Shown here piece by piece: positions 1 to 64,000 of a stretch of 64,000 nucleotides of DNA. The notes under the pieces were generated by a model. That model saw nothing but the letters and a program-made list of their open reading frames with translations. It was not told the DNA's origin and made no database searches. The position numbers and the translations under genes were made by a program. Every line of letters starts with the position of its first letter. Positions within the stretch are counted from its first letter, which is position 1. Origin of the DNA: Pseudobutyrivibrio sp. ACV-2 (GTDB lineage Bacteria > Bacillota > Clostridia > Lachnospirales > Lachnospiraceae); contig NZ_FNQZ01000001.1 of the NCBI RefSeq assembly GCF_900107545.1, positions 310,001 to 374,000 on the forward strand. The letters are read 5' to 3'.

Positions 1-1912
1 CAAGTGCAATGGCTGAATCGATATGGTCTGTAACAACTACTCTGCCAAGTAAGTATGCTATTACACCATCGAATTTGCTATCACAACTTACAAGCTCTGA
101 AGCAAGACCAAGCACACCCTTTTCTTCTAAAACCTCTGTTTTTTTGAAATTACCTCTTCCATCTACTGATGTCAAAGGAAGGAATGTAGCACGTCCAAGT
201 TTATTTTCTTTCAAAAAGTTGATCAGTTTTTTTGCACAAGCCTCATCAGCTGTAACGATATTTTGAATATTTCCGCCAAGCGCTGTTTCGATAGCCATTT
301 CATATTTCTTTTCAACATGAATAATATCTGAAACGACACCTTCTATACCAGAGATTTTACCCTTCTGCTCCATAATTTTACGAGTAGAATTACCATATCC
401 CTCATAGCGCTCTGCTATATTCTTTATAGATTCAAGTCGTGTCTGAACTCTCGCGAACTCATCTTTTTTTATCTGAAGCTCATCGTTATTCTTTTTGTTT
501 TTGGTTCTCCAATCGACAGCCTTTTGAGAGTACTCCTTGTCTTTATCCTGAAGCGCTAACAATAAACTCTGAGCATTTTTGAATTCCTCTTCAGCAAGTG
601 CAACAGCAACATCTAAATCTCCCTCACGAGTTTTACGCTCAATAAGACGCTGGGTAAGCTTTGCCTTACGGATGTTTGTCTGTTCAAGCATTGTTTCAAG
701 ACGTTGCTCTTTAGACTTGATGGAAGCCCTGTTATTAAGGAGCTCCATAATAGCCTTGTTATCTGCATCAATTTTTTCGTTGTTTACAGTAATTGCTTCC
801 TGAAGCTCAGAATAGTTTCCTTTTACGTAATTAAGACGCTCTACAGCCTCCTCTAGACTTTTATCCAAAGTCTCTTTTTCTTTATTAAAATCCGAAAGCT
901 GCTTTTCCTTTTCAGACTTTTCTGCTTCTATTTCAGAAATACGATTAGCTTGTTGTTCTTCAGAAGCATTAGCTGAACGAATCTGTTCTTCCAAAAGAGC
1001 TATTTCATTTTCCAGTTTACCCTTAAGCAAAGTGGAATCAGACTGCTTTTGCTTTAAGTCTTCTATTTTTAAATCCAGATTTGAAATCTCCTGCTCTAAA
1101 GAATCGTACTGTACTCGGATTTCTTCCTGAGCCGCCTTATTTGCTTCCAACTGTTCTGATGCAATTTTAGAGTTCTTTTCTACCTCATTAAGATTTGTTT
1201 GTAATCTATCAACCTCTAAAAGGAACGCATTAACATCTATTTTCTTCAGTTCTTCTTTGAATTTAAGATATTTTTTGGCATCCTCAGACTGCTTTTCAAG
1301 GGGACCAATTCTTCTTTCCTGCTCAGATAAGATATCATTAACTCTGACTAAATTTTCTCTTTCACTCTCAAGCTTTTTTACAGAGGCAGCCTTACGTTTT
1401 TTGTATTTAACAATACCAACTGCTTCATCAAAAAGCTCTCGTCGATCCTCAGGCTTTCCAGAAAGAATTTTCTCAATCTGGCCCTGTCCAATAATTGAAT
1501 ATCCCTCTTTACCGACACCGGTATCATAAAAAAGCTCAGCCACATCCTTCAGACGACATGGTGAGCCGTTTAAAAGATATTCACTTTCACCTGAACGGTA
1601 GACACGACGTGCTATGGTTACCTCTTCATAATCCACAGGAAGTGTATGATCGCTATTGTCCATGGTAAGTGCTACATATGCATATGATAAGGGCTTTCTG
1701 GATTCAGTACCGGAAAAAATAACATCTTGCATGGATGCACCACGCAACTGCTTTGCAGACTGTTCACCAAGCACCCATCTGACCGCATCACCAACATTAC
1801 TCTTTCCAGAGCCGTTTGGGCCCACGATGCCTGTAATTCCGTTATGAAATTCAAACTTCATTTTATGAGCAAACGACTTAAAGCCGTACATCTCAATACT
1901 TTTAAGGTACAT
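1..1912 (-). CDS. smc: Chromosome segregation ATPase SMC (N-terminal part, cut by window edge)
   Basis: Only the first 637 or so residues are visible; the gene continues beyond base 1. The N-terminal head begins MYLKSIEMYGFKSF and carries the Walker A loop GPNGSGKSN at residues 31-39. It is followed by a long Glu/Lys/Gln-rich coiled coil (roughly residues 165-500) and the start of the hinge domain near residue 515. SMC dimers with ScpAB compact and separate chromosomes. The ATG at 1912 has an AGGGAG ribosome site eight bases upstream. It lies 18 bases after rnc, the usual rnc-smc order of Firmicutes, where ftsY normally follows outside the window. Confidence 0.97.
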   Translation of the reverse strand, partial: MYLKSIEMYGFKSFAHKMKFEFHNGITGIVGPNGSGKSNVGDAVRWVLGEQSAKQLRGASMQDVIFSGTESRKPLSYAYVALTMDNSDHTLPVDYEEVTIARRVYRSGESEYLLNGSPCRLKDVAELFYDTGVGKEGYSIIGQGQIEKILSGKPEDRRELFDEAVGIVKYKKRKAASVKKLESERENLVRVNDILSEQERRIGPLEKQSEDAKKYLKFKEELKKIDVNAFLLEVDRLQTNLNEVEKNSKIASEQLEANKAAQEEIRVQYDSLEQEISNLDLKIEDLKQKQSDSTLLKGKLENEIALLEEQIRSANASEEQQANRISEIEAEKSEKEKQLSDFNKEKETLDKSLEEAVERLNYVKGNYSELQEAITVNNEKIDADNKAIMELLNNRASIKSKEQRLETMLEQTNIRKAKLTQRLIERKTREGDLDVAVALAEEEFKNAQSLLLALQDKDKEYSQKAVDWRTKNKKNNDELQIKKDEFARVQTRLESIKNIAERYEGYGNSTRKIMEQKGKISGIEGVVSDIIHVEKKYEMAIETALGGNIQNIVTADEACAKKLINFLKENKLGRATFLPLTSVDGRGNFKKTEVLEEKGVLGLASELVSCDSKFDGVIAYLLGRVVVTDHIDSAIAL

Positions 1913-1930
1913 ATTATTCTCCCTAGAGAT

Positions 1931-2632
1931 TTATATAATCTTAATAGAGTCTTCTTTATGAAGACGCATCAGCCCTTCATAGGCAGCTTCCTGCTCAGCA
2001 GCTTTTTTAGTACTACCAGTACCATATCCAAGCACTCTGTTGCCTACCATAGCCTGCACATTGAACTGCTTTGCATGATCAGGGCCTGACTCTGATAGAA
2101 GCTCATAGGTAAGAGCGTCTTTGAAATTAGCCTGAACAACCTCCTGCAAGCGAGTCTTGCTATCGTAGAATAGCTGCTTGTGTTCTATATCATTTAAAAC
2201 AAAACGATGAATATATTTGGATGCAGGCTCCATACCGCCATCCAAGAAAATGGCGCCAATTGTAGCCTCAAAGGCATCTGACAAAATAGACTTTCTGGTA
2301 CGTCCTCCTGTCATATCCTCTCCCTTAGAAAGGAGCACATAATCCCCTAGATTAATCTCCTTACAGATGTATGCTAATGTAGGCTCACATACAATACTAG
2401 CCCTGAGTCTAGACAGCTTACCTTCATTTAAATCGGTGTAATTTAGATACAAAAACTCACTCGAAACAATCTCTAATACTGCATCACCTAAGAATTCAAG
2501 TCGCTCATTGTCTGAGAGTTTTTTCATGTGATGCTCATTTGCGTAAGAGCTGTGTGTTAATGCCTGACGTAATAAGCTTTCGTCTCTAAACTCGTAGCCG
2601 ATAGTCTTTTGAAATTCTTTTAAATCCTTCAA
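1931..2632 (-). CDS. rnc: Ribonuclease III
   Basis: This 233-residue double-stranded-RNA endonuclease matures rRNA and processes mRNA hairpins. The RNase III signature ERLEFLGDAV is at residues 43-52, and a second acidic metal-binding segment (SDAFEATIGA) follows. A double-stranded-RNA-binding domain covers roughly residues 155-229. The start is TTG at 2632, supported by a GGAG site eight bases upstream. No better ATG exists before the conserved N-terminus. It sits between acpP and smc, with a strong hairpin separating it from acpP. Confidence 0.97.
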   Translation of the reverse strand: MKDLKEFQKTIGYEFRDESLLRQALTHSSYANEHHMKKLSDNERLEFLGDAVLEIVSSEFLYLNYTDLNEGKLSRLRASIVCEPTLAYICKEINLGDYVLLSKGEDMTGGRTRKSILSDAFEATIGAIFLDGGMEPASKYIHRFVLNDIEHKQLFYDSKTRLQEVVQANFKDALTYELLSESGPDHAKQFNVQAMVGNRVLGYGTGSTKKAAEQEAAYEGLMRLHKEDSIKII

Positions 2633-2666
2633 AATAATATCTCCATTCTATTTCGGTTTAGTATAA

Positions 2667-2695
2667 GAAAGCATCCAGATAACCTGGATGCTTTC
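2667..2695 (-). terminator. Hairpin between acpP and rnc
   Basis: A perfect 12-bp stem (GAAAGCATCCAG with its complement) closes a five-base loop just after the acpP stop codon. On the minus strand it is followed only by TTATAC rather than a clear T-run. It may therefore be a weak terminator, or an mRNA end-stabilising or processing hairpin that lets acpP be expressed above rnc. Confidence 0.6.
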
Positions 2696-2702
2696 CAGTA
2701 TA

Positions 2703-2942
2703 TTAGTTGTTCTCTGCTACAGTCTTTTTGATAAGTTCAACTGCATCTCCTACAGTAGAAAGCTTTTCAGCTGCATCTGTGTCAACCTCGATATTAAGCT
2801 TTTCCTCAACGCCCATAATAATCTGGAAAACATCAAGTGAATCAGCTCCAAGATCATCTACAAATGTTGTACTTTCCTTAATTTCAGCTGTATCTACATT
2901 GAGTACCTCAGCAATAATCTCCTTTAATAAATCGAATTCCAT
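2703..2942 (-). CDS. acpP: Acyl carrier protein
   Basis: A 79-residue acidic protein with the GADSLD motif. Ser35 is the expected 4'-phosphopantetheine attachment site. It carries acyl chains in type II fatty-acid synthesis and donates them to PlsX/PlsY/PlsC. Length and motif are standard. The ATG has an AAAGGAGG site in the end of plsX, only two bases away, so plsX and acpP are probably translationally coupled. Confidence 0.97.
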   Translation of the reverse strand: MEFDLLKEIIAEVLNVDTAEIKESTTFVDDLGADSLDVFQIIMGVEEKLNIEVDTDAAEKLSTVGDAVELIKKTVAENN

Positions 2943-2944
2943 TT

Positions 2945-3967
2945 CTAGTCCTCCTTTTTCTTTTCTATGATTAAATTATCCCTTATAAGCTCATTAATAT
3001 TTTGCTCTTTAAAGGTTACACACTGGAAAATTGTGTTTTTTACTTCGTTAGCCTTGGCGCTACCATGAGTCTTCACAACAAGACCATTAAGACCAAGAAG
3101 CGGTGCGCCACCATAATTTGATGAATCAAATGCTTTTAATGTAGTTTTAAGAGAAGGCAAAGCAAGAGCCGCACCAATCTTTGAGCGAGTAGTGCTCATA
3201 AGTCCTTCTTTTATGACATCTATAAGTGTTGTTGCAACACCTTCAAAAGTCTTAAGAATTGCGTTACCAACAAAGCCATCACAAATGACAACATCAGCCT
3301 CACCTGCCGGTATTGCTCTGGATTCGATACCACCAATAAAGTTGATATCGGTGCACTCTTTAAGTAAAGGCATGGTCTCTTTTACAAGAGCATTTCCCTT
3401 TTCCTCCTCTGCACCGTTGTTTACAATGGCAACTTTAGGATTCTTGATTCCTATAGCTTTTTCCATGTAAATGCTACCCATTTTAGCGAACTGAACAAGA
3501 TGACTACTACGGCAATCAACATTTGCACCTGAGTCAGCTAAAAGGCAAACACCATTTTTAGTAGGGATAAGAGCACCAAATGGAGCTCTTTCAATACCAC
3601 GTATTCTACCAACGATGCCCAGTCCTCCTACAAGTAAAGCACCTGAATTACCAGCTGAAACAAAAGCATCTGCTTCACCTGCTTTTACAAGATGAAGACC
3701 TATAACCATAGAGGAATCCTTCTTTTTCTTAATGGCCATAACAGGATGTTCGGCTGTTTCAATAACCTCTGTGGCATTCTTGATTTCCAATCTATCTGCA
3801 GGATAATTATATGAAGAGAGTTCTTTCTTAAGAACATCCTCTTTTCCTACAAGTATAACTTTAACTTCTTTGTTTAAGTTTAAAGCATCTACTGCACCCT
3901 TAATCATTTCTCCAGGGGCATTATCTCCACCCATTGCATCAAGTGCAACTACTGTATAATCGCTCAT
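2945..3967 (-). CDS. plsX: Phosphate acyltransferase PlsX
   Basis: PlsX converts acyl-ACP and phosphate to acyl-phosphate for the first step of phospholipid synthesis. The N-terminal VALDAMGGDNAPG motif and the 340-residue length fit the family. An in-frame ATG exists seven codons upstream (3988). I prefer the ATG at 3967 because it has AAAGGAAAA seven bases ahead and gives the conserved N-terminus. The gene has its own predicted promoter at 3997-4025 after the rpmF terminator. Confidence 0.96.
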   Translation of the reverse strand: MSDYTVVALDAMGGDNAPGEMIKGAVDALNLNKEVKVILVGKEDVLKKELSSYNYPADRLEIKNATEVIETAEHPVMAIKKKKDSSMVIGLHLVKAGEADAFVSAGNSGALLVGGLGIVGRIRGIERAPFGALIPTKNGVCLLADSGANVDCRSSHLVQFAKMGSIYMEKAIGIKNPKVAIVNNGAEEEKGNALVKETMPLLKECTDINFIGGIESRAIPAGEADVVICDGFVGNAILKTFEGVATTLIDVIKEGLMSTTRSKIGAALALPSLKTTLKAFDSSNYGGAPLLGLNGLVVKTHGSAKANEVKNTIFQCVTFKEQNINELIRDNLIIEKKKED

Positions 3968-3996
3968 GATAATTTTCCTTTCATACATTCTAAGAA

Positions 3997-4025
3997 ATTA
4001 TACTGTATCTTATTGAGAAATTCAA
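3997..4025 (-). promoter_or_regulatory. Predicted sigma-70-type promoter of plsX-acpP
   Basis: Minus-strand TTGAAT (4020-4025) and TATAAT (3997-4002) are separated by exactly 17 bases and point into plsX. The -35 box overlaps the tail of the rpmF terminator. The match is by consensus only. Confidence 0.6.
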
Positions 4026-4034
4026 ATAAAAATA

Positions 4035-4056
4035 GCCCCCGTCATAACACGGGGGC
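4035..4056 (-). terminator. Intrinsic terminator after rpmF
   Basis: An 8-bp GC-rich stem (GCCCCCGT with ACGGGGGC) encloses a six-base loop. On the minus strand it is followed by TATTTTTATTT. It lies 13 bases after the rpmF stop and should separate yceD-rpmF from plsX. Confidence 0.85.
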
Positions 4057-4069
4057 CATGCGATTGCGA

Positions 4070-4249
4070 TTAATCAACAGTAACGATTTCTTTCTTGTTG
4101 TATGATCCGCAAGCTTTGCAAACTCTGTGTGGAACCATAAGCTCACCGCACTTAGAACACTTTACAAGTGTTGGGTTGCTCATTTTCCAATTTGCTCTTC
4201 TTTTATCTCTTCTTCCCTTAGAAGATTTGTTCTTTGGACAAATAGACAT
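4070..4249 (-). CDS. rpmF: 50S ribosomal protein L32
   Basis: A 59-residue protein of the large ribosomal subunit. It begins MSICPKNKSSKGRRDKRRAN, typical of L32, and holds two CxxC pairs (CSKC and CKAC) forming a zinc ribbon. It follows yceD with one base between stop and start. The yceD-rpmF-plsX order is widely conserved. It is too short for a generic ORF cut-off but unmistakable. Confidence 0.96.
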   Translation of the reverse strand: MSICPKNKSSKGRRDKRRANWKMSNPTLVKCSKCGELMVPHRVCKACGSYNKKEIVTVD

Positions 4250-4250
4250 G

Positions 4251-4781
4251 CTATTTCACCTCCTTAAAGCTATTAAAGACATCTAAAAATTGTGCCATTC
4301 TAGGATCTAAGACTGTGTCGTCGCAGCCACAAGACTCAGTGTTACGATTCTTGCCACAAACCGGGCAAATACCCTTACAGTCATCCTGGCACAATATCTT
4401 TGCCGGGAAATTCACTAAGATCTCGTTTAAAATTAGCTCATCTACATCGATGTCCTCGCCATCAATAAATGAGTAAGGACCAATATCTTCATCAGGAACC
4501 ACTTCCCCTTCTGAAACCTGAATGGTCTCATCTACAGAAACAGGAACCTTAAAAGATACCTCTGTCAAGCATCTGTCACATGCACCTGTGATAGTACTCT
4601 CGGTGTTAAATGTGATATGAAGCTTGCCATTTCCAATCATAGATAAAACTACTTCAAATGGCTCTATGTGATTGATAGAAAATTCACTGCCAAGATAAGA
4701 AAAATCCTTTAAATCGCAGCTTCCCGCGAACTTCTTACTTTGGTCATTCAATGAAGTGACATCCTTAATAGAAATCTTCAT
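4251..4781 (-). CDS. yceD: YceD/DUF177 family metal-binding protein
   Basis: A 176-residue member of the DUF177 (YceD) family, almost always encoded directly before rpmF. In plants and bacteria relatives have been linked to 23S rRNA accumulation. It contains CDRC near residue 70 and a C-terminal cluster CxxxCxGxCPxCG plus CGC that could bind zinc. A near-consensus promoter lies just upstream. Function is inferred from context and family only. Confidence 0.88.
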   Translation of the reverse strand: MKISIKDVTSLNDQSKKFAGSCDLKDFSYLGSEFSINHIEPFEVVLSMIGNGKLHITFNTESTITGACDRCLTEVSFKVPVSVDETIQVSEGEVVPDEDIGPYSFIDGEDIDVDELILNEILVNFPAKILCQDDCKGICPVCGKNRNTESCGCDDTVLDPRMAQFLDVFNSFKEVK

Positions 4782-4807
4782 AAATATCTCCTATCCACAC
4801 TTTGTCA

Positions 4808-4836
4808 ATTATACATAGCATAAATATAGTTGTCAA
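4808..4836 (-). promoter_or_regulatory. Consensus sigma-70 promoter of yceD-rpmF
   Basis: A full-consensus TTGACA (4831-4836), a 17-base spacer and TATAAT (4808-4813) on the minus strand lie about 27 bases ahead of the yceD start. A second TTGACA overlaps the -10 box. This is one of the best promoter matches in the window, consistent with high ribosomal-protein expression. Confidence 0.85.
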
Positions 4837-4851
4837 ATACTTTTATCAAAA

Positions 4852-4872
4852 ATTAACAATATATTTGCTAAT
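4852..4872 (-). terminator. Weak terminator hairpin at the ackA stop
   Basis: An AT-rich 8-bp stem (ATTAGCAA with TTGTTAAT, one G-U pair) overlaps the ackA stop codon. On the minus strand it is followed by TTTTGAT. The low stability makes termination uncertain. Confidence 0.4.
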
Positions 4873-6068
4873 TATTTACCAGCAACAATAGCTGCTGTAT
4901 CTCTAGCAATCATAACCTCTTCATTTGTAGGAATAACGAATACCTTAACCTTTGAAGAGTCTGATGAAATAAGCTTATCCTCGCTTGGGCCATCGTTTCT
5001 TGTTGGGTCAAGTTCTACTCCCATGAATCCAAGATGATCACATACTGCCTGACGAAGACCTGCATTGTTTTCTCCAAGACCTGCTGTAAAGCAAATCATA
5101 TCAACACCATTCATTGCTGCTGCGTATGCGCCAACATATTTAGCAATACGGTATGCAATCATATCCATAGCAAGCTTTGCTCTCTCATTACCCTCTGCTG
5201 AAGCAGCAATGAGATCACGGAAATCAGATGAAATACCTGAAACACCAAGTGCTCCCGACTCCTTGTTAAGGACGTTCATAACACCTGCAAAATCAAGCCC
5301 TTCCTTCTTTGCCATGTATTCAACAGCTGAAGGATCAATATCACCTGAACGAGTACCCATAACAAGTCCTTCAAGTGGAGAAAGACCCATTGATGTATCT
5401 ACAGACTCACCATTTAATACTGCACAGCAAGATGCACCATTGCCTATGTGGCAAACGATAATCTTTGAATTCTTAAGATCAGCGCCAGCGAATTCACAAA
5501 CACGCTTTGAAACGTAGCTGTGTGATGTACCGTGGAAGCCATAACGACGAACACCATAGTTCTCATAATATTTGTAAGGAACAGCGTACATGAATGCTTC
5601 CTTAGGCATTGTCTGATGGAATGCTGTATCAAATACACCAACCTGTGGCTTACCTGGCATAAGCTCGCGGCATGCATTAATACCGATAATATTTGCTGGG
5701 TTGTGAAGTGGAGCAAGATCGTTGCACTCTTCTACAACCTTAATCATTTCATCTGTAATAAGAGCTGAAGCTGCAAACTTCTCACCACCATGGACAACTC
5801 TGTGACCTACAGCATCAATTTCATCTAATGATGCGATAGCACCAGTCTTGTCATTTGTAATGGCATCAATAACAGCAGCTACTGCCTCTTTGTGTGTAGG
5901 CATAGGAATTTCTGTAATCTCTTTATCGAGACCAGCCTTTTGGTATACAATACGTCCGTCTATACCAATTCTTTCGCAAAGTCCCTTACAGAGCACTTCT
6001 TCACTCTCAGAATCAATAACCTGATACTTAAGAGATGAACTACCACAGTTGATAACTAAAATCTTCAT
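4872..6068 (-). CDS. ackA: Acetate kinase
   Basis: AckA interconverts acetyl-phosphate plus ADP with acetate plus ATP, the energy-yielding end of acetate fermentation. The 398-residue protein has the family motifs NCGSSSLKYQV at the N-terminus, GHRVVHGG, FHQTMP, YGFHGTSH and HIGNGAS. The start has AAAGGAAG upstream. Unlike many Clostridia, no pta (phosphotransacetylase) gene is adjacent. The gene instead diverges from tmcAL, with its own predicted promoter and a nearby palindrome. Confidence 0.97.
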   Translation of the reverse strand: MKILVINCGSSSLKYQVIDSESEEVLCKGLCERIGIDGRIVYQKAGLDKEITEIPMPTHKEAVAAVIDAITNDKTGAIASLDEIDAVGHRVVHGGEKFAASALITDEMIKVVEECNDLAPLHNPANIIGINACRELMPGKPQVGVFDTAFHQTMPKEAFMYAVPYKYYENYGVRRYGFHGTSHSYVSKRVCEFAGADLKNSKIIVCHIGNGASCCAVLNGESVDTSMGLSPLEGLVMGTRSGDIDPSAVEYMAKKEGLDFAGVMNVLNKESGALGVSGISSDFRDLIAASAEGNERAKLAMDMIAYRIAKYVGAYAAAMNGVDMICFTAGLGENNAGLRQAVCDHLGFMGVELDPTRNDGPSEDKLISSDSSKVKVFVIPTNEEVMIARDTAAIVAGK

Positions 6069-6119
6069 AATAGTTAACTTCCTTTCTTATATAAAATTTT
6101 CTTTCTTTAATAAAAATCA

Positions 6120-6137
6120 GTTTGATAGTGTTCAAAC
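6120..6137. promoter_or_regulatory. Perfect inverted repeat, candidate operator of ackA
   Basis: GTTTGA-N6-TCAAAC is a perfect 6-6-6 palindrome placed directly downstream of the expected ackA transcription start (about 6140). That position suits a repressor site or an mRNA hairpin. No known binding protein was recognised. Confidence 0.4.
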
Positions 6138-6146
6138 AACTATTTT

Positions 6147-6174
6147 ATTATAACATTTATATTTATCTTCTCAA
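6147..6174 (-). promoter_or_regulatory. Predicted promoter of ackA
   Basis: Minus-strand TTGAGA (6169-6174), a 16-base spacer and TATAAT (6147-6152) give a good sigma-70-type promoter with a leader of about 70 bases before the ackA ATG. Confidence 0.6.
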
Positions 6175-6187
6175 TATAATTTTAATG

Positions 6188-6193
6188 TATAAT
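6188..6193 (+). promoter_or_regulatory. Probable -10 box of tmcAL
   Basis: A plus-strand TATAAT lies 32 bases before the tmcAL start codon. No convincing -35 hexamer is present at the normal spacing, so this may be a weak or extended promoter. Confidence 0.4.
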
Positions 6194-6225
6194 AAGTGAA
6201 GAAATAGTTTTTTCGGAGGAACAAA

Positions 6226-7401
6226 ATGGTCGTCGGAATCGTCGCAGAATACAACCCATTTCACAATGGTCATAAGCTTCAAATCGATTATGCAAAAGAT
6301 GTGTTACACGCCGATGTGGTAATTGTCGCTATGTCAGGTAGTTTCACACAACGAGGCGAAATTGCCTGCTTTGACAAATACATAAGGGCCCATGCAGCAC
6401 TGGCAAGTGGAGCAGATATAATATTTGAAATCCCAACAATTTTCTCCACCTCCTCGGCCAGAGAATTCGCTGCAGCAGGCATTCAACTATTGGCAAATAC
6501 ACAAGTTGTCGACACTATTTTATTTGGTGCTGAAACTGATGATGAAACTCTTTTTATTGAAAATGCAAAAAAACTTGTAGAAATAGAAACTTCCGGAGTT
6601 TTAGACGATGAAATTAAAAAGTTATTATCTTCCGGTGAAACCTATGCCTCTGCTAGAGCTAAGGCCGCAGCAAATCATATTCCGGCAGAAATAATGAGCA
6701 GCCCCAACAATATTTTAGGCCTGGAATATTGCAGATATATAATGGAAAACGACCTTCCTCTAACCATCAAGATAATAAAACGCCAATTCAACAATTATAA
6801 CGATTCTCATATAACAGGGTCGATAAGTTCAGCAACCGCCATCAGAAACAAACTGGCTCTAGACCATGATATCTCATCGGTCCCAGACAAAACCCTGGAC
6901 ATTTATAAAAATGCCACTTTTATCCACTGTAATGATATTTCTGACATATTGCATTACAAGCTTTTGTCTGAAACTGATTACAGTAAATATTTGGATTGCA
7001 CTTGCGATTTAGCTGATAGAATCTCAAATAACTTAAAAGATTTCAAAGATTTTAGTAGTTTTTGTAGTCTTCTAAAAACAAAAAATGTGAATTTCTCACG
7101 TGTAAGCAGGGTTTTAAGTCATATACTACTTGATATTACAAAAGTGGATTTTGAAAAAGAAAAAAAAGATGGCTATATAAAATACCTTAGAATGTTAGGG
7201 TTCAGTCAAAATGGCGCCGCTCTACTTGGTTCAATCAAAGAAAAAAGTGACTTTCCCTTAATAACAGCTCCTGGCGATATCGTTAATAAAAGTGATATAT
7301 TCTCAAGTGATATACATAGATTAGTCGCCACTAGAAAAACCGGAGCAATCCACCCAAATGAGTATAATAGAAAATTTAATTTGGTTAACATAAAAAATTA
7401 A
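6226..7401 (+). CDS. tmcAL: tRNA(Met) cytidine acetate ligase TmcAL
   Basis: This 391-residue YlbM/TmcAL-family enzyme activates acetate with ATP and acetylates the wobble cytidine of elongator tRNA-Met. The nucleotidyltransferase fold is shown by VAEYNPFHNGHKLQ at residues 7-20 (HxGH-type) and by SGSFTQRGE near residue 37. A strong CGGAGG site precedes the ATG. It is the only plus-strand gene in the window and diverges from ackA. Because free acetate is both the AckA product and the TmcAL substrate, the pairing is suggestive, but co-regulation is only inferred. Confidence 0.95.
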   Translation: MVVGIVAEYNPFHNGHKLQIDYAKDVLHADVVIVAMSGSFTQRGEIACFDKYIRAHAALASGADIIFEIPTIFSTSSAREFAAAGIQLLANTQVVDTILFGAETDDETLFIENAKKLVEIETSGVLDDEIKKLLSSGETYASARAKAAANHIPAEIMSSPNNILGLEYCRYIMENDLPLTIKIIKRQFNNYNDSHITGSISSATAIRNKLALDHDISSVPDKTLDIYKNATFIHCNDISDILHYKLLSETDYSKYLDCTCDLADRISNNLKDFKDFSSFCSLLKTKNVNFSRVSRVLSHILLDITKVDFEKEKKDGYIKYLRMLGFSQNGAALLGSIKEKSDFPLITAPGDIVNKSDIFSSDIHRLVATRKTGAIHPNEYNRKFNLVNIKN

Positions 7402-7412
7402 TATACATCAAT

Positions 7413-7442
7413 ATACCTTCCTATAGACTTATAGGAAGGTAT
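7413..7442. terminator. Convergent hairpin after tmcAL
   Basis: A 13-bp perfect stem (7413-7425 with 7430-7442) closes a four-base loop 12 bases after the tmcAL stop. There is no plus-strand T-run, only A residues, so it may act as an mRNA 3'-end hairpin for tmcAL and as a back-up terminator for the convergent tRNA gene. Confidence 0.55.
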
Positions 7443-7443
7443 T

Positions 7444-7469
7444 AAAAAAAGCACTCTTAACAAGAGTGC
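7444..7469 (-). terminator. Intrinsic terminator of the tRNA-Glu gene
   Basis: The stem GCACTCTT/AAGAGTGC with a three-base loop (7451-7469) is followed on the minus strand by seven T residues (7450-7444), six bases after the tRNA 3' end. Confidence 0.85.
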
Positions 7470-7475
7470 TAATCG

Positions 7476-7547
7476 CAGTTCCTAGCGGAATCGAACCGCT
7501 GTTTTCGCCGTGAGAGGGCGACGTCTTAACCGCTTGACCAAGGAACC
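7476..7547 (-). tRNA. tRNA-Glu (anticodon CUC)
   Basis: A 72-base cloverleaf folds by eye. The acceptor stem is GGTTCCT with AGGAACT, closed by a G1-U72 wobble, with discriminator G. The anticodon loop CTCTCAC holds CTC, and the T-arm is AGCGG-TTCGATT-CCGCT. The CCA tail is not encoded and must be added enzymatically. The gene stands alone, with its own promoter upstream and terminator downstream. It reads GAG codons, complementing the usual UUC isoacceptor. Confidence 0.94.
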
Positions 7548-7579
7548 ATATTTATTATTTATCGCTTGCGACGAAAATT

Positions 7580-7608
7580 ATAATACTATGGTTAGGGTAA
7601 TAAGTCAA
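7580..7608 (-). promoter_or_regulatory. Promoter of tRNA-Glu
   Basis: Minus-strand TTGACT (7603-7608), a 17-base spacer and TATTAT (7580-7585) lie about 30 bases before the mature tRNA. A TATAAT overlaps three bases further on. Confidence 0.7.
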
Positions 7609-7656
7609 CACTTTTTTTGATTTTTTTCACATTAATTATTTTGCTTCTAAAAAAAC

Positions 7657-7706
7657 ATCACCCTCAGCTAAAAACTACTTATGTAGTAATTTTCTCTGAG
7701 GGTGAT
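7657..7706 (-). terminator. Terminator of the amidase-like gene
   Basis: An 11-bp outer stem (ATCACCCTCAG with CTGAGGGTGAT) carries an inner stem around a TACTACATAAGTAGT core. On the minus strand it is followed by GTTTTTTT. It starts seven bases after the stop codon. Confidence 0.88.
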
Positions 7707-7712
7707 TAAAAA

Positions 7713-8456
7713 TTATTTCTGTGCAAAATAACTATCTATACCTGCGGCAATTCCTTCTGCCAGTTTATCCTGATAATCACTGTCTTCGAGTTTTTCATCA
7801 TCATCGCTATTCCTCAGATTTCCCACTCTCACAACAGCGTTTGGCACCTGGCACCAATTAATTCCAATAATGTCATCTGTTTCAATAACATCTTTGGAAT
7901 CCAAATTCTTTTCCTGCAAACAGCCTCTCAACACATCTGCCAACAATCTGCACTGGCTATAGGTTCCGTAATTATATGGATTATCTGCAGATTCGCAAAG
8001 CACAAAAATTCCTGAATCCTTTTTATTCTCACCACTGGAGTGAATGCTTAAATATAGGTCCGCAGCCATAGTATTGGCAATCATTGACCTCTCAGCGTTG
8101 TTCATGTCCACATCATTAGTATTACGTGTAAGTTCCACCTTGTAGCCAAGTTTTTTAAGCGCAGCCTCTGTTTTCTTGGCAATAGTCAAGTTTAAATCAT
8201 ACTCAGGAGTTTCTGAAAGGGCTCCCTTTGCCCCAATCAGGTCTTCCGTTTCCCATGACCATGCTCCAGGCCCAACGGATTCCTTTTTATTATTCTCAAT
8301 AGCTTGACATCCAGGATCAATAACAACAAGCTTTGCTGCAAAACTTTTTGATATAAGACCTTTGGCCTGTACATCAATGCTGTCTGCCCCAATAAAAATG
8401 CATAGGAGCATTACCATTACGAAACTGCGCAGTAAATTAAAGTTTTTCTTTCTCAT
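7713..8456 (-). CDS. Secreted N-acetylmuramoyl-L-alanine amidase-like protein, active site altered
   Basis: A 247-residue protein with an N-terminal signal peptide (MRKKNFNLLRSF then a hydrophobic stretch, about 33 residues) and one Amidase_3 domain. Working members of this family cut the sugar-peptide bond of peptidoglycan using a zinc held by His/Glu/His and a catalytic Glu. Here the first ligand motif, normally DPGH, reads IDPGCQ. The second His survives in LSIHSS. The place of the catalytic Glu near the C-terminus reads VVRVGNLRN. The fold seems kept but catalysis is doubtful. The ATG at 8456 has AAAGGGAG upstream; a longer frame opens at 8549 without such a site. Confidence 0.8.
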   Translation of the reverse strand: MRKKNFNLLRSFVMVMLLCIFIGADSIDVQAKGLISKSFAAKLVVIDPGCQAIENNKKESVGPGAWSWETEDLIGAKGALSETPEYDLNLTIAKKTEAALKKLGYKVELTRNTNDVDMNNAERSMIANTMAADLYLSIHSSGENKKDSGIFVLCESADNPYNYGTYSQCRLLADVLRGCLQEKNLDSKDVIETDDIIGINWCQVPNAVVRVGNLRNSDDDEKLEDSDYQDKLAEGIAAGIDSYFAQK

Positions 8457-8591
8457 AGATGAAACACTCCCTTTCCGATAATTTTTAGAAGAGATGAAAG
8501 AAATTAAATAAATCATCCCTATAATCATTATCGTCTTTTTGTGCTTCAATTATGTGAAAAAAATATGAACTATTGGATGTAATGAGTATTT

Positions 8592-8798
8592 TTAACCCTT
8601 TATACCACAATACTCATACCCTGCTGCTTCAACAGCAGCTTTAATGTCTGCTTCTGCCACATCGGCACTAGTCTTAATAGTAACGAGATTATCCTCATGA
8701 TTTGCTGTAGCCTCGTCAACACCTGGGATTTTTTCAAGAGTTTCCTTTACATGAGCTTCACAGTGTCCACACATCATACCTTTTACTGTAATTTCCAT
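8592..8798 (-). CDS. Possible internally initiated CopZ-like copper chaperone (in frame within copA)
   Basis: An in-frame ATG at 8798 inside copA is preceded by a seven-base AAGGAGG, the best-possible Shine-Dalgarno, 11 bases upstream. It would yield a 68-residue stand-alone HMA protein MEITVKGMMCGHCEAHVK..., the size and layout of CopZ chaperones. The rest of copA supplies the same domain as a C-terminal fusion. Whether both forms are made is inference. E. coli copA is known to make a free chaperone by another route (programmed frameshifting). Confidence 0.5.
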   Translation of the reverse strand: MEITVKGMMCGHCEAHVKETLEKIPGVDEATANHEDNLVTIKTSADVAEADIKAAVEAAGYEYCGIKG

Positions 8799-11162
8799 AT
8801 TATTCCGTTCCTCCTTAGAATTTAAAATATCATCATCAACCTTATTATTTAAAAGCTGTTTTTGATCCAATTTGTTTTTAAGCTTTTTATCCAATTTATC
8901 ACTATGTAGGTTAAATAAATTAAGCCTAAGAGCATTTGTTACAACACAAAAGCTGGATAAACTCATTGCAGCTGCTCCAAAAGTAGGATTTAACTCCCAT
9001 CCGAAAGCGTGTATATATGCGCCGGCGGCAAGTGGAATTCCTATTATATTATAGATAAATGCCCAAAATAGATTTTCATGAATATTGATTAATGTTGCAC
9101 GGCTAAGCCTTATAGCCGAAACCACATCAGTCAATCTACTTTTCATAAGAACTACGTCTGCTGAATCTATTGCCACGTCAGTTCCTGCACCTATAGCTAT
9201 TCCAATATCAGCCCTTGTGAGGGCTACAGCGTCGTTGATTCCATCACCAACCATTGCAACCTTGCCAAATTCCTGAAGATTTTTAATAACCTCTTCTTTT
9301 CCATCAGGCTTTACACCTGCCACGACCTCATCCACTCCTGCTTCTTTAGCTATAGCAGCTGCAGTCGTTGGATTATCACCTGTCAACATAACAACATGGA
9401 TTCCCATATTCTTAAGCTGCTCAATTGCTTCAGTGGAATCCTCTTTTATAACATCTGCAACAGAAATTATGCCAAGGAATTTACCATCTCCAGCAAAAAA
9501 TAATGGAGTCTCTCCTTTTTTCGCCAAAGTATCTGCTAAACCTATAAAATCAGGATTAATATCTGACACAGATTTTATCAGTTCAAGGTTTCCCCCATAT
9601 ATTTGCTTACCATCTAAAATTCCTGATAATCCGCTTCCTGTCAAAGCCTTGAAATCTGTAATTTCTGCAGGTTCCAAGCCCTCCTGCAGCCCAGCTTCAA
9701 CTATAGCCTTGGCAAGGGGATGCTCAGACTTATTTTCTATAGCGAAGGCCACTCTTAGTAAATCAACATCATCAATGCCCTCAGCTTCGAAGACTCCTAT
9801 CACCTTTGGTTCACCTTTTGTTATAGTACCGGTTTTATCCAAAGCTACAATCTGAGTCTTTCCGGTTTCCTCCAGGGAAACCGCAGTCTTAAACATTATT
9901 CCATGCTTAGCGCCCATACCATTGCCTACCATAATGGCCACAGGTGTGGCAAGACCCAAAGCACAAGGACAGCTAATTACAAGAACTGAAATTGCTCTAG
10001 CAAGAGAAAAGCCTGCTGTATGCCCCACAAGCATCCATATTACAAACGTAATAAAAGAAATGCTAATTACAACAGGAACAAAAACGCCAGAAACTTTATC
10101 TGCTATCTTTGCAATAGGCGCTTTTGTGGCAGCGGCGTCACTTACCATCTGAATAATTTGTGAAAGTGTTGTATCCTTTCCAACTCTTGTAGCTTCACAG
10201 ACAAGATAACCACTTTCATTGCTGGTGGCAGCGGATACAGTGTCATCCACTGTTTTATCTACAGGAATACTTTCTCCAGTTAAGGCTGCTTCATTTATAG
10301 CACTGCTTCCATCGATAATAATTCCATCTACAGGAATATTGTCCCCAGGCTTTACTACAAATCTGTCGCCTATTTTAACCTGCTCAATTGGGACTACTAT
10401 CTCCTTTCCATCTCTAAGAAGTACCGCCGATTTAGGGGCCAGTTTCATTAAATCCTTAAGTGCATTGGTCGTACGGCCCTTAGAAATTGACTCTAACATC
10501 TTCCCAACAGTAATGAGAGTAAGAATCATTGCCGCCGATTCGAAATAGAATTCATTCATCAAATCCATAACCTTCTCTTGATCCCCATTTACCTGGGCAA
10601 CAGTCATGGCAAACAACGCATACATGCTATAAACGAAAGAGGCTGCACTACCCAAAGCAACCAAAGTATCCATATTTGGAGCTTTGTGTATTAGTCCTCT
10701 AAATCCACTTATAAAGAATTTTTGATTAATAACCATAATAAGGCCAGCAAAAATCATCTCATATAGCCCCATTCCGATATGGTTACCACTCAAAAATGAT
10801 GGCAATGGCCATCCCCACATATGTGCTCCCATGCTAACATACATAAGGGGCAATAAAAGAATTATGGAAGCTATTAATCTGTTCTTAAGCTTAGGAGTTT
10901 CAGTATCTTTTAATGCATCATCATAGTTTGGAATAGATGTCTGGTTAGAAAAATTTTGATTAGAATCTATTAGTGAAGCTCCATAACCCGCCTTTTCTAT
11001 AGCCTCTATTATTTGTCTTGGATCAGCATTGCCTTCCACTCCCATAGAATTTGTAAGCAAGCTTACACTGCAACTTTCAACTCCGGGGACTAAAGCTACC
11101 GCCTTCTCCACTCTTGCCTGGCAAGCCGCACAGCTCATGCCAGTTACGTTATATTTTTCCAT
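8592..11162 (-). CDS. copA: Copper-translocating P1B-type ATPase with C-terminal HMA domain
   Basis: An 856-residue membrane pump that exports Cu(I) using ATP. In order it shows an N-terminal HMA domain (GMSCAAC), transmembrane helices, the actuator motif TGES, the metal-binding SCPCALGLATP, the phosphorylation motif DKTGT, the SEHPLAKAI motif, GDGINDA and terminal helices. After an asparagine/lysine-rich linker there is a second HMA domain (GMMCGHC). The C-terminal HMA is unusual and looks like a fused CopZ. The start at 11162 is chosen because the upstream ATG at 11198 would lie in the -10 box. No copper regulator gene is adjacent. Confidence 0.95.
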   Translation of the reverse strand: MEKYNVTGMSCAACQARVEKAVALVPGVESCSVSLLTNSMGVEGNADPRQIIEAIEKAGYGASLIDSNQNFSNQTSIPNYDDALKDTETPKLKNRLIASIILLLPLMYVSMGAHMWGWPLPSFLSGNHIGMGLYEMIFAGLIMVINQKFFISGFRGLIHKAPNMDTLVALGSAASFVYSMYALFAMTVAQVNGDQEKVMDLMNEFYFESAAMILTLITVGKMLESISKGRTTNALKDLMKLAPKSAVLLRDGKEIVVPIEQVKIGDRFVVKPGDNIPVDGIIIDGSSAINEAALTGESIPVDKTVDDTVSAATSNESGYLVCEATRVGKDTTLSQIIQMVSDAAATKAPIAKIADKVSGVFVPVVISISFITFVIWMLVGHTAGFSLARAISVLVISCPCALGLATPVAIMVGNGMGAKHGIMFKTAVSLEETGKTQIVALDKTGTITKGEPKVIGVFEAEGIDDVDLLRVAFAIENKSEHPLAKAIVEAGLQEGLEPAEITDFKALTGSGLSGILDGKQIYGGNLELIKSVSDINPDFIGLADTLAKKGETPLFFAGDGKFLGIISVADVIKEDSTEAIEQLKNMGIHVVMLTGDNPTTAAAIAKEAGVDEVVAGVKPDGKEEVIKNLQEFGKVAMVGDGINDAVALTRADIGIAIGAGTDVAIDSADVVLMKSRLTDVVSAIRLSRATLINIHENLFWAFIYNIIGIPLAAGAYIHAFGWELNPTFGAAAMSLSSFCVVTNALRLNLFNLHSDKLDKKLKNKLDQKQLLNNKVDDDILNSKEERNNMEITVKGMMCGHCEAHVKETLEKIPGVDEATANHEDNLVTIKTSADVAEADIKAAVEAAGYEYCGIKG

Positions 11163-11196
11163 TACAATAACCTCATGTTCGTTTAATCTAACCATC

Positions 11197-11225
11197 ATAT
11201 TACTACAAACATAGATTTATCGCAA
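11197..11225 (-). promoter_or_regulatory. Predicted promoter of copA
   Basis: Minus-strand TTGCGA (11220-11225), a 17-base spacer and TAATAT (11197-11202) are placed about 35 bases before the copA ATG. No clear CopY or CsoR palindrome was recognised. Confidence 0.5.
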
Positions 11226-11257
11226 TTAATCAGTTTTTTCTGAGTACCGCACAAAAA

Positions 11258-11286
11258 TAAGACCCTTTGATAAACAAAGGGCCTTA
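11258..11286 (-). terminator. Terminator of galE
   Basis: A stem of 7 bp plus 4 bp with one mismatch (TAAG-x-CCCTTTG around ATAAA) is followed on the minus strand by TTATTTTTGT, starting 16 bases after the galE stop. Confidence 0.8.
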
Positions 11287-11302
11287 TAATCAGCATATTA
11301 AA

Positions 11303-12319
11303 TTAATCATCATATCCGTTAGGATTATTCTTCTGCCATCTCCATGAGTCTGCGCACATTTCCTTAATGCCGTATTCTGCTGTCCAACCAAGCTCTTCTT
11401 TAGCTTTTGTAGCATCTGAATAGCATGTGGCAATATCACCAGCACGACGTGGCTTTATAGAATATGGAATCTTGATATCGTTTGCTTCCTCAAAATTCTT
11501 GACAATATCAAGAACTGAGTAGCCTACACCTGTACCAAGGTTGTAAATCTTGAGACCTGCATTCTCCTCGATTTTCTTGAGAGCCTTTACATGTCCCTTT
11601 GCAAGATCTACTACATGGATATAGTCACGTACGCCTGTGCCATCTGGCGTATCATAATCATTTCCGAATACACCAAGCTCAGGAAGCTTTCCTACTGCTA
11701 CCTGTGTGATGTATGGCATAAGGTTGTTTGGAATACCATTTGGATTCTCGCCCATTGTTCCAGATGGATGTGCTCCAATTGGATTAAAGTAACGAAGAAG
11801 AACTACATTCCATTCAGGATCAGCTTTTTGCATATCTGAAAGAATCTGCTCAAGCATTGACTTTGTCCATCCATATGGGTTTGTGCACTGTCCCTTAGGG
11901 CAGTTTTCTGTAATAGGAATCTCTGCTGGATCACCATAAACTGTTGCTGATGAAGAGAAAATGATGTTCTTGCAGTTATGCTTGCGCATTACATCTACAA
12001 GAGTAAGTGTTCCAGCGATGTTGTTCTCATAGTATTCCCAAGGCTTTACAACTGACTCACCAACAGCCTTAAGGCCTGCAAAATGAATACAAGAATCAAG
12101 CTGCTCCTTCTCGAATACTTCATTTAATCTATCTCTATCTAAGATATCGCCTTTATAAAACTTTACTGGCTTTCCTGTGATAGCCTCGACTCTCTCTAAT
12201 GACTTCTCGGAAGCGTTAGAAAGATTGTCATAAACAACTACATCATAGCCTGCCTGCTGAAGTTCAACGCATGTGTGGCTGCCAATGAAGCCAGCTCCGC
12301 CTGTAACTAAAATTGCCAT
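11303..12319 (-). CDS. galE: UDP-glucose 4-epimerase
   Basis: A 338-residue short-chain dehydrogenase-type enzyme that interconverts UDP-glucose and UDP-galactose for galactose use and for cell-surface polysaccharide. It shows the NAD-binding [10 protein letters not shown] at residues 6-15, the SSATVYG segment and the catalytic YGWTK (YxxxK). AAAGGAGG precedes the ATG. It stands as a single-gene unit between a sugar-transporter remnant upstream and copA downstream, with its own terminator. Confidence 0.96.
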
Positions 12320-12436
12320 AACAAATACCTCCTTTAATTCGTTAACGTCTATAGATTATCAGAAACATAACAAATTTAAAAGAATTATTTTTAACAAATG
12401 TTAGTTACTCTAACATAATACTCATAGTTAATATGT

Positions 12437-13096
12437 TTATCCTTTAACTGAACCTGATAAACCTTCAACATAATATTTCTGCAAACTGATGAATAATGCA
12501 GCAATTGGTATAGAAATCAGTACAGCGCCTGCAGCAAACTGCTTGAAGTATTTATCAATGTTATCCTGCGTAAGCATTCCATAAAGCCCCATAGCTATTG
12601 TATATCTGTCTGACTTATCTCCTAAGATAACGCTGGCAAAAATATAATCTGCCCATGGTGCGATAAATGAAGTCAAAATAGTGTAAATAATTATAGGCTT
12701 TGAAATTGGAATAGTAATCTTTGTAAACATTTTAAATGGGCTTGCCCCATCAATACGAGCGCTCTCGTAAAGGTATGCAGGAATATTAGTGAGGATTCCT
12801 GTAGCGATAAGCATTGTATACGGAATACCAATCCACATATTAGCTACTATTACAGTCACTCTCGCCCAATTTGCATCAGTTAAAAATGGAAGTGGACTTG
12901 TAATAAATCCCATAGGCATTACTGTAAAAATCAAGAGTCCAAGTAAAGGGACAAATAACAACAGCTTATGAATATCTCTATCTAATAATGCCTTTATCTC
13001 TTCTCTAAAGCTTTCAACCTTTCTGCCATTTTTTAGCTCTATTACTGCCTTTCCTGAAGTAATGCTGCTTCGCCATAGAATATAGAAATTTTCAAT
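12437..13096 (-). pseudogene. Remnant of maltose-type ABC permeases: malF/malG chimera
   Basis: The open frame runs stop to stop (about 219 codons) with no ATG or GTG start before 12961, where only a TTG without a ribosome site is found. The N-terminal third resembles a cytoplasmic-to-first-helix part of MalF-type permeases (FREEIKALLDRDIHKLLLF). It then jumps straight to the late MalF segment VTVIVANMWIGIPYTML. From the EAA-loop sequence ESARIDGAS onward it matches MalG-type permeases, ending in the MalG-like tail KYYVEGLSGSVKG. Intact MalF or MalG proteins are 280-450 residues. No binding-protein or partner permease gene is next to it. Confidence 0.75.
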
Positions 13097-13176
13097 TTAG
13101 GTGTACCGCTTAACCTTTCTAGAAAACCAATACACAATATAGATTTAAGTGTTACATTATTAAAATAGAAAAAAAA

Positions 13177-13204
13177 ATAGACCTGAGAATAATCCCAAGT
13201 CTAT
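13177..13204 (-). terminator. Terminator of infC-rpmI-rplT
   Basis: An 11-bp stem with two wobble pairs and a six-base loop is followed on the minus strand by a run of nine T residues, 21 bases after the rplT stop. Confidence 0.9.
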
Positions 13205-13225
13205 CAAAATAATCATGTTAAAAGA

Positions 13226-13585
13226 TTAAGCTGCAACCTTAGCCTTTGCAACCTCAACGAGCTTTGCAAATCCTTCAGCATCATTAACAGCGAGCTCAGC
13301 GAGCATCTTTCTGTTCATCTCAACACCTGCAAGCTTAAGGCCGTACATGAACTTAGAGTATGAAAGTCCATTGATACGAGCTGCAGCATTGATACGAGCG
13401 ATCCAGAGCTGTCTGAACTGTCTCTTCTTCTGCTTTCTACCTGCATATGATGATGTAAGAGCACGCATAACTGACTGCTTAGCAACACGATACTGCTTGC
13501 TTCTTGCGCCTCTATAACCCTTTGCTAACTTTAATGTTCTATTGTGTCTTTTCTTAGCGTTTAATCCGCCTTTTACTCTTGCCAT
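13226..13585 (-). CDS. rplT: 50S ribosomal protein L20
   Basis: A 119-residue basic protein, [20 protein letters not shown] at the N-terminus, exactly as in bacterial L20. It organises 23S rRNA early in large-subunit assembly. In Firmicutes it also represses its own operon by binding the infC leader; a matching leader is visible at 14356-14500. It is the last gene of the operon and has a GGAGG ribosome site. Confidence 0.98.
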
Positions 13586-13629
13586 TTTAAATTCCTCCTA
13601 ACCAAATAAATAACCGTACTAACTATATC

Positions 13630-13827
13630 TTAGAGATATGGAAGCACTTTCTTCATGTTCTTTACGTTTGTTGAATCAACAATTGCAGACTGACGAAGAT
13701 TTCTCTTTCTCTTTGTAGTCTTCTTGGTTAAGATGTGGCTCTTGTATGCCTTGTTTCTCTTAAGCTTTCCTGTTCCTGTTACCTTAAAGCGCTTTGCAGC
13801 TGCTCTTCTTGTCTTCATCTTTGGCAT
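13630..13827 (-). CDS. rpmI: 50S ribosomal protein L35
   Basis: A 65-residue very basic protein beginning [20 protein letters not shown], the L35 signature region. It is the middle gene of infC-rpmI-rplT, 18 bases after infC and with AGGAGG before the ATG. Confidence 0.97.
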
Positions 13828-13845
13828 GATAATTTTCCTCCTGTA

Positions 13846-14355
13846 TTACGATTTCTTTTCTGTAAGCACCAGGCTCATACTACGACCTTCAATCTTTGGT
13901 GCCTTTTCCACTACTGCAACATCAGCAAGTGCCTCTGCAAAATCATCAAGGATGTGCTTAGAGGACTGCATATGAGCCATCTCACGTCCACGGAAACGAA
14001 GTGTTACCTTTACCTTGTCTCCCTTTGAGATGAACTTCTTAGCTGCATTTACCTTTGTGTTCATATCATTAGCATCAATGTTTGGAGACATACGAATCTC
14101 TTTAACCTCAACAACATGCTGCTTTTTCTTGGCTTCCTTTTCCCTACGAGCCTGCTCATAACGGAATTTACCGTAATCTACGATTTTGCAGACTGGTGGA
14201 TTAGCCTTTGGTGAAATCTTAACGAGATCTAAGCCCTCGTCGTCGGCTAACTTTTGTGCTTCTCTAGCTGACATAATGCCAAGCTGTTCCCCATCTGAGC
14301 CAATTACACGAACCTCTTTGTCACGAATCTGCTCATTAATCATTAAATCGCTAAT
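13846..14355 (-). CDS. infC: Translation initiation factor IF-3 (AUU start codon)
   Basis: IF-3 binds the 30S subunit, prevents premature 50S joining and checks start-codon choice. Both IF-3 domains are present: the N-terminal MINEQIRDKEVRVIGSDGEQ region and the C-terminal KVKVTLRFRGRE region. The first ATG (14343) is 19 bases from the GGAGG site, too far. An in-frame ATT at 14355 has ideal seven-base spacing and adds four codons (start-Ser-Asp-Leu) before that Met. AUU starts on infC are established in E. coli and other bacteria and let IF-3 limit its own synthesis, so I place the start there (169 residues). Confidence 0.95.
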   Translation of the reverse strand: MSDLMINEQIRDKEVRVIGSDGEQLGIMSAREAQKLADDEGLDLVKISPKANPPVCKIVDYGKFRYEQARREKEAKKKQHVVEVKEIRMSPNIDANDMNTKVNAAKKFISKGDKVKVTLRFRGREMAHMQSSKHILDDFAEALADVAVVEKAPKIEGRSMSLVLTEKKS

Positions 14356-14500
14356 GGTAATACCTCCAAAAATAAAAAAATAGTGGATACAGAATATCCA
14401 CCATAAATCATCACAAACAAGGTTTGTGTGAAATATAAAACCCGAGTCACTAATAAATGTGCTAAGGTGAGAGTGGATACTCTACTTTGTTTTCACAACA
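14356..14500 (-). promoter_or_regulatory. L20-type leader with attenuator upstream of infC
   Basis: Just before the infC ribosome site is a terminator: stem GTGGATA/TATCCAC (14395-14401 with 14383-14389), five-base loop, then TATTTTTTT on the minus strand. The 9-base plus-strand word AGTGGATAC occurs twice, at 14382-14390 and 14472-14480. The upstream copy can therefore pair with the terminator's 5' arm instead and form an antiterminator. Two further small hairpins lie between (CACAAAC/GTTTGTG, 14412-14428; AGAGT/ACTCT near 14470-14484). This is the arrangement known from the Firmicutes L20 leader. Confidence 0.75.
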
Positions 14501-14505
14501 TAGTT

Positions 14506-14534
14506 AATTTAACATATATATTTATATACGTCAA
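14506..14534 (-). promoter_or_regulatory. Predicted promoter of the infC operon
   Basis: Minus-strand TTGACG (14529-14534), a 17-base spacer and TAAATT (14506-14511) are followed by the attenuated leader. It starts only nine bases after the stop of the upstream HAD gene. Confidence 0.55.
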
Positions 14535-14542
14535 TAATAATT

Positions 14543-15358
14543 TTATAGAAAATATTTATAGATAACTTCGGCTATACCACCATGGTTGTTATCATTTTCA
14601 GTAACATAGTCTGCTACTTCTTTAAGCTCCTCACGTCCGTTTGACATGGCTACACCAACTCCTGCCACTGTTACCATGCTTATATCATTTCTTTCATCGC
14701 CTACGCAAACTGTATCAGAAACAGGAATATCAAGGATGGACGCAAGTTTTAACACCCCATCACCCTTTCCTGTGCCCTTTTTTATATACTCCATGAAAGC
14801 ATAATGTGAAAAGAAGCTTTCAAACCTATCGCCAAAAATTGCTTCATGCTCATCCTTAAACGCCTGAAGAGCCTCAGGATGATCATAATCAATAGCAATA
14901 AGTTTTGTTATATTTTTTCCTTTAAGTTCATCTACACTATTAAGGTAAACCAGTTGCTCTCCGGAAAGCTTTTTATAGCTTTCAATGAACCAGTTATCGT
15001 TAAAGGTGTAAATGTGTGTGGCATCGAAGGTAACACATGTGAATCCACATTTTAAAACTTCTGTGATGACCTCTCTCACATCGTCATTATTGATATAGTC
15101 ACCAAACAATTCCTTATTAGAGGAATATTCAGTTCCAATTACTCCCTGATGTCCTAAAATAAATACGTTATCTCTGTCAAATTCAGAATATACTGACAGG
15201 ATTTCTCTAAGTGCATGATTGGGTCTGCCTGTGTTAAATGCAAAGGCATGACCTGCGTCTAAAAGCTTTGTGATTGCTTCTAAATTTTCCTTTGAAATAG
15301 TTTTGTCGTCATTAAATAGTGTACCGTCCATATCAACGGCCAATAGCTTTCTACTCAT
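14543..15358 (-). CDS. Cof-type HAD-superfamily phosphatase
   Basis: A 271-residue sugar-phosphate or nucleotide phosphatase of HAD subfamily IIB. Motif I is DMDGTLFND (residues 9-17, nucleophile Asp9) and motif IV is CVGDERNDISM, with a C2 cap between. Substrate cannot be told from sequence. The chosen ATG at 15358 overlaps the end of ppk by eight bases and has GAGG seven bases upstream. A longer reading to 15424 would run deep into ppk. The overlap suggests translation coupled to ppk. Confidence 0.88.
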   Translation of the reverse strand: MSRKLLAVDMDGTLFNDDKTISKENLEAITKLLDAGHAFAFNTGRPNHALREILSVYSEFDRDNVFILGHQGVIGTEYSSNKELFGDYINNDDVREVITEVLKCGFTCVTFDATHIYTFNDNWFIESYKKLSGEQLVYLNSVDELKGKNITKLIAIDYDHPEALQAFKDEHEAIFGDRFESFFSHYAFMEYIKKGTGKGDGVLKLASILDIPVSDTVCVGDERNDISMVTVAGVGVAMSNGREELKEVADYVTENDNNHGGIAEVIYKYFL

Positions 15359-17519
15359 CTGAAACCTCGTTTGCCAGAATTGGTGTGAACGTACGCCTTC
15401 TGGCGAAGTCAAATTCTGGCTCATTATTTCTCTTTGCTTCTCTACAGAAAGTTTCCTGCGCAGATGCAGATTTCTTTCCCCTCAAAGGCTTTATTCTAAC
15501 ATAATTTCCATCATCTGTCATCTCATAAGCCTTGAGATTATCAGCCAGTTGGACATCCAAAATGTGCTTGACCTGTTTCTTTAAAAATTCATCTTCAACA
15601 GGGAAAATAATTTCTACACGTCTATCAAGGTTTCGTGGCATCCAGTCAGCACTTCCCATATAGATATCTTCACGCCCACTGTTGTAGAAATAAAAAATTC
15701 TGGCATGCTCAAGATATGCGCCAACAATAGATGTAACATGAATATTCTCACTCACACCTTCGATTCCAGTGCGAAGACAACATATACCTCTGATAATAAG
15801 TTCGATTTTAACTCCGGCATTACTAGCCTCATATAATTTTTCGATTATTTCCTTATCGCATAGGGAATTCATCTTTGCAATAATATGTGCTTCTTTGCCG
15901 TCCCTGGCATGACGAATCTCACGGTCTATAAGCCTAATAAATGTGTCTCTAAGCCATAAAGGGGCCACTACAAGCTTATTCCAGCTTGCGGGCTCAGAAT
16001 ATCCAGATAGCATATTAAACACAGCTGTAGCATCCTCTCCATAGGATTCTCGGCAGGTCAAAATGCCGCAGTCAGTGTAAAGCTTCGCAGTAGAATCATT
16101 GTAGTTTCCTGTCCCAAGATGAACATAGCGCTTGATACCATCCTCCTCACGGCGCACAACAAGAGCTATTTTACAATGTGTCTTTAGCCCCACAAGACCG
16201 TATATAACATGACAGCCAGCCTTTTCAAGCTTCTTTGCCCAAATGATATTGTTCTCCTCGTCAAAACGTGCTTTTAGCTCTACTAAAACAGTTACCTGCT
16301 TTCCATTTTCAGCAGCTCTGGCGAGACTTGTAATAATAGGTGAATTACCACTTACACGGTATAAGGTCTGCTTAATGGCAAGCACCTGAGGGTCAAATGC
16401 CGCCTGGGCAATAAAATCTACCACAGGATCAAAGGTCTGATATGGATGATGTAAAAGAATATCCCCTCGCTTTATTTCATCGAAAATCTTTTCCCCTGGG
16501 CGAAGTCTTGGATTCTCCTGTGGAATAAATTTGGGCGAGCGCAAATTGCTATGACCTTCGATGCCATAAAGCTTCATCAAAAATGTTAAATCAATAGGAC
16601 CTTTGATTTTATAAATATCGATTTCATTAACTCCAAGATTTTTCTTCAATATGGCAAGAAGTTTTTTATTTACAGAAGATTCTACCTCAAGTCGAATAAC
16701 CTCACCCCATTGACGTGATTTTATCTGCTTTTCGATTTCGATAAGAAGATCTTCTGCGCCCTCTTCGTCTATATTAAAATCCGCATTACGCATTATGCGA
16801 TATGGAGAAGCAGCTACCACATTATAATTCAAGAACAACTTATCCATATTGCGTTCGATAATCTGCTCCAAAAGTATAAAGCAATATCTGTTTTTATCGT
16901 CAGATGGTAAAGAAACAAATCGTGGAAGCACCGAAGGCACCTGAACTGTGGCAAATTCCACATCATCGTTTCCCGTTTTCGTACCAACACCTACTGTGTC
17001 TGCCTTCTTTTCTATAAGTGCAGCAATATTTAAGGATTTATTTCTGATAAGAGGAAATGGTCTTGATGCATCAAAGGCCATCGGCGTAAGAACAGGATAA
17101 ACCTGACTCATAAAAAATGAATCAATGTATTTAAGCTGATTTTCATTTAAATCCTCATATTTTTCGTAGAGGATTATTCCACTTTCCTTAAGAAGAGGTG
17201 TCAAAGATCTATTGAAGGTGCTATACTCAAAATCTACCAGTTCTCTGGTTTTTTCATTGATGGCAATAAGCTGCTCGGTAGGTGTCATGCCAGCAATATC
17301 AGGCTTTGTGTATCCAGCATGTTCCATATCCTTTAGCGATGCCACTCTAACCATAAAAAATTCATCAAGATTTGATGAGGTTATCCCAACAAACTTTAGT
17401 CTTTCAAGAATTGGCAGTTCCTTTACAAGAGCTTCATTTAACACACGACGCTCAAACTTAAGCCAACTAAGCTCCCTGTTATCATAATATTTTGCATCAG
17501 AAATATTTATATGTGCCAT
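15351..17519 (-). CDS. ppk: Polyphosphate kinase 1
   Basis: A 722-residue PPK1 that polymerises inorganic polyphosphate from ATP. The N-terminal domain starts with YYDNRELSWLKFERRVLNEA. The catalytic half shows the two phospholipase-D-like modules, with GLKTHCKIALVVRR, RYVHLGTGNYND (phospho-His region) and YLEHARIFYF. The length is standard. It has AGGAGG before the ATG and follows the Ppx homologue by eight bases, so the kinase and its usual antagonist share an operon. Confidence 0.96.
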   Translation of the reverse strand: MAHINISDAKYYDNRELSWLKFERRVLNEALVKELPILERLKFVGITSSNLDEFFMVRVASLKDMEHAGYTKPDIAGMTPTEQLIAINEKTRELVDFEYSTFNRSLTPLLKESGIILYEKYEDLNENQLKYIDSFFMSQVYPVLTPMAFDASRPFPLIRNKSLNIAALIEKKADTVGVGTKTGNDDVEFATVQVPSVLPRFVSLPSDDKNRYCFILLEQIIERNMDKLFLNYNVVAASPYRIMRNADFNIDEEGAEDLLIEIEKQIKSRQWGEVIRLEVESSVNKKLLAILKKNLGVNEIDIYKIKGPIDLTFLMKLYGIEGHSNLRSPKFIPQENPRLRPGEKIFDEIKRGDILLHHPYQTFDPVVDFIAQAAFDPQVLAIKQTLYRVSGNSPIITSLARAAENGKQVTVLVELKARFDEENNIIWAKKLEKAGCHVIYGLVGLKTHCKIALVVRREEDGIKRYVHLGTGNYNDSTAKLYTDCGILTCRESYGEDATAVFNMLSGYSEPASWNKLVVAPLWLRDTFIRLIDREIRHARDGKEAHIIAKMNSLCDKEIIEKLYEASNAGVKIELIIRGICCLRTGIEGVSENIHVTSIVGAYLEHARIFYFYNSGREDIYMGSADWMPRNLDRRVEIIFPVEDEFLKKQVKHILDVQLADNLKAYEMTDDGNYVRIKPLRGKKSASAQETFCREAKRNNEPEFDFARRRTFTPILANEVSDE

Positions 17520-17527
17520 ACATCCTC

Positions 17528-19048
17528 CTAAAACCTTTTGTTCTCCTTAAGTACAGGTTTGATGGAAAAAATCTGTTCAAAGAAATCTGCGTTCTTTTTA
17601 AACAAACCCTTTTCGAGAGCCAGTGAACTGTTTGCTTCAATAGTAATAATAAGTTCCCTATCCTTAACTCGCATAGAAACATTTTTTATCTTCTGCTTGT
17701 GGGAACGATCAAGTGCATTAGCTACTTTAAGAATAGCAAGTAACTTAAGTATCATGAGGTATTCCTCAATAGTAAACCTATCTGAAAGACTCTCATATGG
17801 CTCAAGAGGTTTTCTATTAAACTCAACTGTTGTAGCAATAATCTCTCGTTCCTTGTGTGATAGACCAAGAATTTCTGAAGCCATTATAATTGTGTAGGAA
17901 CAGCTTGATGCCTCAGCCAGTGAAATATATTTTCCGCAATCATGCAAAATCGCTATGCATTGCATAAGAACACGCTGCCTTTTTCCCATACCATGATATT
18001 TTTTCATGGTGTCAAATATTTCCCCTGAAAGCTTAAATAAAGCCTTTAAATGAGGCTGGTAACTATCGTAACGTTTGGCAATGGACCAGGCTGCTGTGAT
18101 AATGTCATTATCAAAATCATGTTTTGCTGTAAGCCATTTTTTATTGAAGCTGTGGTTATAAGCCATGCCTTCACAAACTGAAACACCGGGCGCTACTACC
18201 ATCTTAGGTAAAAATGTTTCAGCCAATGACTTATAAAGCATTATTACCGGTTCAATAATATTCTCATTGTCGAAATATATGTCATTTTCGCTTTCCAGCT
18301 GCTTTAAAACATTTTTATTTATCTTATTTAAAAACGCCAGATAATCTGTAACGCTGACCTTTTTATTAGAAAAACTTCCAATTTTTTCAGCAAAGGTGCT
18401 TACCTGCACGCCAAGTAAAATCATATACTTAGGTTCTATGCCCCTTAAGAACATGGTTTTAAATACTTCAAGTTCCTTGTATACCATTTCATTAATCTGC
18501 TCAAAGGAAGCAGATGAAGTTCCAAGTTTTTTGATATCTTCACTAACTGCAACTGTTCCTAGTGATAAATGCTGGGTTGTTATGATTTTTCCTTTTGAAA
18601 ATAATGTGATTTGAAGCGATACACCGCCTATATCGATAAGAACTGCTGATTCATTGATTAATTCCTCAAAATCTTCAGTTGAAGCAACGGCCTGATAGCC
18701 TAAGAAGCGCTGCTCAGAATTGGAAATGACCTCAATGGAAAATCCAGTTCTCTGTTTGATTTGCTCAAGAACTATAAGGGCATTATCTGCCTGCTTGATA
18801 TTCGGACCTGCAAGTATAGCATAGGAATCAACCTTATAGCTTTCAATTGTAGATTTAATATCAAGCAAAACTTTGCATAGTTTATCTGTAGTTTCAGGCA
18901 GAATACTCCCCGTATTAAGCACATCCTTTATTACATCAGTAGGCGCTTTAATGGTCTCGATTGTTTTGATTTTCTTTTGTTTGTTTATTTCAAAGACCTT
19001 CATTGTGGTCTCGTAGGAGCCCACGTAGATACTTGCAAATAATTTCAT
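17528..19048 (-). CDS. Ppx/GppA phosphatase homologue with HD domain
   Basis: A 506-residue protein in two parts. The N-terminal Ppx/GppA actin-like fold (about residues 1-300) includes SEQRFLGYQA and a phosphate loop DIGGVS. A C-terminal HD-type helical domain contains ILHDCGKYI. Classical members degrade polyphosphate or pppGpp. Two usual metal/phosphate positions differ: the first loop, normally (I/L)D(I/L)GS, reads IYVGSYE, and DIGGGS has become DIGGVS. The role may therefore be reduced or regulatory. It sits immediately before ppk. Confidence 0.85.
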   Translation of the reverse strand: MKLFASIYVGSYETTMKVFEINKQKKIKTIETIKAPTDVIKDVLNTGSILPETTDKLCKVLLDIKSTIESYKVDSYAILAGPNIKQADNALIVLEQIKQRTGFSIEVISNSEQRFLGYQAVASTEDFEELINESAVLIDIGGVSLQITLFSKGKIITTQHLSLGTVAVSEDIKKLGTSSASFEQINEMVYKELEVFKTMFLRGIEPKYMILLGVQVSTFAEKIGSFSNKKVSVTDYLAFLNKINKNVLKQLESENDIYFDNENIIEPVIMLYKSLAETFLPKMVVAPGVSVCEGMAYNHSFNKKWLTAKHDFDNDIITAAWSIAKRYDSYQPHLKALFKLSGEIFDTMKKYHGMGKRQRVLMQCIAILHDCGKYISLAEASSCSYTIIMASEILGLSHKEREIIATTVEFNRKPLEPYESLSDRFTIEEYLMILKLLAILKVANALDRSHKQKIKNVSMRVKDRELIITIEANSSLALEKGLFKKNADFFEQIFSIKPVLKENKRF

Positions 19049-19066
19049 ACTAACCCCTTTTATTAT

Positions 19067-20203
19067 TTAGTAATTACCTAAGACTCTAAGGCTAACGCAC
19101 TCCTCCTCTAATCCTATTAGAGCATTTCTAACGGCTTCATCATTAAGATTGCCATCAATATCTATAAAGAATCTATACTGCCAATTAACCCCTTTGATTG
19201 GTCTTGATTCTATTCTGTTCATATTGATTCCGTTAAACATGAGATTTGATAAGATGCGATACAGGCTTCCTGGCTCGTGAGCAATCTCTAGGCATAAACC
19301 AATCTGATTGGCATCCTTTCTGTATTTTTTCTCGTTGGAAACAATGATAAATCTTGTTTCGTTATTTTTGTTGTCCTGAATACCCTCCTCTAAAACCTCC
19401 AAATCATAGAGCTTGGCATTGTAAACGCTGCCTATGGCCGCCTGTGATTTATCACCATCGTCATGAATCTTTTGGGCACTGACTGCGGTATTATGAAGGT
19501 TTTTCACATCCCAGTCCATATGCTTTGTTCTGATATATTCATCGCACTGGGCAATAGCTTTAGCATGAGAATAAACAGTTTTGACATCAGCAATTTTTGC
19601 ACCCTTTACACCTAAAAGTGCATGATTAACCTTTAAAATATGCTCGCCAATGATAGCCACGTTATATTCTGAAAGTAAATCAAAGTTTTCTTCGATTGCA
19701 CCTGCAAGACTGTTTTCGATAGGAAGTACTGCGTAGTCAGCCTTGCCATTTATGATGGAATCCATAGCGTCTCGCCAGGTGTCCACATGGAAACAATCCT
19801 TCATTTTGTCCTCAAAGAAAGCCATCATGGCAAGTTGGGAATATGCCCCCTCAACTCCCTGGAAGCATACAGTGGCCTGTGAAAAATCAAACTCATCCAC
19901 CTGTGTGAATCCTGTTTCGAAAACTTGTCCGTGTTCTCTTAGAATGGCGAATTGTTTCTTGCGGCTGATAGACATTATTTGAGTATAAAGTTCTCTTACA
20001 GCCTGCTGACTAAACTCATCATCAACATATGAGGATAGCTTTGAAAGCTTTTCATCCTCACGAGTCTTATCATAAACCTTTTTTCCTGTGGAAATCTTGT
20101 ATTCAGCCACCTGACATGCAAGCTCCATGCGTTTTGTAAATAAATCTAATATTTCTTTGTCTACCTGGTCAATTTCTACTCTGATGTCTTTTAAATCTCT
20201 CAT
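19067..20203 (-). CDS. pheA: Bifunctional chorismate mutase/prephenate dehydratase
   Basis: A 378-residue P-protein of phenylalanine synthesis. The chorismate mutase domain (about residues 1-85) contains IDQVDKEILDLFTKRMELA. The prephenate dehydratase domain contains GVEGAYSQLA and NNETRFIIVS. A C-terminal ACT domain (from about residue 290) should bind phenylalanine for feedback control. The ATG at 20203 follows TAGGAGAGGC; the frame opens further upstream into the preceding gene. Neighbours are not aromatic-pathway genes. Confidence 0.95.
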   Translation of the reverse strand: MRDLKDIRVEIDQVDKEILDLFTKRMELACQVAEYKISTGKKVYDKTREDEKLSKLSSYVDDEFSQQAVRELYTQIMSISRKKQFAILREHGQVFETGFTQVDEFDFSQATVCFQGVEGAYSQLAMMAFFEDKMKDCFHVDTWRDAMDSIINGKADYAVLPIENSLAGAIEENFDLLSEYNVAIIGEHILKVNHALLGVKGAKIADVKTVYSHAKAIAQCDEYIRTKHMDWDVKNLHNTAVSAQKIHDDGDKSQAAIGSVYNAKLYDLEVLEEGIQDNKNNETRFIIVSNEKKYRKDANQIGLCLEIAHEPGSLYRILSNLMFNGINMNRIESRPIKGVNWQYRFFIDIDGNLNDEAVRNALIGLEEECVSLRVLGNY

Positions 20204-20213
20204 GCCTCTCCTA

Positions 20214-21233
20214 TTAATTTTCAAGTGCTCGTATAGGCGGATCAAAAGGACTAACATTTGTGCTGCCCACTGGAACATGGAACATTGAGCCTGAATAATA
20301 ATCCGCAAAATATACGTATTTACTGGTTATATTTATATTGTTGTACTGGCCTTCTGCCAAAAGCGTCTCGGCGCCAGTGAGCAAATCGACCATATACATA
20401 CCATCAGGATTTCCCTTCAGGCTTTGATAATAAAGATAGTTTCCTGTGTAGTTATAGCACACAGCTCCATACGAGGTCAGCCCTTCCTTGTCGACACCTC
20501 CAAGAGACATCCTATAAACTCTGTGATGATTATCCAAATCAATAAAATACATAGTATTTTTTTCAAGTATTGGAAGCCACAGATTTTCTGAGGAAACATA
20601 GGCTGTATCTCTCGAATGAATATTCATAAGATGGAGGTTATGATCATTTGTGAGTCCTGTATAATAGAACTTTTCACCTATCGTACATCTTGGATCTAGC
20701 GACTCTTTGCTTAGCTGTTCACGCCCCTCACCATCTGTACCAACTATATACAAACTTGTGGCATCTTCTGAATCATATCGTAAATACAAAACATAATTGC
20801 CTGCCAAAGAACAGGCATTACAGATAGCATCATCTAATATAATAACCTTTTTATTCTTTCTGGTCATACGACATAAGCTATCTGTATTTACACCCAAAAA
20901 TCCCATTTGTGAATTATCTCTGTTAGCATTTCGGCTGTAGTACAGGTAATGTGAGTCAGCATTGATGAAGTAGACACTATCATTTGCAAGAATATCTATA
21001 TCCTGCTCATTTGGTGTCATAGTATAAATACGACTGTAATCATTCGGATTGGCAAAATATACCGTGTCGTCAATCTCACAGAAAAGTCCATTTCCATAGA
21101 GGTTTCCGATTGTATTGCCATTTGTATTTGGATCATTTTGAAAAGTGACTGTGTTAATATATTTATAATAACCAGCACCTACAATAATACCTACAAAAAC
21201 AAGAAAAATAATTACACGTTTAACTATCTTCAT
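20214..21233 (-). CDS. Membrane-anchored DUF5050-like protein
   Basis: A 339-residue protein of unknown function. It has one N-terminal hydrophobic helix (residues 7-23) and an outside domain rich in repeated Tyr-aromatic strands (for example YVLYLRYDSE, KFYYTGLTND, YLYYQSLKGN). This resembles the beta-propeller-like DUF5050 family common in Lachnospiraceae. A GGGAGG site precedes the ATG. It lies between polC and pheA, 10 bases from the latter, so it is probably co-transcribed. I cannot infer a substrate. Confidence 0.7.
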   Translation of the reverse strand: MKIVKRVIIFLVFVGIIVGAGYYKYINTVTFQNDPNTNGNTIGNLYGNGLFCEIDDTVYFANPNDYSRIYTMTPNEQDIDILANDSVYFINADSHYLYYSRNANRDNSQMGFLGVNTDSLCRMTRKNKKVIILDDAICNACSLAGNYVLYLRYDSEDATSLYIVGTDGEGREQLSKESLDPRCTIGEKFYYTGLTNDHNLHLMNIHSRDTAYVSSENLWLPILEKNTMYFIDLDNHHRVYRMSLGGVDKEGLTSYGAVCYNYTGNYLYYQSLKGNPDGMYMVDLLTGAETLLAEGQYNNINITSKYVYFADYYSGSMFHVPVGSTNVSPFDPPIRALEN

Positions 21234-21257
21234 TCTACTGCCCTCCCCGTGATTAGC

Positions 21258-24200
21258 TTAAGTAAAATCAAAGATTGAAAGCTGATTAGACTGTGGCAGG
21301 TCTTTTACAATTCCAAACTCTACCATTTTGTCTAATATTGTTTGTGAAACCTTTCCTCTAACTCGAATATCATCTAATGATAGGAATTTACCTTCGCTGG
21401 CAGCAATCTGAAGCTGTTCTGCTGCCTTGTCACCCATTCCTGGTAAGGAATTAAATGGCGGAAGTATCTTTCCATCTACTATTTTAAAGTATCTTGAATC
21501 AGATTGGTATAGGTCCATAGGTAAAAAATCAAATCCACGGGCATACATTTCCTGAACAAGACGTAAGGCCGTCAAGGTATCCTTATCTGTTGCAGATGGA
21601 TTGTCCATGGCCTTAATGTTTTTGATTTCCTGCTCACATCTGGCCTTTCCCTGACAACATTTTTCATAATCAAAGCCACCAGCTCTGATAGAGAAAAAGG
21701 CTGCATAATAAGCAAGCGGATAATTAATCTTGCAATAGGCCACACGCCAGGCCATCATAACATATGCTGCAGCATGAGCCTTAGGGAACATGTATTTAAT
21801 CTTTTCACAGGACTCTACATACCATTCAGGCACACCATGCTCAAGCATGTGCTCCTTATAGGTTGGCCACTCGTCACACTTTCCTTTCGCAACTATACCC
21901 TTTCGCACTCGCTCCATAATAGTAAATGATTCCGCTGGGTCTAGCCCCTTATGAATCAGATAAACCATGATATCATCACGGGTACAGATAGCTGTGGTGA
22001 TTGTTGCTATACCATTTAAAATCAAATCCTGGGCATTTCCAAGCCATACGTCAGTACCATGTGCAAGACCGGCGATACGCACCAAGTCAGTGAAATAATT
22101 TGGCTTGGCTTCCACAAGCATCTGCATGGCAAAGTCAGTACCAAACTCAGGAATACCTAAAGTTCCAAGTGGAGTTCCCATAATATCATCTGGTGTAATT
22201 CCAAGGGCCTCTGTGCTTTGGAAAAGGGACATAACCTGTCTGTCATCAAGAGGAATATCTGTAGCCACAATGCCTGTCAAATCCTCAAGACGTCTGATCA
22301 TGGTAGGGTCAAGGTGTCCTAAGATATCCAGCTTAAGCAGGTTGGCATCGATTTTATGGTAATCAAAGTGAGTAGTAACAATATCAGTATCCTTGTTGGC
22401 AGGATGCTGAACTGGTGTAAATGAGTAAATATCCTCACCATTTGGAAGAACTACTACACCACCAGGATGCTGTCCTGTAGTAGATTTTACACCTTCAACC
22501 CCCTTAGCCAGACGGCTGTATTCACTGCGGCGCTTTTTGATATCTCTGTTTATATAGTATTTATATACGTAGGACTCTGCGTTTTTATCGGCAAGGGTTG
22601 ATACTGTTCCTGCTTTAAAGGTCTGGCCCTCTCCGAAAATAACTTCGGTATATTTGTGAGCTTTTGACTGATATTCGTTTGAAAAGTTTAAGTCGATATC
22701 AGGCTCCTTATCTCCCTTAAATCCAAGGAAGGTTTCAAATGGAATATCAAATCCATCCTTGGCAAGCGGCTTACCACACTTAGGGCATACCTTATCAGGC
22801 ATATCTACCCCTGAAAGTCCCATGTCGATGATTTCTTTAACCTCAGGTCCATCGAAATCTACATAGAAGCAATTAGGGCATCTATAGTGAGGTGGCAAAG
22901 GATTAACCTCTGTAATACCAGCCATGGTGGCCGCAAATGAAGAACCTACGGATCCACGTGAGCCAACCAGATAACCATCTTCGTTTGATTTCCACACAAG
23001 CTTTTGGGCGATAATGTACATAACGGAATATCCGTTACCAATGATAGAATTAAGCTCTCTTTCTAGTCTTGCGGAAACTATCTCTGGAAGCTCTGGGCCA
23101 TAGACCTCATGGGCTCTGGTCTCACATATACGACGTAAATCCTCCTCTGAATGCTCAATAACAGGTGGACATTTATCTGGACGTACGGGATGTATGTACT
23201 CACACATATCTGCAATTTTATTGGTATTTTCGATGACAACCTCGTGGGCTTTGGCTAATCCTAAGTATGAGAATTCCTCAAGCATTTCATCTGTTGAATG
23301 AAGATAAAGAGGTGCTTGCTGATCTGCATCATCAAAGCCTTTGTTTGCCATAATAATACGGCGATATACCTCGTCCTCTGGATCAAGGAAATGAACATCG
23401 CAGGTGGCAACTACAGGTTTGTTAAACTCTGTTCCAAGGGCAACAATCTGTTTATTAATCTCCTGTAAATCCTTAAAAGAATTGATTTCCTCGTATTTGT
23501 CTGAACGAATCATAAATTCATTGTTGCCTACTGGTTGGATTTCAAGATAATCATAGAAATTAGCAATTCGCGCTATTTCAGAATCATCTCTTCCATCAAC
23601 AATTGCACCATATAGCTCACCTGCTTCACAGGCTGAGCCTATAATCAGGCCTTCTCTACATTCAGAAAGTAAAGTCTTTGGTACTCTAGGATATCTTGCA
23701 TAATATTTCAAATGAGACTCGGAAACCAGTCTGTAAAGATTTATGCGTCCAAGATCATTTTTAGCAAGGACGATACAGTGGTGGGCTCTCATCTTTTTGA
23801 TTTGTTCTGGAGTAAGCTCTGCCTTTTCATTTAATTCAGTAAGATTATGAATACCTTCATTTTCAAGCTTTATAATGAACTTTTCAAAAATCTTTGCAGT
23901 TACTTCTGCATCTGCAACAGCTCTATGATGGTGTTCGTTAACTACATTTTCAAGTTTACAAACTGCATCAAGATTAAATCTTGCATTGTTTGGATGTAAA
24001 TATCGTGCCACCTCCACTGTATCTACATGAGTATAGTTATATTCCAGCCCCAGTTGATTGCAGTTGTATCTAATGAAGCTAGTATCAAAGCCTGCATTAT
24101 GTGCAACAAGAACTGTCCCCTTACAGAATTCCATAAATCTAGGAAGTATGACATCAATAGTAGGTGCTCCAATAACCATGTCATCATTTATGGATGTAAG

Positions 24201-25712
24201 CTCTGTTATTCTATAAGGAATTGGAATCTCAGGGTTGATAAATTCAGAAAATCTATCCACTATCTGGCCGTCCTTAAATTTTACAGCGCCTATTTCTATT
24301 ATCTTGCACTTCTTAGGATTGAAACCAGTAGTTTCTATATCAAAGACTACATATTCATCATGTAAAGATTGGCCTTTATCGTTTACTACCGGGCGTTTTG
24401 TATCATCTACAAGATAAATCTCACATCCATAGATAACCTTAAAATCTCCAAGGCCCTTCATATGGTCCGCATCGCAGAAAGCCTGCACAACGCCGTGATC
24501 TGTAATGGCAAGAGCCTTGTGGCCCCAATCCTTAGCACGTGAAATAATAGATGTAATCTCAGAAACGCCATCAAATTCAGACATCTTGGTATGGCAGTGA
24601 AGCTCTACACGCTTTTCAACAGCGTTGTCAGTTCTCACAACTCTATAGTCTTTAATCTTTTGAACACATGTAATTCTTCCAACAGTAAGCTCCTTGGAAT
24701 ACATGTCCTCATCCAGCTTACCCATGATTTTGTAGAATCCACCTACTTTTAGCTTGCTTTCAAACTCTCTTCCCTGATCTGCATCTGAAAAGAAGAATTT
24801 AACAGAAATTGAATCTGTGAAATCTGTAATGGAACCTGTACCAAAATAGCCGCCTTTCTTTGTCTCCCTGAATTCAAGGTCCATAATCTGTCCCTTGATA
24901 ACAATAGGGCCTAACAGCTCACCATTGATTTCTTCCATAGGTGTGGCATCTTCAAGTATCTCGCTGCCCATGATAATGTCAGGATCATCTGATTTTGTAA
25001 GTGGACGCACGTATTTCTTTTCCGGCTCATTTTGCTTATCATCTTCGTTAGATACTTTCTTAGATGAATCCTTTTTAGCGTTTTCTTTAATATCCTTTTT
25101 GTCCTTATCTTCAGTTTCAGTATTCAAGCCTGCCGTTCTTGCATTGATAGCTGCAATCTTGTTTTCCACCTCAAGCATTGCATTTTCAAGATACTTAGAT
25201 TTTACAGCCTCCTTATAGTCAAAAACTATAGATACATTCATGTGACATCTTCTGCAAATAATAGTATGCAAAAGATCAAAAAGCTCTACTTCTTTTTCAC
25301 GGGCGATAAGGGTATCCTCTATGATAACCTTAAGAGCGCCATCTTCTGTGACTTCTACATCAGCTTTTTTGTATATGTTAAAAAGAAGAGCACTTCTATT
25401 CTCCAGCTCTTCTAAAATGCTATCATTATAAGATTTAATAAGATTTTCTGTAGTATATTGGCTGGATAAATCAAAATCCTCTAATATACGGATAGAAACA
25501 TTGTTATTTGGGAAAAACTGCTTTTTAATAGACTTTTCCAAGTGCCAGATGCGACGCTTTGGAATAAGAGTATTAAATGTAACGTAAATACGAATATCGT
25601 CCTTGGAGCGACCCGTGCTAACCTTGGTGACTGTGGCATCACTTAAGGCTGAAGACAAGTCGTTCTCAGCATTCATATTTGGAAAAACTTCATAAAATCC
25701 CATTTGATCCAT
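21258..25712 (-). CDS. polC: DNA polymerase III PolC-type alpha subunit with proofreading exonuclease
   Basis: A 1484-residue replicative polymerase of low-GC Firmicutes. In order it has an N-terminal domain and charged linker, an OB fold, the first PHP segment (RVELHCHTKMSEFDG), an inserted DEDD exonuclease (VVFDIETTGFNP near residue 455, then VAHNAGFDTSFI and HRAVADAEVT), the second PHP part and the polymerase palm with EPDIDLNFS. A zinc-binding CPNC...CPKCG pair follows, then helix-hairpin elements. AGGAG precedes the ATG. Only a structured 274-base gap separates it from ispG. Confidence 0.97.
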   Translation of the reverse strand: MDQMGFYEVFPNMNAENDLSSALSDATVTKVSTGRSKDDIRIYVTFNTLIPKRRIWHLEKSIKKQFFPNNNVSIRILEDFDLSSQYTTENLIKSYNDSILEELENRSALLFNIYKKADVEVTEDGALKVIIEDTLIAREKEVELFDLLHTIICRRCHMNVSIVFDYKEAVKSKYLENAMLEVENKIAAINARTAGLNTETEDKDKKDIKENAKKDSSKKVSNEDDKQNEPEKKYVRPLTKSDDPDIIMGSEILEDATPMEEINGELLGPIVIKGQIMDLEFRETKKGGYFGTGSITDFTDSISVKFFFSDADQGREFESKLKVGGFYKIMGKLDEDMYSKELTVGRITCVQKIKDYRVVRTDNAVEKRVELHCHTKMSEFDGVSEITSIISRAKDWGHKALAITDHGVVQAFCDADHMKGLGDFKVIYGCEIYLVDDTKRPVVNDKGQSLHDEYVVFDIETTGFNPKKCKIIEIGAVKFKDGQIVDRFSEFINPEIPIPYRITELTSINDDMVIGAPTIDVILPRFMEFCKGTVLVAHNAGFDTSFIRYNCNQLGLEYNYTHVDTVEVARYLHPNNARFNLDAVCKLENVVNEHHHRAVADAEVTAKIFEKFIIKLENEGIHNLTELNEKAELTPEQIKKMRAHHCIVLAKNDLGRINLYRLVSESHLKYYARYPRVPKTLLSECREGLIIGSACEAGELYGAIVDGRDDSEIARIANFYDYLEIQPVGNNEFMIRSDKYEEINSFKDLQEINKQIVALGTEFNKPVVATCDVHFLDPEDEVYRRIIMANKGFDDADQQAPLYLHSTDEMLEEFSYLGLAKAHEVVIENTNKIADMCEYIHPVRPDKCPPVIEHSEEDLRRICETRAHEVYGPELPEIVSARLERELNSIIGNGYSVMYIIAQKLVWKSNEDGYLVGSRGSVGSSFAATMAGITEVNPLPPHYRCPNCFYVDFDGPEVKEIIDMGLSGVDMPDKVCPKCGKPLAKDGFDIPFETFLGFKGDKEPDIDLNFSNEYQSKAHKYTEVIFGEGQTFKAGTVSTLADKNAESYVYKYYINRDIKKRRSEYSRLAKGVEGVKSTTGQHPGGVVVLPNGEDIYSFTPVQHPANKDTDIVTTHFDYHKIDANLLKLDILGHLDPTMIRRLEDLTGIVATDIPLDDRQVMSLFQSTEALGITPDDIMGTPLGTLGIPEFGTDFAMQMLVEAKPNYFTDLVRIAGLAHGTDVWLGNAQDLILNGIATITTAICTRDDIMVYLIHKGLDPAESFTIMERVRKGIVAKGKCDEWPTYKEHMLEHGVPEWYVESCEKIKYMFPKAHAAAYVMMAWRVAYCKINYPLAYYAAFFSIRAGGFDYEKCCQGKARCEQEIKNIKAMDNPSATDKDTLTALRLVQEMYARGFDFLPMDLYQSDSRYFKIVDGKILPPFNSLPGMGDKAAEQLQIAASEGKFLSLDDIRVRGKVSQTILDKMVEFGIVKDLPQSNQLSIFDFT

Positions 25713-25751
25713 AACTTAATTCTCCTGGGTATGTGTTAAATAATGTAAGTC

Positions 25752-25912
25752 GCCCGTATTTCAAGCTTTAGAAATGTGGGTAATTTAGTCCGCACTCCCT
25801 TATATTTCTAATCTATTTCAATATCGTTTTCACTATATTCATTGAAATAGATAAGAAATATATGGGAGTGCTCACATAAAGTATATATGTGTTTGAATAA
25901 TTTTATACGGGC
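25752..25912. repeat. Multi-stem palindromic element between ispG and polC
   Basis: The intergenic DNA folds into a nested structure. An 8-bp outer pair GCCCGTAT/ATACGGGC (25752-25759, 25905-25912) encloses a 31-position near-perfect hairpin (25792-25822 with 25841-25871, only two mismatches, 18-base loop). A small CACATA/TATGTG hairpin lies at 25873-25892. No T-run follows on either strand, so it is not a classic terminator. It could be a MITE-like mobile remnant, an RNase III processing site or a structured RNA. Confidence 0.7.
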
Positions 25913-25986
25913 TCACCTAAAATTTATAATACAAATAATAATTTAATGAAATTTGAATATTGTATAACAATACATGCAAACTATCG

Positions 25987-27045
25987 TTATACATTTCCAC
26001 GCGGCCAGTTTTTAAGTTCTTCGCGGAGGGCTGGTAAAAGTTCTGCTTCTGGAAGTTTGCGGATGATTTCACCGTGTTTGATTAGGAGACCTTCTCCGAT
26101 ACCACCAGCTACGCCAAGGTCAGCTTCTTTTGCTTCGCCTGGTCCGTTTACTACGCATCCCATTACTGCAACCTTAATATCAAGGTCATCAAATTCTGTA
26201 ACCATATCTTCTACTTTATTGGCAAGGCCAATTAAATCAATTTGAGTACGTCCACAGGTTGGACAGGAAACTACTTCTATGCCACCTTTTCTAAGGCCAA
26301 GTGTACGTAAAACAAGCTTTGCCGTTTTGATTTCCTCAATTGGAGCACCGGTTAGAGATACACGAATTGTATCACCTATGCCCTGCGAAAGAATCATGGC
26401 AAGACCACATGCGCTCTTAATATTTCCAGCCTTAAGTGTACCAGCTTCTGTGATACCAACATGAAGTGGATGGTTTGTCTTATCAGCAATAAGCTCATGG
26501 GCTTTGACACACATCATTACATCTGAAGATTTAATGCTGATTACAAGGTTGTCATATCCAAGCTCTTCAATGATTCTTACCTTATCAAGGGCAGATTCTA
26601 CAAGACCTTCTGCTGTAACTCCGTGATATTTTTCTACTAATTCTTTCTCTAGAGAGCCTGAATTTACGCCCACCCTTATAGGAATATTTTTCGCCTTTGC
26701 TGCATCTACTACAGCTTTAATTCTTTCTTCACTACCTATATTACCAGGATTAATTCGAATTTTATCGGCACCATTTTCGATAGCTGCAATAGCAAGTCTA
26801 TAGTCAAAATGAATATCTGCCACAAGTGGTATGCTAATCTGTTTTTTAATTTCGGCAATTGCCTTAGCAGCCTCCATATCAGGAACTGCAACACGAATAA
26901 TATCACAGCCTGCTGCCTCAAGCTCTTTAATTTGAGCAACTGTAGCTGCCACATCCTGTGTCTTTGTGTTGCACATTGACTGGATTAATATAGGATTGCC
27001 TCCACCTATTACTTTATTTCCAATTTTTACAACTTTAGTTTCCAT
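25987..27045 (-). CDS. ispG: 4-hydroxy-3-methylbut-2-en-1-yl diphosphate synthase (IspG/GcpE)
   Basis: A 352-residue iron-sulfur enzyme of the MEP isoprenoid pathway, converting the cyclodiphosphate MEcPP to HMBPP. The N-terminal TIM barrel starts with IGGGNPILIQSMC. The [4Fe-4S] ligands appear in SCPTCGRT and GCVVNGPGEA near the C-terminus. Length and motifs are typical of the bacterial short form. It follows rseP and dxr, giving two MEP-pathway genes in the same operon. A CGAGGTG site precedes the ATG. Confidence 0.96.
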   Translation of the reverse strand: METKVVKIGNKVIGGGNPILIQSMCNTKTQDVAATVAQIKELEAAGCDIIRVAVPDMEAAKAIAEIKKQISIPLVADIHFDYRLAIAAIENGADKIRINPGNIGSEERIKAVVDAAKAKNIPIRVGVNSGSLEKELVEKYHGVTAEGLVESALDKVRIIEELGYDNLVISIKSSDVMMCVKAHELIADKTNHPLHVGITEAGTLKAGNIKSACGLAMILSQGIGDTIRVSLTGAPIEEIKTAKLVLRTLGLRKGGIEVVSCPTCGRTQIDLIGLANKVEDMVTEFDDLDIKVAVMGCVVNGPGEAKEADLGVAGGIGEGLLIKHGEIIRKLPEAELLPALREELKNWPRGNV

Positions 27046-27076
27046 AAATACACCTCGTATCCCTATATTAATAGGT

Positions 27077-28111
27077 TTACATTAATTTCATGATATCGTT
27101 ATACATTACAACTACCATTAACAGCATTAAAAGAGCGAATCCTATAAGATTAATGCTGTTTTCTATTTCAGGTTTCATCTTTTTACCGCGAATACCTTCG
27201 ATTGCAAATAAAAGAATTCGTCCACCATCTAATGCAGGTAATGGTAAGAGATTCATAACTCCAAGATTAGCTGAAAGTAAAATCATCACTGACATAAGAT
27301 TCAAGATTACATATTTTAAACCATCTACAATGGAAGAATCATACACATCAGAAATAACATTTACCACACCAACCGGGCCTGAGACTTCTTCAACGGATAT
27401 CTGTCTTGTAAAAAGCATCTTCAAGCTCTCTAAAGTAACATATATCTGATACTTTACCTCATAGGCTCCATAAGCTATGGTAGAAAAAAATCCGACCTTT
27501 TCGCGGCCTGTTTTATTTGTGATACCAAGCATATATCTGCCATCATCTTCATTGAATTTTGGAGTAAGCGTCGTTACTTTTTTAGAACCATCTCTAAGGT
27601 ATTTAACAGTGATTTCCTCACCCTTATTATGAATAAAATTATAAATGCTAATTTCATTGTAAAAATGAACATTATAGCCATTAAGTGAAAGAATTGTATC
27701 ACCTGCTTGAAGACCTGCTTCTGCAGCTGGATAATTGTCTACGACTTCAGATATAACAGGCTTATCAACTCCGGCACTGGCTATAAGAACCACTGATAAT
27801 ACATATGCTAAAATAAAATTGAATAAAGGTCCTGCAAATACAATCTGAAACCTCTCCCACAAGGTCTTTTTGCTAAATGCTCTATCACTATCACTTTCAT
27901 CATCCTCACCCTCCATTACGCAGGAGCCACCAAAAGGAAGGAGTTTCAAACAATATTTTGTTTCGCCTTTGCCCCATGATAAAATCGTCGGACCAAGACC
28001 TAAGGTAAATTCATTAACCTTAACGTTACATTTTTTTGCAAAAAGAAAATGTCCAAGCTCATGAAAAATAATTATAAAGCTAAAGATAATTATAGCTATG
28101 AGAATCTTCAT
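27077..28111 (-). CDS. rseP: RIP metalloprotease RseP (site-2 protease)
   Basis: A 344-residue membrane zinc protease that cuts substrate proteins within the bilayer. HELGH (residues 17-21) is the zinc motif in the first helix, LLPLPALDGG near the C-terminus is the second, and a PDZ domain lies around residues 105-190 (AAEAGLQAGDTILSLNG). It has about four transmembrane helices. Its place between dxr and ispG is the usual one for Firmicutes. Targets such as anti-sigma factors are not visible here. Confidence 0.95.
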   Translation of the reverse strand: MKILIAIIIFSFIIIFHELGHFLFAKKCNVKVNEFTLGLGPTILSWGKGETKYCLKLLPFGGSCVMEGEDDESDSDRAFSKKTLWERFQIVFAGPLFNFILAYVLSVVLIASAGVDKPVISEVVDNYPAAEAGLQAGDTILSLNGYNVHFYNEISIYNFIHNKGEEITVKYLRDGSKKVTTLTPKFNEDDGRYMLGITNKTGREKVGFFSTIAYGAYEVKYQIYVTLESLKMLFTRQISVEEVSGPVGVVNVISDVYDSSIVDGLKYVILNLMSVMILLSANLGVMNLLPLPALDGGRILLFAIEGIRGKKMKPEIENSINLIGFALLMLLMVVVMYNDIMKLM

Positions 28112-28117
28112 AGAAGT

Positions 28118-29266
28118 CTACCACCTGCTCTTAATAAAATCATAAGTCATCTGTTCTGTCTCAAGTACCTGCTGAATAGTTGGATTTTCGATAAAATCTA
28201 CATTTATCATTGCTTCCGAAACAATTTCAGGAATTTCAAGGAACTTAATTTTATTTTTTAAAAACATTGATACTGCTTTCTCGTTTGCTGCATTAAATAC
28301 AGTTGGGACATTACCACCTGCATCCATGGCATCATATGCAAGAGAAAGTCCAAAGAATGTTTCCATGTCTGGTTTTTCAAATGTTAGTGTACCTACCTTG
28401 AATAAATCAAGAGGCTCAGCATAAAGTGTTTTACGCTTTGGGTAGAAAAGTGCATAGAGGATTGGAAGTCTCATATCCGGAGTTCCCATCTGTCCAATGA
28501 CTGCTCCATCCATAAACTCAACAGCTGAATGTAAAATACTTTGTGGATGCACCACAACCTCTACCTGATTAAGGTTTACTCCAAAAAGCCATTTAGCTTC
28601 CATAACTTCAAGGCCTTTATTAATCATTGTAGCTGAATCGATAGTAATTTTTGCTCCCATCGACCAGTTTGGATGTTTTAGGGCATCCTCTAAAGTAACA
28701 TTTTCAAGCTCATCTAAAGTACGTCCTCTGAAAGGGCCGCCTGAAGCTGTAAGTAAAATCTTGGATATTTTATTCTGACGTTCTCCATTTAATGACTGGA
28801 AAATTGCACTGTGTTCACTATCTACAGGAAGAATTGATACGCCCCTTTCCTTTGCAAGCGGCATAATAATATGACCAGCTGTAACAAGTGTCTCTTTATT
28901 GGCAAGTGCTATGGTTTTGCCTGCATTAATAGCTGCAATTGTAGGCTGAACACCTATCATACCAACAACAGCTGTAACCACTGTATCTGCCTCGTCAAAT
29001 GTAGCGACAGCAATTAATCCATCCATGCCATAAGTAATCTCTACATCTAAATCTGAAATGCGTTCCTTTAGATCATTAGCCAACACTTCATCACCTACAG
29101 AAACAAGACGAGGTCCAAACTGTCTAATCTGTTTTTCAAATAAATCTAAATTTCTACCACATGACATAGCTACAACATCAAGCTCATCAGGATTTTGTGT
29201 GACAATGTCAAGTGTCTGGGTTCCGATAGAACCGGTAGAACCAAGAATAGCTATTTTTTGACTCAT
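28118..29266 (-). CDS. dxr: 1-deoxy-D-xylulose 5-phosphate reductoisomerase
   Basis: A 382-residue NADPH enzyme that makes MEP, the committed step of the non-mevalonate isoprenoid pathway. The N-terminal nucleotide loop is LGSTGSIGTQTLD, and the substrate/metal site is VDSEHSAIFQ with GGPFRG further on. The start has GAGG seven bases upstream. It lies 11 bases after cdsA and six before rseP. Products feed the UppS reaction encoded upstream. Confidence 0.97.
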   Translation of the reverse strand: MSQKIAILGSTGSIGTQTLDIVTQNPDELDVVAMSCGRNLDLFEKQIRQFGPRLVSVGDEVLANDLKERISDLDVEITYGMDGLIAVATFDEADTVVTAVVGMIGVQPTIAAINAGKTIALANKETLVTAGHIIMPLAKERGVSILPVDSEHSAIFQSLNGERQNKISKILLTASGGPFRGRTLDELENVTLEDALKHPNWSMGAKITIDSATMINKGLEVMEAKWLFGVNLNQVEVVVHPQSILHSAVEFMDGAVIGQMGTPDMRLPILYALFYPKRKTLYAEPLDLFKVGTLTFEKPDMETFFGLSLAYDAMDAGGNVPTVFNAANEKAVSMFLKNKIKFLEIPEIVSEAMINVDFIENPTIQQVLETEQMTYDFIKSRW

Positions 29267-29277
29267 CTATATACCTC

Positions 29278-30081
29278 TTATACGTAAAAATAATATGCTA
29301 AAAAATAAATAATTGGTGCAGTGATAATAACACTATCAAAACGGTCTAGTACTCCACCATGACCTGGTATAAGCTTGCCGTAATCCTTTATATCGAAATT
29401 GCGCTTTATAGCTGAAGCTGCTAAATCTCCAACCATAGAAATAAGTGCACCAACACCTGAAATAACAACAAGTGGTAATATCAAAAGATTATCAATATTA
29501 AAGGCCTTTGAAATTGCCACACAATAAATGGCTGTCAAAAGCATGGCACCGACAACACCGCCAATCGCTCCTTCCACCGATTTCTTTGGAGAAAGAATTG
29601 GAGACATTTTATGTTTACCAAAAAGCTTACCAACACAGTATGCACAGGTATCACATCCCCAAGAACAAAGGAAAATAAGCCATACCACGAACTGGCCATG
29701 CTGAAGCATTCTTGTCTGATAGAGGAATGAAAGCATCACTCCTACATAAAATACTCCAAAGAAAGCTGCCATAATCTGTTGTGCATGGTATTTAGGATAT
29801 GTAAAAACATATACTGCCAAAAGAAAAATCAAGAAGCCAAGCATTATTACCATTACATCTTCTACAAAATGAGCTTTTAGATTAATGTAATATAAAAGGC
29901 AGGCAAAATATCCTAATGCTCCAAGAAATGTATTTTCTATTTTAAATACACGGTTTAGTTCATAAATACCTATAAGTGAAAGAATCGTCATTGCACCAAG
30001 AAGTATTGTACCTCCAGAACAAATAAAAAACAGCGCTAAGGCTACTAGAACAATTCCGCTAATTAATCTGGTTTTAAACAT
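29278..30081 (-). CDS. cdsA: Phosphatidate cytidylyltransferase
   Basis: A 267-residue polytopic membrane enzyme that makes CDP-diacylglycerol from phosphatidate and CTP, the branch point to phosphatidylglycerol and other lipids. It has about eight hydrophobic helices. The CDS signature is visible as SAIKRNFDIKDYGKLIPGHG followed by GVLDRFDS. GGGGA precedes the ATG. It lies 12 bases from the end of uppS. Confidence 0.95.
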   Translation of the reverse strand: MFKTRLISGIVLVALALFFICSGGTILLGAMTILSLIGIYELNRVFKIENTFLGALGYFACLLYYINLKAHFVEDVMVIMLGFLIFLLAVYVFTYPKYHAQQIMAAFFGVFYVGVMLSFLYQTRMLQHGQFVVWLIFLCSWGCDTCAYCVGKLFGKHKMSPILSPKKSVEGAIGGVVGAMLLTAIYCVAISKAFNIDNLLILPLVVISGVGALISMVGDLAASAIKRNFDIKDYGKLIPGHGGVLDRFDSVIITAPIIYFLAYYFYV

Positions 30082-30093
30082 ATGGTGTCCCCT

Positions 30094-30792
30094 TTAAATA
30101 CCGCCAAATCTGCGGTTTCTTTTATCATATTCCTCAATAGCCTTTTTAAGCTCCTCTGGGGTAAACTCAGGCCATGCAACTGGTGTAAAATAAAACTCTG
30201 CATAGGCCAATTGCCACAACAGATAATTAGAAAGCCTCTGCTCTCCGGATGTTCTAATCATAAAATCAGGATCAGGAATATCTTTAGTATCAAGATAACT
30301 TGAGAACAATTCCTCTGATATATCGTCAACAGAAATCTTATCATTTTTTACATCAGATGCCACATTTTTAATGGCACGAGTCATCTCGTCTCTACTACCA
30401 TAATTGATTGCTATTGTAAGAGTTAGCCCCGTAAACTGTGATGAATACTCCGTAAGCTCATCTATAGCCTTTCGTAGCTTTTCATCCAGTTTTGATAAAT
30501 CCCCAATGAATCTAACACGAAGATTATCCTTTTTTGCAGTCCTCATGCAAGTCTTGACATACTCTCCAAGGAGCTTCATTAATGCTTTAACTTCATCATC
30601 TGGTCTGGACCAGTTTTCAGTAGAAAAAGCATACATTGTTACATATTTTACTCCAAAGTCATGCGCAGCTCTACATATTGTTTCAACATTTTTTGCACCT
30701 ACAGTATGCCCATAAGTACGTGGCATTCCCTTGGATTTTGCCCAACGACCATTACCATCTAAAATAATAGCTATATGTTCTGGTACGTTCAT
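30094..30792 (-). CDS. uppS: Undecaprenyl diphosphate synthase
   Basis: A 232-residue cis-prenyltransferase that makes C55 diphosphate, the lipid carrier of cell-wall synthesis. It shows IILDGNGRWAKSKG with the catalytic Asp near residue 12, and RTSGEQRLSNYLLWQ near the C-terminus. The ATG at 30792 follows AGGAGG; the open frame continues upstream through a hairpin to 30849, but that extension has no homology or ribosome site. Confidence 0.96.
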   Translation of the reverse strand: MNVPEHIAIILDGNGRWAKSKGMPRTYGHTVGAKNVETICRAAHDFGVKYVTMYAFSTENWSRPDDEVKALMKLLGEYVKTCMRTAKKDNLRVRFIGDLSKLDEKLRKAIDELTEYSSQFTGLTLTIAINYGSRDEMTRAIKNVASDVKNDKISVDDISEELFSSYLDTKDIPDPDFMIRTSGEQRLSNYLLWQLAYAEFYFTPVAWPEFTPEELKKAIEEYDKRNRRFGGI

Positions 30793-30822
30793 AAAACCTC
30801 CTATATTCAAAAAACAATGAAA

Positions 30823-30844
30823 CAGGGCACCAAGAAGTGCCCTG
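30823..30844 (-). terminator. Terminator or attenuator between frr and uppS
   Basis: An 8-bp GC-rich perfect stem (CAGGGCAC with GTGCCCTG) and a six-base loop are followed on the minus strand by TTTCATTGTTTTTTG. It starts 16 bases after the frr stop and ends about 30 bases before the uppS start. It probably ends much of the pyrH-frr transcript. Confidence 0.7.
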
Positions 30845-30859
30845 CCCATCTCATTATCT

Positions 30860-31414
30860 TTAAACTGTCATAATTTCTTTTGTCTTTGCCTCAACAGCCT
30901 TGTCAATCTCTGCGACAAACTTGTCTGTCATCTTCTGACACTTATCTTCAAGATCCTTGATTTCGTCCTCTGAAACACCCTCATCCTTAGAATGCTTCTT
31001 TAATGCATCAATAGCGTCTCTTCTGATATTTCTGATAGCAACCTTTGCTTCCTCGCCATGCTTTTTAACGTCCTTTGCAATTTCCTTACGACGTTCCTCT
31101 GTAAGTTCTGGGAAAACAAGACGGATAAGCTTACCATCATTTGTAGGGTTAATTCCAATATCAGACATGTTAATTGCCTTTTCGATTTCCTTTACAAGAG
31201 ATGGCTCCCAAGGCTGAATCTGAATAAGTCTTGGCTCTGGAACTGAAACATTAGCAACCTGCTGAAGTGGAGTTGGTGCTCCATAGTAATCAACAGTAAT
31301 CTTGTCTAAAATGTGAGGATTAGCACGACCAGCTCTGATGGTAGTGAACTCACTCTCAAGATTGTTATAGCTCTTTGTCATTTTTTCTTCATAGTGCGAA
31401 AGTATATTATCCAT
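30860..31414 (-). CDS. frr: Ribosome recycling factor
   Basis: A 184-residue protein that, with EF-G, splits post-termination ribosomes. The sequence has the family segments TIRAGRANPHILDKI, the central proline-rich IQIQPWEPSLVKEIEKAI and KLIRLVFPELTEERRKE. AAGGAGG precedes the ATG and pyrH is 10 bases away, a conserved pair. Confidence 0.97.
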   Translation of the reverse strand: MDNILSHYEEKMTKSYNNLESEFTTIRAGRANPHILDKITVDYYGAPTPLQQVANVSVPEPRLIQIQPWEPSLVKEIEKAINMSDIGINPTNDGKLIRLVFPELTEERRKEIAKDVKKHGEEAKVAIRNIRRDAIDALKKHSKDEGVSEDEIKDLEDKCQKMTDKFVAEIDKAVEAKTKEIMTV

Positions 31415-31423
31415 TAGCCCTCC

Positions 31424-32119
31424 TTATACTGTTACAACAGTACCATTAAATTTGCCTGTTATAGCTTTAACTATTGAGTCCTCTTCATTAAGAGAGAATA
31501 CGTACATAGGCATCTTCTGCTCCATAGCGATGATAGATGCAGTCATATCAACTACCTGAAGTTTCTTTTCGATTACTTCATCGATGCTAACCTCATCGTA
31601 GCGTTTTGCATCAGGATTCTTAGCAGGATCACTATCATAAACGCCATCGATAGATTTTGCAAGAAGAATGAAATCAGCCTCAATTTCAACTGCTCTAAGG
31701 ACTGTAGCTGTATCTGTTGAGAAATAAGGATGACCTGTACCACCTGCGAAAAATACAACCATTCCTTTTTCAAAATACTTGTTAGCTCTATCCTTAGAGT
31801 ATAGTTTAGAAACATTGCCACACTCAAATGGTGTTAAAACTGCAGTAGACATACCGACTGTTCTAAAAATTTCAGAAACATAAACACAGTTCATTACTGT
31901 AGCAAGCATACCAATCTGATCTGCCTTTGTGCGGTCAATATTTTCTGATGAACGTCCTCTCCAGAAATTACCGCCACCGATAACGACACCTACCTGTACG
32001 CCATCATCTACCAGCTTTTTAACCTGCTGCGCAACCATAATACATGTTGCTTCGTCAAAACCAAACCCTTTGTCCCCAGAAAGCGCTTCTCCGCTAAGTT
32101 TTAATAATACTCTCTTCAT
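31424..32119 (-). CDS. pyrH: UMP kinase
   Basis: A 231-residue amino-acid-kinase-fold enzyme phosphorylating UMP to UDP. It shows KLSGEALSG near the N-terminus, VVIGGGNFWRGR, and an FAGGTGHPYFSTDTA segment. The start follows AAAAGGATA. In most Firmicutes pyrH directly follows tsf; here two extra genes intervene. Confidence 0.97.
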   Translation of the reverse strand: MKRVLLKLSGEALSGDKGFGFDEATCIMVAQQVKKLVDDGVQVGVVIGGGNFWRGRSSENIDRTKADQIGMLATVMNCVYVSEIFRTVGMSTAVLTPFECGNVSKLYSKDRANKYFEKGMVVFFAGGTGHPYFSTDTATVLRAVEIEADFILLAKSIDGVYDSDPAKNPDAKRYDEVSIDEVIEKKLQVVDMTASIIAMEQKMPMYVFSLNEEDSIVKAITGKFNGTVVTV

Positions 32120-32154
32120 TAATTAAATATCCTTTTTATTTATGTAAATTATAT

Positions 32155-32925
32155 TTAGACTGCAAAAACACTGTTAACGTCAACATCTGAGTAGCTCTGT
32201 GAGCAGAATCCTTCGATAACAGCACCATTATTGATTTGAACTGAACGAGACTTAATATTGCCCATAACTACAGCTGATGTATCTACTACTACTGGTCCGT
32301 TAACATCGATATCACCCTTTACAGCACCAGCTATAACTGCAGATGTAGCAGAAATATTACCTATAACTACAGAACCTACACCTACTTTTGCCGTACCAGA
32401 TGTAATTACTTCACCTTCAATTTTAGCTGCATCAGCAAAGAACTCAGATGAAGAAGAATTTCCATTGATTTTACCTGTAACAACAAGCTTACCTTCACAT
32501 GAAACATCACCGTTAATAATTCCCTGAACTTCAATAGATCCTATTGATTCAAGATTACCAGTAACCTTCATTCCACTTGTAATAAGTGCATTTTCGTTTG
32601 ATGCTGTTGCTCTATTTTCGTTAGCATTTCCCATAACATCCATTGTTTTAGCCGCCTCCACTTTAGTATCTTTATTTGTGTCGAAAAATGATTTCACTTC
32701 TGCTTGCTGATTTACTGTAGCAGAAACTGAAGGCTCAGGGGAGCCGTCAACTTTTTTTGTAACCTTCTCAAGAAGGCCGTCAAGTTTATTAAGTTCAGAC
32801 TCAACATCGATGTCTCCATCAAGAGTGTTAACCATAACATCCTCTGATGGCGAATCATTTCCTCCTGGGACAAGTTCATTTACTGCATCATTAAAATCTT
32901 CTTTAAAATCCTTAAAAAAACCCAT
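32155..32925 (-). CDS. Bactofilin-family cytoskeletal protein
   Basis: A 256-residue protein. The acidic, disordered N-terminal half (about residues 1-115) precedes a bactofilin (DUF583) domain built from short beta-helix repeats such as GSIEVQGIINGDVSCEGKLV and AVIAGAVKGDIDVNG. Bactofilins polymerise without nucleotides and often position cell-wall enzymes, affecting cell curvature or poles. It lies 27 bases after a membrane-anchored deacetylase, a plausible partner. GGGAGG precedes the ATG. Confidence 0.85.
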   Translation of the reverse strand: MGFFKDFKEDFNDAVNELVPGGNDSPSEDVMVNTLDGDIDVESELNKLDGLLEKVTKKVDGSPEPSVSATVNQQAEVKSFFDTNKDTKVEAAKTMDVMGNANENRATASNENALITSGMKVTGNLESIGSIEVQGIINGDVSCEGKLVVTGKINGNSSSSEFFADAAKIEGEVITSGTAKVGVGSVVIGNISATSAVIAGAVKGDIDVNGPVVVDTSAVVMGNIKSRSVQINNGAVIEGFCSQSYSDVDVNSVFAV

Positions 32926-32952
32926 TACAAATCCTCCCTAAAGTAAGTAATA

Positions 32953-33867
32953 TTATTGAACAACACTAACGTGTTGTATAATCGTTGTGTCATCTGTGAT
33001 TGGCAAAATCATGACCCCAGCGTTATTCAAAGCTTCAATCAAACGTGGTAAAGCTTCAACTGTGGTTGATTTATCCGCCTGATCATGTAACAAAACTACA
33101 GCCGTCTTGTATTTTACCACATCATTCATGACATTATCAACCAATTCATCAGCTGAAAAAGCCTTTGATGTAGCATCACCTGAAGCTATATTCCAATCAT
33201 AATAAACGATGCCGTGATCATTTAAATATTTGATAAATACAGACATGCTAGTGTTACTAACTTTATTACTACTACCACCAGGAAAACGATATAATTTCGT
33301 ATCCACCCCAGTAGTTTCAGCAATTAAACTATGAATTTTATTAAAGTCATCTGCAAAGGCATCTGCAGATTGATAGATTTTGGAATAATTATGACTATAA
33401 GAATGCATACCAATGCTATGTCCTTCATCAACAATGCGTCGATATACATCGCCATACGTTTCGACATCCTTACCACAGACAAAGAATGTGGCCTTTACAT
33501 TGTAATCATCAAGAATATCCAGTATGGCATCAGAGTTTTCGCTAGGCCCATCGTCAAAAGTAAGATATACCTTTGGTATATCTCCTTCTTCAGCAATATT
33601 ATCAATATTATCTACACGATAAACATTATCTAATGTGCTGTCATCGGCCATTTTTTCTATACCAATAACTTCATGACTGTCTCCTATCTTTGAAGATAAT
33701 TCATTAATCTGCCGTTGAAGTGAAAACACTTCTATGCATAAAAAAGTCATGACAAATAATGTTAAAAGCATAAAAATAATGATGGTATAGACTATCATTT
33801 TTTTCATACGGGCTACACGCTTCCGCTTAGCGCGCTGCTTCTCCAGCCCTTCGTTTGCAATATCCAA
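32953..33867 (-). CDS. Membrane-anchored polysaccharide deacetylase (NodB domain)
   Basis: About 304 residues: a basic cytoplasmic N-terminus (KRKRVARMKK), one transmembrane helix, a short coiled linker and an outside NodB domain. Motifs are VYLTFDDGPS (catalytic base and metal Asp), HSYSHN (metal His) and RFPGG. It may deacetylate peptidoglycan or another surface glycan. The TTG at 33867 has GGGAGG 10 bases upstream. An ATG at 33885 is possible, but the strong ribosome site lies inside that longer reading. Confidence 0.88.
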   Translation of the reverse strand: MDIANEGLEKQRAKRKRVARMKKMIVYTIIIFMLLTLFVMTFLCIEVFSLQRQINELSSKIGDSHEVIGIEKMADDSTLDNVYRVDNIDNIAEEGDIPKVYLTFDDGPSENSDAILDILDDYNVKATFFVCGKDVETYGDVYRRIVDEGHSIGMHSYSHNYSKIYQSADAFADDFNKIHSLIAETTGVDTKLYRFPGGSSNKVSNTSMSVFIKYLNDHGIVYYDWNIASGDATSKAFSADELVDNVMNDVVKYKTAVVLLHDQADKSTTVEALPRLIEALNNAGVMILPITDDTTIIQHVSVVQ

Positions 33868-33941
33868 AACTAATATCCTCCCCATATAGTTTCCATATCA
33901 TTTTAACATAACCCCCAAATAAGATAAAGTGTAAAAAAAAT

Positions 33942-33974
33942 AAAGGTTCCACAACATTAAGCTGTGAAACCTTT
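33942..33974 (-). terminator. Terminator of rpsB-tsf
   Basis: Stem AAAGGTT-x-CACA with its complement (11 pairs, one mismatch, nine-base loop) is followed on the minus strand by ATTTTTTTT. It is 18 bases after the tsf stop, so pyrH is not simply co-transcribed with tsf. Confidence 0.9.
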
Positions 33975-33992
33975 AATAAATTCAATGATTAA

Positions 33993-34922
33993 TTAAGCAT
34001 TCATCTGAGCTGCAACTTCTGCTGCGAAGTCTTCGTTCTTCTTCTCAAGACCTTCACCAGTCTCAAAACGAACAAATCTCTTGATTGAAAGCTCTGAACC
34101 TGTTTCTTTAGAAACCTGTTCAAGATACTTAGCTACTGTCTGCTTTCCATCCTCAGCCTTTACATAAACCTGATCAAGTAAGCAGATTTCCTTAAGTTCC
34201 TTAGATACACGACCTTCGATCATGCCGTTGATAACCTTCTCAGGCTTCTGAGATTCCTTAGGATCGTTCATGATCTGAGCAAGAAGGATTTCCTTCTCGT
34301 GAGCGATGTAATCAGCAGAAACTTCATCACGTGAAACATACTTAGGATTAAGAGCTGCAATCTGCATAGCAAGGTTTGTAGCTGCTTCCTTAGCTGCATC
34401 GCTCTCAGCACCAGCCATATCAACGATAACGCCGATACGTCCACCACCGTGTGTGTAAGATACAACAAATCCATCAGATGTAACCTTCTCGAAACGACGA
34501 AGAGAAAGCTTCTCGCCGATTGTAGCTACCATTTCTACGTGAACATCGTTAACTGTCTTTGATGAATCCTCAGCCCATGGCTGTGTAAGGAGCTCATCAA
34601 CTGAAGCAACATCAGACTTAAGAATCTGGTTAGCAACCTTCTCTACGTATGTCTGGAACTTCTCGTTCTTTGCAACGAAATCAGTCTCTGAGTTAACCTC
34701 AAGAACAACTGCTGTATTGCCTTCTACTACTACTTTGCAGATACCCTCTGCAGCGATACGAGATGCCTTCTTTTCAGCCTTAGCTGCACCATTCTTACGA
34801 AGGAGCTCGAAAGCTGCTTCCATATCGCCATCGCACTCAGCGAGTGCCTTCTTACAATCCATCATACCTGCGCCAGACTGCTCGCGAAGGTCCTTTACCA
34901 TTGCTGCTGTAATAGCTGCCAT
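33993..34922 (-). CDS. tsf: Elongation factor Ts
   Basis: A 309-residue guanine-nucleotide exchange factor for EF-Tu. The N-terminal UBA-like domain MAAITAAMVKDLREQSGAGM and the dimerisation-domain NSETDFVAKNEKF are clear. The ATG at 34922 has AGGAGGC upstream; the frame extends into rpsB but that part is the other gene's coding sequence. It lies four bases after rpsB. Confidence 0.98.
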   Translation of the reverse strand: MAAITAAMVKDLREQSGAGMMDCKKALAECDGDMEAAFELLRKNGAAKAEKKASRIAAEGICKVVVEGNTAVVLEVNSETDFVAKNEKFQTYVEKVANQILKSDVASVDELLTQPWAEDSSKTVNDVHVEMVATIGEKLSLRRFEKVTSDGFVVSYTHGGGRIGVIVDMAGAESDAAKEAATNLAMQIAALNPKYVSRDEVSADYIAHEKEILLAQIMNDPKESQKPEKVINGMIEGRVSKELKEICLLDQVYVKAEDGKQTVAKYLEQVSKETGSELSIKRFVRFETGEGLEKKNEDFAAEVAAQMNA

Positions 34923-34926
34923 ACTC

Positions 34927-35664
34927 TTATGCCTCCTGTTCTGCTTCTGCAGCTGCTGACTCCTCAGCAACCTCGTTCATTTCACCCTGCTTTGCTTCGA
35001 TAACAGCATCTGCCATCTTTGCAACGATAAGCTTTACTGCACGGATAGCATCATCGTTACCTGGGATTACATAATCAAGCTCATCTGGATCACAGTTTGT
35101 ATCACATACACCTACAAGTGGAATACCAAGTGCGTGAGCTTCCTGAACACAGATGTGCTCCTTCTTAGGATCAATGATGAAGATAGCATCTGGAATACGG
35201 TTCATTTCCTTGATACCGCCAAGAACCTTTGTAAGCTTCTCCTGCTCCTTCTTGAGCTGAGTAACTTCCTTCTTTGGAAGAAGATCAAATGTTCCGTCAG
35301 CTTCCATCTTCTCGATTTCCTTAAGACGTGCAATTCTTGTCTGAACTGTCTTAAAGTTTGTAAGCATACCACCGAGCCATCTCTCGTTAACGTAGAACAT
35401 GCCACAACGCTCTGCCTCTGTAGCGATAGCATCCTGAGCCTGCTTCTTTGTACCTACGAAAAGGATTGTACCACCCTGCTGTGCGATGTCGAAGATAACA
35501 TCGTAAGCATCGTCTACCATACCTACAGACTTCTGAAGATCGATAATGTGGATACCATTACGCTCTGTGTAGATGTATGGAGCCATCTTAGGGTTCCATC
35601 TACGTGTCTGGTGACCGAAGTGAACACCAGCCTCAAGTAACTGCTTCATTGAAATAACACTCAT
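34927..35664 (-). CDS. rpsB: 30S ribosomal protein S2
   Basis: A 245-residue S2 with [15 protein letters not shown] and [16 protein letters not shown] near the N-terminus and a Glu/Ala-rich tail. The ATG at 35664 follows CCAGGAGG; the longer open frame reads through the structured leader and is rejected. The leader at 35690-35755 suggests autoregulation. Confidence 0.98.
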
Positions 35665-35689
35665 TTTAATACCTCCTGGTTTGTTCTTC

Positions 35690-35755
35690 CGCATAATTCT
35701 CCCTGACAAAAACCCGACCTACTGTAGGCTAGGAACCATTGTCAGTCCTTATGCG
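35690..35755 (-). promoter_or_regulatory. Structured 5' leader of rpsB
   Basis: Two coaxial long-range pairings frame a leader: CGCATAA/TTATGCG (35690-35696 with 35749-35755) and CTGACAA/TTGTCAG (35703-35709 with 35739-35745), with an asymmetric internal loop. The apical part contains a CCTA/TAGG mini-hairpin. It ends about 25 bases before the start codon and is a candidate S2-binding autoregulatory element. The exact family is not recognised. Confidence 0.6.
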
Positions 35756-35761
35756 TGTATA

Positions 35762-35767
35762 ATTATA
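35762..35767 (-). promoter_or_regulatory. -10 box of an rpsB promoter
   Basis: A minus-strand TATAAT would start transcription at about 35755, precisely at the first base of the leader stem. The -35 region at 17-base spacing (TATGAT) is poor. Confidence 0.5.
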
Positions 35768-35816
35768 AACAGCTCTTAAAATCTATCATAAAAATACAGA
35801 AAAATCAACAGTATAT

Positions 35817-36473
35817 TTATTCTCCTGCCTTTGGTGTTACTGGTTTTTTAGGTGCCTCCTCCGGCTTTGGAGTTTCTGGTAATGTGGTTGTTCTTATTTC
35901 TTTATTTGCAAGTAGCGCAACTATATCATCATAGGAACTTCCTGTTGGGATGTAGAAATTTCCAGTGCTGATAGCATTATCAAGATCTAATTTATTTAGA
36001 TATTTATTAAATTCTCTTTCCGAATCAACAAGTCCTGCTTTTTTGAGATTTTTGCATATTGTTTCAGAAGATTCTCCGCCCTTAATTCTAAAAGGAACAT
36101 ATGTTACAGTTGTATCTGCAGATTTCGTATCATCCGAGGCATCACTTAGAGCTTGTTCCAATGTATATTCATCAGACGATTCGGACTCCTTGGTGTTTTC
36201 CTCCACATTTTCATTAACGCCCGTTTCTTCAGATTCCAAAGTAGTATCTGCGACCTCATCTTCCAAGGCTGATTTTGCAACTACTTCATCCGAGATACTT
36301 ACCTCTTCCTCAGGCATAATCATTCCAAGGGAAGTGGCTCTTTCTATTATTTCTTCATCTGAAAGATGCTCTTTTGTAAGTGTCCCCTTGCCAAAATAAA
36401 AACTAATGGTAAGTATCAATGTGGCTAAAGTTATACCTATTCCAATGCCCCGTAAATAATATTTAAATCTCAT
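35817..36473 (-). CDS. MltG-like membrane protein without the catalytic domain
   Basis: A 218-residue protein: a short basic N-terminus, one transmembrane helix (about residues 10-28), a Glu/Ser/Asp-rich external linker and a LysM-like subdomain (about residues 130-190, GESSETICKNLKKAGLVDSE). This resembles the N-terminal part of the endolytic transglycosylase MltG. The conserved catalytic Glu domain of full MltG is absent, and the tail is Pro/Lys-rich. It is the last gene of the flagellar run. The ATG at 36473 has GGAGAGG upstream. Function unknown. Confidence 0.65.
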   Translation of the reverse strand: MRFKYYLRGIGIGITLATLILTISFYFGKGTLTKEHLSDEEIIERATSLGMIMPEEEVSISDEVVAKSALEDEVADTTLESEETGVNENVEENTKESESSDEYTLEQALSDASDDTKSADTTVTYVPFRIKGGESSETICKNLKKAGLVDSEREFNKYLNKLDLDNAISTGNFYIPTGSSYDDIVALLANKEIRTTTLPETPKPEEAPKKPVTPKAGE

Positions 36474-36498
36474 ACCATTCCTCTCCAAAATTTAAAGT

Positions 36499-37266
36499 CT
36501 ATTTTGCCACTTCTCGTTCCTGATATAATCCAAGTACAAACTTTACCTCGCCCAGGCCTCGTCCAAGTTTTTTAGCGATTTCCAAATCTGTCAGGCCTTG
36601 GTCCGCAAGTGTAAGAATTTCCGAATTATCATAAGATTTAAGAGGCTGATCTTCCTGAGCATATTTCTGGGCCATTGCCTCCGTGAATGAAACCGTTTTC
36701 TCTATAGCTTCTGCAGGCTTGATGGCTTCTTTAGATTCCGAAATTACAGCATCCTGTTCTTCCAGCTCAAGCTTTTTCCTCTCAAAGGCCTTAATATCAT
36801 CCTCAAGTTGAAGTTCTTTATCTTTTAAAAGACCAATTTTTCTGGAAACCGAAGCATCTAAGGCAAGCAGCTTTTCTTCAACCTCAGCTAACTTTTTAGT
36901 CATCTCGACAGCCTCTTTTTGCTTTTCATTTAGCATAGAGTACATAAATGTAATTTCTTTATGTGATTTATCAACTGCCTCCAAAACTGAATCGGAATAC
37001 TCACTAATTTGCATTATTTTTGAATTAGTCTCCTTGTCAGTTCTTCGGTCGAGCTCCTCCATTGCATCATTAATAGTGGCTGAAAGCTTGTCTTCCGTTT
37101 CCACCTTTGCATCAGCCATTTTTCCCTTAATAATTTCTTCAATTTGTTCTTTTGTAAGTTTGTTTAAATTTTCTTTGTCCTTTGAAGATAATCTTTCGGA
37201 CACGAAAAAGCTCCCAATACACAGGCCAATGCCAATGATTAGGAGCACAATTTCAAGTATTGTCAT
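36499..37266 (-). CDS. DUF6115-like coiled-coil membrane protein
   Basis: A 255-residue protein: one N-terminal transmembrane helix (residues 4-22), a long coiled coil (about residues 30-170) and a C-terminal helix-turn-helix-like segment (ILTLADQGLTDLEIAKKLGR). It resembles DUF6115 proteins found at the ends of clostridial fla/che operons. The membrane anchor plus DNA-binding-like fold is curious. Location suggests a motility or surface role, but no function is established. Confidence 0.6.
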   Translation of the reverse strand: MTILEIVLLIIGIGLCIGSFFVSERLSSKDKENLNKLTKEQIEEIIKGKMADAKVETEDKLSATINDAMEELDRRTDKETNSKIMQISEYSDSVLEAVDKSHKEITFMYSMLNEKQKEAVEMTKKLAEVEEKLLALDASVSRKIGLLKDKELQLEDDIKAFERKKLELEEQDAVISESKEAIKPAEAIEKTVSFTEAMAQKYAQEDQPLKSYDNSEILTLADQGLTDLEIAKKLGRGLGEVKFVLGLYQEREVAK

Positions 37267-37278
37267 TATAGTCCCCCA

Positions 37279-37605
37279 TTAAATCCTCATATCAAATGAC
37301 GTTGTGTGCTTTTCTGTCACACTGCCATCGGGCCGCTTTTCGTCGTCTTTCTTCTTATTAAGAAGTTTACGCTTTTTGTTACCCTCGTAGCCTTTACCAT
37401 TGCCCTCTCTATCGTACCGTTCATCCTCACGATCAGCCTTGTACGTATCATTCACCTGTTTGGACTGCTGTTCCTGTTGTTTGGCAACAGTGTGAGTTAG
37501 ATTTTCCTGCTGAAGCATTGGTTTTTGGTCTTCGTTAGCTTTGGCATGACTAACTTCATTTGTATTTTGAATCATTCCATTAAAATTCATTGGACTGATA
37601 GACAT
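37279..37605 (-). CDS. Uncharacterised hydrophilic protein of the flagellar operon
   Basis: A 108-residue protein, Gln/Lys/Asp/Arg-rich with no membrane helix or known domain; probably disordered. Frame, GGGAGG ribosome site and 12-20 base spacing to its neighbours support a real gene. I do not recognise a family, though the position just after fliA is often occupied by a small hypothetical gene in related operons. Confidence 0.6.
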   Translation of the reverse strand: MSISPMNFNGMIQNTNEVSHAKANEDQKPMLQQENLTHTVAKQQEQQSKQVNDTYKADREDERYDREGNGKGYEGNKKRKLLNKKKDDEKRPDGSVTEKHTTSFDMRI

Positions 37606-37624
37606 AACCCATCCTCCCTATATG

Positions 37625-38392
37625 TCAGCTGTTTGTCAGTATACCCATATATTCTCCAAGAACAGACCTCATTTTCTGAAGAGCTTTGGTGTGAAGCTGA
37701 GATACTCTCGACTCAGAGACCTCTAAAGCTGCACTGATTTCCTTTAATGTCATATCCTCATAATAATACAAAAGAATGACCTGCTTTTCTTTTTCTGTAA
37801 GCTTTTCTAAAGCTTCTTTTAGTTTTTCAGAAAGCTCTTGCTTTGAAATATTGTCCTCAGGTTGAATAAAATGTGAGTTATGTTCTGCCTCCATAACCGG
37901 TTCTGTGCCCGATTCAACGAATTCATTAAGAGAAACCACGTTTGTTACATTTAACTGTGATTGCCATTTTAAATATTCATCAGGAGAAATTTTTAGTTCA
38001 GCTGCTATGTCTTCCTCAGAAGCACTATGGCCCGTTCGAGCTTCGATAGCTTTGATTGCATCATCTATCTGACGCTGTCGCTGTCTGATAGTGCGAGGAA
38101 TCCAGTCCATTTTGCGAATCTGGTCCAAAATTGACCCACGAATTCTAAGACTTGCGTAAGTTTCAAATTTGACATCCTTTGCCAAATCGAATTTGTCGAT
38201 GGCATCGATAAGTCCAAAAATTCCATAACTACACAAATCCTCATACTCCACTGTATTTCCTAAATACATACAGAGTCTGCCGGCAACTATCTTCACTAGC
38301 GGCGCGTATTCAAGAATAAGTTGTTCCCGAAGCTCAGGAGTGGGACTTACCTTGTATTTGTCCCAAAGCTTCTCCTTGTCAACTGCCTTCAT
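37625..38392 (-). CDS. fliA: RNA polymerase sigma-28 factor (FliA/SigD)
   Basis: A 255-residue alternative sigma factor for late flagellar and chemotaxis genes. Region 2 has SYGIFGLIDAIDKFD, region 3 has DWIPRTIRQRQRQ, and region 4 has the helix-turn-helix LKEISAALEVSESRVSQLHTKAL. AAGGGGG precedes the ATG. No anti-sigma flgM gene is seen in the window. Confidence 0.95.
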   Translation of the reverse strand: MKAVDKEKLWDKYKVSPTPELREQLILEYAPLVKIVAGRLCMYLGNTVEYEDLCSYGIFGLIDAIDKFDLAKDVKFETYASLRIRGSILDQIRKMDWIPRTIRQRQRQIDDAIKAIEARTGHSASEEDIAAELKISPDEYLKWQSQLNVTNVVSLNEFVESGTEPVMEAEHNSHFIQPEDNISKQELSEKLKEALEKLTEKEKQVILLYYYEDMTLKEISAALEVSESRVSQLHTKALQKMRSVLGEYMGILTNS

Positions 38393-38428
38393 TTATGCCC
38401 CCTTAAAAATATGGCCAAAATCAACTAA

Positions 38429-38734
38429 TTACCCCTCCTGTGATTTTACGGCCTCTTCTTCCTCTTCAGTCAATTCGCCATCCTCCCCAAGGTTGTTTTC
38501 ACCCAGGTTCTCAGCGTCCATAGAAACTGGCGGTTCCAGTGTTCTAAAAGAATAATCCAAAATAATTTTGATAACTGTTCCCATAAACATAAATACGAGA
38601 ACCACTATAAATAATCTCCTAACGAAGATGGAGAAATCTACCCTTTGAAAGATAGACACAACACAAGAAATAAACGCCGCAGCCAAAGTAATAACTATAG
38701 GTACAGGCTTTGTGTTTATCTTCCTTGATTCCAT
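38429..38734 (-). CDS. Small two-helix membrane protein between cheD and fliA
   Basis: A 101-residue protein with two hydrophobic helices (about residues 13-28 and 38-60) and a strongly acidic C-terminal tail. No family is recognised. The ATG at 38734 has GGAGG six bases upstream; four extra codons at the 5' end of the frame are unlikely. Its operon position suggests a motility accessory role, as inference only. Confidence 0.6.
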   Translation of the reverse strand: MESRKINTKPVPIVITLAAAFISCVVSIFQRVDFSIFVRRLFIVVLVFMFMGTVIKIILDYSFRTLEPPVSMDAENLGENNLGEDGELTEEEEEAVKSQEG

Positions 38735-38751
38735 TTTAACCTCCATCCAAT

Positions 38752-39240
38752 TTAGATAATCTTAACAGGTTTGCCAACTGCCTTAATATAATACTCACCT
38801 GATTCACTATATAGCTCAACTGTTCTACCGTAATTCAAGCCACAATCTTCAGCAACAAGTCTAATTCCAAGTTGCTTTAATTTTGCTCTGCTGGCTTCGG
38901 CATTTCTCTCACCTACATTGATGCCTGTTGCAGCTGCTCCAGGCATCTCAAACATTTTAGCTCCACCTGCAATCTTTGCTACAAGCCTGGCCTTGTTTGC
39001 TCCCGCTCTAATCATATCATCATAAAGCTTTTGAATACCTGTATCAGCAAACTTGGCAATATTTGAATTGTTTCTGATAGCCTTGCTATCAGGTAGCATT
39101 ATGTGAGCCAATCCGCTTATTCTAGTAGATGGATCATATAGCGCAATTCCAATGCATGAGCCCAAACCAATAGTAGTCAGTGCATCAGGAGCTTTACATA
39201 TTTTAAGATCAGCCATTCCGACTTTAATCATCTGCCCCAT
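38752..39240 (-). CDS. cheD: Chemoreceptor glutamine deamidase CheD
   Basis: A 162-residue enzyme that deamidates receptor glutamines and binds CheC. The catalytic triad Cys is Cys29 in GLGSCIGIALYDP and His is His46 in GLAHIMLPDS. A start at the ATG (39240) has AAGGAG eight bases ahead. It sits 12 bases after cheC, its partner. Confidence 0.94.
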   Translation of the reverse strand: MGQMIKVGMADLKICKAPDALTTIGLGSCIGIALYDPSTRISGLAHIMLPDSKAIRNNSNIAKFADTGIQKLYDDMIRAGANKARLVAKIAGGAKMFEMPGAAATGINVGERNAEASRAKLKQLGIRLVAEDCGLNYGRTVELYSESGEYYIKAVGKPVKII

Positions 39241-39252
39241 ATTCCACACTCC

Positions 39253-39867
39253 TTATACTGGTATACCAAGTGCCGATAAAATCTTTGCATACGAATCCTC
39301 CTCAGGCATCAAAATAAAATGTCCTTTTATGCCCAATTCATCAGAGAATTCTGTATTAATCATTAATGCATTATCACCAAAAATACCAAACTGAACAGCC
39401 GGAACAGAAAGAATAGCTGCTGCCATATCAACAGCCACAAATGGTACAGACGGTGCTATTGTAAGGTTAGTAAGTCCCGATAACGCAGACAAATATGAAC
39501 CTGCAATAATATTTCCAACCTCTTTAATTGCTGACAAATCCATTTCATCAAAAGGCTCACTATAATCTTCAGGTCTCATCATAAGCTTATTTACAATATG
39601 ATGAGCTGATGTCATATCCATAAGGAACATCATCGAGCCATCTATATCTTCTTCAACGCCTAACATGATACCTACTATTATTTCGTCCTCGGCGCCTATA
39701 GCTCCTCCTAACTCTTCAACTGGAAGAAAAGCTACCTCTGGGACGCTCATATCAATCCTAAGGCCAAGCATATTGGCGATGGCTGTTGTAGCATTACCAG
39801 CGCCAATATTACCTATTTCCTTGAGGACGTCAAAATATTTTTCGTTGACTTCATTCAGTGTGAGCAT
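39253..39867 (-). CDS. cheC: CheY-P phosphatase CheC
   Basis: A 204-residue protein with the two CheC active-site segments, KEIGNIGAGNATTA near residue 16 and IKEVGNIIAGSYLSA near residue 114, each with the ExxN phosphatase pair. CheC dephosphorylates CheY-P and is stimulated by CheD in the adaptation loop of Firmicutes. FliY in this window carries the same motif, so two phosphatases serve one CheY. Confidence 0.94.
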   Translation of the reverse strand: MLTLNEVNEKYFDVLKEIGNIGAGNATTAIANMLGLRIDMSVPEVAFLPVEELGGAIGAEDEIIVGIMLGVEEDIDGSMMFLMDMTSAHHIVNKLMMRPEDYSEPFDEMDLSAIKEVGNIIAGSYLSALSGLTNLTIAPSVPFVAVDMAAAILSVPAVQFGIFGDNALMINTEFSDELGIKGHFILMPEEDSYAKILSALGIPV

Positions 39868-39879
39868 ATAAACCCTCCA

Positions 39880-40347
39880 TTATGAAGCTTCGCTCTCTCC
39901 AATAATTGAACTGATTTCAAAGATGGAAATAAGCTCATCCCCATTCTTTCCTACGCCATTAATAAATGAATTTTTACTCTTTAAGGTAGATGTAGGTGTC
40001 TCAATATCGTCCTCAGAGAGAGAAAGCACTTCTTTAACCTCATCAACAATAACCCCCATAAGTCCACCCTGCTCAAGCTTTAAAATAATAATTCTTGAGG
40101 CATCAGTAAACTCATCATCATCTAAATCCATTCTTCTGCGAAGGCTCATAACAGGAACAACCTCACCACGAAGATTGATAACACCGCGATAATATGCAGG
40201 TGCCTTTGGAACACGTGTTATCTTGCTCATACGAACAATATTATCAATATAGGAAATATCTATACCATAATGCTCGCCACCAATTTTAACAACGATATAT
40301 TGTTTTTTCTCTTTTTCAACTACATCATAAACAGCTAAATCTGACAT
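39880..40347 (-). CDS. cheW: Chemotaxis coupling protein CheW
   Basis: A 155-residue adaptor linking receptors to CheA. The CheW fold shows EHYGIDISYIDNIVRM and YRGVINLRGEVVPV, with strong match to the family. It lies between cheA and cheC, each within 15 bases. Confidence 0.95.
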   Translation of the reverse strand: MSDLAVYDVVEKEKKQYIVVKIGGEHYGIDISYIDNIVRMSKITRVPKAPAYYRGVINLRGEVVPVMSLRRRMDLDDDEFTDASRIIILKLEQGGLMGVIVDEVKEVLSLSEDDIETPTSTLKSKNSFINGVGKNGDELISIFEISSIIGESEAS

Positions 40348-40361
40348 GGACTCACCTCCTG

Positions 40362-42464
40362 CTAAATGACAGCATTGACATCAAGAATCATAGCAATCTC
40401 ACCATCACCAAGGATTGTCGCACCGCTAATGAGCTTGTTATTGTCAAGCTTACCAAGTGACTTAATAACGATTTCAAGCTGACCAATAAGGTTGTCTACG
40501 ATAATACCGCCAAGAGTATCACCCTTCTTGCAGATAACAACTGTCATGGTATCTTCGGTTGATTCCTTTGGTTCAAAATCAAGAATTCGATCAAGATGTA
40601 TAAGTGGAATAACCTGTCCTCTAAGGTGAATAACCTCTTTAGACTCAACATACTTAATTTCTGAAATTGGTATATTTTCAATGTTCATAATTGAAGCAAG
40701 GGCTATTGCATATTTCTCATCACGAATTTCAACCATGAGGGCCTGGATGATAGCAAGTGTAAGTGGAAGTCTTACTGTAAAGGTAGAACCTTCACCCATT
40801 GTAGACTTAACTGTTACATCGCCGCCTAATGCTTCAATATTACTTTTAACAACGTCAAGACCTACGCCTCGACCAGAGATATCTGTAATCTGTTTTGCCA
40901 TTGAGAATGATGGCATGAACAGGAAGTCGATAATTTCTTTCTGTGAAAGATTTTCAGCCTCTTCAGGGGTAACAAGTCCACGCTCAACAGCCTTGTCACG
41001 AACCTTATCTGTATTGATACCGCCACCATCATCACCAACTTCGATAATGACATTGTTGCCTTCCTGGAAAGCGTTAAGGAAAATTGTTCCCTTTTCTGGC
41101 TTGCCGGCAGCACGTCTATCCTCAGGAGATTCGATACCATGGTCAGCTGAGTTACGAAGCAAATGCTGAAGTGGATCACCAAGCTGATCTACTACTGTTC
41201 TATCAAGCTCGGTATCCTCACCAGTCATGACAAGTTCCATAGGCTTATTAAGCTTTCTGTCAAGATCTCTAATCATACGAGGGAACTTGGCAACAACTGA
41301 TTCAATAGGAACCATTCGAACCTTCATAACAGATTCATGAAGGTTTGTGGTAATTCTTTCAAGATACTCTATATTCTCATGTAAGGTCTGGCCATCAATC
41401 TCGCCAGAGCTATTACTCTGAGATGCAAGTGAGTTCTTTGCAATAATAAGCTCTGATACCTGATTCATCAAAGCATCAAGCTTTTCTATATCAACACGAA
41501 TTGTACGTGAGGTTACAGGCTTGTTAGCAGGCTGGTTACCCTTGCCGCCAGATGCCTTTGCAGCAGGCGCTGCTGGAGCTGCCGGTGCCGCTGGAGCCGC
41601 TGGGGCCGGTGTTGGAGCCGCAGCTGCCGGAGCTGGTGCTGGCGCTGGTGCTGCTTCCTCTTTCTTTTCATACATTTCCGGTGTAACCTTATCTGCCTCA
41701 ACAGATTCAATCTCCGAAACAGCTTTAACTGCCTCTAAAATAGGAGCTAATTCTGATTCAGATGAAAGGATAAATGAAAAGTCAAATTCGAAATTCTCAT
41801 CTTCAATATCGCCAGAGGATGGATTGAAAGCCATAATCTGGCCAAAATCCTCCACTGCCTTGAATACAAGAAATGCTCTTGCTGCTTTAAGTAAACATTC
41901 CTTGTTAATATGGATAGTAAATCCATAGAGCTGCTTTTCACCTTTAAGCTTTTCGCAAAGCTCTGGGTCAACAGGAATCTTCTTATATAAAGGTCCATCG
42001 CTATCATCTGCAGCTGCCTGTGCGTCTTTTCCTTCAGCTGGTGCCTCAGCGGCGCCCTCTGCTGGAGCCTCGCCACTTTCTGCCTGATTCAGATAGTCGT
42101 TAAGAAGCTTAATGAGGGCTTCGTTGTCCTCTTCGCCTTCATTAGATGTTGCCTTTACTGTGTCAAGATAACCCTCAATGGCATCTAAGCACTTAAAGAG
42201 AATATCAATAAGTGCAGAATTCACATGAACGTTATCGTTACGAACTTCCTGGAACACATTCTCCATATCGTGGGTAAGATGCTGCATGCGCTTAAATCCC
42301 ATAGTTCCAGCCATACCCTTTAAAGAGTGGGCTGCACGGAAGATTTCATTTACAACATCCTTATTTTCAGGATCCTTCTCCAACTCCATAATATTGTCGG
42401 AAAGGCTCTGAATATGTCCACTTGTCTCATCGATAAAGATATCCAAATATTGACTTACATCCAT
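40362..42464 (-). CDS. cheA: Chemotaxis histidine kinase CheA
   Basis: A 700-residue kinase. P1 holds FRAAHSLKGMAG with phospho-His46; P2 lies around residues 160-270; an Ala/Pro linker of about 30 residues follows. P3 dimerisation precedes P4, with N-box LRNSADHG, DDGGGI and GRGVGLDV, and a C-terminal CheW-like P5. It phosphorylates CheY and CheB. The Ala-Pro linker is coded by GC-rich repeats in an otherwise AT-rich gene. GGAGG precedes the ATG. Confidence 0.97.
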   Translation of the reverse strand: MDVSQYLDIFIDETSGHIQSLSDNIMELEKDPENKDVVNEIFRAAHSLKGMAGTMGFKRMQHLTHDMENVFQEVRNDNVHVNSALIDILFKCLDAIEGYLDTVKATSNEGEEDNEALIKLLNDYLNQAESGEAPAEGAAEAPAEGKDAQAAADDSDGPLYKKIPVDPELCEKLKGEKQLYGFTIHINKECLLKAARAFLVFKAVEDFGQIMAFNPSSGDIEDENFEFDFSFILSSESELAPILEAVKAVSEIESVEADKVTPEMYEKKEEAAPAPAPAPAAAAPTPAPAAPAAPAAPAAPAAKASGGKGNQPANKPVTSRTIRVDIEKLDALMNQVSELIIAKNSLASQSNSSGEIDGQTLHENIEYLERITTNLHESVMKVRMVPIESVVAKFPRMIRDLDRKLNKPMELVMTGEDTELDRTVVDQLGDPLQHLLRNSADHGIESPEDRRAAGKPEKGTIFLNAFQEGNNVIIEVGDDGGGINTDKVRDKAVERGLVTPEEAENLSQKEIIDFLFMPSFSMAKQITDISGRGVGLDVVKSNIEALGGDVTVKSTMGEGSTFTVRLPLTLAIIQALMVEIRDEKYAIALASIMNIENIPISEIKYVESKEVIHLRGQVIPLIHLDRILDFEPKESTEDTMTVVICKKGDTLGGIIVDNLIGQLEIVIKSLGKLDNNKLISGATILGDGEIAMILDVNAVI

Positions 42465-42470
42465 ACCCTA

Positions 42471-43769
42471 CTAACCTCCAAGTCTTTTAACAATTGAATT
42501 AGCAACCGATTTAAGTGGTACCACCTCATTGGATAGTCCACCTTGTTCTACAGCTTTAGGCATACCATAAACTACACAGGTAGATGCCTCTTGCGAAATA
42601 ACGTAAGTCCTTTTGTATTGATTCAAGTATCTAATTCCTTCGGAGCCGTCAGCTCCCATTCCTGTAAGCACAACACATATAATTTCGTCGAAACTGGAAT
42701 TTTTTAGTGACCTGTACATAACATCTGCACAAGGCTTTAGACTGTTTACAGGAGGACTGTCATCCAAATGACAGTATGCCGCGTGACTTCCGTCTTCGCA
42801 GATTTCCATGTGCTTACCACCTGGTGTAACATAAACTGTTCCAGGTTTGAAATATTCTCCATCTTCAGCTTCCTTGACAGCTACTGCTGAAATCTGATTC
42901 AATCGGGATGCTAAAGATGCCGTGAACCCCTCCGGCATGTGTTGTACCAAAACAAGCGGTACAGAAAGTGTGGCCGGAAGCATTGGAATAAAGGCATGTA
43001 AAGCTTGCGGCCCACCTGTTGAGCAGGCAAGGGCAATAAGCTTTTTGGTTCTGACACCGGTGCCTCTAGGTGTTGTAGTAGAACTTATAGTTCTACCTTC
43101 TGGCCTGGCCGGTGTAGCTGCCTGAGTGGTTTGTGACAACGTGCTTGAGGTGCTACCAGTAAATGGTCTCCTCTCTGGCTGTGTCATAGTTCTTTGTCCA
43201 AAGGTTGTTTGAGTAGTCGAACTGGTTTGCGCACTACCACGTCCGGTACGAACCTCCTGAAGCTTTTCCCTAACACTCTCCATCCTTGCCTGGGTGGATT
43301 TTCTTGCTTCTTCAATGGCTCGCATATTGCTACTAGAACTTCCCCTGACTGGACCGATACGTTTAAAGGCTGTCTGTTTTGTAACATTGTGCAAAACAGT
43401 CTTTAGAGATTTTGAAAAAGCATCTCTGGTATCAGCACCTGATCTAAGGGGCTTGACCACGAAATCCAACGCGCCATATTCCATGGCTCTCATGGTTACG
43501 TCTGCGTCCTCTTTCAATGAAGAGCTCATCAGAACAATGTTAAATGGTATCTTTTCCTCACAGAGTCTAGCCATAAGGTCTACGCCAGCAAGCTTTGGAA
43601 GGACCATATCTAACACCACGATGTCATATGGATTGTTTTTTATTTTGTTGTAAGCATCTTCGCCGTCTGCACTAACGTCTACTACACGAAAATCGTTATC
43701 TGCGTTAATAATATCACAGACAACTCTTCTCATAAGTGCAGAGTCATCAACAACTAAAATCTTATACAT
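42471..43769 (-). CDS. cheB: Receptor methylesterase CheB
   Basis: A 432-residue response regulator. The receiver domain shows DDSALMRR and phospho-Asp54 in IVVLDMVLPK. A long Ser/Thr/Gln-rich linker (about residues 145-240) leads to the methylesterase domain with the Ser loop ACSTGGPQAL, HMPEGF and LTGMGADGS. The linker is longer than the short one of E. coli CheB, but such linkers are common in Firmicutes. No cheR gene is present in the window. Confidence 0.95.
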   Translation of the reverse strand: MYKILVVDDSALMRRVVCDIINADNDFRVVDVSADGEDAYNKIKNNPYDIVVLDMVLPKLAGVDLMARLCEEKIPFNIVLMSSSLKEDADVTMRAMEYGALDFVVKPLRSGADTRDAFSKSLKTVLHNVTKQTAFKRIGPVRGSSSSNMRAIEEARKSTQARMESVREKLQEVRTGRGSAQTSSTTQTTFGQRTMTQPERRPFTGSTSSTLSQTTQAATPARPEGRTISSTTTPRGTGVRTKKLIALACSTGGPQALHAFIPMLPATLSVPLVLVQHMPEGFTASLASRLNQISAVAVKEAEDGEYFKPGTVYVTPGGKHMEICEDGSHAAYCHLDDSPPVNSLKPCADVMYRSLKNSSFDEIICVVLTGMGADGSEGIRYLNQYKRTYVISQEASTCVVYGMPKAVEQGGLSNEVVPLKSVANSIVKRLGG

Positions 43770-43772
43770 TCT

Positions 43773-44516
43773 CTATCCTTGATCCTTCTTCCTGATACGC
43801 CGCTCCTCGTCAAAAATGTACTTAATTATTGTCTCTCTATCCTCTGGCTCTTTAAATAGAAATTCTATTCTATGCTCATATATCCGCTTTTCTGTTTTAT
43901 ACTCACTTCTAACACGTTTTGCTATCGCATTTATTGTATGATTGATGGTGTTAGAAACCAGCTTAAAACTCACATACATATATCTTTCAGTTATAACATC
44001 TAAATCCGAATTAAATTTAGCGCCTCCCCCACTAATATCTAAAATTGTACCTGAGACAGGAATACCATAAGTATTTCCATATCTTTCCAAATCAGCTTCT
44101 ACAAGTTCCATATTTGGAAGAATTGCCACTTCTTCCGGAATTGGTAAAACCATTATTGGAATCAAGCATTGAAGACGATAATAATCTCTTCTTTGAACCT
44201 TTTTTAGCCCATTCATAGGTTCAAGTACATAAACAGGATAATTCTCCAATCTGCCGCGCTTTGTGATTACGCCGGTAAGCTGAAACAATCCTTTTTTCGT
44301 GTTAAAGATAGCATTAAAAGGAACATCCATAGGTATAGTAACTATATGTCCCTTTCTTGTTGGAATATGGAATATCACTTCTCCTTTTTTGGTAATCCCA
44401 AAAACACTGGAAATATAAACACTCCTGTCATCCTCTATGTTATTTTCAATATCAGAATTTGTACTGGCAAACTCGAATTCTATCGGTGTACCAGGTCTGA
44501 GATCAAAAACCTCCAT
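43773..44516 (-). CDS. PilZ-domain flagellar brake protein (YcgR/FlgZ type)
   Basis: A 247-residue protein with an N-terminal YcgR-like domain and a C-terminal PilZ domain. The c-di-GMP motif RxxxR appears as RRDYYRLQ and the second as DISGGGAKF. Such proteins bind c-di-GMP and slow the motor. Its start is four bases after flhG. Its presence implies that c-di-GMP signalling acts on motility in this strain. Confidence 0.88.
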   Translation of the reverse strand: MEVFDLRPGTPIEFEFASTNSDIENNIEDDRSVYISSVFGITKKGEVIFHIPTRKGHIVTIPMDVPFNAIFNTKKGLFQLTGVITKRGRLENYPVYVLEPMNGLKKVQRRDYYRLQCLIPIMVLPIPEEVAILPNMELVEADLERYGNTYGIPVSGTILDISGGGAKFNSDLDVITERYMYVSFKLVSNTINHTINAIAKRVRSEYKTEKRIYEHRIEFLFKEPEDRETIIKYIFDEERRIRKKDQG

Positions 44517-44520
44517 AAAC

Positions 44521-45396
44521 TTACACCCTATCTTTTATTAATGTATTAAAAATGTGTGAAATCCCCCATCTATAGTGGACGTTCTCATCCTCCTTTAAAA
44601 GCTTTGCCGCCACATTTTCAAAGCTTTTTGTCGCCCTGCTTATAGGATATTCCATGGACACAACCTTTTGATTACGAACAGCTTTTTCTAGATTGGTGTC
44701 ATAAGGAATGTATCCTAAATAATCCAGGTCTGAGTCCAAAAATTTATTAACCACTGACTGCAGTTTAAGGAACACTGCATTCCCTTCGGACTCACTCATC
44801 ACCTTATTTGCAACAAGATGTACATTTGTTCCATCTTTTACGTACTTAGGGCTTTTACACATGGCTTTCATCAGAGAGTAAGAATCAGTAAAAGAGCTTG
44901 GTTCTGGAGTAGAAACAAGTAGCACCTCAGGAGATGCTAAAACAAACTCCATCACTTGGTCTGAAACGCCCGCACCCGTATCTATTATAAGGATATCACA
45001 TAAATCGTTTAAAAGTGATAGATTACGCACTAAAAACGTAATTTGTTCACGATTTAGATTATTTAAGCCTACTATTCCTGAGCCACCAGATATAAATCCA
45101 ATATCCATTGGGCCGGTGGTTATAATGTCTCTAATGCTCATACCTTTAAAGACAACATCTGACAGGTTATATTGTGGCAAAGTTCCAAACATAACCTCCA
45201 CATTGGCAAGTCCTAAATCAGCATCAAGAATTATGACTTTTTTCCCCATTTTTGAAAAATGCACAGCGAGATTAACAGCCACATTACTTTTACCAACACC
45301 ACCTTTACCAGAAGTAATGGTAATAACCTTTGCATTTTCTACATTTTTAACATTTTGAGATTTAATTACGTTTCGTAAATTTTGGGCCTGATCCAT
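44521..45396 (-). CDS. flhG: Flagellum-number ATPase FlhG (MinD/ParA family)
   Basis: A 291-residue ATPase with the deviant Walker [11 protein letters not shown] near residue 30 and DADLGLAN. FlhG acts with the GTPase FlhF to set number and position of flagella. It starts directly at the base after the flhF stop, with GGGGGGAAAC as the ribosome site, suggesting coupled translation. Confidence 0.94.
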
Positions 45397-46785
45397 TTAG
45401 TTTCCCCCCAACAACTGTTTAACCAGCTTCTGGGCATTAACGATTTCAATATCATCTGGGACATTCTGCCCTGTGGTTATATAAGAAAGAGATGCGCCGG
45501 TATACAGCTTTAGGTTAAAAATATTACCAATACAATTAGTCTCATCTAGCTTTGTAAATATAAGATTAAAATCTGTAAATTCCATGTAGGAATCTGCTAT
45601 ATCAATTAAATCCTTGTGCTTTGTTGTTGCTGAAAGTACCAGGTAAACCTCGCTTTCGTAAAAATCTGAAAGAGTAGTTATTAATTTTTTAGTATCCGCA
45701 CGCTGCTCTTCATTCCTATGGGAAAAGCCTATTGTATCAACGAGAATTACATCCAAATCCTGATATTCTCTTACCTGACTTTTTACTGTATCAAGCAGTT
45801 CTTCCGCTGAATAAATAACATTCAACGGAACCCCCAATATATTTGCATAAGTCTGAAGTTGATTGGCAGCAGCCATTCTATAAGTGTCTGCGGTGATAAG
45901 TCCTACCTTTTTGCCTTCCTCGACCTTATATTTTGAGGCGATTTTTGCAATCGTCGTAGTCTTTCCAACACCTGTAGGTCCTATAAAGAAAACAACCTTT
46001 GGTTTCTTTTCACCAGGAACTATTTTTGTTGGAGTTCCAAGTTTAAGAACCATTTTTTGATAAACTGAAGAAAGCAGATTATCGATTGAGTGACTGGTCC
46101 TAAGGACTTTATCCATATCCTCTAAAACATTGTTGATGTACTTCTCTTGAACCTCGTTATCAAGTAAAACATTGTAAAGCATCTTTACGAATGTATGATT
46201 ATCATTATTGATGGAAGACCTGTCATCCTTTTTAGCTTCAATTGGTGCAATTACAGGCTCTCTGGTCGATTCTATATTTTCCTCTTTTTCATTCCACTGA
46301 GCTTTTTCCTGACTATTATTTACCATTTGTTTTGAATATGTAGGCTTTGAATATGTAGGCTCAAGAATATTTGCGCGTGGCACTGATCCGGATAGAGGTT
46401 CAAATTCAGGGATTTCTGTAGTAATTTTAGGGGTTTTAGGGGTAGTTGTCATGACATCTTCCTCCTGTTTCTCTAACACTTCATTAACTGCTGAAAACGC
46501 ATTCTTTAAAATAATGGCATCATCGGCAACAGCGTCAAAAGTAACTTTTTTTTCTATTGTTTGCGCATTTTGTTGTGAAGGGACGCTAAAATCTAAAGTC
46601 TCCTTAGAGACCTCTTCATCTTCTACTGCTGCTGTTACCTCATAAGTACTCTTTTTAAAAAGGCTTCCTAACCCCTTAGGTTTTACCACCTTAACATTCA
46701 TTATCACAGCTGCATTTCCAAGTTCTGCCCTAACCTTTGACATTGCCTCTTCTTCATTTTTTCCAGTATATTTGTTAATTGTCAT
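45397..46785 (-). CDS. flhF: Flagellar biosynthesis GTPase FlhF
   Basis: A 462-residue SRP-type GTPase that places flagella. The C-terminal NG domain shows FIGPTGVGKTTTIAKIA, DTIGFSHR and TKLDE. The long N-terminal B region is charged. A perfect 15-base tandem duplication (46331-46345 and 46346-46360) encodes the doubled PTYSK in this linker. The N-terminus has the typical TGKNEEEAMSKVRAELG. Confidence 0.95.
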   Translation of the reverse strand: MTINKYTGKNEEEAMSKVRAELGNAAVIMNVKVVKPKGLGSLFKKSTYEVTAAVEDEEVSKETLDFSVPSQQNAQTIEKKVTFDAVADDAIILKNAFSAVNEVLEKQEEDVMTTTPKTPKITTEIPEFEPLSGSVPRANILEPTYSKPTYSKQMVNNSQEKAQWNEKEENIESTREPVIAPIEAKKDDRSSINNDNHTFVKMLYNVLLDNEVQEKYINNVLEDMDKVLRTSHSIDNLLSSVYQKMVLKLGTPTKIVPGEKKPKVVFFIGPTGVGKTTTIAKIASKYKVEEGKKVGLITADTYRMAAANQLQTYANILGVPLNVIYSAEELLDTVKSQVREYQDLDVILVDTIGFSHRNEEQRADTKKLITTLSDFYESEVYLVLSATTKHKDLIDIADSYMEFTDFNLIFTKLDETNCIGNIFNLKLYTGASLSYITTGQNVPDDIEIVNAQKLVKQLLGGN

Positions 46786-46790
46786 TTAAA

Positions 46791-48842
46791 TCACCCTGTA
46801 ACCATACCTACCGATGAAAGTTCAACGTTAGAATCAATTTCATTATAAGAAACAACTATTAAATCTTTGACATAATCCTGAGTCAAAGTCTTAAAATACA
46901 TTCTGACTATTGGGGAAGTAACAACAATCGGTGTTCTTCCCATATCTTCAAGCTTTTTAATCTCTTCCTCAAGTGATGCTATGATTGCCTGAATCCTTTC
47001 AGGATCGAGAGTTAAGTAAGCCCCCTGCTCAGTTTGCTTTATAGAAGCCATAATATCCTGCTCAACCTTAGGGTCTACCGTGATAACCTGTGTAACCTCA
47101 TTTGGAGTAAAATATCTGCTTGAAATTGCTCGTTTCAAGCCCTGTCTTACATATTCTGTAAGGACATCTGTGTCATGAGTGGTTGTTGCGTGATCTGCCA
47201 AAATTTCAAAAATAGAAAGCAAATCTCTGATAGATACCCCTTCAGAAAGAAGATTTTGAAGTACCTTTTGAACATCACCAAGTCCAAGAAGCTTTGGAAT
47301 AAGCTCTTCAACAATAACAGGATTTGTCTCTTTAAGATTGTCAATAAGATTCTGTACATCCTGTCTGGTAAGAAGCTCTGCAATATGACTTCTGATAACC
47401 TCTGTCAGGTGTGTGGCAATAATCGAAGGTGGGTCAACAACCGTATATCCTAAGGATTCTGCCCGTTCACGCTGACTTTCTGTAATCCAAATGGCCGGTA
47501 AATGGAATGACGGCTCAAATGTCGGGATACCTGTGATTTCCTCCTCAACATAGCCTGGATTCATGGCCATATAGTGGTCAAAAAGTATCTCTCCCTCTGT
47601 AACCTGAATGCCCTTGATTTTGATAATATATTGATTTGGATTTAGCTGAATATTATCTCGTAGTCGTATGATTGGAACTACAGTACCAAGCTCCAAAGCA
47701 ATCTGTCTTCTGATCATTACAACTCTATCAAGCAAATCACCACCTTGGTTAACATCTGCCAGCGGAATAATACCATATCCAAATTCAAGCTCAATTGGAT
47801 CAACCTGTAACAGCGAAACAACATTTTCTGGTTTTCTGATTTCCTCCGCCTCTGTTTCTTCTGCTGCCACTTCCTGCTCTATTTCTTCCTCACCAATTGA
47901 TTTGGACATCGAATATCCCGTAACTAAAAATGCAGCACCAAAACCAAGGAAAAGGACCCAATTAAGAGGAGTTGTAATACCAAGGAATATCATCGCAGCT
48001 CCAACGATATATAAAACCTTTGGTATGCCAAAAAGCTGCTTGATAAGAATTCCAGAGAAATCTGCAGCCTTTGATCCTTTAGTTACTAAAATACCTGTTG
48101 AAAGGGATATGAGCAGGGATGGAATCTGGGATACAAGGCCATCACCTATGGTTAGAATACCAAACTGCTGAATGGCCTCTGCAAAAGGAAGACTATCGTT
48201 AATCATTCCCATGGCTGTGCCACCAGCTAAGTTGATAACGGTGATGATAAGACCTGCAGTTGCATCTCCTTTTACGTACTTTGTAGCACCATCCATAGCA
48301 CCGAAGAAGGCTGATTCTTCCTGAATCTTATCTCTTCGTCTTTTAGCTTCTGCATCATCGATAGCACCTGTGTTCAAGTCAGCATCAATAGCCATCTGCT
48401 TACCTGGCATAGCATCAAGAGTAAATCTTGCAGATACTTCAGCTACACGCTCAGAACCTTTATTGATTACCATAAACTGAATTATGATAAGAACAATAAA
48501 GATTATGGCACCAATAATTAAATTATTGCCACCTACGAAAGTACCAAAAGTAGAAACAACGTTTCCAGGGTCACCTGTAGATAGAATAAGTCTTGTAGAA
48601 GATACGTTAAGCGAAATTCTAAAAATAGTCGTAAAAAGCAACAGTGTCGGGAAGAATGACATGTCTAAAACTTCCTGCACAAAAAGAACATTCATGAGAA
48701 TAATGAGTGCCACTGAAATATTAAAGGCAATCATTATATCAAGTACAAAATTAGGGATTGGAATAACAAAGAAGGTAACGGCTGCAAGTAAATACAATGC
48801 AATTCCAACATCGGCTTTTTTAACAGATGCTGTTAATTCCAT
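46791..48842 (-). CDS. flhA: Flagellar type III export protein FlhA
   Basis: A 683-residue polytopic membrane protein of the export gate. Eight hydrophobic helices occupy the first 330 residues, with the FHIPEP-type loop around RFTLDAMPGKQMAIDADLN. A cytoplasmic C-terminal domain follows, which receives chaperone-cargo. Length and sequence are normal. A GGGGGGATG site precedes the ATG. flhB is 27 bases upstream. Confidence 0.97.
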   Translation of the reverse strand: MELTASVKKADVGIALYLLAAVTFFVIPIPNFVLDIMIAFNISVALIILMNVLFVQEVLDMSFFPTLLLFTTIFRISLNVSSTRLILSTGDPGNVVSTFGTFVGGNNLIIGAIIFIVLIIIQFMVINKGSERVAEVSARFTLDAMPGKQMAIDADLNTGAIDDAEAKRRRDKIQEESAFFGAMDGATKYVKGDATAGLIITVINLAGGTAMGMINDSLPFAEAIQQFGILTIGDGLVSQIPSLLISLSTGILVTKGSKAADFSGILIKQLFGIPKVLYIVGAAMIFLGITTPLNWVLFLGFGAAFLVTGYSMSKSIGEEEIEQEVAAEETEAEEIRKPENVVSLLQVDPIELEFGYGIIPLADVNQGGDLLDRVVMIRRQIALELGTVVPIIRLRDNIQLNPNQYIIKIKGIQVTEGEILFDHYMAMNPGYVEEEITGIPTFEPSFHLPAIWITESQRERAESLGYTVVDPPSIIATHLTEVIRSHIAELLTRQDVQNLIDNLKETNPVIVEELIPKLLGLGDVQKVLQNLLSEGVSIRDLLSIFEILADHATTTHDTDVLTEYVRQGLKRAISSRYFTPNEVTQVITVDPKVEQDIMASIKQTEQGAYLTLDPERIQAIIASLEEEIKKLEDMGRTPIVVTSPIVRMYFKTLTQDYVKDLIVVSYNEIDSNVELSSVGMVTG

Positions 48843-48869
48843 TACTCATCCCCCCTCTCTTGAAATTAT

Positions 48870-50003
48870 TTAGCCCGCCTTATTTCTTTCTGTATAGATA
48901 ACGGCTAAAATCTCTGCTACTGCCTGATATAATTCAGGTGGTATAGTTTCATCTACCTCAACTGTAGCATATAAAGCTCGCGCCAAAGGTTTATTTTCAA
49001 CAATAGGCACCCCATTTTCCTTTGCTGTTTCCCTAATGCGCTTAGCCAGATAATCTTCACCTTTTGCTACTACTCTTGGCGCTTCATCTTTTGTATTGTC
49101 ATAGACAATAGCAACCGCCAAATGTGTAGGGTTTGTAATAACCACGTCAGCCTGTGGAACGTTCTGCATCATTCTTCTTTGAGAACTTTCCAACATCTTC
49201 TGTTTTTGCTTTCCTTTAATCTGAGGATCTCCCTCAGTATTTTTCCATTCATCTTTGACCTCTTGCTTGGTCATTTTCATATCATCTCTGAATTTCCATC
49301 GCTGATATGCATAATCAATGAATCCAAGGATAATATATACAATGCTAATCTTCATTCCTGTGTCTACGATAATCTGAAAAATAAAGCTTAAAGCAGTCTT
49401 CAGACCAATATCATAGAGAATAAAAAGATTATTTGCCTGATCCTTTATATCGATATAGGCTATATAAAATATCAAAAACAGCTTTGCTAAAGCCATTATA
49501 AGATTAACAAGCGACTCTTTTGAAAACATTCTCTTAAAGCCATTAATAGGATTAAATTTACTAAGTTTTGGCTCTAAAGGCTTCATGGTAGGTTTCCAGC
49601 CTACCTGAATAAGATTGGTAACAAATCCTGTTATGAATCCCATAATTAAAAACGGAAGTAGGATAATAAGTATTTTCCCTAGCAGGTTTCTAAACAAGGT
49701 TGTGGTAGTGACTATTGTAAGACCACTGCCATTCATTCTAACTATGTCTGGAATAATTGAATAAATCCAGTTAAATATCTCTTTAAATCTGATTCCTGCA
49801 AAACCAATAAATAGACGAAGGGCTAAAAAGAAACCTAAAAGTGCTATCCCATTCACAATTTCCTTACTTTTAGCGACCTTGCCTTCTTTTCTGGCATCGC
49901 TAAGTTTTTTACTGGTAGGTTCCTCGGTTTTTTCACCGCCTTCACCATCCTTGGCAAAAAACTGTAAATCGTATGGAATTAGAACTTTTCTAATTTCATC
50001 CAT
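48870..50003 (-). CDS. flhB: Flagellar export switch protein FlhB
   Basis: A 377-residue export-gate protein. After a basic N-terminus it has four transmembrane helices and a cytoplasmic domain with the self-cleaving NPTH motif (VITNPTHLAVAI). Cleavage switches export from hook to filament substrates. Its ATG (50003) overlaps the TGA stop of fliR by one base (TGATG), a mark of translational coupling; an in-frame TTG just ahead is not needed. Confidence 0.96.
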   Translation of the reverse strand: MDEIRKVLIPYDLQFFAKDGEGGEKTEEPTSKKLSDARKEGKVAKSKEIVNGIALLGFFLALRLFIGFAGIRFKEIFNWIYSIIPDIVRMNGSGLTIVTTTTLFRNLLGKILIILLPFLIMGFITGFVTNLIQVGWKPTMKPLEPKLSKFNPINGFKRMFSKESLVNLIMALAKLFLIFYIAYIDIKDQANNLFILYDIGLKTALSFIFQIIVDTGMKISIVYIILGFIDYAYQRWKFRDDMKMTKQEVKDEWKNTEGDPQIKGKQKQKMLESSQRRMMQNVPQADVVITNPTHLAVAIVYDNTKDEAPRVVAKGEDYLAKRIRETAKENGVPIVENKPLARALYATVEVDETIPPELYQAVAEILAVIYTERNKAG

Positions 50004-50782
50004 CAATACAACCCCTGTAAGTAAAGTACCATCAGCTTTTTCATTTCTTTAAAGATAAACGCTGCGATATCCGGCAATAAAAATACTGTCAAAAATAAAA
50101 CTGTGAAACCAACAATAATCTTTAACTGGGCGCCGACAGAAAACATATGAATCTGAGGCGCAACCTTAACCATAATTCCAAGTATTGCGTTAAGCACCAT
50201 AATAACTGCAAATACAGGAAGTACTATTCTAAAGGCGATTATAAATACATCCGCCATGAATTCCAAAGTAGATGCAAACAGTGAATCCCACCTAAAAATT
50301 GTTCCTCCCAGCGGGATTAACTCAAATGCATCGCAAAAGCTTCTAAAAATATATCTATGCATTCCTGATGCAACAAGAAACATCATAATAAAATTGTTGT
50401 ATAAGGAGCCTGTTACTGTAGTTTCAGTTCGAAGAGCTGGATTATATTCCTGGGCCATGGAAAGACCAACATTCATATCTATCTGGTTGCCGGCAAGTAA
50501 AATGATAAAATTGCAACAATAGGTCGAAAACCCGATAATCAGCCCTGTAACAGCTTCTCTGACAACTAAAAAAGCATATCCTATGACTGTAGAATAATTT
50601 AAGGCACTAAAATCAATCACAAAATAAAGCAGTAAAGATACCAAGGCAGAGAATCCCACCTTCACTCTTACTGGTGTATTGTTCATATTGAAAAATGGTG
50701 CCACTACTACGAACATGGATATGCGAGTAAGTATCAACAAGAAATATTCAAAATTTTCTAAGGTAAAATGCAAACTAAACAT
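50003..50782 (-). CDS. fliR: Flagellar export protein FliR
   Basis: A 259-residue membrane protein with about six helices, part of the FliP5-Q4-R1 export channel. It has the family segment REAVTGLIIGFSTY and the typical length. It lies between fliQ and flhB with one-base overlap to the latter. Confidence 0.94.
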   Translation of the reverse strand: MFSLHFTLENFEYFLLILTRISMFVVVAPFFNMNNTPVRVKVGFSALVSLLLYFVIDFSALNYSTVIGYAFLVVREAVTGLIIGFSTYCCNFIILLAGNQIDMNVGLSMAQEYNPALRTETTVTGSLYNNFIMMFLVASGMHRYIFRSFCDAFELIPLGGTIFRWDSLFASTLEFMADVFIIAFRIVLPVFAVIMVLNAILGIMVKVAPQIHMFSVGAQLKIIVGFTVLFLTVFLLPDIAAFIFKEMKKLMVLYLQGLY

Positions 50783-50789
50783 CTAATCT

Positions 50790-51059
50790 CTAGCCCAAAT
50801 ACATACTGAAATTTGCCCATAAATCAGTAATGTACTCTGTTAACACTGTAAGCATCCATGGACCAAAAAACATAAGAGCAGCAAAAACACCTACTATTTT
50901 TGGAATAAATGTAAGAGTCTGTTCTTGAATAGATGTGACTGTTTGAAATATGCTGACTACCAGACCGATAATCAATGATACAAGCAAAAGCGGTAACGCT
51001 GTAATAAGAAGCGTATAAATTGCATCTCTAACAATGTCTAATATCTGCCCCTCAGTCAT
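50790..51059 (-). CDS. fliQ: Flagellar export protein FliQ
   Basis: An 89-residue protein with two transmembrane helices, beginning MTEGQILDIVRDAIYTLL as in the FliQ family. It contains SIFQTVTSIQEQTLTFIPK between helices. It forms part of the export gate with FliP and FliR. Confidence 0.95.
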   Translation of the reverse strand: MTEGQILDIVRDAIYTLLITALPLLLVSLIIGLVVSIFQTVTSIQEQTLTFIPKIVGVFAALMFFGPWMLTVLTEYITDLWANFSMYLG

Positions 51060-51104
51060 AACCTACCCTCTCCTATAATTATGCCAATTCAGTTGATATA
51101 TTTG

Positions 51105-51953
51105 CTAGTAGAATGTCTTTACCAAACCGCCTATACACAGGTCCCAACCATCTACCAAAACGAACAACAAAATCTTGAATGGAAGTGAAATTGTTGTAGG
51201 TGGAAGCATCATCATACCCATTGACATAAGCACTGATGCAACGACCATATCAATTACGATAAATGGCACATAAATCAAAAAACCTATAATAAAGGCTGTT
51301 CGAAGTTCCGATAATATAAATGCAGGAACAACCACTGTAAAAGGTACTTCATCATAGTCCTCATAGGTAATATCTGCTATTTCACAGAAAAGATTTAAGT
51401 CCTTTGTTTGAGTCTGACCATACATAAACTCTCTAACTGGAGTTATAGCTGCATCTATGGCCTCCTGTTGAGTTATTTCACCTGCATCAAAAGGATCAAT
51501 AGCCTCGGTTTTGATGGTTGTGATTACAGGAGACATAATGAATAATGTTAAAAACAACGCCAAACCAATCAGTACCTGATTAGGAGGCGCTGTATTTGTT
51601 CCTATAGCAGCGCGTATGAAGTGCAAAACGATTACGCATCTGGTAAAGGATGTAAGCATTATTAGAATGGATGGCGACAAGGTGAGAATAGTTAAAACCA
51701 AAAGCATCCTAAGAGTGGATGAAAAATTCCCATCTTCTCCATTAAAGGTAAGGGTAAAGCCCCCATCGCCAACAACCTCATCTGAAGCATTTGGTGCATT
51801 TTCTGTAGCACCATAAGTCTCATTTGCAGCCCCGTAACCAGTGTCATATTCAGTTGCCTGTACTGTAATTTCCGAATGATACAGAATATAACCACTTACT
51901 ATAGTCGTAAAAACTAAACTAAAGACTATATATGCTTTTTTAAGTTTATTCAT
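51105..51953 (-). CDS. fliP: Flagellar export protein FliP with long N-terminal region
   Basis: A 282-residue membrane protein. The core shows LTILTLSPSILIMLTSFTRC and TAPPNQVLIGLALFLTLFIM. The N-terminus carries a signal-like helix followed by about 50 polar residues rich in Asn, Gly and Glu, longer than in many FliP proteins. The ATG at 51953 is preferred to a GTG one codon earlier. The ribosome site is weak. Confidence 0.95.
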   Translation of the reverse strand: MNKLKKAYIVFSLVFTTIVSGYILYHSEITVQATEYDTGYGAANETYGATENAPNASDEVVGDGGFTLTFNGEDGNFSSTLRMLLVLTILTLSPSILIMLTSFTRCVIVLHFIRAAIGTNTAPPNQVLIGLALFLTLFIMSPVITTIKTEAIDPFDAGEITQQEAIDAAITPVREFMYGQTQTKDLNLFCEIADITYEDYDEVPFTVVVPAFILSELRTAFIIGFLIYVPFIVIDMVVASVLMSMGMMMLPPTTISLPFKILLFVLVDGWDLCIGGLVKTFY

Positions 51954-51976
51954 CACATAATCTGTCCCCGACGATA

Positions 51977-52342
51977 TTAATTCTTCTTTGCAAGCTTGTC
52001 CAAAATACTTTTGAAATCTACTGGTGGCTGAGATGTGACAGATTCCACATTTTCAATTTCTTTAAGCTGGTCGGAGGATAATTCGCCAAGAAATACAACC
52101 TCATCCTTGCCTAAAGCAATGACGAAATATCTATCCTCCCCAGCTCTTATAATTTGAACATATTTATTGCTGGAGATTTTTATCGCTTCAATAATCTCAA
52201 GGTTTTTATTGAAGCCCTGCGTCTTCTGGTAGCCGGCAATCCATTTAGTAACATAGTAGGTCAATGCAAGAATACCGACAAAAACAATTAATATAAATAT
52301 TAACTGGAAGAAACTTTCACCAGCAGAAGAAAGCAAAAGCAT
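51977..52342 (-). CDS. fliO: Flagellar biosynthesis protein FliO
   Basis: A 121-residue single-pass membrane protein with a long N-terminal hydrophobic helix and the FliO-type cytoplasmic part (NLEIIEAIKISSNKYVQII). It assists FliP assembly. It lies two bases after cheY. Sequence conservation in this family is low, so the call rests partly on position before fliP. Confidence 0.88.
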   Translation of the reverse strand: MLLLSSAGESFFQLIFILIVFVGILALTYYVTKWIAGYQKTQGFNKNLEIIEAIKISSNKYVQIIRAGEDRYFVIALGKDEVVFLGELSSDQLKEIENVESVTSQPPVDFKSILDKLAKKN

Positions 52343-52344
52343 AC

Positions 52345-52707
52345 CTATCCAATTACCTTCTTGACAGCTTCAAGAACTCTTTCAGCCTGGAAAGGCTTAA
52401 CGATGAAGTCCTTAGCGCCTGATTGAATGGCTTCAATAACCATGGCCTGCTGACCCATTGCAGAACACATGATTACACATGCGTTAGGATCTTTCTCCTT
52501 GATTGCCTTTAATGCACCAATTCCGTCCATTTCAGGCATTGTGATATCAAGAAGTACAAGGTCTGGACTAAGCTCTGAGTACTTGTCTACAGCGATCTTA
52601 CCGTTCTCAGCTTCTCCAACAACGTTGTAGCCATTCTTGGTGAGAATATCCTTGATCATCATTCTCATAAATGCAGCATCGTCACAGATTAAAATGTTTT
52701 TTGCCAT
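52345..52707 (-). CDS. cheY: Chemotaxis response regulator CheY
   Basis: A 120-residue single receiver domain, MAKNILICDDAAFMRMMIKD at the start. Asp9/Asp10 and phospho-Asp54 (LVLLDITMPEMDG) are present, as are the CSAMGQQ switch Ser/Thr region and KPFQ Lys. It carries the signal from CheA to FliM/FliY. Located between fliY and fliO. Confidence 0.96.
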   Translation of the reverse strand: MAKNILICDDAAFMRMMIKDILTKNGYNVVGEAENGKIAVDKYSELSPDLVLLDITMPEMDGIGALKAIKEKDPNACVIMCSAMGQQAMVIEAIQSGAKDFIVKPFQAERVLEAVKKVIG

Positions 52708-52730
52708 GTCTTCATCTCCTTAAATATGTA

Positions 52731-53906
52731 TTATTCTTTGATGATTTCGGTAATACGTACTCCAAAGGATTCCTCAATAACTACTACCTCTCCTTTGGCC
52801 ACATACTTGCCATTTACAAGTACATCTATTGGTTCACCAGCTATTTTATTTAGCTCGATGATAGTACCGGGTGCAAAATCCAAAATATCTTGGATTGTTT
52901 TGTTAGTACGACCTAATTCTACTGTAACTTCCAGCGGAACATCTAAAATCAGGTCAATATTTTCTTGTGCAAATTGAGCCGCAAATCCAGGTCCAAACGG
53001 AGCGAATTGCGCAGGCTGCACATTTACCTGTGGTTGTGGAGCATACATATACGGAGGTGCCATCATCGGCTGACCTGCCATCATATTTGGATCCATCTGA
53101 GGCATAGCCTGAGGTGGTGGTGCTCCACCAGGTGCTGGTGGAGGCGCTGCAGCCGGTGGAGGTGGTGCTGCGGCTGGGGCAGGTTCCTCTTCCACAGTAG
53201 ACTGTGAGTCATTCTCCATATTGTTAAGCACTGCTGCGCACATTTCCTTTGCTAAAGAGATTGGATACAGCTGCATCATTTCGCTGTCTACCAAATCTCC
53301 AATTTCCATCTTAAAGGCAATTCTTACGAAATTACCACTTAAGAATTCATCTATCTCTCCTCCATTAATAGCCGACATATCTGTAAGAGTGGCTGTTGGA
53401 GGTGAAATATCAACCATTTTATTAAGCATCGATGAAAGCGATGTGGCTGAAGCTCCCATCATCTGGTTCATAGCTTCTGAGATAGCCGACAGATGTAAGT
53501 CAGAAATCTCACCATCTATATTTGTTCCATCTCCGCCCATCATCAGGTCGGTAATGACCTTGACATCATCCTCTTTTAAAACGAGAACGTTACTACCATC
53601 TATACCCTTGGTGTATCCAATTCTTACAACTACACAGTTATCTGCATAATTGGAAGCCAACTCATCCCAATTAGTCTCAGAAACAACAGGTGTAGATATC
53701 TCTACCTTTTTGTTTACAAGAGAAAATAAGGTGGTTGCCGCGCTTCCCATGCTGATATTGGCTACCTCGCCAATAGTATCAATCTCCTGGCTGGAAAGCT
53801 CACCGCCTCCGCCTGCAGATCCACCGTCATCAGCTGATGCAGCATCGGGTATACCCCCACTAAGTAGTGCATTTATCTCATCTTGTGATAATACACCGTC
53901 GCCCAT
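52731..53906 (-). CDS. fliY: Flagellar motor switch phosphatase FliY
   Basis: A 391-residue motor-switch protein combining a CheY-P phosphatase part and a FliN-like C-ring part. The N-terminal GVLSQDEINALLSGG is a CheY-P docking peptide. Two CheC-type ExxN segments follow (IGEVANISMGSAATT, ISEAMNQMMGASA). After a Pro/Ala/Gly/Gln-rich linker (about residues 235-310) a SpoA/FliN domain ends the protein (ILDVPLEVTVELGR). It overlaps its upstream neighbour's end closely (one base apart). Replaces FliN here. Confidence 0.95.
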   Translation of the reverse strand: MGDGVLSQDEINALLSGGIPDAASADDGGSAGGGGELSSQEIDTIGEVANISMGSAATTLFSLVNKKVEISTPVVSETNWDELASNYADNCVVVRIGYTKGIDGSNVLVLKEDDVKVITDLMMGGDGTNIDGEISDLHLSAISEAMNQMMGASATSLSSMLNKMVDISPPTATLTDMSAINGGEIDEFLSGNFVRIAFKMEIGDLVDSEMMQLYPISLAKEMCAAVLNNMENDSQSTVEEEPAPAAAPPPPAAAPPPAPGGAPPPQAMPQMDPNMMAGQPMMAPPYMYAPQPQVNVQPAQFAPFGPGFAAQFAQENIDLILDVPLEVTVELGRTNKTIQDILDFAPGTIIELNKIAGEPIDVLVNGKYVAKGEVVVIEESFGVRITEIIKE

Positions 53907-53907
53907 T

Positions 53908-54888
53908 CTACTGCTCCTCCCTAATGATTTCTGTCACTCTTACTGCGTAGCCTTTTCCTGAAGCACCTGGAAGGGCAGCGAATTTCCTAATGTCGCCCAC
54001 GAATACATCAAGCTCTTCATCAACCTTTCTATCAAGCCTTACAATATCGCCCACCTGAAGTTGAGAGAAGTCTGCTACTGTTATGACACTATTACCCAGA
54101 ACAGCTTTAACAGGAATCTTGGCCCTGCTAATTAAAGCCTCCATATCATCTGAGTAATTATCTCCTGTCTTTTCCTTTTGACTACTATACCAAAACTTTG
54201 TGTTCAATTTGTCCATAACTGGCTCTAAAGTAATAAATGGAAGACAAATATTCATAAGTCCTTCCACGTCACCTATCTTTATATTCAAGGTAACAATCGC
54301 AATCATTTCTGATGGCGAAATAATCTGTGCGAATTGAGAGTTGGTCTCAATTCTCTCAAGCCTTGGATGTAAATCCAAAACATTTTCCCACGGTTCTCTA
54401 AGGAGATCCACGCAGCTTGTCATTACTCTTTCAATAATGAGAAGCTCTATTTCTGAAAAATCTCTAACCTTATCTAAAGGCTCGCCAACTCCGCCAAGCA
54501 TTCGGTCTACCATGGCAAAGCCAAGATTTGAGGCCATTTCAACTATAATGTTTCCCTCAAGGGGAGAAAAATCAACAATTCCAAGTAATACAGGGTTTGA
54601 AAGAGAATTTGAAAACTCCATGTAGGTAACAGCCTCGGAGTTCATTACCTCCACCTGTATATTCTTTCTCAGGAAAATAGGCAAGTTGGTGGAAAGCAGT
54701 CGACCATAGTGCTCGAAAATGATTTCCATGGTCCTTAAGTGTTCCTTTGAGAACTTGGATGGTCTGGCAAAATCGTAGTTCTTTACCGGTTTTTCCTTGT
54801 TGTTTTTTATCTCTTCCGCATCGACTTCACCACTTGTTAAGGCATGCAAAAGATTATCTATTTCATTTTGTGAAAGAACGTCACCCAA
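53908..54888 (-). CDS. fliM: Flagellar motor switch protein FliM
   Basis: A 326-residue C-ring protein. The N-terminal CheY-P binding peptide is LSQNEIDNLL, followed by the FliM middle domain with GLAMVDRMLGG-like sequence (GFAMVDRMLGGVG) and a C-terminal SpoA domain (AVLGNSVITVADFSQLQVGD). It sets rotation direction with FliY and FliG. Confidence 0.96.
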   Translation of the reverse strand: MGDVLSQNEIDNLLHALTSGEVDAEEIKNNKEKPVKNYDFARPSKFSKEHLRTMEIIFEHYGRLLSTNLPIFLRKNIQVEVMNSEAVTYMEFSNSLSNPVLLGIVDFSPLEGNIIVEMASNLGFAMVDRMLGGVGEPLDKVRDFSEIELLIIERVMTSCVDLLREPWENVLDLHPRLERIETNSQFAQIISPSEMIAIVTLNIKIGDVEGLMNICLPFITLEPVMDKLNTKFWYSSQKEKTGDNYSDDMEALISRAKIPVKAVLGNSVITVADFSQLQVGDIVRLDRKVDEELDVFVGDIRKFAALPGASGKGYAVRVTEIIREEQ

Positions 54889-54922
54889 GCTATCTCACCA
54901 CCTTATTTCCCTTAGAATATGA

Positions 54923-55450
54923 CTACTGATAAGTAGCACTAGAGAAATTGACTCTAACAACAAAAGAAGATTTAAACAATGCCTGAAGCTGCTCTAGAAT
55001 TTCTTCCTTAACTTCATCTTCTTTATTTCTCATATCATCGATTGTATGTCCACTGACTACCGTTTTGATGGTATCGCTGATAACATTATCATACGGTGAT
55101 AAATCACCTGCTCCACCATATTTTTCGGTGTAGTCCTCGTTTGTACTATCAAGTGATAGCGAAACACCAAGAACTGCATAATGTAAGCTTCCATCACCAT
55201 TATCTTTAAGATTGATAGTCATTGTTCCACCAGTATTAACTGCGTAATCTTTCATATCTGCCACATCAATGCTAAGGGATCCTGCAGTATCTCCTGCAAC
55301 CAAATCAAGATCAATAGCTGAACATACCTTTGTGATAAGCTCATTGGCCTTTTTTGTTTCAGGCACAATTGAAATTGTAAGAACTGCTGTAAGAACCAGA
55401 TTCACAACCACAAGTGCAAGTATAACAACTGTAATCAAATTCTTCTTCAT
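54923..55450 (-). CDS. fliL: Flagellar basal-body protein FliL
   Basis: A 175-residue single-pass membrane protein with an N-terminal helix (about residues 5-27) and a periplasm-side domain ending in SFVVRVNFSSATYQ. FliL rings stabilise the stator. It lies between motB and fliM as is usual. Identification rests on architecture, length and position, since the family is divergent. Confidence 0.88.
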   Translation of the reverse strand: MKKNLITVVILALVVVNLVLTAVLTISIVPETKKANELITKVCSAIDLDLVAGDTAGSLSIDVADMKDYAVNTGGTMTINLKDNGDGSLHYAVLGVSLSLDSTNEDYTEKYGGAGDLSPYDNVISDTIKTVVSGHTIDDMRNKEDEVKEEILEQLQALFKSSFVVRVNFSSATYQ

Positions 55451-55474
55451 AAGTACAGCCTTTCTATATCATTA

Positions 55475-56401
55475 CTATTCTCCTAAATCAGATGAATAGG
55501 AGTTGAATATTTTTATTTCTACTCTTCTGTTTCTTGCACGCCCCTCTGCAGTGCTATTATCTGCAATCGGAACATATTCACCTCGTCCTGCCGATTTTAC
55601 ATAGGCTGGATTTAGATTTGTGACACTTCTAATTCTCTCAGCCACATATAAAGCTCTGTACATCGAAAGCACATCGTTGTTTTCATAGGTTCCTGAAGAC
55701 ATTGGAACATTATCTGTATGGCCTTCAATTTCAATGATATTGTGGTCATAATCCTGCAATATGGACGCCAGATTATCTACAATCCCCAGAGCCTCTTCTG
55801 TAAGGGTTGCTTTGCCGGATTTAAATAGCAAAGCACCATTGATAGTAATCATTACATAATTTGCATTGAAATCTACTTCTACCTGATCCTGCAAACCATA
55901 GGTTGCAAGCTTGTCTTCAATTTGTTCTGCAATTGATTCGCTTTCAGAGGCGCCAGCTTCAGCTAGTGCTTCCTTTGCTTCCTCAACAGAAACATCTCCT
56001 TCACCGGAAGCTGTGTTGTCCCCCTCGTTTTCGCCTTCACCATTGCTTTCGGTTTCACTTTGATTGCCCTCTGAGGTGTTTTCCGTTTCGCTGTCTCCTT
56101 CTTTATCGTAGGTCTCATCGTCACCATCATGGACACTGTTAAAATAATCATCAAACATTTCAAGCTGGCTGATTCCAGATGAAATCATCTGGCCCTCACC
56201 AATTGAAGTGCCTCCTGATGAAAAAATGCTAAAGCTTGATTGAATACTGGCAATTACTTCCTGAAACTTTTCTGTATCAGTACTACTCATTGAGAAAAGC
56301 AAAACGAAGAAGCACAAAAGTAAATTCATCAAGTCTGAGAAGGTGGCCATCCAGGCAGGCGACCCAGGCGGTGCCTCTTCTGGCTTTTTCTCCCTTGCCA
56401 T
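55475..56401 (-). CDS. motB: Stator protein MotB
   Basis: A 308-residue proton/ion-stator subunit. The single helix contains FSDLMNLLLCFFVLLFSM with the ion-binding Asp. A long acidic, Glu/Ser/Thr/Asn-rich linker (about residues 95-165) follows, then the peptidoglycan-binding OmpA-like domain (EGHTDNVPMSSGTY, ARNRRVEIKIF). The linker is notably longer and more acidic than in typical MotB. Its ATG overlaps the motA stop by one base (TAATG). Confidence 0.95.
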   Translation of the reverse strand: MAREKKPEEAPPGSPAWMATFSDLMNLLLCFFVLLFSMSSTDTEKFQEVIASIQSSFSIFSSGGTSIGEGQMISSGISQLEMFDDYFNSVHDGDDETYDKEGDSETENTSEGNQSETESNGEGENEGDNTASGEGDVSVEEAKEALAEAGASESESIAEQIEDKLATYGLQDQVEVDFNANYVMITINGALLFKSGKATLTEEALGIVDNLASILQDYDHNIIEIEGHTDNVPMSSGTYENNDVLSMYRALYVAERIRSVTNLNPAYVKSAGRGEYVPIADNSTAEGRARNRRVEIKIFNSYSSDLGE

Positions 56402-57198
56402 TAGCCTTCACCTCCTCCACCGTCACCACCGATTCCTTCTCTAGCTGAAGGTGGTAAGAATGATTTAAGCTTTTCTTCTATAACTCGTGGATTTTCGCCG
56501 GCCTGTATAGAAAGAAGACCTTCCACTGTTATTGACTTCATCATTATTTCAAGACCGTTATCTACTCCAAGCTTTGTACCAACAGGGTTTGTAAGCCAGT
56601 TGGCAATAAGAGAACCATAAAGTGTGGTAAGTAACGCTACCGCCATATTTGGTCCGATGGTAGATGCGTCAGACAGGTTCTTTAACATATTTACAAGTCC
56701 TACCAGAGTACCAATCATACCCCAGGCAGGTCCCATTTCACCCCATTTGCTCCAAAAGTTGATAACGACTTTATGTCTGTCTTCAAGACAGCTCATATCG
56801 GTTTCTAGAATTGCACGAACAAGTTCCGGATCAGTACCATCAACAACAAGGTTAATTCCTTTTTTCAGGAACTCATCTTCTATGCTGTGGGCTGCTTCTT
56901 CGAGAGCAAGAATACCTTCCTTACGGGAAATGTTGGCAAGATTAATAATGTTACCAATGGTATCTGCTGCATTTCCTATTGGAGGCTCCTTAATAGCTAA
57001 CGTCAGACCCTTTAATCCGGCTATGAAATCAGGCATCTTGTTACATGCTATACAAGAAGACAAAGAACCACCGATTGTGATAATAACAGATGGAACATCT
57101 ATGAAGTTTGCGATAGCTGCAACGCCACCGGAAGATACGATTCCGAAGACAACCATTACAACACCGAGTACTAAGCCGATTAAAGTAGCTATATCCAA
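56401..57198 (-). CDS. motA: Stator protein MotA
   Basis: A 265-residue four-helix stator subunit, N-terminus DIATLIGLVLGVVMVVFG. The last helices include MGPAWGMIGTLVGLVNML and ATLYGSLIANWLTNP. The start is TTG at 57198, which directly gives the conserved N-terminus; GGTGAGAG lies just upstream and no in-frame ATG fits. The C-terminus is Gly-rich. Confidence 0.94.
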   Translation of the reverse strand: MDIATLIGLVLGVVMVVFGIVSSGGVAAIANFIDVPSVIITIGGSLSSCIACNKMPDFIAGLKGLTLAIKEPPIGNAADTIGNIINLANISRKEGILALEEAAHSIEDEFLKKGINLVVDGTDPELVRAILETDMSCLEDRHKVVINFWSKWGEMGPAWGMIGTLVGLVNMLKNLSDASTIGPNMAVALLTTLYGSLIANWLTNPVGTKLGVDNGLEIMMKSITVEGLLSIQAGENPRVIEEKLKSFLPPSAREGIGGDGGGGEG

Positions 57199-57468
57199 AA
57201 CTCTCTCACCACCCCATCAATTATAAAAAAATACGTCCCCACTAGAAAATCTAGAAAATTTTGTATAAAATTACTCGATATATACTTTTGTGATTATTTT
57301 ACTAGATTTATAGCATATTGTCTACTTTTCTTGGTGAAATGGTCGCATATTATTGTGTATTTTCCGTGTCTAAACCACTAAATATAGATTATTCACAAAA
57401 TTTTTAGAAATTTACATAAAATAGAAACAAGAGAGGGTTCCCCCTCTCTTGCCATTAATTTATTAAAT
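57199..57468. other. Intergenic gap between flgE and motA
   Basis: This 270-base AT-rich stretch holds the flgE terminator (57428-57451) and otherwise no ORF that I can support. In many Firmicutes operons the small gene flbD (swrD) lies here; I do not find it on either strand. The half nearest motA may hold a promoter, but no sigma-28 or sigma-70 match is good enough to call. Confidence 0.6.
57428..57451 (-). terminator. Terminator after flgE
   Basis: A perfect 10-bp stem (CAAGAGAGGG with CCCTCTCTTG) with a four-base loop is followed on the minus strand by TTTCTATTTTAT, 18 bases after the flgE stop. It could split the flagellar run into two transcripts. Confidence 0.75.
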
Positions 57469-59145
57469 TTATCTCTTCAAATTGATTAATTCTTCAAGCA
57501 ATGTATCAGAAACTGTAATGATACGAGAGTTTGCCTGGAAGCCACGCTGAGTGGTAATCATATCAGTAAACTCGCTTGACAAATCTACATTGGACATCTC
57601 AAGCTGACCTGTGTTCATAGAAGAACCATCAGCAGAAATATCAATACCGATGCCGTCAAAGTCACCAGAGTTAAGAGTTGTATTATAGCAGTTGTCTCCC
57701 ATTTCAAGAAGACCTGACGCATTTGCAAACTGAGCTACTGCAATCTGTCCCAAAAGCACAGTATTACCATTTGAGTAAGAACCATAGATTTCGCCATTGG
57801 TCTGAATAGATAAGCCAGTCATAGTACCAAGCTTCCTACCTTCACCCCTCATGGTAACTCCGTCTGGAATACCTTTATTAGCTACAGCAGTTGAAGTTCC
57901 ACCATTGTCATAATTCAACAGTTTAGAAAAATCAATTTCAATATCAGAAATTGCAGCTTTTTCATCAGAAGGTCCAAGTAATGATGAATTCATAACAAGG
58001 GATTTTCCTCCAGATTTTGCATCTTTTCCTGCATACATTAAAGTACCTTCTTTAGGATCGAATTTCAGGTTATATCCAATAGACGGACTTTTAATTGCAA
58101 GTGTATTTTCATCTTTATAAGATATTTCAATATTCTTTGCCATATCTTCAGCAGACAATCCGCAAACCACTGTCAGAGGAAGCACATCCGTAGAATCTGC
58201 ATCATTAACAAACGCCTTGTCTGTAGCGTTATATGTATAAGTCTTTGTACCTGAGGTCATTTTAATATCACCAGTGCCTGCTGCCGGATCAGTTGTTGTG
58301 AATTTATAATCATCTGATAGCGCTTTATAAGATTTTGATACAATAATATCCGTACCAAAAATATCAGACAAACTCTTGCTACCTCCACTTCCGTCACTCT
58401 GGGATGTATATTTCTTTAAAATATCATTATTATCCTGATCTAGAACACTGGTTAATTCGACTGTATAGATACCATTTGTACCATCCTGCAATTTAATAGA
58501 AAATTTTGCAGTATATGAATAACCAAGATTGTCAAATAACGTAAATGAGCGAACATATCCACCTGTAGAATTAAACTGACTGTCATTTTTATCCAGGACA
58601 CCGGCGAAATTTGCTGCTGTGGTAGCCTCTGGAGCAGATGTCAGGTTTTCAGATTTCATAACTCTAAGAGGAGAAACCGTATCCTTAATAATACTTGCAG
58701 GGTTCTGAGGGTCTACCTGCCAGCCCTGAACAATATAACCTGTTGTAGTCATGGCAAGATTTCCCATTCCATCGATATAGAAAGATCCTGCTCTGGTAAA
58801 CAGATTTTGCGCACCATTATTAACAATAAAGAAATTTGTTGATTTTGAGTCTGTAAGTCTGATATCAAGTGCATCACCAGTAGACTGAGCAGCACCAGAT
58901 GATGTAATGGAAACCTTTGTTGCACCATTAGTAACACCAAGACCTATCTGCTTAGCATTTGTACCGCCTCTGGTTCCTGAAGCACCTGAAGCCTGTTGAG
59001 TTGTCTGATACATAATATCAGAAAATGTTGTTGCTGAAGATTTGAACGCAACAGTGTTAACGTTAGAGATGTTATTACCGATAACATCCATCTTTGTCTG
59101 GTGAGTTTTAAGACCTGACACACCAGAGAAAAGTGATCTCATCAT
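57469..59145 (-). CDS. flgE: Flagellar hook protein FlgE
   Basis: A 558-residue rod/hook-family protein. The N-terminal RSLFSGVSGLKTHQTKMDVI and NNISNVNTVAFK and the C-terminal GQLEMSNVDLSSEFTDMI are hook helices. The middle variable region (about residues 150-420) carries beta-rich, Ser/Thr/Asp-rich sequence. GGAGG lies nine bases before the ATG. It is followed by a terminator. Confidence 0.95.
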   Translation of the reverse strand: MMRSLFSGVSGLKTHQTKMDVIGNNISNVNTVAFKSSATTFSDIMYQTTQQASGASGTRGGTNAKQIGLGVTNGATKVSITSSGAAQSTGDALDIRLTDSKSTNFFIVNNGAQNLFTRAGSFYIDGMGNLAMTTTGYIVQGWQVDPQNPASIIKDTVSPLRVMKSENLTSAPEATTAANFAGVLDKNDSQFNSTGGYVRSFTLFDNLGYSYTAKFSIKLQDGTNGIYTVELTSVLDQDNNDILKKYTSQSDGSGGSKSLSDIFGTDIIVSKSYKALSDDYKFTTTDPAAGTGDIKMTSGTKTYTYNATDKAFVNDADSTDVLPLTVVCGLSAEDMAKNIEISYKDENTLAIKSPSIGYNLKFDPKEGTLMYAGKDAKSGGKSLVMNSSLLGPSDEKAAISDIEIDFSKLLNYDNGGTSTAVANKGIPDGVTMRGEGRKLGTMTGLSIQTNGEIYGSYSNGNTVLLGQIAVAQFANASGLLEMGDNCYNTTLNSGDFDGIGIDISADGSSMNTGQLEMSNVDLSSEFTDMITTQRGFQANSRIITVSDTLLEELINLKR

Positions 59146-59216
59146 AATGAATGACCTCCGCCCAATAATTTAACTATGATTGGGGTGTGTTTTTGTCGCT
59201 TCTGTCAGTCCACGAC

Positions 59217-59241
59217 TTAGCTTCCATGAAGGTCCAGCTAA
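59217..59241 (-). other. mRNA hairpin at the end of the TIGR02530-type gene
   Basis: The paired arms TTAGCT/AGCTAA with an inner CC/GG pair overlap the stop codon of the upstream gene. No T-run follows, so it is probably an RNA-stability or processing hairpin between that gene and flgE rather than a terminator. Confidence 0.35.
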
Positions 59242-59639
59242 ACTATAACAGCACCGTCAATATTTGTAAAAATGTTTTCCTCTGATTCTGTCTGATCCAT
59301 AGCTGTAACTACGGTCTGGTTAGGTACGTTAACTATAAAAGCTAATGTATCTACAAGAACCAGCGAATCAGTAATTCCCTTTGCAGAGGCTTTAAGTACG
59401 CCTTCTTCTAGTCTTTGGGACTGCTCTTGTGTCAATTCGATATTTCTATCATCAAGCCTTTGTGATGCATGCTTGGAGAACTTTAACGCAGAAGTACTAT
59501 TAAGCTTCTCTTTAAATATGTCTTCAAAGCTTTTTCCATCTAATGTGCCAAGTGGCTTGGACTCAGCTGCTGGATTAAGATATGTACCAGCTACTCGCTC
59601 AATGGAGGTGAAATTAGGATTAATTTTTAAATTACTCAT
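59238..59639 (-). CDS. Flagellar operon protein of the TIGR02530 type
   Basis: A 133-residue protein with the characteristic LKFSKHASQRLDDRNIELT stretch and a conserved hydrophobic C-terminal part (VLVDTLAFIVNVPNQTVVTA). The family is confined to Gram-positive flagellar operons between flgD and flgE; a hook-related role is likely but unproven. Position here fits exactly. Confidence 0.85.
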   Translation of the reverse strand: MSNLKINPNFTSIERVAGTYLNPAAESKPLGTLDGKSFEDIFKEKLNSTSALKFSKHASQRLDDRNIELTQEQSQRLEEGVLKASAKGITDSLVLVDTLAFIVNVPNQTVVTAMDQTESEENIFTNIDGAVIV

Positions 59640-59648
59640 ATCTTCCTC

Positions 59649-60386
59649 CTAAATTTCCTGCACTGGGGCTTTTTCTAAAGTATCTTCTGTTGAAGAAGTC
59701 TCATCCTTATTATCGGTTTCTTTTTTAGGATTCTTTAGTTCGTTAAGTCTATTTGCAATAGTTTCAAGATGTTTTACAACATCTTCCTTAACAAATCCTC
59801 TGGTGTAAGTATCCATTGAATTGAAAACATTAAGTGCATTTGTGATGTCGTTTTCATCTTTGATTGTAACGTTTTCCAATATTGGAAGTTTTGCAACCAT
59901 AGTATTGAAGGTCTCAACTATTGTTACTGCATTGTAATAATCTGTATCTACGACAGAATCTATTTCGCTAACCTTGTACTGCTTATCATTTACCGATACG
60001 TACATCGTTCCTTCGTCGTCTGATGTAACGTAATCTACTTTACCTCGTATTTCTTCATGATCACTGTTAATAACAACAGTTTTTCCTACCAAGCTTTGAG
60101 CCTGAATAGAATGCATATCATCCTGAACTGACTGAATGGCTTCAATCTGTGTAAAGGATGCAAGCTGTGCCACATACTGGCTGTTATCACTTGGTTCCAT
60201 AGGATCCTGGTACTGCATCTCTGCAACCAGAAGCTTAAGAAACATTTCCTGATTATATCCGCCATCCTGTTTTCCAGCTGTTTTTGAGGTTGAGGTAGTT
60301 TGATCTGATTTTGTTGTCTGCTTTGATGCTTCGGTCTTTTTATATTCACCATTAGTAACAGCACCAACCAACATATTTTCTGCCAT
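59649..60386 (-). CDS. flgD: Flagellar hook-capping protein FlgD
   Basis: A 245-residue scaffold for hook growth. The conserved N-terminal domain shows NQEMFLKLLVAEMQYQDPME and QYVAQLASFTQIEAIQ. The C-terminal half is shorter than in Proteobacteria and ends in an acidic tail. The ATG at 60386 has GGAG eight bases upstream; a TTG one codon earlier is not needed. Confidence 0.94.
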   Translation of the reverse strand: MAENMLVGAVTNGEYKKTEASKQTTKSDQTTSTSKTAGKQDGGYNQEMFLKLLVAEMQYQDPMEPSDNSQYVAQLASFTQIEAIQSVQDDMHSIQAQSLVGKTVVINSDHEEIRGKVDYVTSDDEGTMYVSVNDKQYKVSEIDSVVDTDYYNAVTIVETFNTMVAKLPILENVTIKDENDITNALNVFNSMDTYTRGFVKEDVVKHLETIANRLNELKNPKKETDNKDETSSTEDTLEKAPVQEI

Positions 60387-60410
60387 CAATCTACTCCTTT
60401 CAAACTTTAA

Positions 60411-61910
60411 CTACGCCATAAAATCTAATGTGCCTCCGTTATCCTTCATCATCTGAGCTATAAGCATTTCCTCATCTGACATAAGTCCTGTCAAATCATC
60501 AAGACTTGTAATATCGATTCGACCTCTGCGCTTTGATGACTGCTGCCTTCCTTCTTCCCTTCTAGCGTCTTCTCTTCCGTTTTCATCAAGATTTCGTTCA
60601 AATTCATGGGTTCCAACGGATACCTCAACGGATGTAACCTTTGTGTTGCTTTGAGTAAACTCTGATTTAAGGTTTGCCATCTGAGATTCTAAGGCCTGTT
60701 TTACAGCATCATTTTCAGTAAAGATTTTCGCTGTGATTTCGTTGCCCTTTTGAGTAACCTCAAGGAAGATTTTTCCTAATCCCTCAGGATTAAGTGTAAG
60801 CTCCATTGTAGTTGACTCCGTAGTTGTGAGAACTTTTGCCTGCTCAATAAACTGATTAGCAATGTCAGATGCCTTTACTGACTCTCCTGTTGGAAGTTCT
60901 ACAACTTGCTCCTGTGCCAAAAACTGAAGTTCATTATTTGCCTGTACCATAGGATTTGTAGCTTCATGCCTAATAACAGGAGTTCCATTTTCGTTATCAC
61001 CTGATCTAAAAACTGCATTTCTTTGTTTTTGTTCAAAAGAAAAATCTTTATTATCAGAATCTGCTTCACCATTATCTGTTTTCACTTTAAAAGCTGATAA
61101 GATGTCCTTTTCAACTTCCTGTGGATTTTCCTCGTTTTCTTGAATCGTTGTAGCTTTTTCCTCTGGTTTTACAGTTGTGCTAACCCCAGATTTAACTGTT
61201 TCTGTTGCAGAGGACTCCTCTTTACCTATCTCATCTTGAGGTATATCAGATTGAACTACAGGCATCTTCTGTTCGGTTAAATCAAGTTGCTCTTCAGAAA
61301 TTTGAATATCTGCTGCAAGCATTTCATCCTGTGGTTGCATCTGAATCAATAACTCTTTAATTTGTGGAAGAGCACCATCCATATCCTTAAGAAATTGGTT
61401 TGTCAACTCTGTAACATCCTTAAGAATATTTGCGAATTCTTCACTCATTACAAGGGAAATCGAATCTTCCGCACCTGTAAGTTCCGTCACTATCTGGGCA
61501 AGATTTTGTGGATCAAGGATATCAATCGCAATTAACCCCAAGTTTTCCATTACAAGCTGAATTTCTTCATCTGTAACATCAAGCTCTTCCTTAACTACTT
61601 CTTTGACCTCCTTCACTACTGCTTCCACCTTCTCTACAGTTTCTGCCATGTCAGATCCATTGATGTCATCCTGTTTAATTCCTTTTACTGAAGAAGTCTT
61701 GTCAATTTCTACTTTAGTTTTATCAACTGGCTTCTCAGAAGTTTTTGGTGTAGGAGCAGTTACCTTCGACCGAGATAAATCACTGACATTTTGTAGTGTC
61801 CTAGCAAATAAATTATCCGGGCTCTTAACCTCTGGTTGTAACTCCTGCTTTGGAATAAAATCCTTTGAAGCAGGCTTTACCAAAAGGCTTGCCACATTGC
61901 TACTTGTCAT
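60411..61910 (-). CDS. fliK: Flagellar hook-length control protein FliK
   Basis: A 499-residue secreted ruler protein. Most of it is hydrophilic and disordered (Lys/Glu/Thr/Gln-rich). The C-terminal Flg_hook domain shows MELTLNPEGLGKIFLEVTQK, which contacts FlhB to switch export specificity. A basic stretch follows near the end. GAGGGGG precedes the ATG. Confidence 0.92.
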   Translation of the reverse strand: MTSSNVASLLVKPASKDFIPKQELQPEVKSPDNLFARTLQNVSDLSRSKVTAPTPKTSEKPVDKTKVEIDKTSSVKGIKQDDINGSDMAETVEKVEAVVKEVKEVVKEELDVTDEEIQLVMENLGLIAIDILDPQNLAQIVTELTGAEDSISLVMSEEFANILKDVTELTNQFLKDMDGALPQIKELLIQMQPQDEMLAADIQISEEQLDLTEQKMPVVQSDIPQDEIGKEESSATETVKSGVSTTVKPEEKATTIQENEENPQEVEKDILSAFKVKTDNGEADSDNKDFSFEQKQRNAVFRSGDNENGTPVIRHEATNPMVQANNELQFLAQEQVVELPTGESVKASDIANQFIEQAKVLTTTESTTMELTLNPEGLGKIFLEVTQKGNEITAKIFTENDAVKQALESQMANLKSEFTQSNTKVTSVEVSVGTHEFERNLDENGREDARREEGRQQSSKRRGRIDITSLDDLTGLMSDEEMLIAQMMKDNGGTLDFMA

Positions 61911-61998
61911 GTGCCCCCTCCTTTCTCCTATGCATTTTTCAAGTTACTATAAGACCTCCTCCCGTGTATATTTGATAATATCTCTTGAAAGAGAAATA

Positions 61999-62871
61999 TT
62001 ATGGTTCCATCATCTTTGTCAGGACTGCAGCATTGCTTGCATCCATCGCCTCTAAAATAGAAGCTCTGGTGCTTGCGTCCATTGCCTGTAAAATCTGACA
62101 TACTAAATCATAATCATCGGTCATAGCATCAAAGATTGAAGCAGCATTTTTAGCCTTCATGCTTGAATATGTCTTTACGTAATCCTCTATCTCCTTGTCG
62201 TTCTGAAGCTGGCTGACCACCTGTTTATATATTGCAGCAGCATTTTCAGGCTCAATGGATTCATAATAGGTCTTATATTCATTTATATCGGGTGCATTTT
62301 CAGAAAAAACAACCTCCTCATAGAATTTTTCTTTTGTCTCCTCGAAAGCTGTTTGGTTGGCTTTATATTCGGCTAGCTCCTGAGCGGAGGTTTCAAGTTC
62401 CGCTATATAATCGCTGTTTGACTCGCCAGCCGCTTTCATCTCCTCTATCTGAGTTTCCAGTTCTTTTATTCTGTCTATGGCTGACTCCACCGTAGTATAC
62501 TGAGAATATTCATCTTCAACCACTTCCTGTGGCAAATAATCCTCTATACCTGGTAATATCTGATTCACATAAGGGACATCCTTGAGAACAGGAAATAACA
62601 CAGTAGAGCCAAAACCGCCCACATCCATTTTTACCAAAAAGGCAAAAATGACAAGCCAAATAAGGAGGATTAAAAGCACTACAAATGCCATTATTATTCC
62701 TCCTCCAATGCCGAGTCTTTCTTCATCCTCAGGTAGAGTTTCGCCGTTGGCCTTGGCCTCCTTGCGCCTCTCCTTTAGTGCGGCCTTTTCAGCTTTTTTA
62801 GCTTCTTTTTCAGCTTTTTTTGCTTCCTTCTTTGCAGCTTTATCATCCGCTGCATTTGCTACGTCTGCCAT
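61999..62871 (-). CDS. MotE/MgtE_N-type membrane protein of the flagellar operon
   Basis: A 290-residue protein: a Lys/Ala/Glu-rich cytoplasmic N-terminus, one transmembrane helix (about residues 58-85), a periplasmic coiled coil, and a C-terminal MgtE-N-like superhelical part (KNAASIFDAMTDDYDLVCQI). This matches MotE-like proteins seen between fliJ and fliK in Gram-positive bacteria. It may help position stators or chaperone periplasmic parts; the exact role is inferred. Confidence 0.8.
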   Translation of the reverse strand: MADVANAADDKAAKKEAKKAEKEAKKAEKAALKERRKEAKANGETLPEDEERLGIGGGIIMAFVVLLILLIWLVIFAFLVKMDVGGFGSTVLFPVLKDVPYVNQILPGIEDYLPQEVVEDEYSQYTTVESAIDRIKELETQIEEMKAAGESNSDYIAELETSAQELAEYKANQTAFEETKEKFYEEVVFSENAPDINEYKTYYESIEPENAAAIYKQVVSQLQNDKEIEDYVKTYSSMKAKNAASIFDAMTDDYDLVCQILQAMDASTRASILEAMDASNAAVLTKMMEP

Positions 62872-62874
62872 AAT

Positions 62875-63327
62875 TTATTCTTCCTTTTCTGTATTAAAAT
62901 ATGAATAGCTTACAAGTTCATCAGTGATTTTACTTTCTTCACGATCTATCTCATCTAAGAACTCCTCAAAGGCATGTTCCCTTAGCTTTTCGTGCATTTT
63001 CCGCTCCATCATGACTGCATTAAGGCGTTTCCTTGCGTTTTCCATGGCTTTTTGAGCTTTTGAAACCTCAAACATCTGATTTCGAAGAGCAACCTTCATG
63101 GAAGTAATTGAGCTCTTACAAGTCTTTATTGCTTTAATATCTATATCTCCTATAGAAAGTTCCTTAAGGCGCTTTTCATATCCGGCCTGTCTTATCATTA
63201 AATCACGAAGCTTATTTTGTTCTTCATTAAAACGAGCCGTTGCCATTCCAAAATTTGCCTTTTCCTGCTCTTCAATTTTTCGCTTTAGTTCTAAAATGTT
63301 TTGCATTCTATAAACAAATTTAGCCAC
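62875..63327 (-). CDS. fliJ: Flagellar export chaperone FliJ
   Basis: A 150-residue, almost wholly coiled-coil protein (FVYRMQNILELKRKIEEQEK at the start) that binds FliI and FlhA. The start is GTG at 63327 with AGAGGTGG upstream. It lies 24 bases after fliI and three before the MotE-like gene. Coiled-coil FliJ proteins share little sequence, so position carries weight. Confidence 0.9.
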   Translation of the reverse strand: MAKFVYRMQNILELKRKIEEQEKANFGMATARFNEEQNKLRDLMIRQAGYEKRLKELSIGDIDIKAIKTCKSSITSMKVALRNQMFEVSKAQKAMENARKRLNAVMMERKMHEKLREHAFEEFLDEIDREESKITDELVSYSYFNTEKEE

Positions 63328-63351
63328 GGTACCACCTCTGATTACTGCCTA

Positions 63352-64000
63352 CTATTCTGCAAAAATCGATGTCATCTGCTGAATAATTTCGTCGTATTCA
63401 AATTTGTCATGCGTTTGCTGAAGTAGAAAATCATTTACTGCATCTATCTTTTTGATTGCATAATCAATTGATTTATTTGAACCATTTTTATATGCACCTA
63501 TATTTATAAGATCTTCGGCCTCTTGGTATGTAGCCAGAACATTTTTCAGCTTACCTGCTACAACTTTATGCTCAGGCGTTGCCACAGCAGACATAACTCT
63601 GGAAATGGACTGTAAAACATCTATAGCAGGATAATGATTCTTTTGTGCCAACTTTCTGTTTAGCACAATATGACCATCTAAAATAGAACGAGCTGTATCA
63701 GTAATTGGCTCATTGAAATCATCACCATCTACAAGAACCGTATATAGACCTGTTATAGACCCAACCGCGGCATTTCCTGCCCTTTCCAAGAGACGTGGCA
63801 TCTCAGAATATACTGAAGGCGGATATCCTCTTGTAACCGGTGGTTCTCCTGATGCAAGACCAATTTCTCGCTGAGCCATAGAAAAACGGGTCAAGGAATC
63901 CATCATCAAAAGTACATCCTTGCCCTGATCCCTAAAATATTCCGCAATGGCTGTAGCTGTTAGGGCAGCCTTTTTTCTTATCAAAGCGGGCTTATCAGAT
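63352..64000 (-). CDS. fliI: Flagellum-specific ATPase FliI (C-terminal part, cut by window edge)
   Basis: The visible 215 or so residues are the C-terminal half of FliI, the ATPase of flagellar export. Clear motifs are MMDSLTRFSMAQREIGLASG (Walker B region) and EPPVTRGYPPSVYSEMPRLL. The Walker A loop lies outside the window. The frame stays open to base 64000. fliJ follows. Confidence 0.96.
   Translation of the reverse strand, partial: SDKPALIRKKAALTATAIAEYFRDQGKDVLLMMDSLTRFSMAQREIGLASGEPPVTRGYPPSVYSEMPRLLERAGNAAVGSITGLYTVLVDGDDFNEPITDTARSILDGHIVLNRKLAQKNHYPAIDVLQSISRVMSAVATPEHKVVAGKLKNVLATYQEAEDLINIGAYKNGSNKSIDYAIKKIDAVNDFLLQQTHDKFEYDEIIQQMTSIFAE

Follow-up and report, generated by a model that had tools for sequence, protein, structure and literature searches.

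An in-frame internal start in clostridial copA as a candidate source of a free CopZ-like copper chaperone

Does a copper pump gene that ends in an extra metal-binding domain encode one protein only, or does it also give, from an internal start, a free copper chaperone? The question is raised by the copA gene of the window analysed here, a 64,000-nucleotide stretch of Pseudobutyrivibrio sp. ACV-2 DNA, where a ribosome-binding site is predicted inside the open reading frame just ahead of the C-terminal HMA domain. Two products from one copA would have a precedent in E. coli, where the frameshift releases the N-terminal domain of CopA; a copA frameshift of this type relies on a slippery site and on a -1 frame that soon meets a stop codon once the first HMA domain has been read. 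The programmed frameshift of E. coli copA is described as yielding both CopA and free CopZ (Meydan 2017 and Drees 2017, as cited in PMC10187127 and PMC9548414).

The copA locus and its predicted internal start

The copA gene of the window lies on the minus strand (8592..11198; 868 codons from the first ATG), with a possible alternative start at position 11162 (minus strand, MEKYNV), and its ORF (11198..8592, 868 aa) is uninterrupted across the internal site. The product scored 576.4 bits against TIGR01511 (cut-off 397), thus qualifying as a copper-translocating P1B ATPase. It is composed of one N-terminal HMA domain of the CxAC type (10983..11153, minus strand; assigned by domain search and motif counts), the ATPase core and a second, in-frame HMA domain at the C-terminus. 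A linker of 40 codons (8799..8918, minus strand), variable in both length and sequence among relatives, connects the end of the ATPase core (..NALRLN) to the internal start.

Within this linker, a ribosome-binding site AAGGAGG (8810..8816, minus strand) is predicted from sequence and conservation, and is separated by the 11-base spacer AACGGAATAAT (8809-8799, minus strand) from the predicted in-frame start ATG (8796..8798, minus strand), which corresponds to residue 801 (Met801) of the fusion. The original prediction had described exactly this layout, namely an AAGGAGG 11 bases ahead of an in-frame ATG at 8798, placed where the C-terminal HMA domain begins and in a frame that remains open, and the sequence confirms it. 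Initiation at this codon would give a CopZ-like product of 68 residues (8592..8798, minus strand), containing the motif MMCGHC and ending at the copA stop codon. PF00403 (HMA) covers residues 3-62 of this product (E 1.7e-17), and its solved relatives include CopA metal-binding domains as well as CopZ chaperones. The internal start sits between domains, the predicted product being one whole HMA domain with its CxxC. Since the 68-aa product scored below the NCBIfam cut-offs for CopZ (NF047957, 56.1 with a cut-off of 85; NF033795, 49.9 with a cut-off of 91), it is here called CopZ-like, in the sense of a protein that would work like CopZ, and is not filed under those curated models. As expected of a gene within a gene, the inner reading frame is in the same frame as the outer one, has the stop codon in common with it and is preceded by a predicted ribosome-binding site of its own, whose bases are conserved.

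With a predicted energy of -11.1 kcal/mol, the copA site is the second-strongest among the 470 in-frame internal ATGs found in the 51 ORFs of at least 150 codons in the window, where sites of -8 kcal/mol or stronger precede 8 of the 470 and sites of -11 or stronger precede 2. This enrichment is slight and one window proves little, so that the case depends on relatives. A stronger match (-11.7) was found at the in-frame internal ATG 62691 (minus strand), inside the ORF 61999-62871, and other internal ATGs with ribosome-site matches are located at 46452, 32643, 41834 and 57993, some of which may be true gene starts.

Upstream of copA, a terminator-like hairpin (11287-11257, minus strand) separates the gene from a galE-like ORF, which suggests that copA may have its own transcript. 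An internal promoter was discarded as a candidate, 9 promoter-like sites being present in the region 8400-11350 versus 9.9 expected by shuffling; the sole minus-strand one near the internal start (8826-8799) is a 9-of-12 match lying in the drifting linker.

Conservation of the fusion and of the start in relatives

The copA gene was found in all the 29 genus genomes searched, own genome included, and each of the 29 junctions is an in-frame fusion with an ATG at the start of the domain. The ribosome-binding site is AGGAGG in 22 genomes, in two of which GAG or CAG replaces the codon AAG with the bases AGGAGG unchanged, and of the AAAGGA type in the other 7 (-5.7 to -9.4 kcal/mol). A subgroup of the genus (L024-L030) has AAAGGAAG or AAAGGAT instead of AGGAGG. 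Linker length ranges from 90 to 162 bases and linker sequence drifts, while the site stays: in the genus alignment, columns -14 to -11 hold 1.78 bits each and columns -18 to -15 from 1.0 to 1.26 bits, and the upstream columns -36 to -19 hold 0.18 to 1.11 bits. The distance from GGAG to ATG is usually 12 bases in the genus of the window, compared with a commonest value of 9. The canonical 16S tail pattern is present in two congeners (G003 and G028); it was not found, even admitting one mismatch, in the own genome (G000) or in a one-contig congener (G001).

Beyond the genus, the family search covered 298 genomes (286 with CopA) and the class search 293 (253 with CopA), and loci were drawn from the listed part of the matches of each search (many, not all), ranked by similarity to a fused query. 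An extra family set was obtained from 80 of 137 genomes, picked as unlisted, taking the best 30 loci and 20 picked lower down; fusion was observed in 9 of these 20 low-ranked picks, thus the main sample leans towards query-like genes. Named contigs were also scanned with the fused query, and the best 80 loci that were taken, all of them fused, include Butyrivibrio, Blautia, Mediterraneibacter, Schaedlerella, Hornefia and three Treponema MAG contigs. Eight duplicates and seven loci without a full ORF (L041, L089, L254, L268, L287, L294 and L357) were removed before the final count, whereas L002, L031-L035, L331 and L332, which are not separate copies of this copA, had been left out beforehand.

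The final set consisted of 359 distinct copA genes, 338 fused and 21 unfused. An in-frame ATG is located 3-16 codons ahead of the domain motif in 319 of the 338 fused genes, and the site preceding it is -5.5 kcal/mol or stronger in 314 and -8 or stronger in 273 of these. GTG or TTG replaces ATG in three fused genes (L180, L195 and L271, with sites from -9.1 to -11.9). In L154, where two C-terminal HMA domains stand in tandem, a site (-11.2) and an ATG are present ahead of the second domain only. Overall, a credible internal start is present in 318 of the 338 fused genes at the -5.5 cut-off (277 at the strict cut-off of -8), leaving 20 without one. The genes having both fusion and start represent 29 family codes and 195 genus codes, and a further 68 such loci have no code. 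In the Treponema MAG contigs (L279, L303 and L311) copA is likewise fused and has both the ribosome site and the ATG, possibly as a result of gene transfer or bin contamination.

The proposal that copA may encode both a fused and a free CopZ through an internal start is supported by this comparison: where the fusion is present the bases of the site do not vary freely, the ATG being retained in all the genus genomes searched and a credible start in 318 of 338 fused genes. The alternative offered with it, a recent copA-copZ fusion by loss of a stop codon, is at odds with a distribution over so many genus and family codes and uncoded loci. According to this alternative, the site would be left over from a once independent copZ, whose ribosome-binding site it was, and would now be inactive. 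Site, ATG and a whole CopZ-like domain are indeed the anatomy that such a fusion would leave, and unfused copA genes with a small HMA gene right behind do exist (L244, L376, L378 and L379). On the contrary, the presence of the fusion in every genus genome searched and in 338 of 359 genes, the largely randomised linker around a site that stays, and at least 30 changes in the codon phase of the site on the tree, which a decaying relic would not be expected to display, make this explanation very improbable.

The fused frame is kept as well. In 302 fused genes, the linker has on average 41.5 codons, 16.6 of which are one base away from a stop, and still 338 of the 359 genes have an open frame. A tree of 309 genes, including 7 unfused ones, requires at least 7 changes between the fused and unfused states. 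The second Cys is preceded by His in 294 of 302 C-terminal domains (CxxHC) but by Ala in 300 of 306 N-terminal domains (CxxAC), indicating that the former domain did not arise as a copy of the latter. A missing stop codon or an assembly error as the origin of the open frame was ruled out by the 338 open fusions.

Bases, peptide and start codon at the junction

Windows of 14 codons containing an ATG elsewhere in the same copA genes (n=6399) were used as control, and gave a site of -8 kcal/mol or stronger in 140 cases and of -5.5 or stronger in 1043; the 273 of 319 junction ATGs at -8 are therefore far above chance. Shuffling of the linker codons produced a mean of 10 (maximum 20) of 317 sites at -8, and recoding that left the peptide unchanged and drew on the codons of the gene itself (100 recodings) a mean of 103 (maximum 119) of 319, versus the 273 observed. 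Lys-Glu is encoded by AAGGAG in 71 of 94 occurrences at the site and in 133 of 685 elsewhere in copA (p 5e-27). The last GGAG ahead of the start is in codon phase 2, 0 and 1 in 223, 36 and 1 of 260 genes, respectively, covering 15 dipeptide/phase combinations, and the phase changes mentioned above were counted on a tree built with FastTree from the ATPase core (phases there 219, 39 and 4). Such variety of phases and dipeptides, together with controls by shuffling and recoding that do not reproduce the site, indicates that it is the bases that are kept, not the peptide. It had been anticipated that the linker peptide need not be conserved, and the retention of the same bases in other codon phases bears this out. 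The start region is also weakly structured (mean -1.1 kcal/mol at 286 sites versus -9.1 at 858 random copA positions), in part because linkers are A-rich.

These data bear directly on the possibility that a K-E-rich linker end and the Met are maintained for docking or folding, the ribosome site being a by-product. K-E is indeed the dipeptide most often encoded across the site (145 of the 260 genes with GGAG), and synonymous recoding leaves a third of the sites strong. However, the strong sites observed outnumber those of every single recoding, the same bases also encode EE, QE, TE, ME, LE, GE, GG, GD, GA and RR, codon choice is shifted at the site, and ATG is replaced by GTG or TTG in three genes, so that we consider a constraint at the protein level very improbable.

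Start codon and site tend to occur together. In the first set, 126 of the 144 genes that have the ATG also have a strong site, as do 3 of the 8 that lack it (p 0.002); after correction for the tree, with the three GTG/TTG genes assigned to the trait "start" by their strong site, 4.8 pairs agreed and 0.3 disagreed on average (median p 0.06), and the association is only suggestive.

When the 600 bases downstream of copA were inspected, 6 of the 20 fused genes that lack the start, but only 4 of 303 that have it, were followed by a separate small HMA gene (p 4.6e-6, kinship ignored), 15 further start-bearing genes being outside the comparison because of too little flank. Two of the four genes having both start and HMA neighbour show weak sites (L052, -5.8; L264, -5.9). 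Among the unfused copA genes, 8 of 21 have a downstream small HMA gene, one of which (L381) is plainly spurious. When both sides of copA were considered, a short HMA frame within about 400 bases was present in 7 of 13 genomes with a fused gene lacking the start and in 1 of 30 genomes with the start; a further genome has a long frame, and one frame adjoins a second copA copy. Genome-wide, strong free HMA frames (at least 55 bits and at most 150 aa) were found in 0 of 13 genomes without start, in 1 of 30 with start and in 4 of 7 unfused genomes, the 13 including G085 (L154), whose second C-terminal domain has the start. No compensation was thus detected at the genome scale, and the effect is seen only in the comparison of the copA neighbourhood.

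Pausing of elongating ribosomes at SD-like sequences has been proposed, and the location of the site in the linker past the end of the ATPase core would suit a slowing of ribosomes behind the membrane part for folding or insertion, with no initiation. Nonetheless, a pause needs no start codon at initiation spacing, which 322 of the 338 fused genes have as ATG, or as GTG/TTG with a strong site, and it leaves aside that sites tend to be weaker in genes lacking the ATG and that a separate downstream HMA gene accompanies loci lacking the start more often; it is the least probable of the three explanations weighed here.

Predicted dual output and comparison with known systems

On this comparative basis, the junction is very probably an old and selected in-frame internal start, by which one copA mRNA would give both the pump and a free CopZ-like chaperone. 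Ribosomes starting at the copA start codon would synthesize the full pump with its tethered C-terminal copper-binding domain, while other ribosomes would be recruited to the AAGGAGG inside the linker, where structure is weak, and initiate at ATG 8798, leading to a free cytosolic CopZ-like protein of 68 residues. The small protein may bind Cu(I) and carry copper to the pump, like CopZ elsewhere, or may buffer copper, and the tethered copy of the C-terminal HMA domain may feed the pump locally.

A broader reading, which we consider likely though held with less assurance, is that much of the class Clostridia, along with some Treponema MAGs, encodes the "missing" CopZ inside copA, with an ancient and selected internal start keeping tethered and free products in one frame. 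The start and an adjacent separate HMA gene would then substitute for each other in evolution, and the output of free chaperone would be coupled to pump synthesis by the ribosomes that cross the site. Several observations count against the best reading: only 6 of the 20 start-less fused genes have a downstream small HMA neighbour, the loose cut-off of -5.5 is also reached by 1043 of 6399 control windows, three of the 8 genes of the first set without ATG retain a strong site, the 12-base spacing of the genus exceeds the commonest 9, and the usual 16S tail pattern was not found in the own genome.

As in E. coli copA, a pump and a free copper chaperone would be obtained from one gene. Unlike in E. 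coli, it is the C-terminal domain that would be released, by in-frame internal initiation without frameshift, and the chaperone would have the stop codon of copA in common, not its start; the open frame at the C-terminal junction implies that no slippery site is needed there. The same layout is described for RpnL/RpnS (PMC10327210) and for two-polypeptide endolysins (PMC9430671), in which an internal ribosome site, an in-frame start and a common stop allow the C-terminal part to be made separately. Those proteins belong to other families and have other roles; here the layout would concern a metal pump and a chaperone, in many families of Clostridia. In Listeria and Bacillus, separate genes in csoR-copA-copZ or copZA operons are reported (PMC4938975), which bring the same two functions together, whereas in the present locus the copZ frame is continuous with copA. 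A C-terminal metal-binding domain is also attributed to CopA of Archaeoglobus fulgidus in a title cited in PMC7558416, and by that title alone the two copper ATPases are alike in having an extra domain of this kind at the C-terminus.

No earlier report of an internal start in copA was found in the open-access papers searched; in-frame internal starts and a dual output of copA are each already known, and their combination, an in-frame internal start in copA, would be new. If true, it would represent a second and independent route to pump and chaperone from one copA, beside the E. coli frameshift. CopZ has been reported as absent from gut Clostridiales (PMC4938975), and a CopZ hidden in frame inside copA would likely explain the absence reported there, longest-ORF gene finding giving one protein at such loci. 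The fused genes also provide hundreds of natural variants in which to study how one site is shared by elongating and initiating ribosomes.

Two other weak small HMA frames are present in the own genome, so that the internal product need not be its sole free HMA protein. A family of small free HMA proteins with a GMMCxMCESHVND-like start (CxMC, not CxHC) was observed directly behind copA in some genomes, namely beside 4 of 20 fused genes without start (L043, L094, L097 and L136) and 3 of 303 with start (L052, L085 and L264), and a relative of this family occurs in the own genome away from copA (C38:558922-559107, L033).
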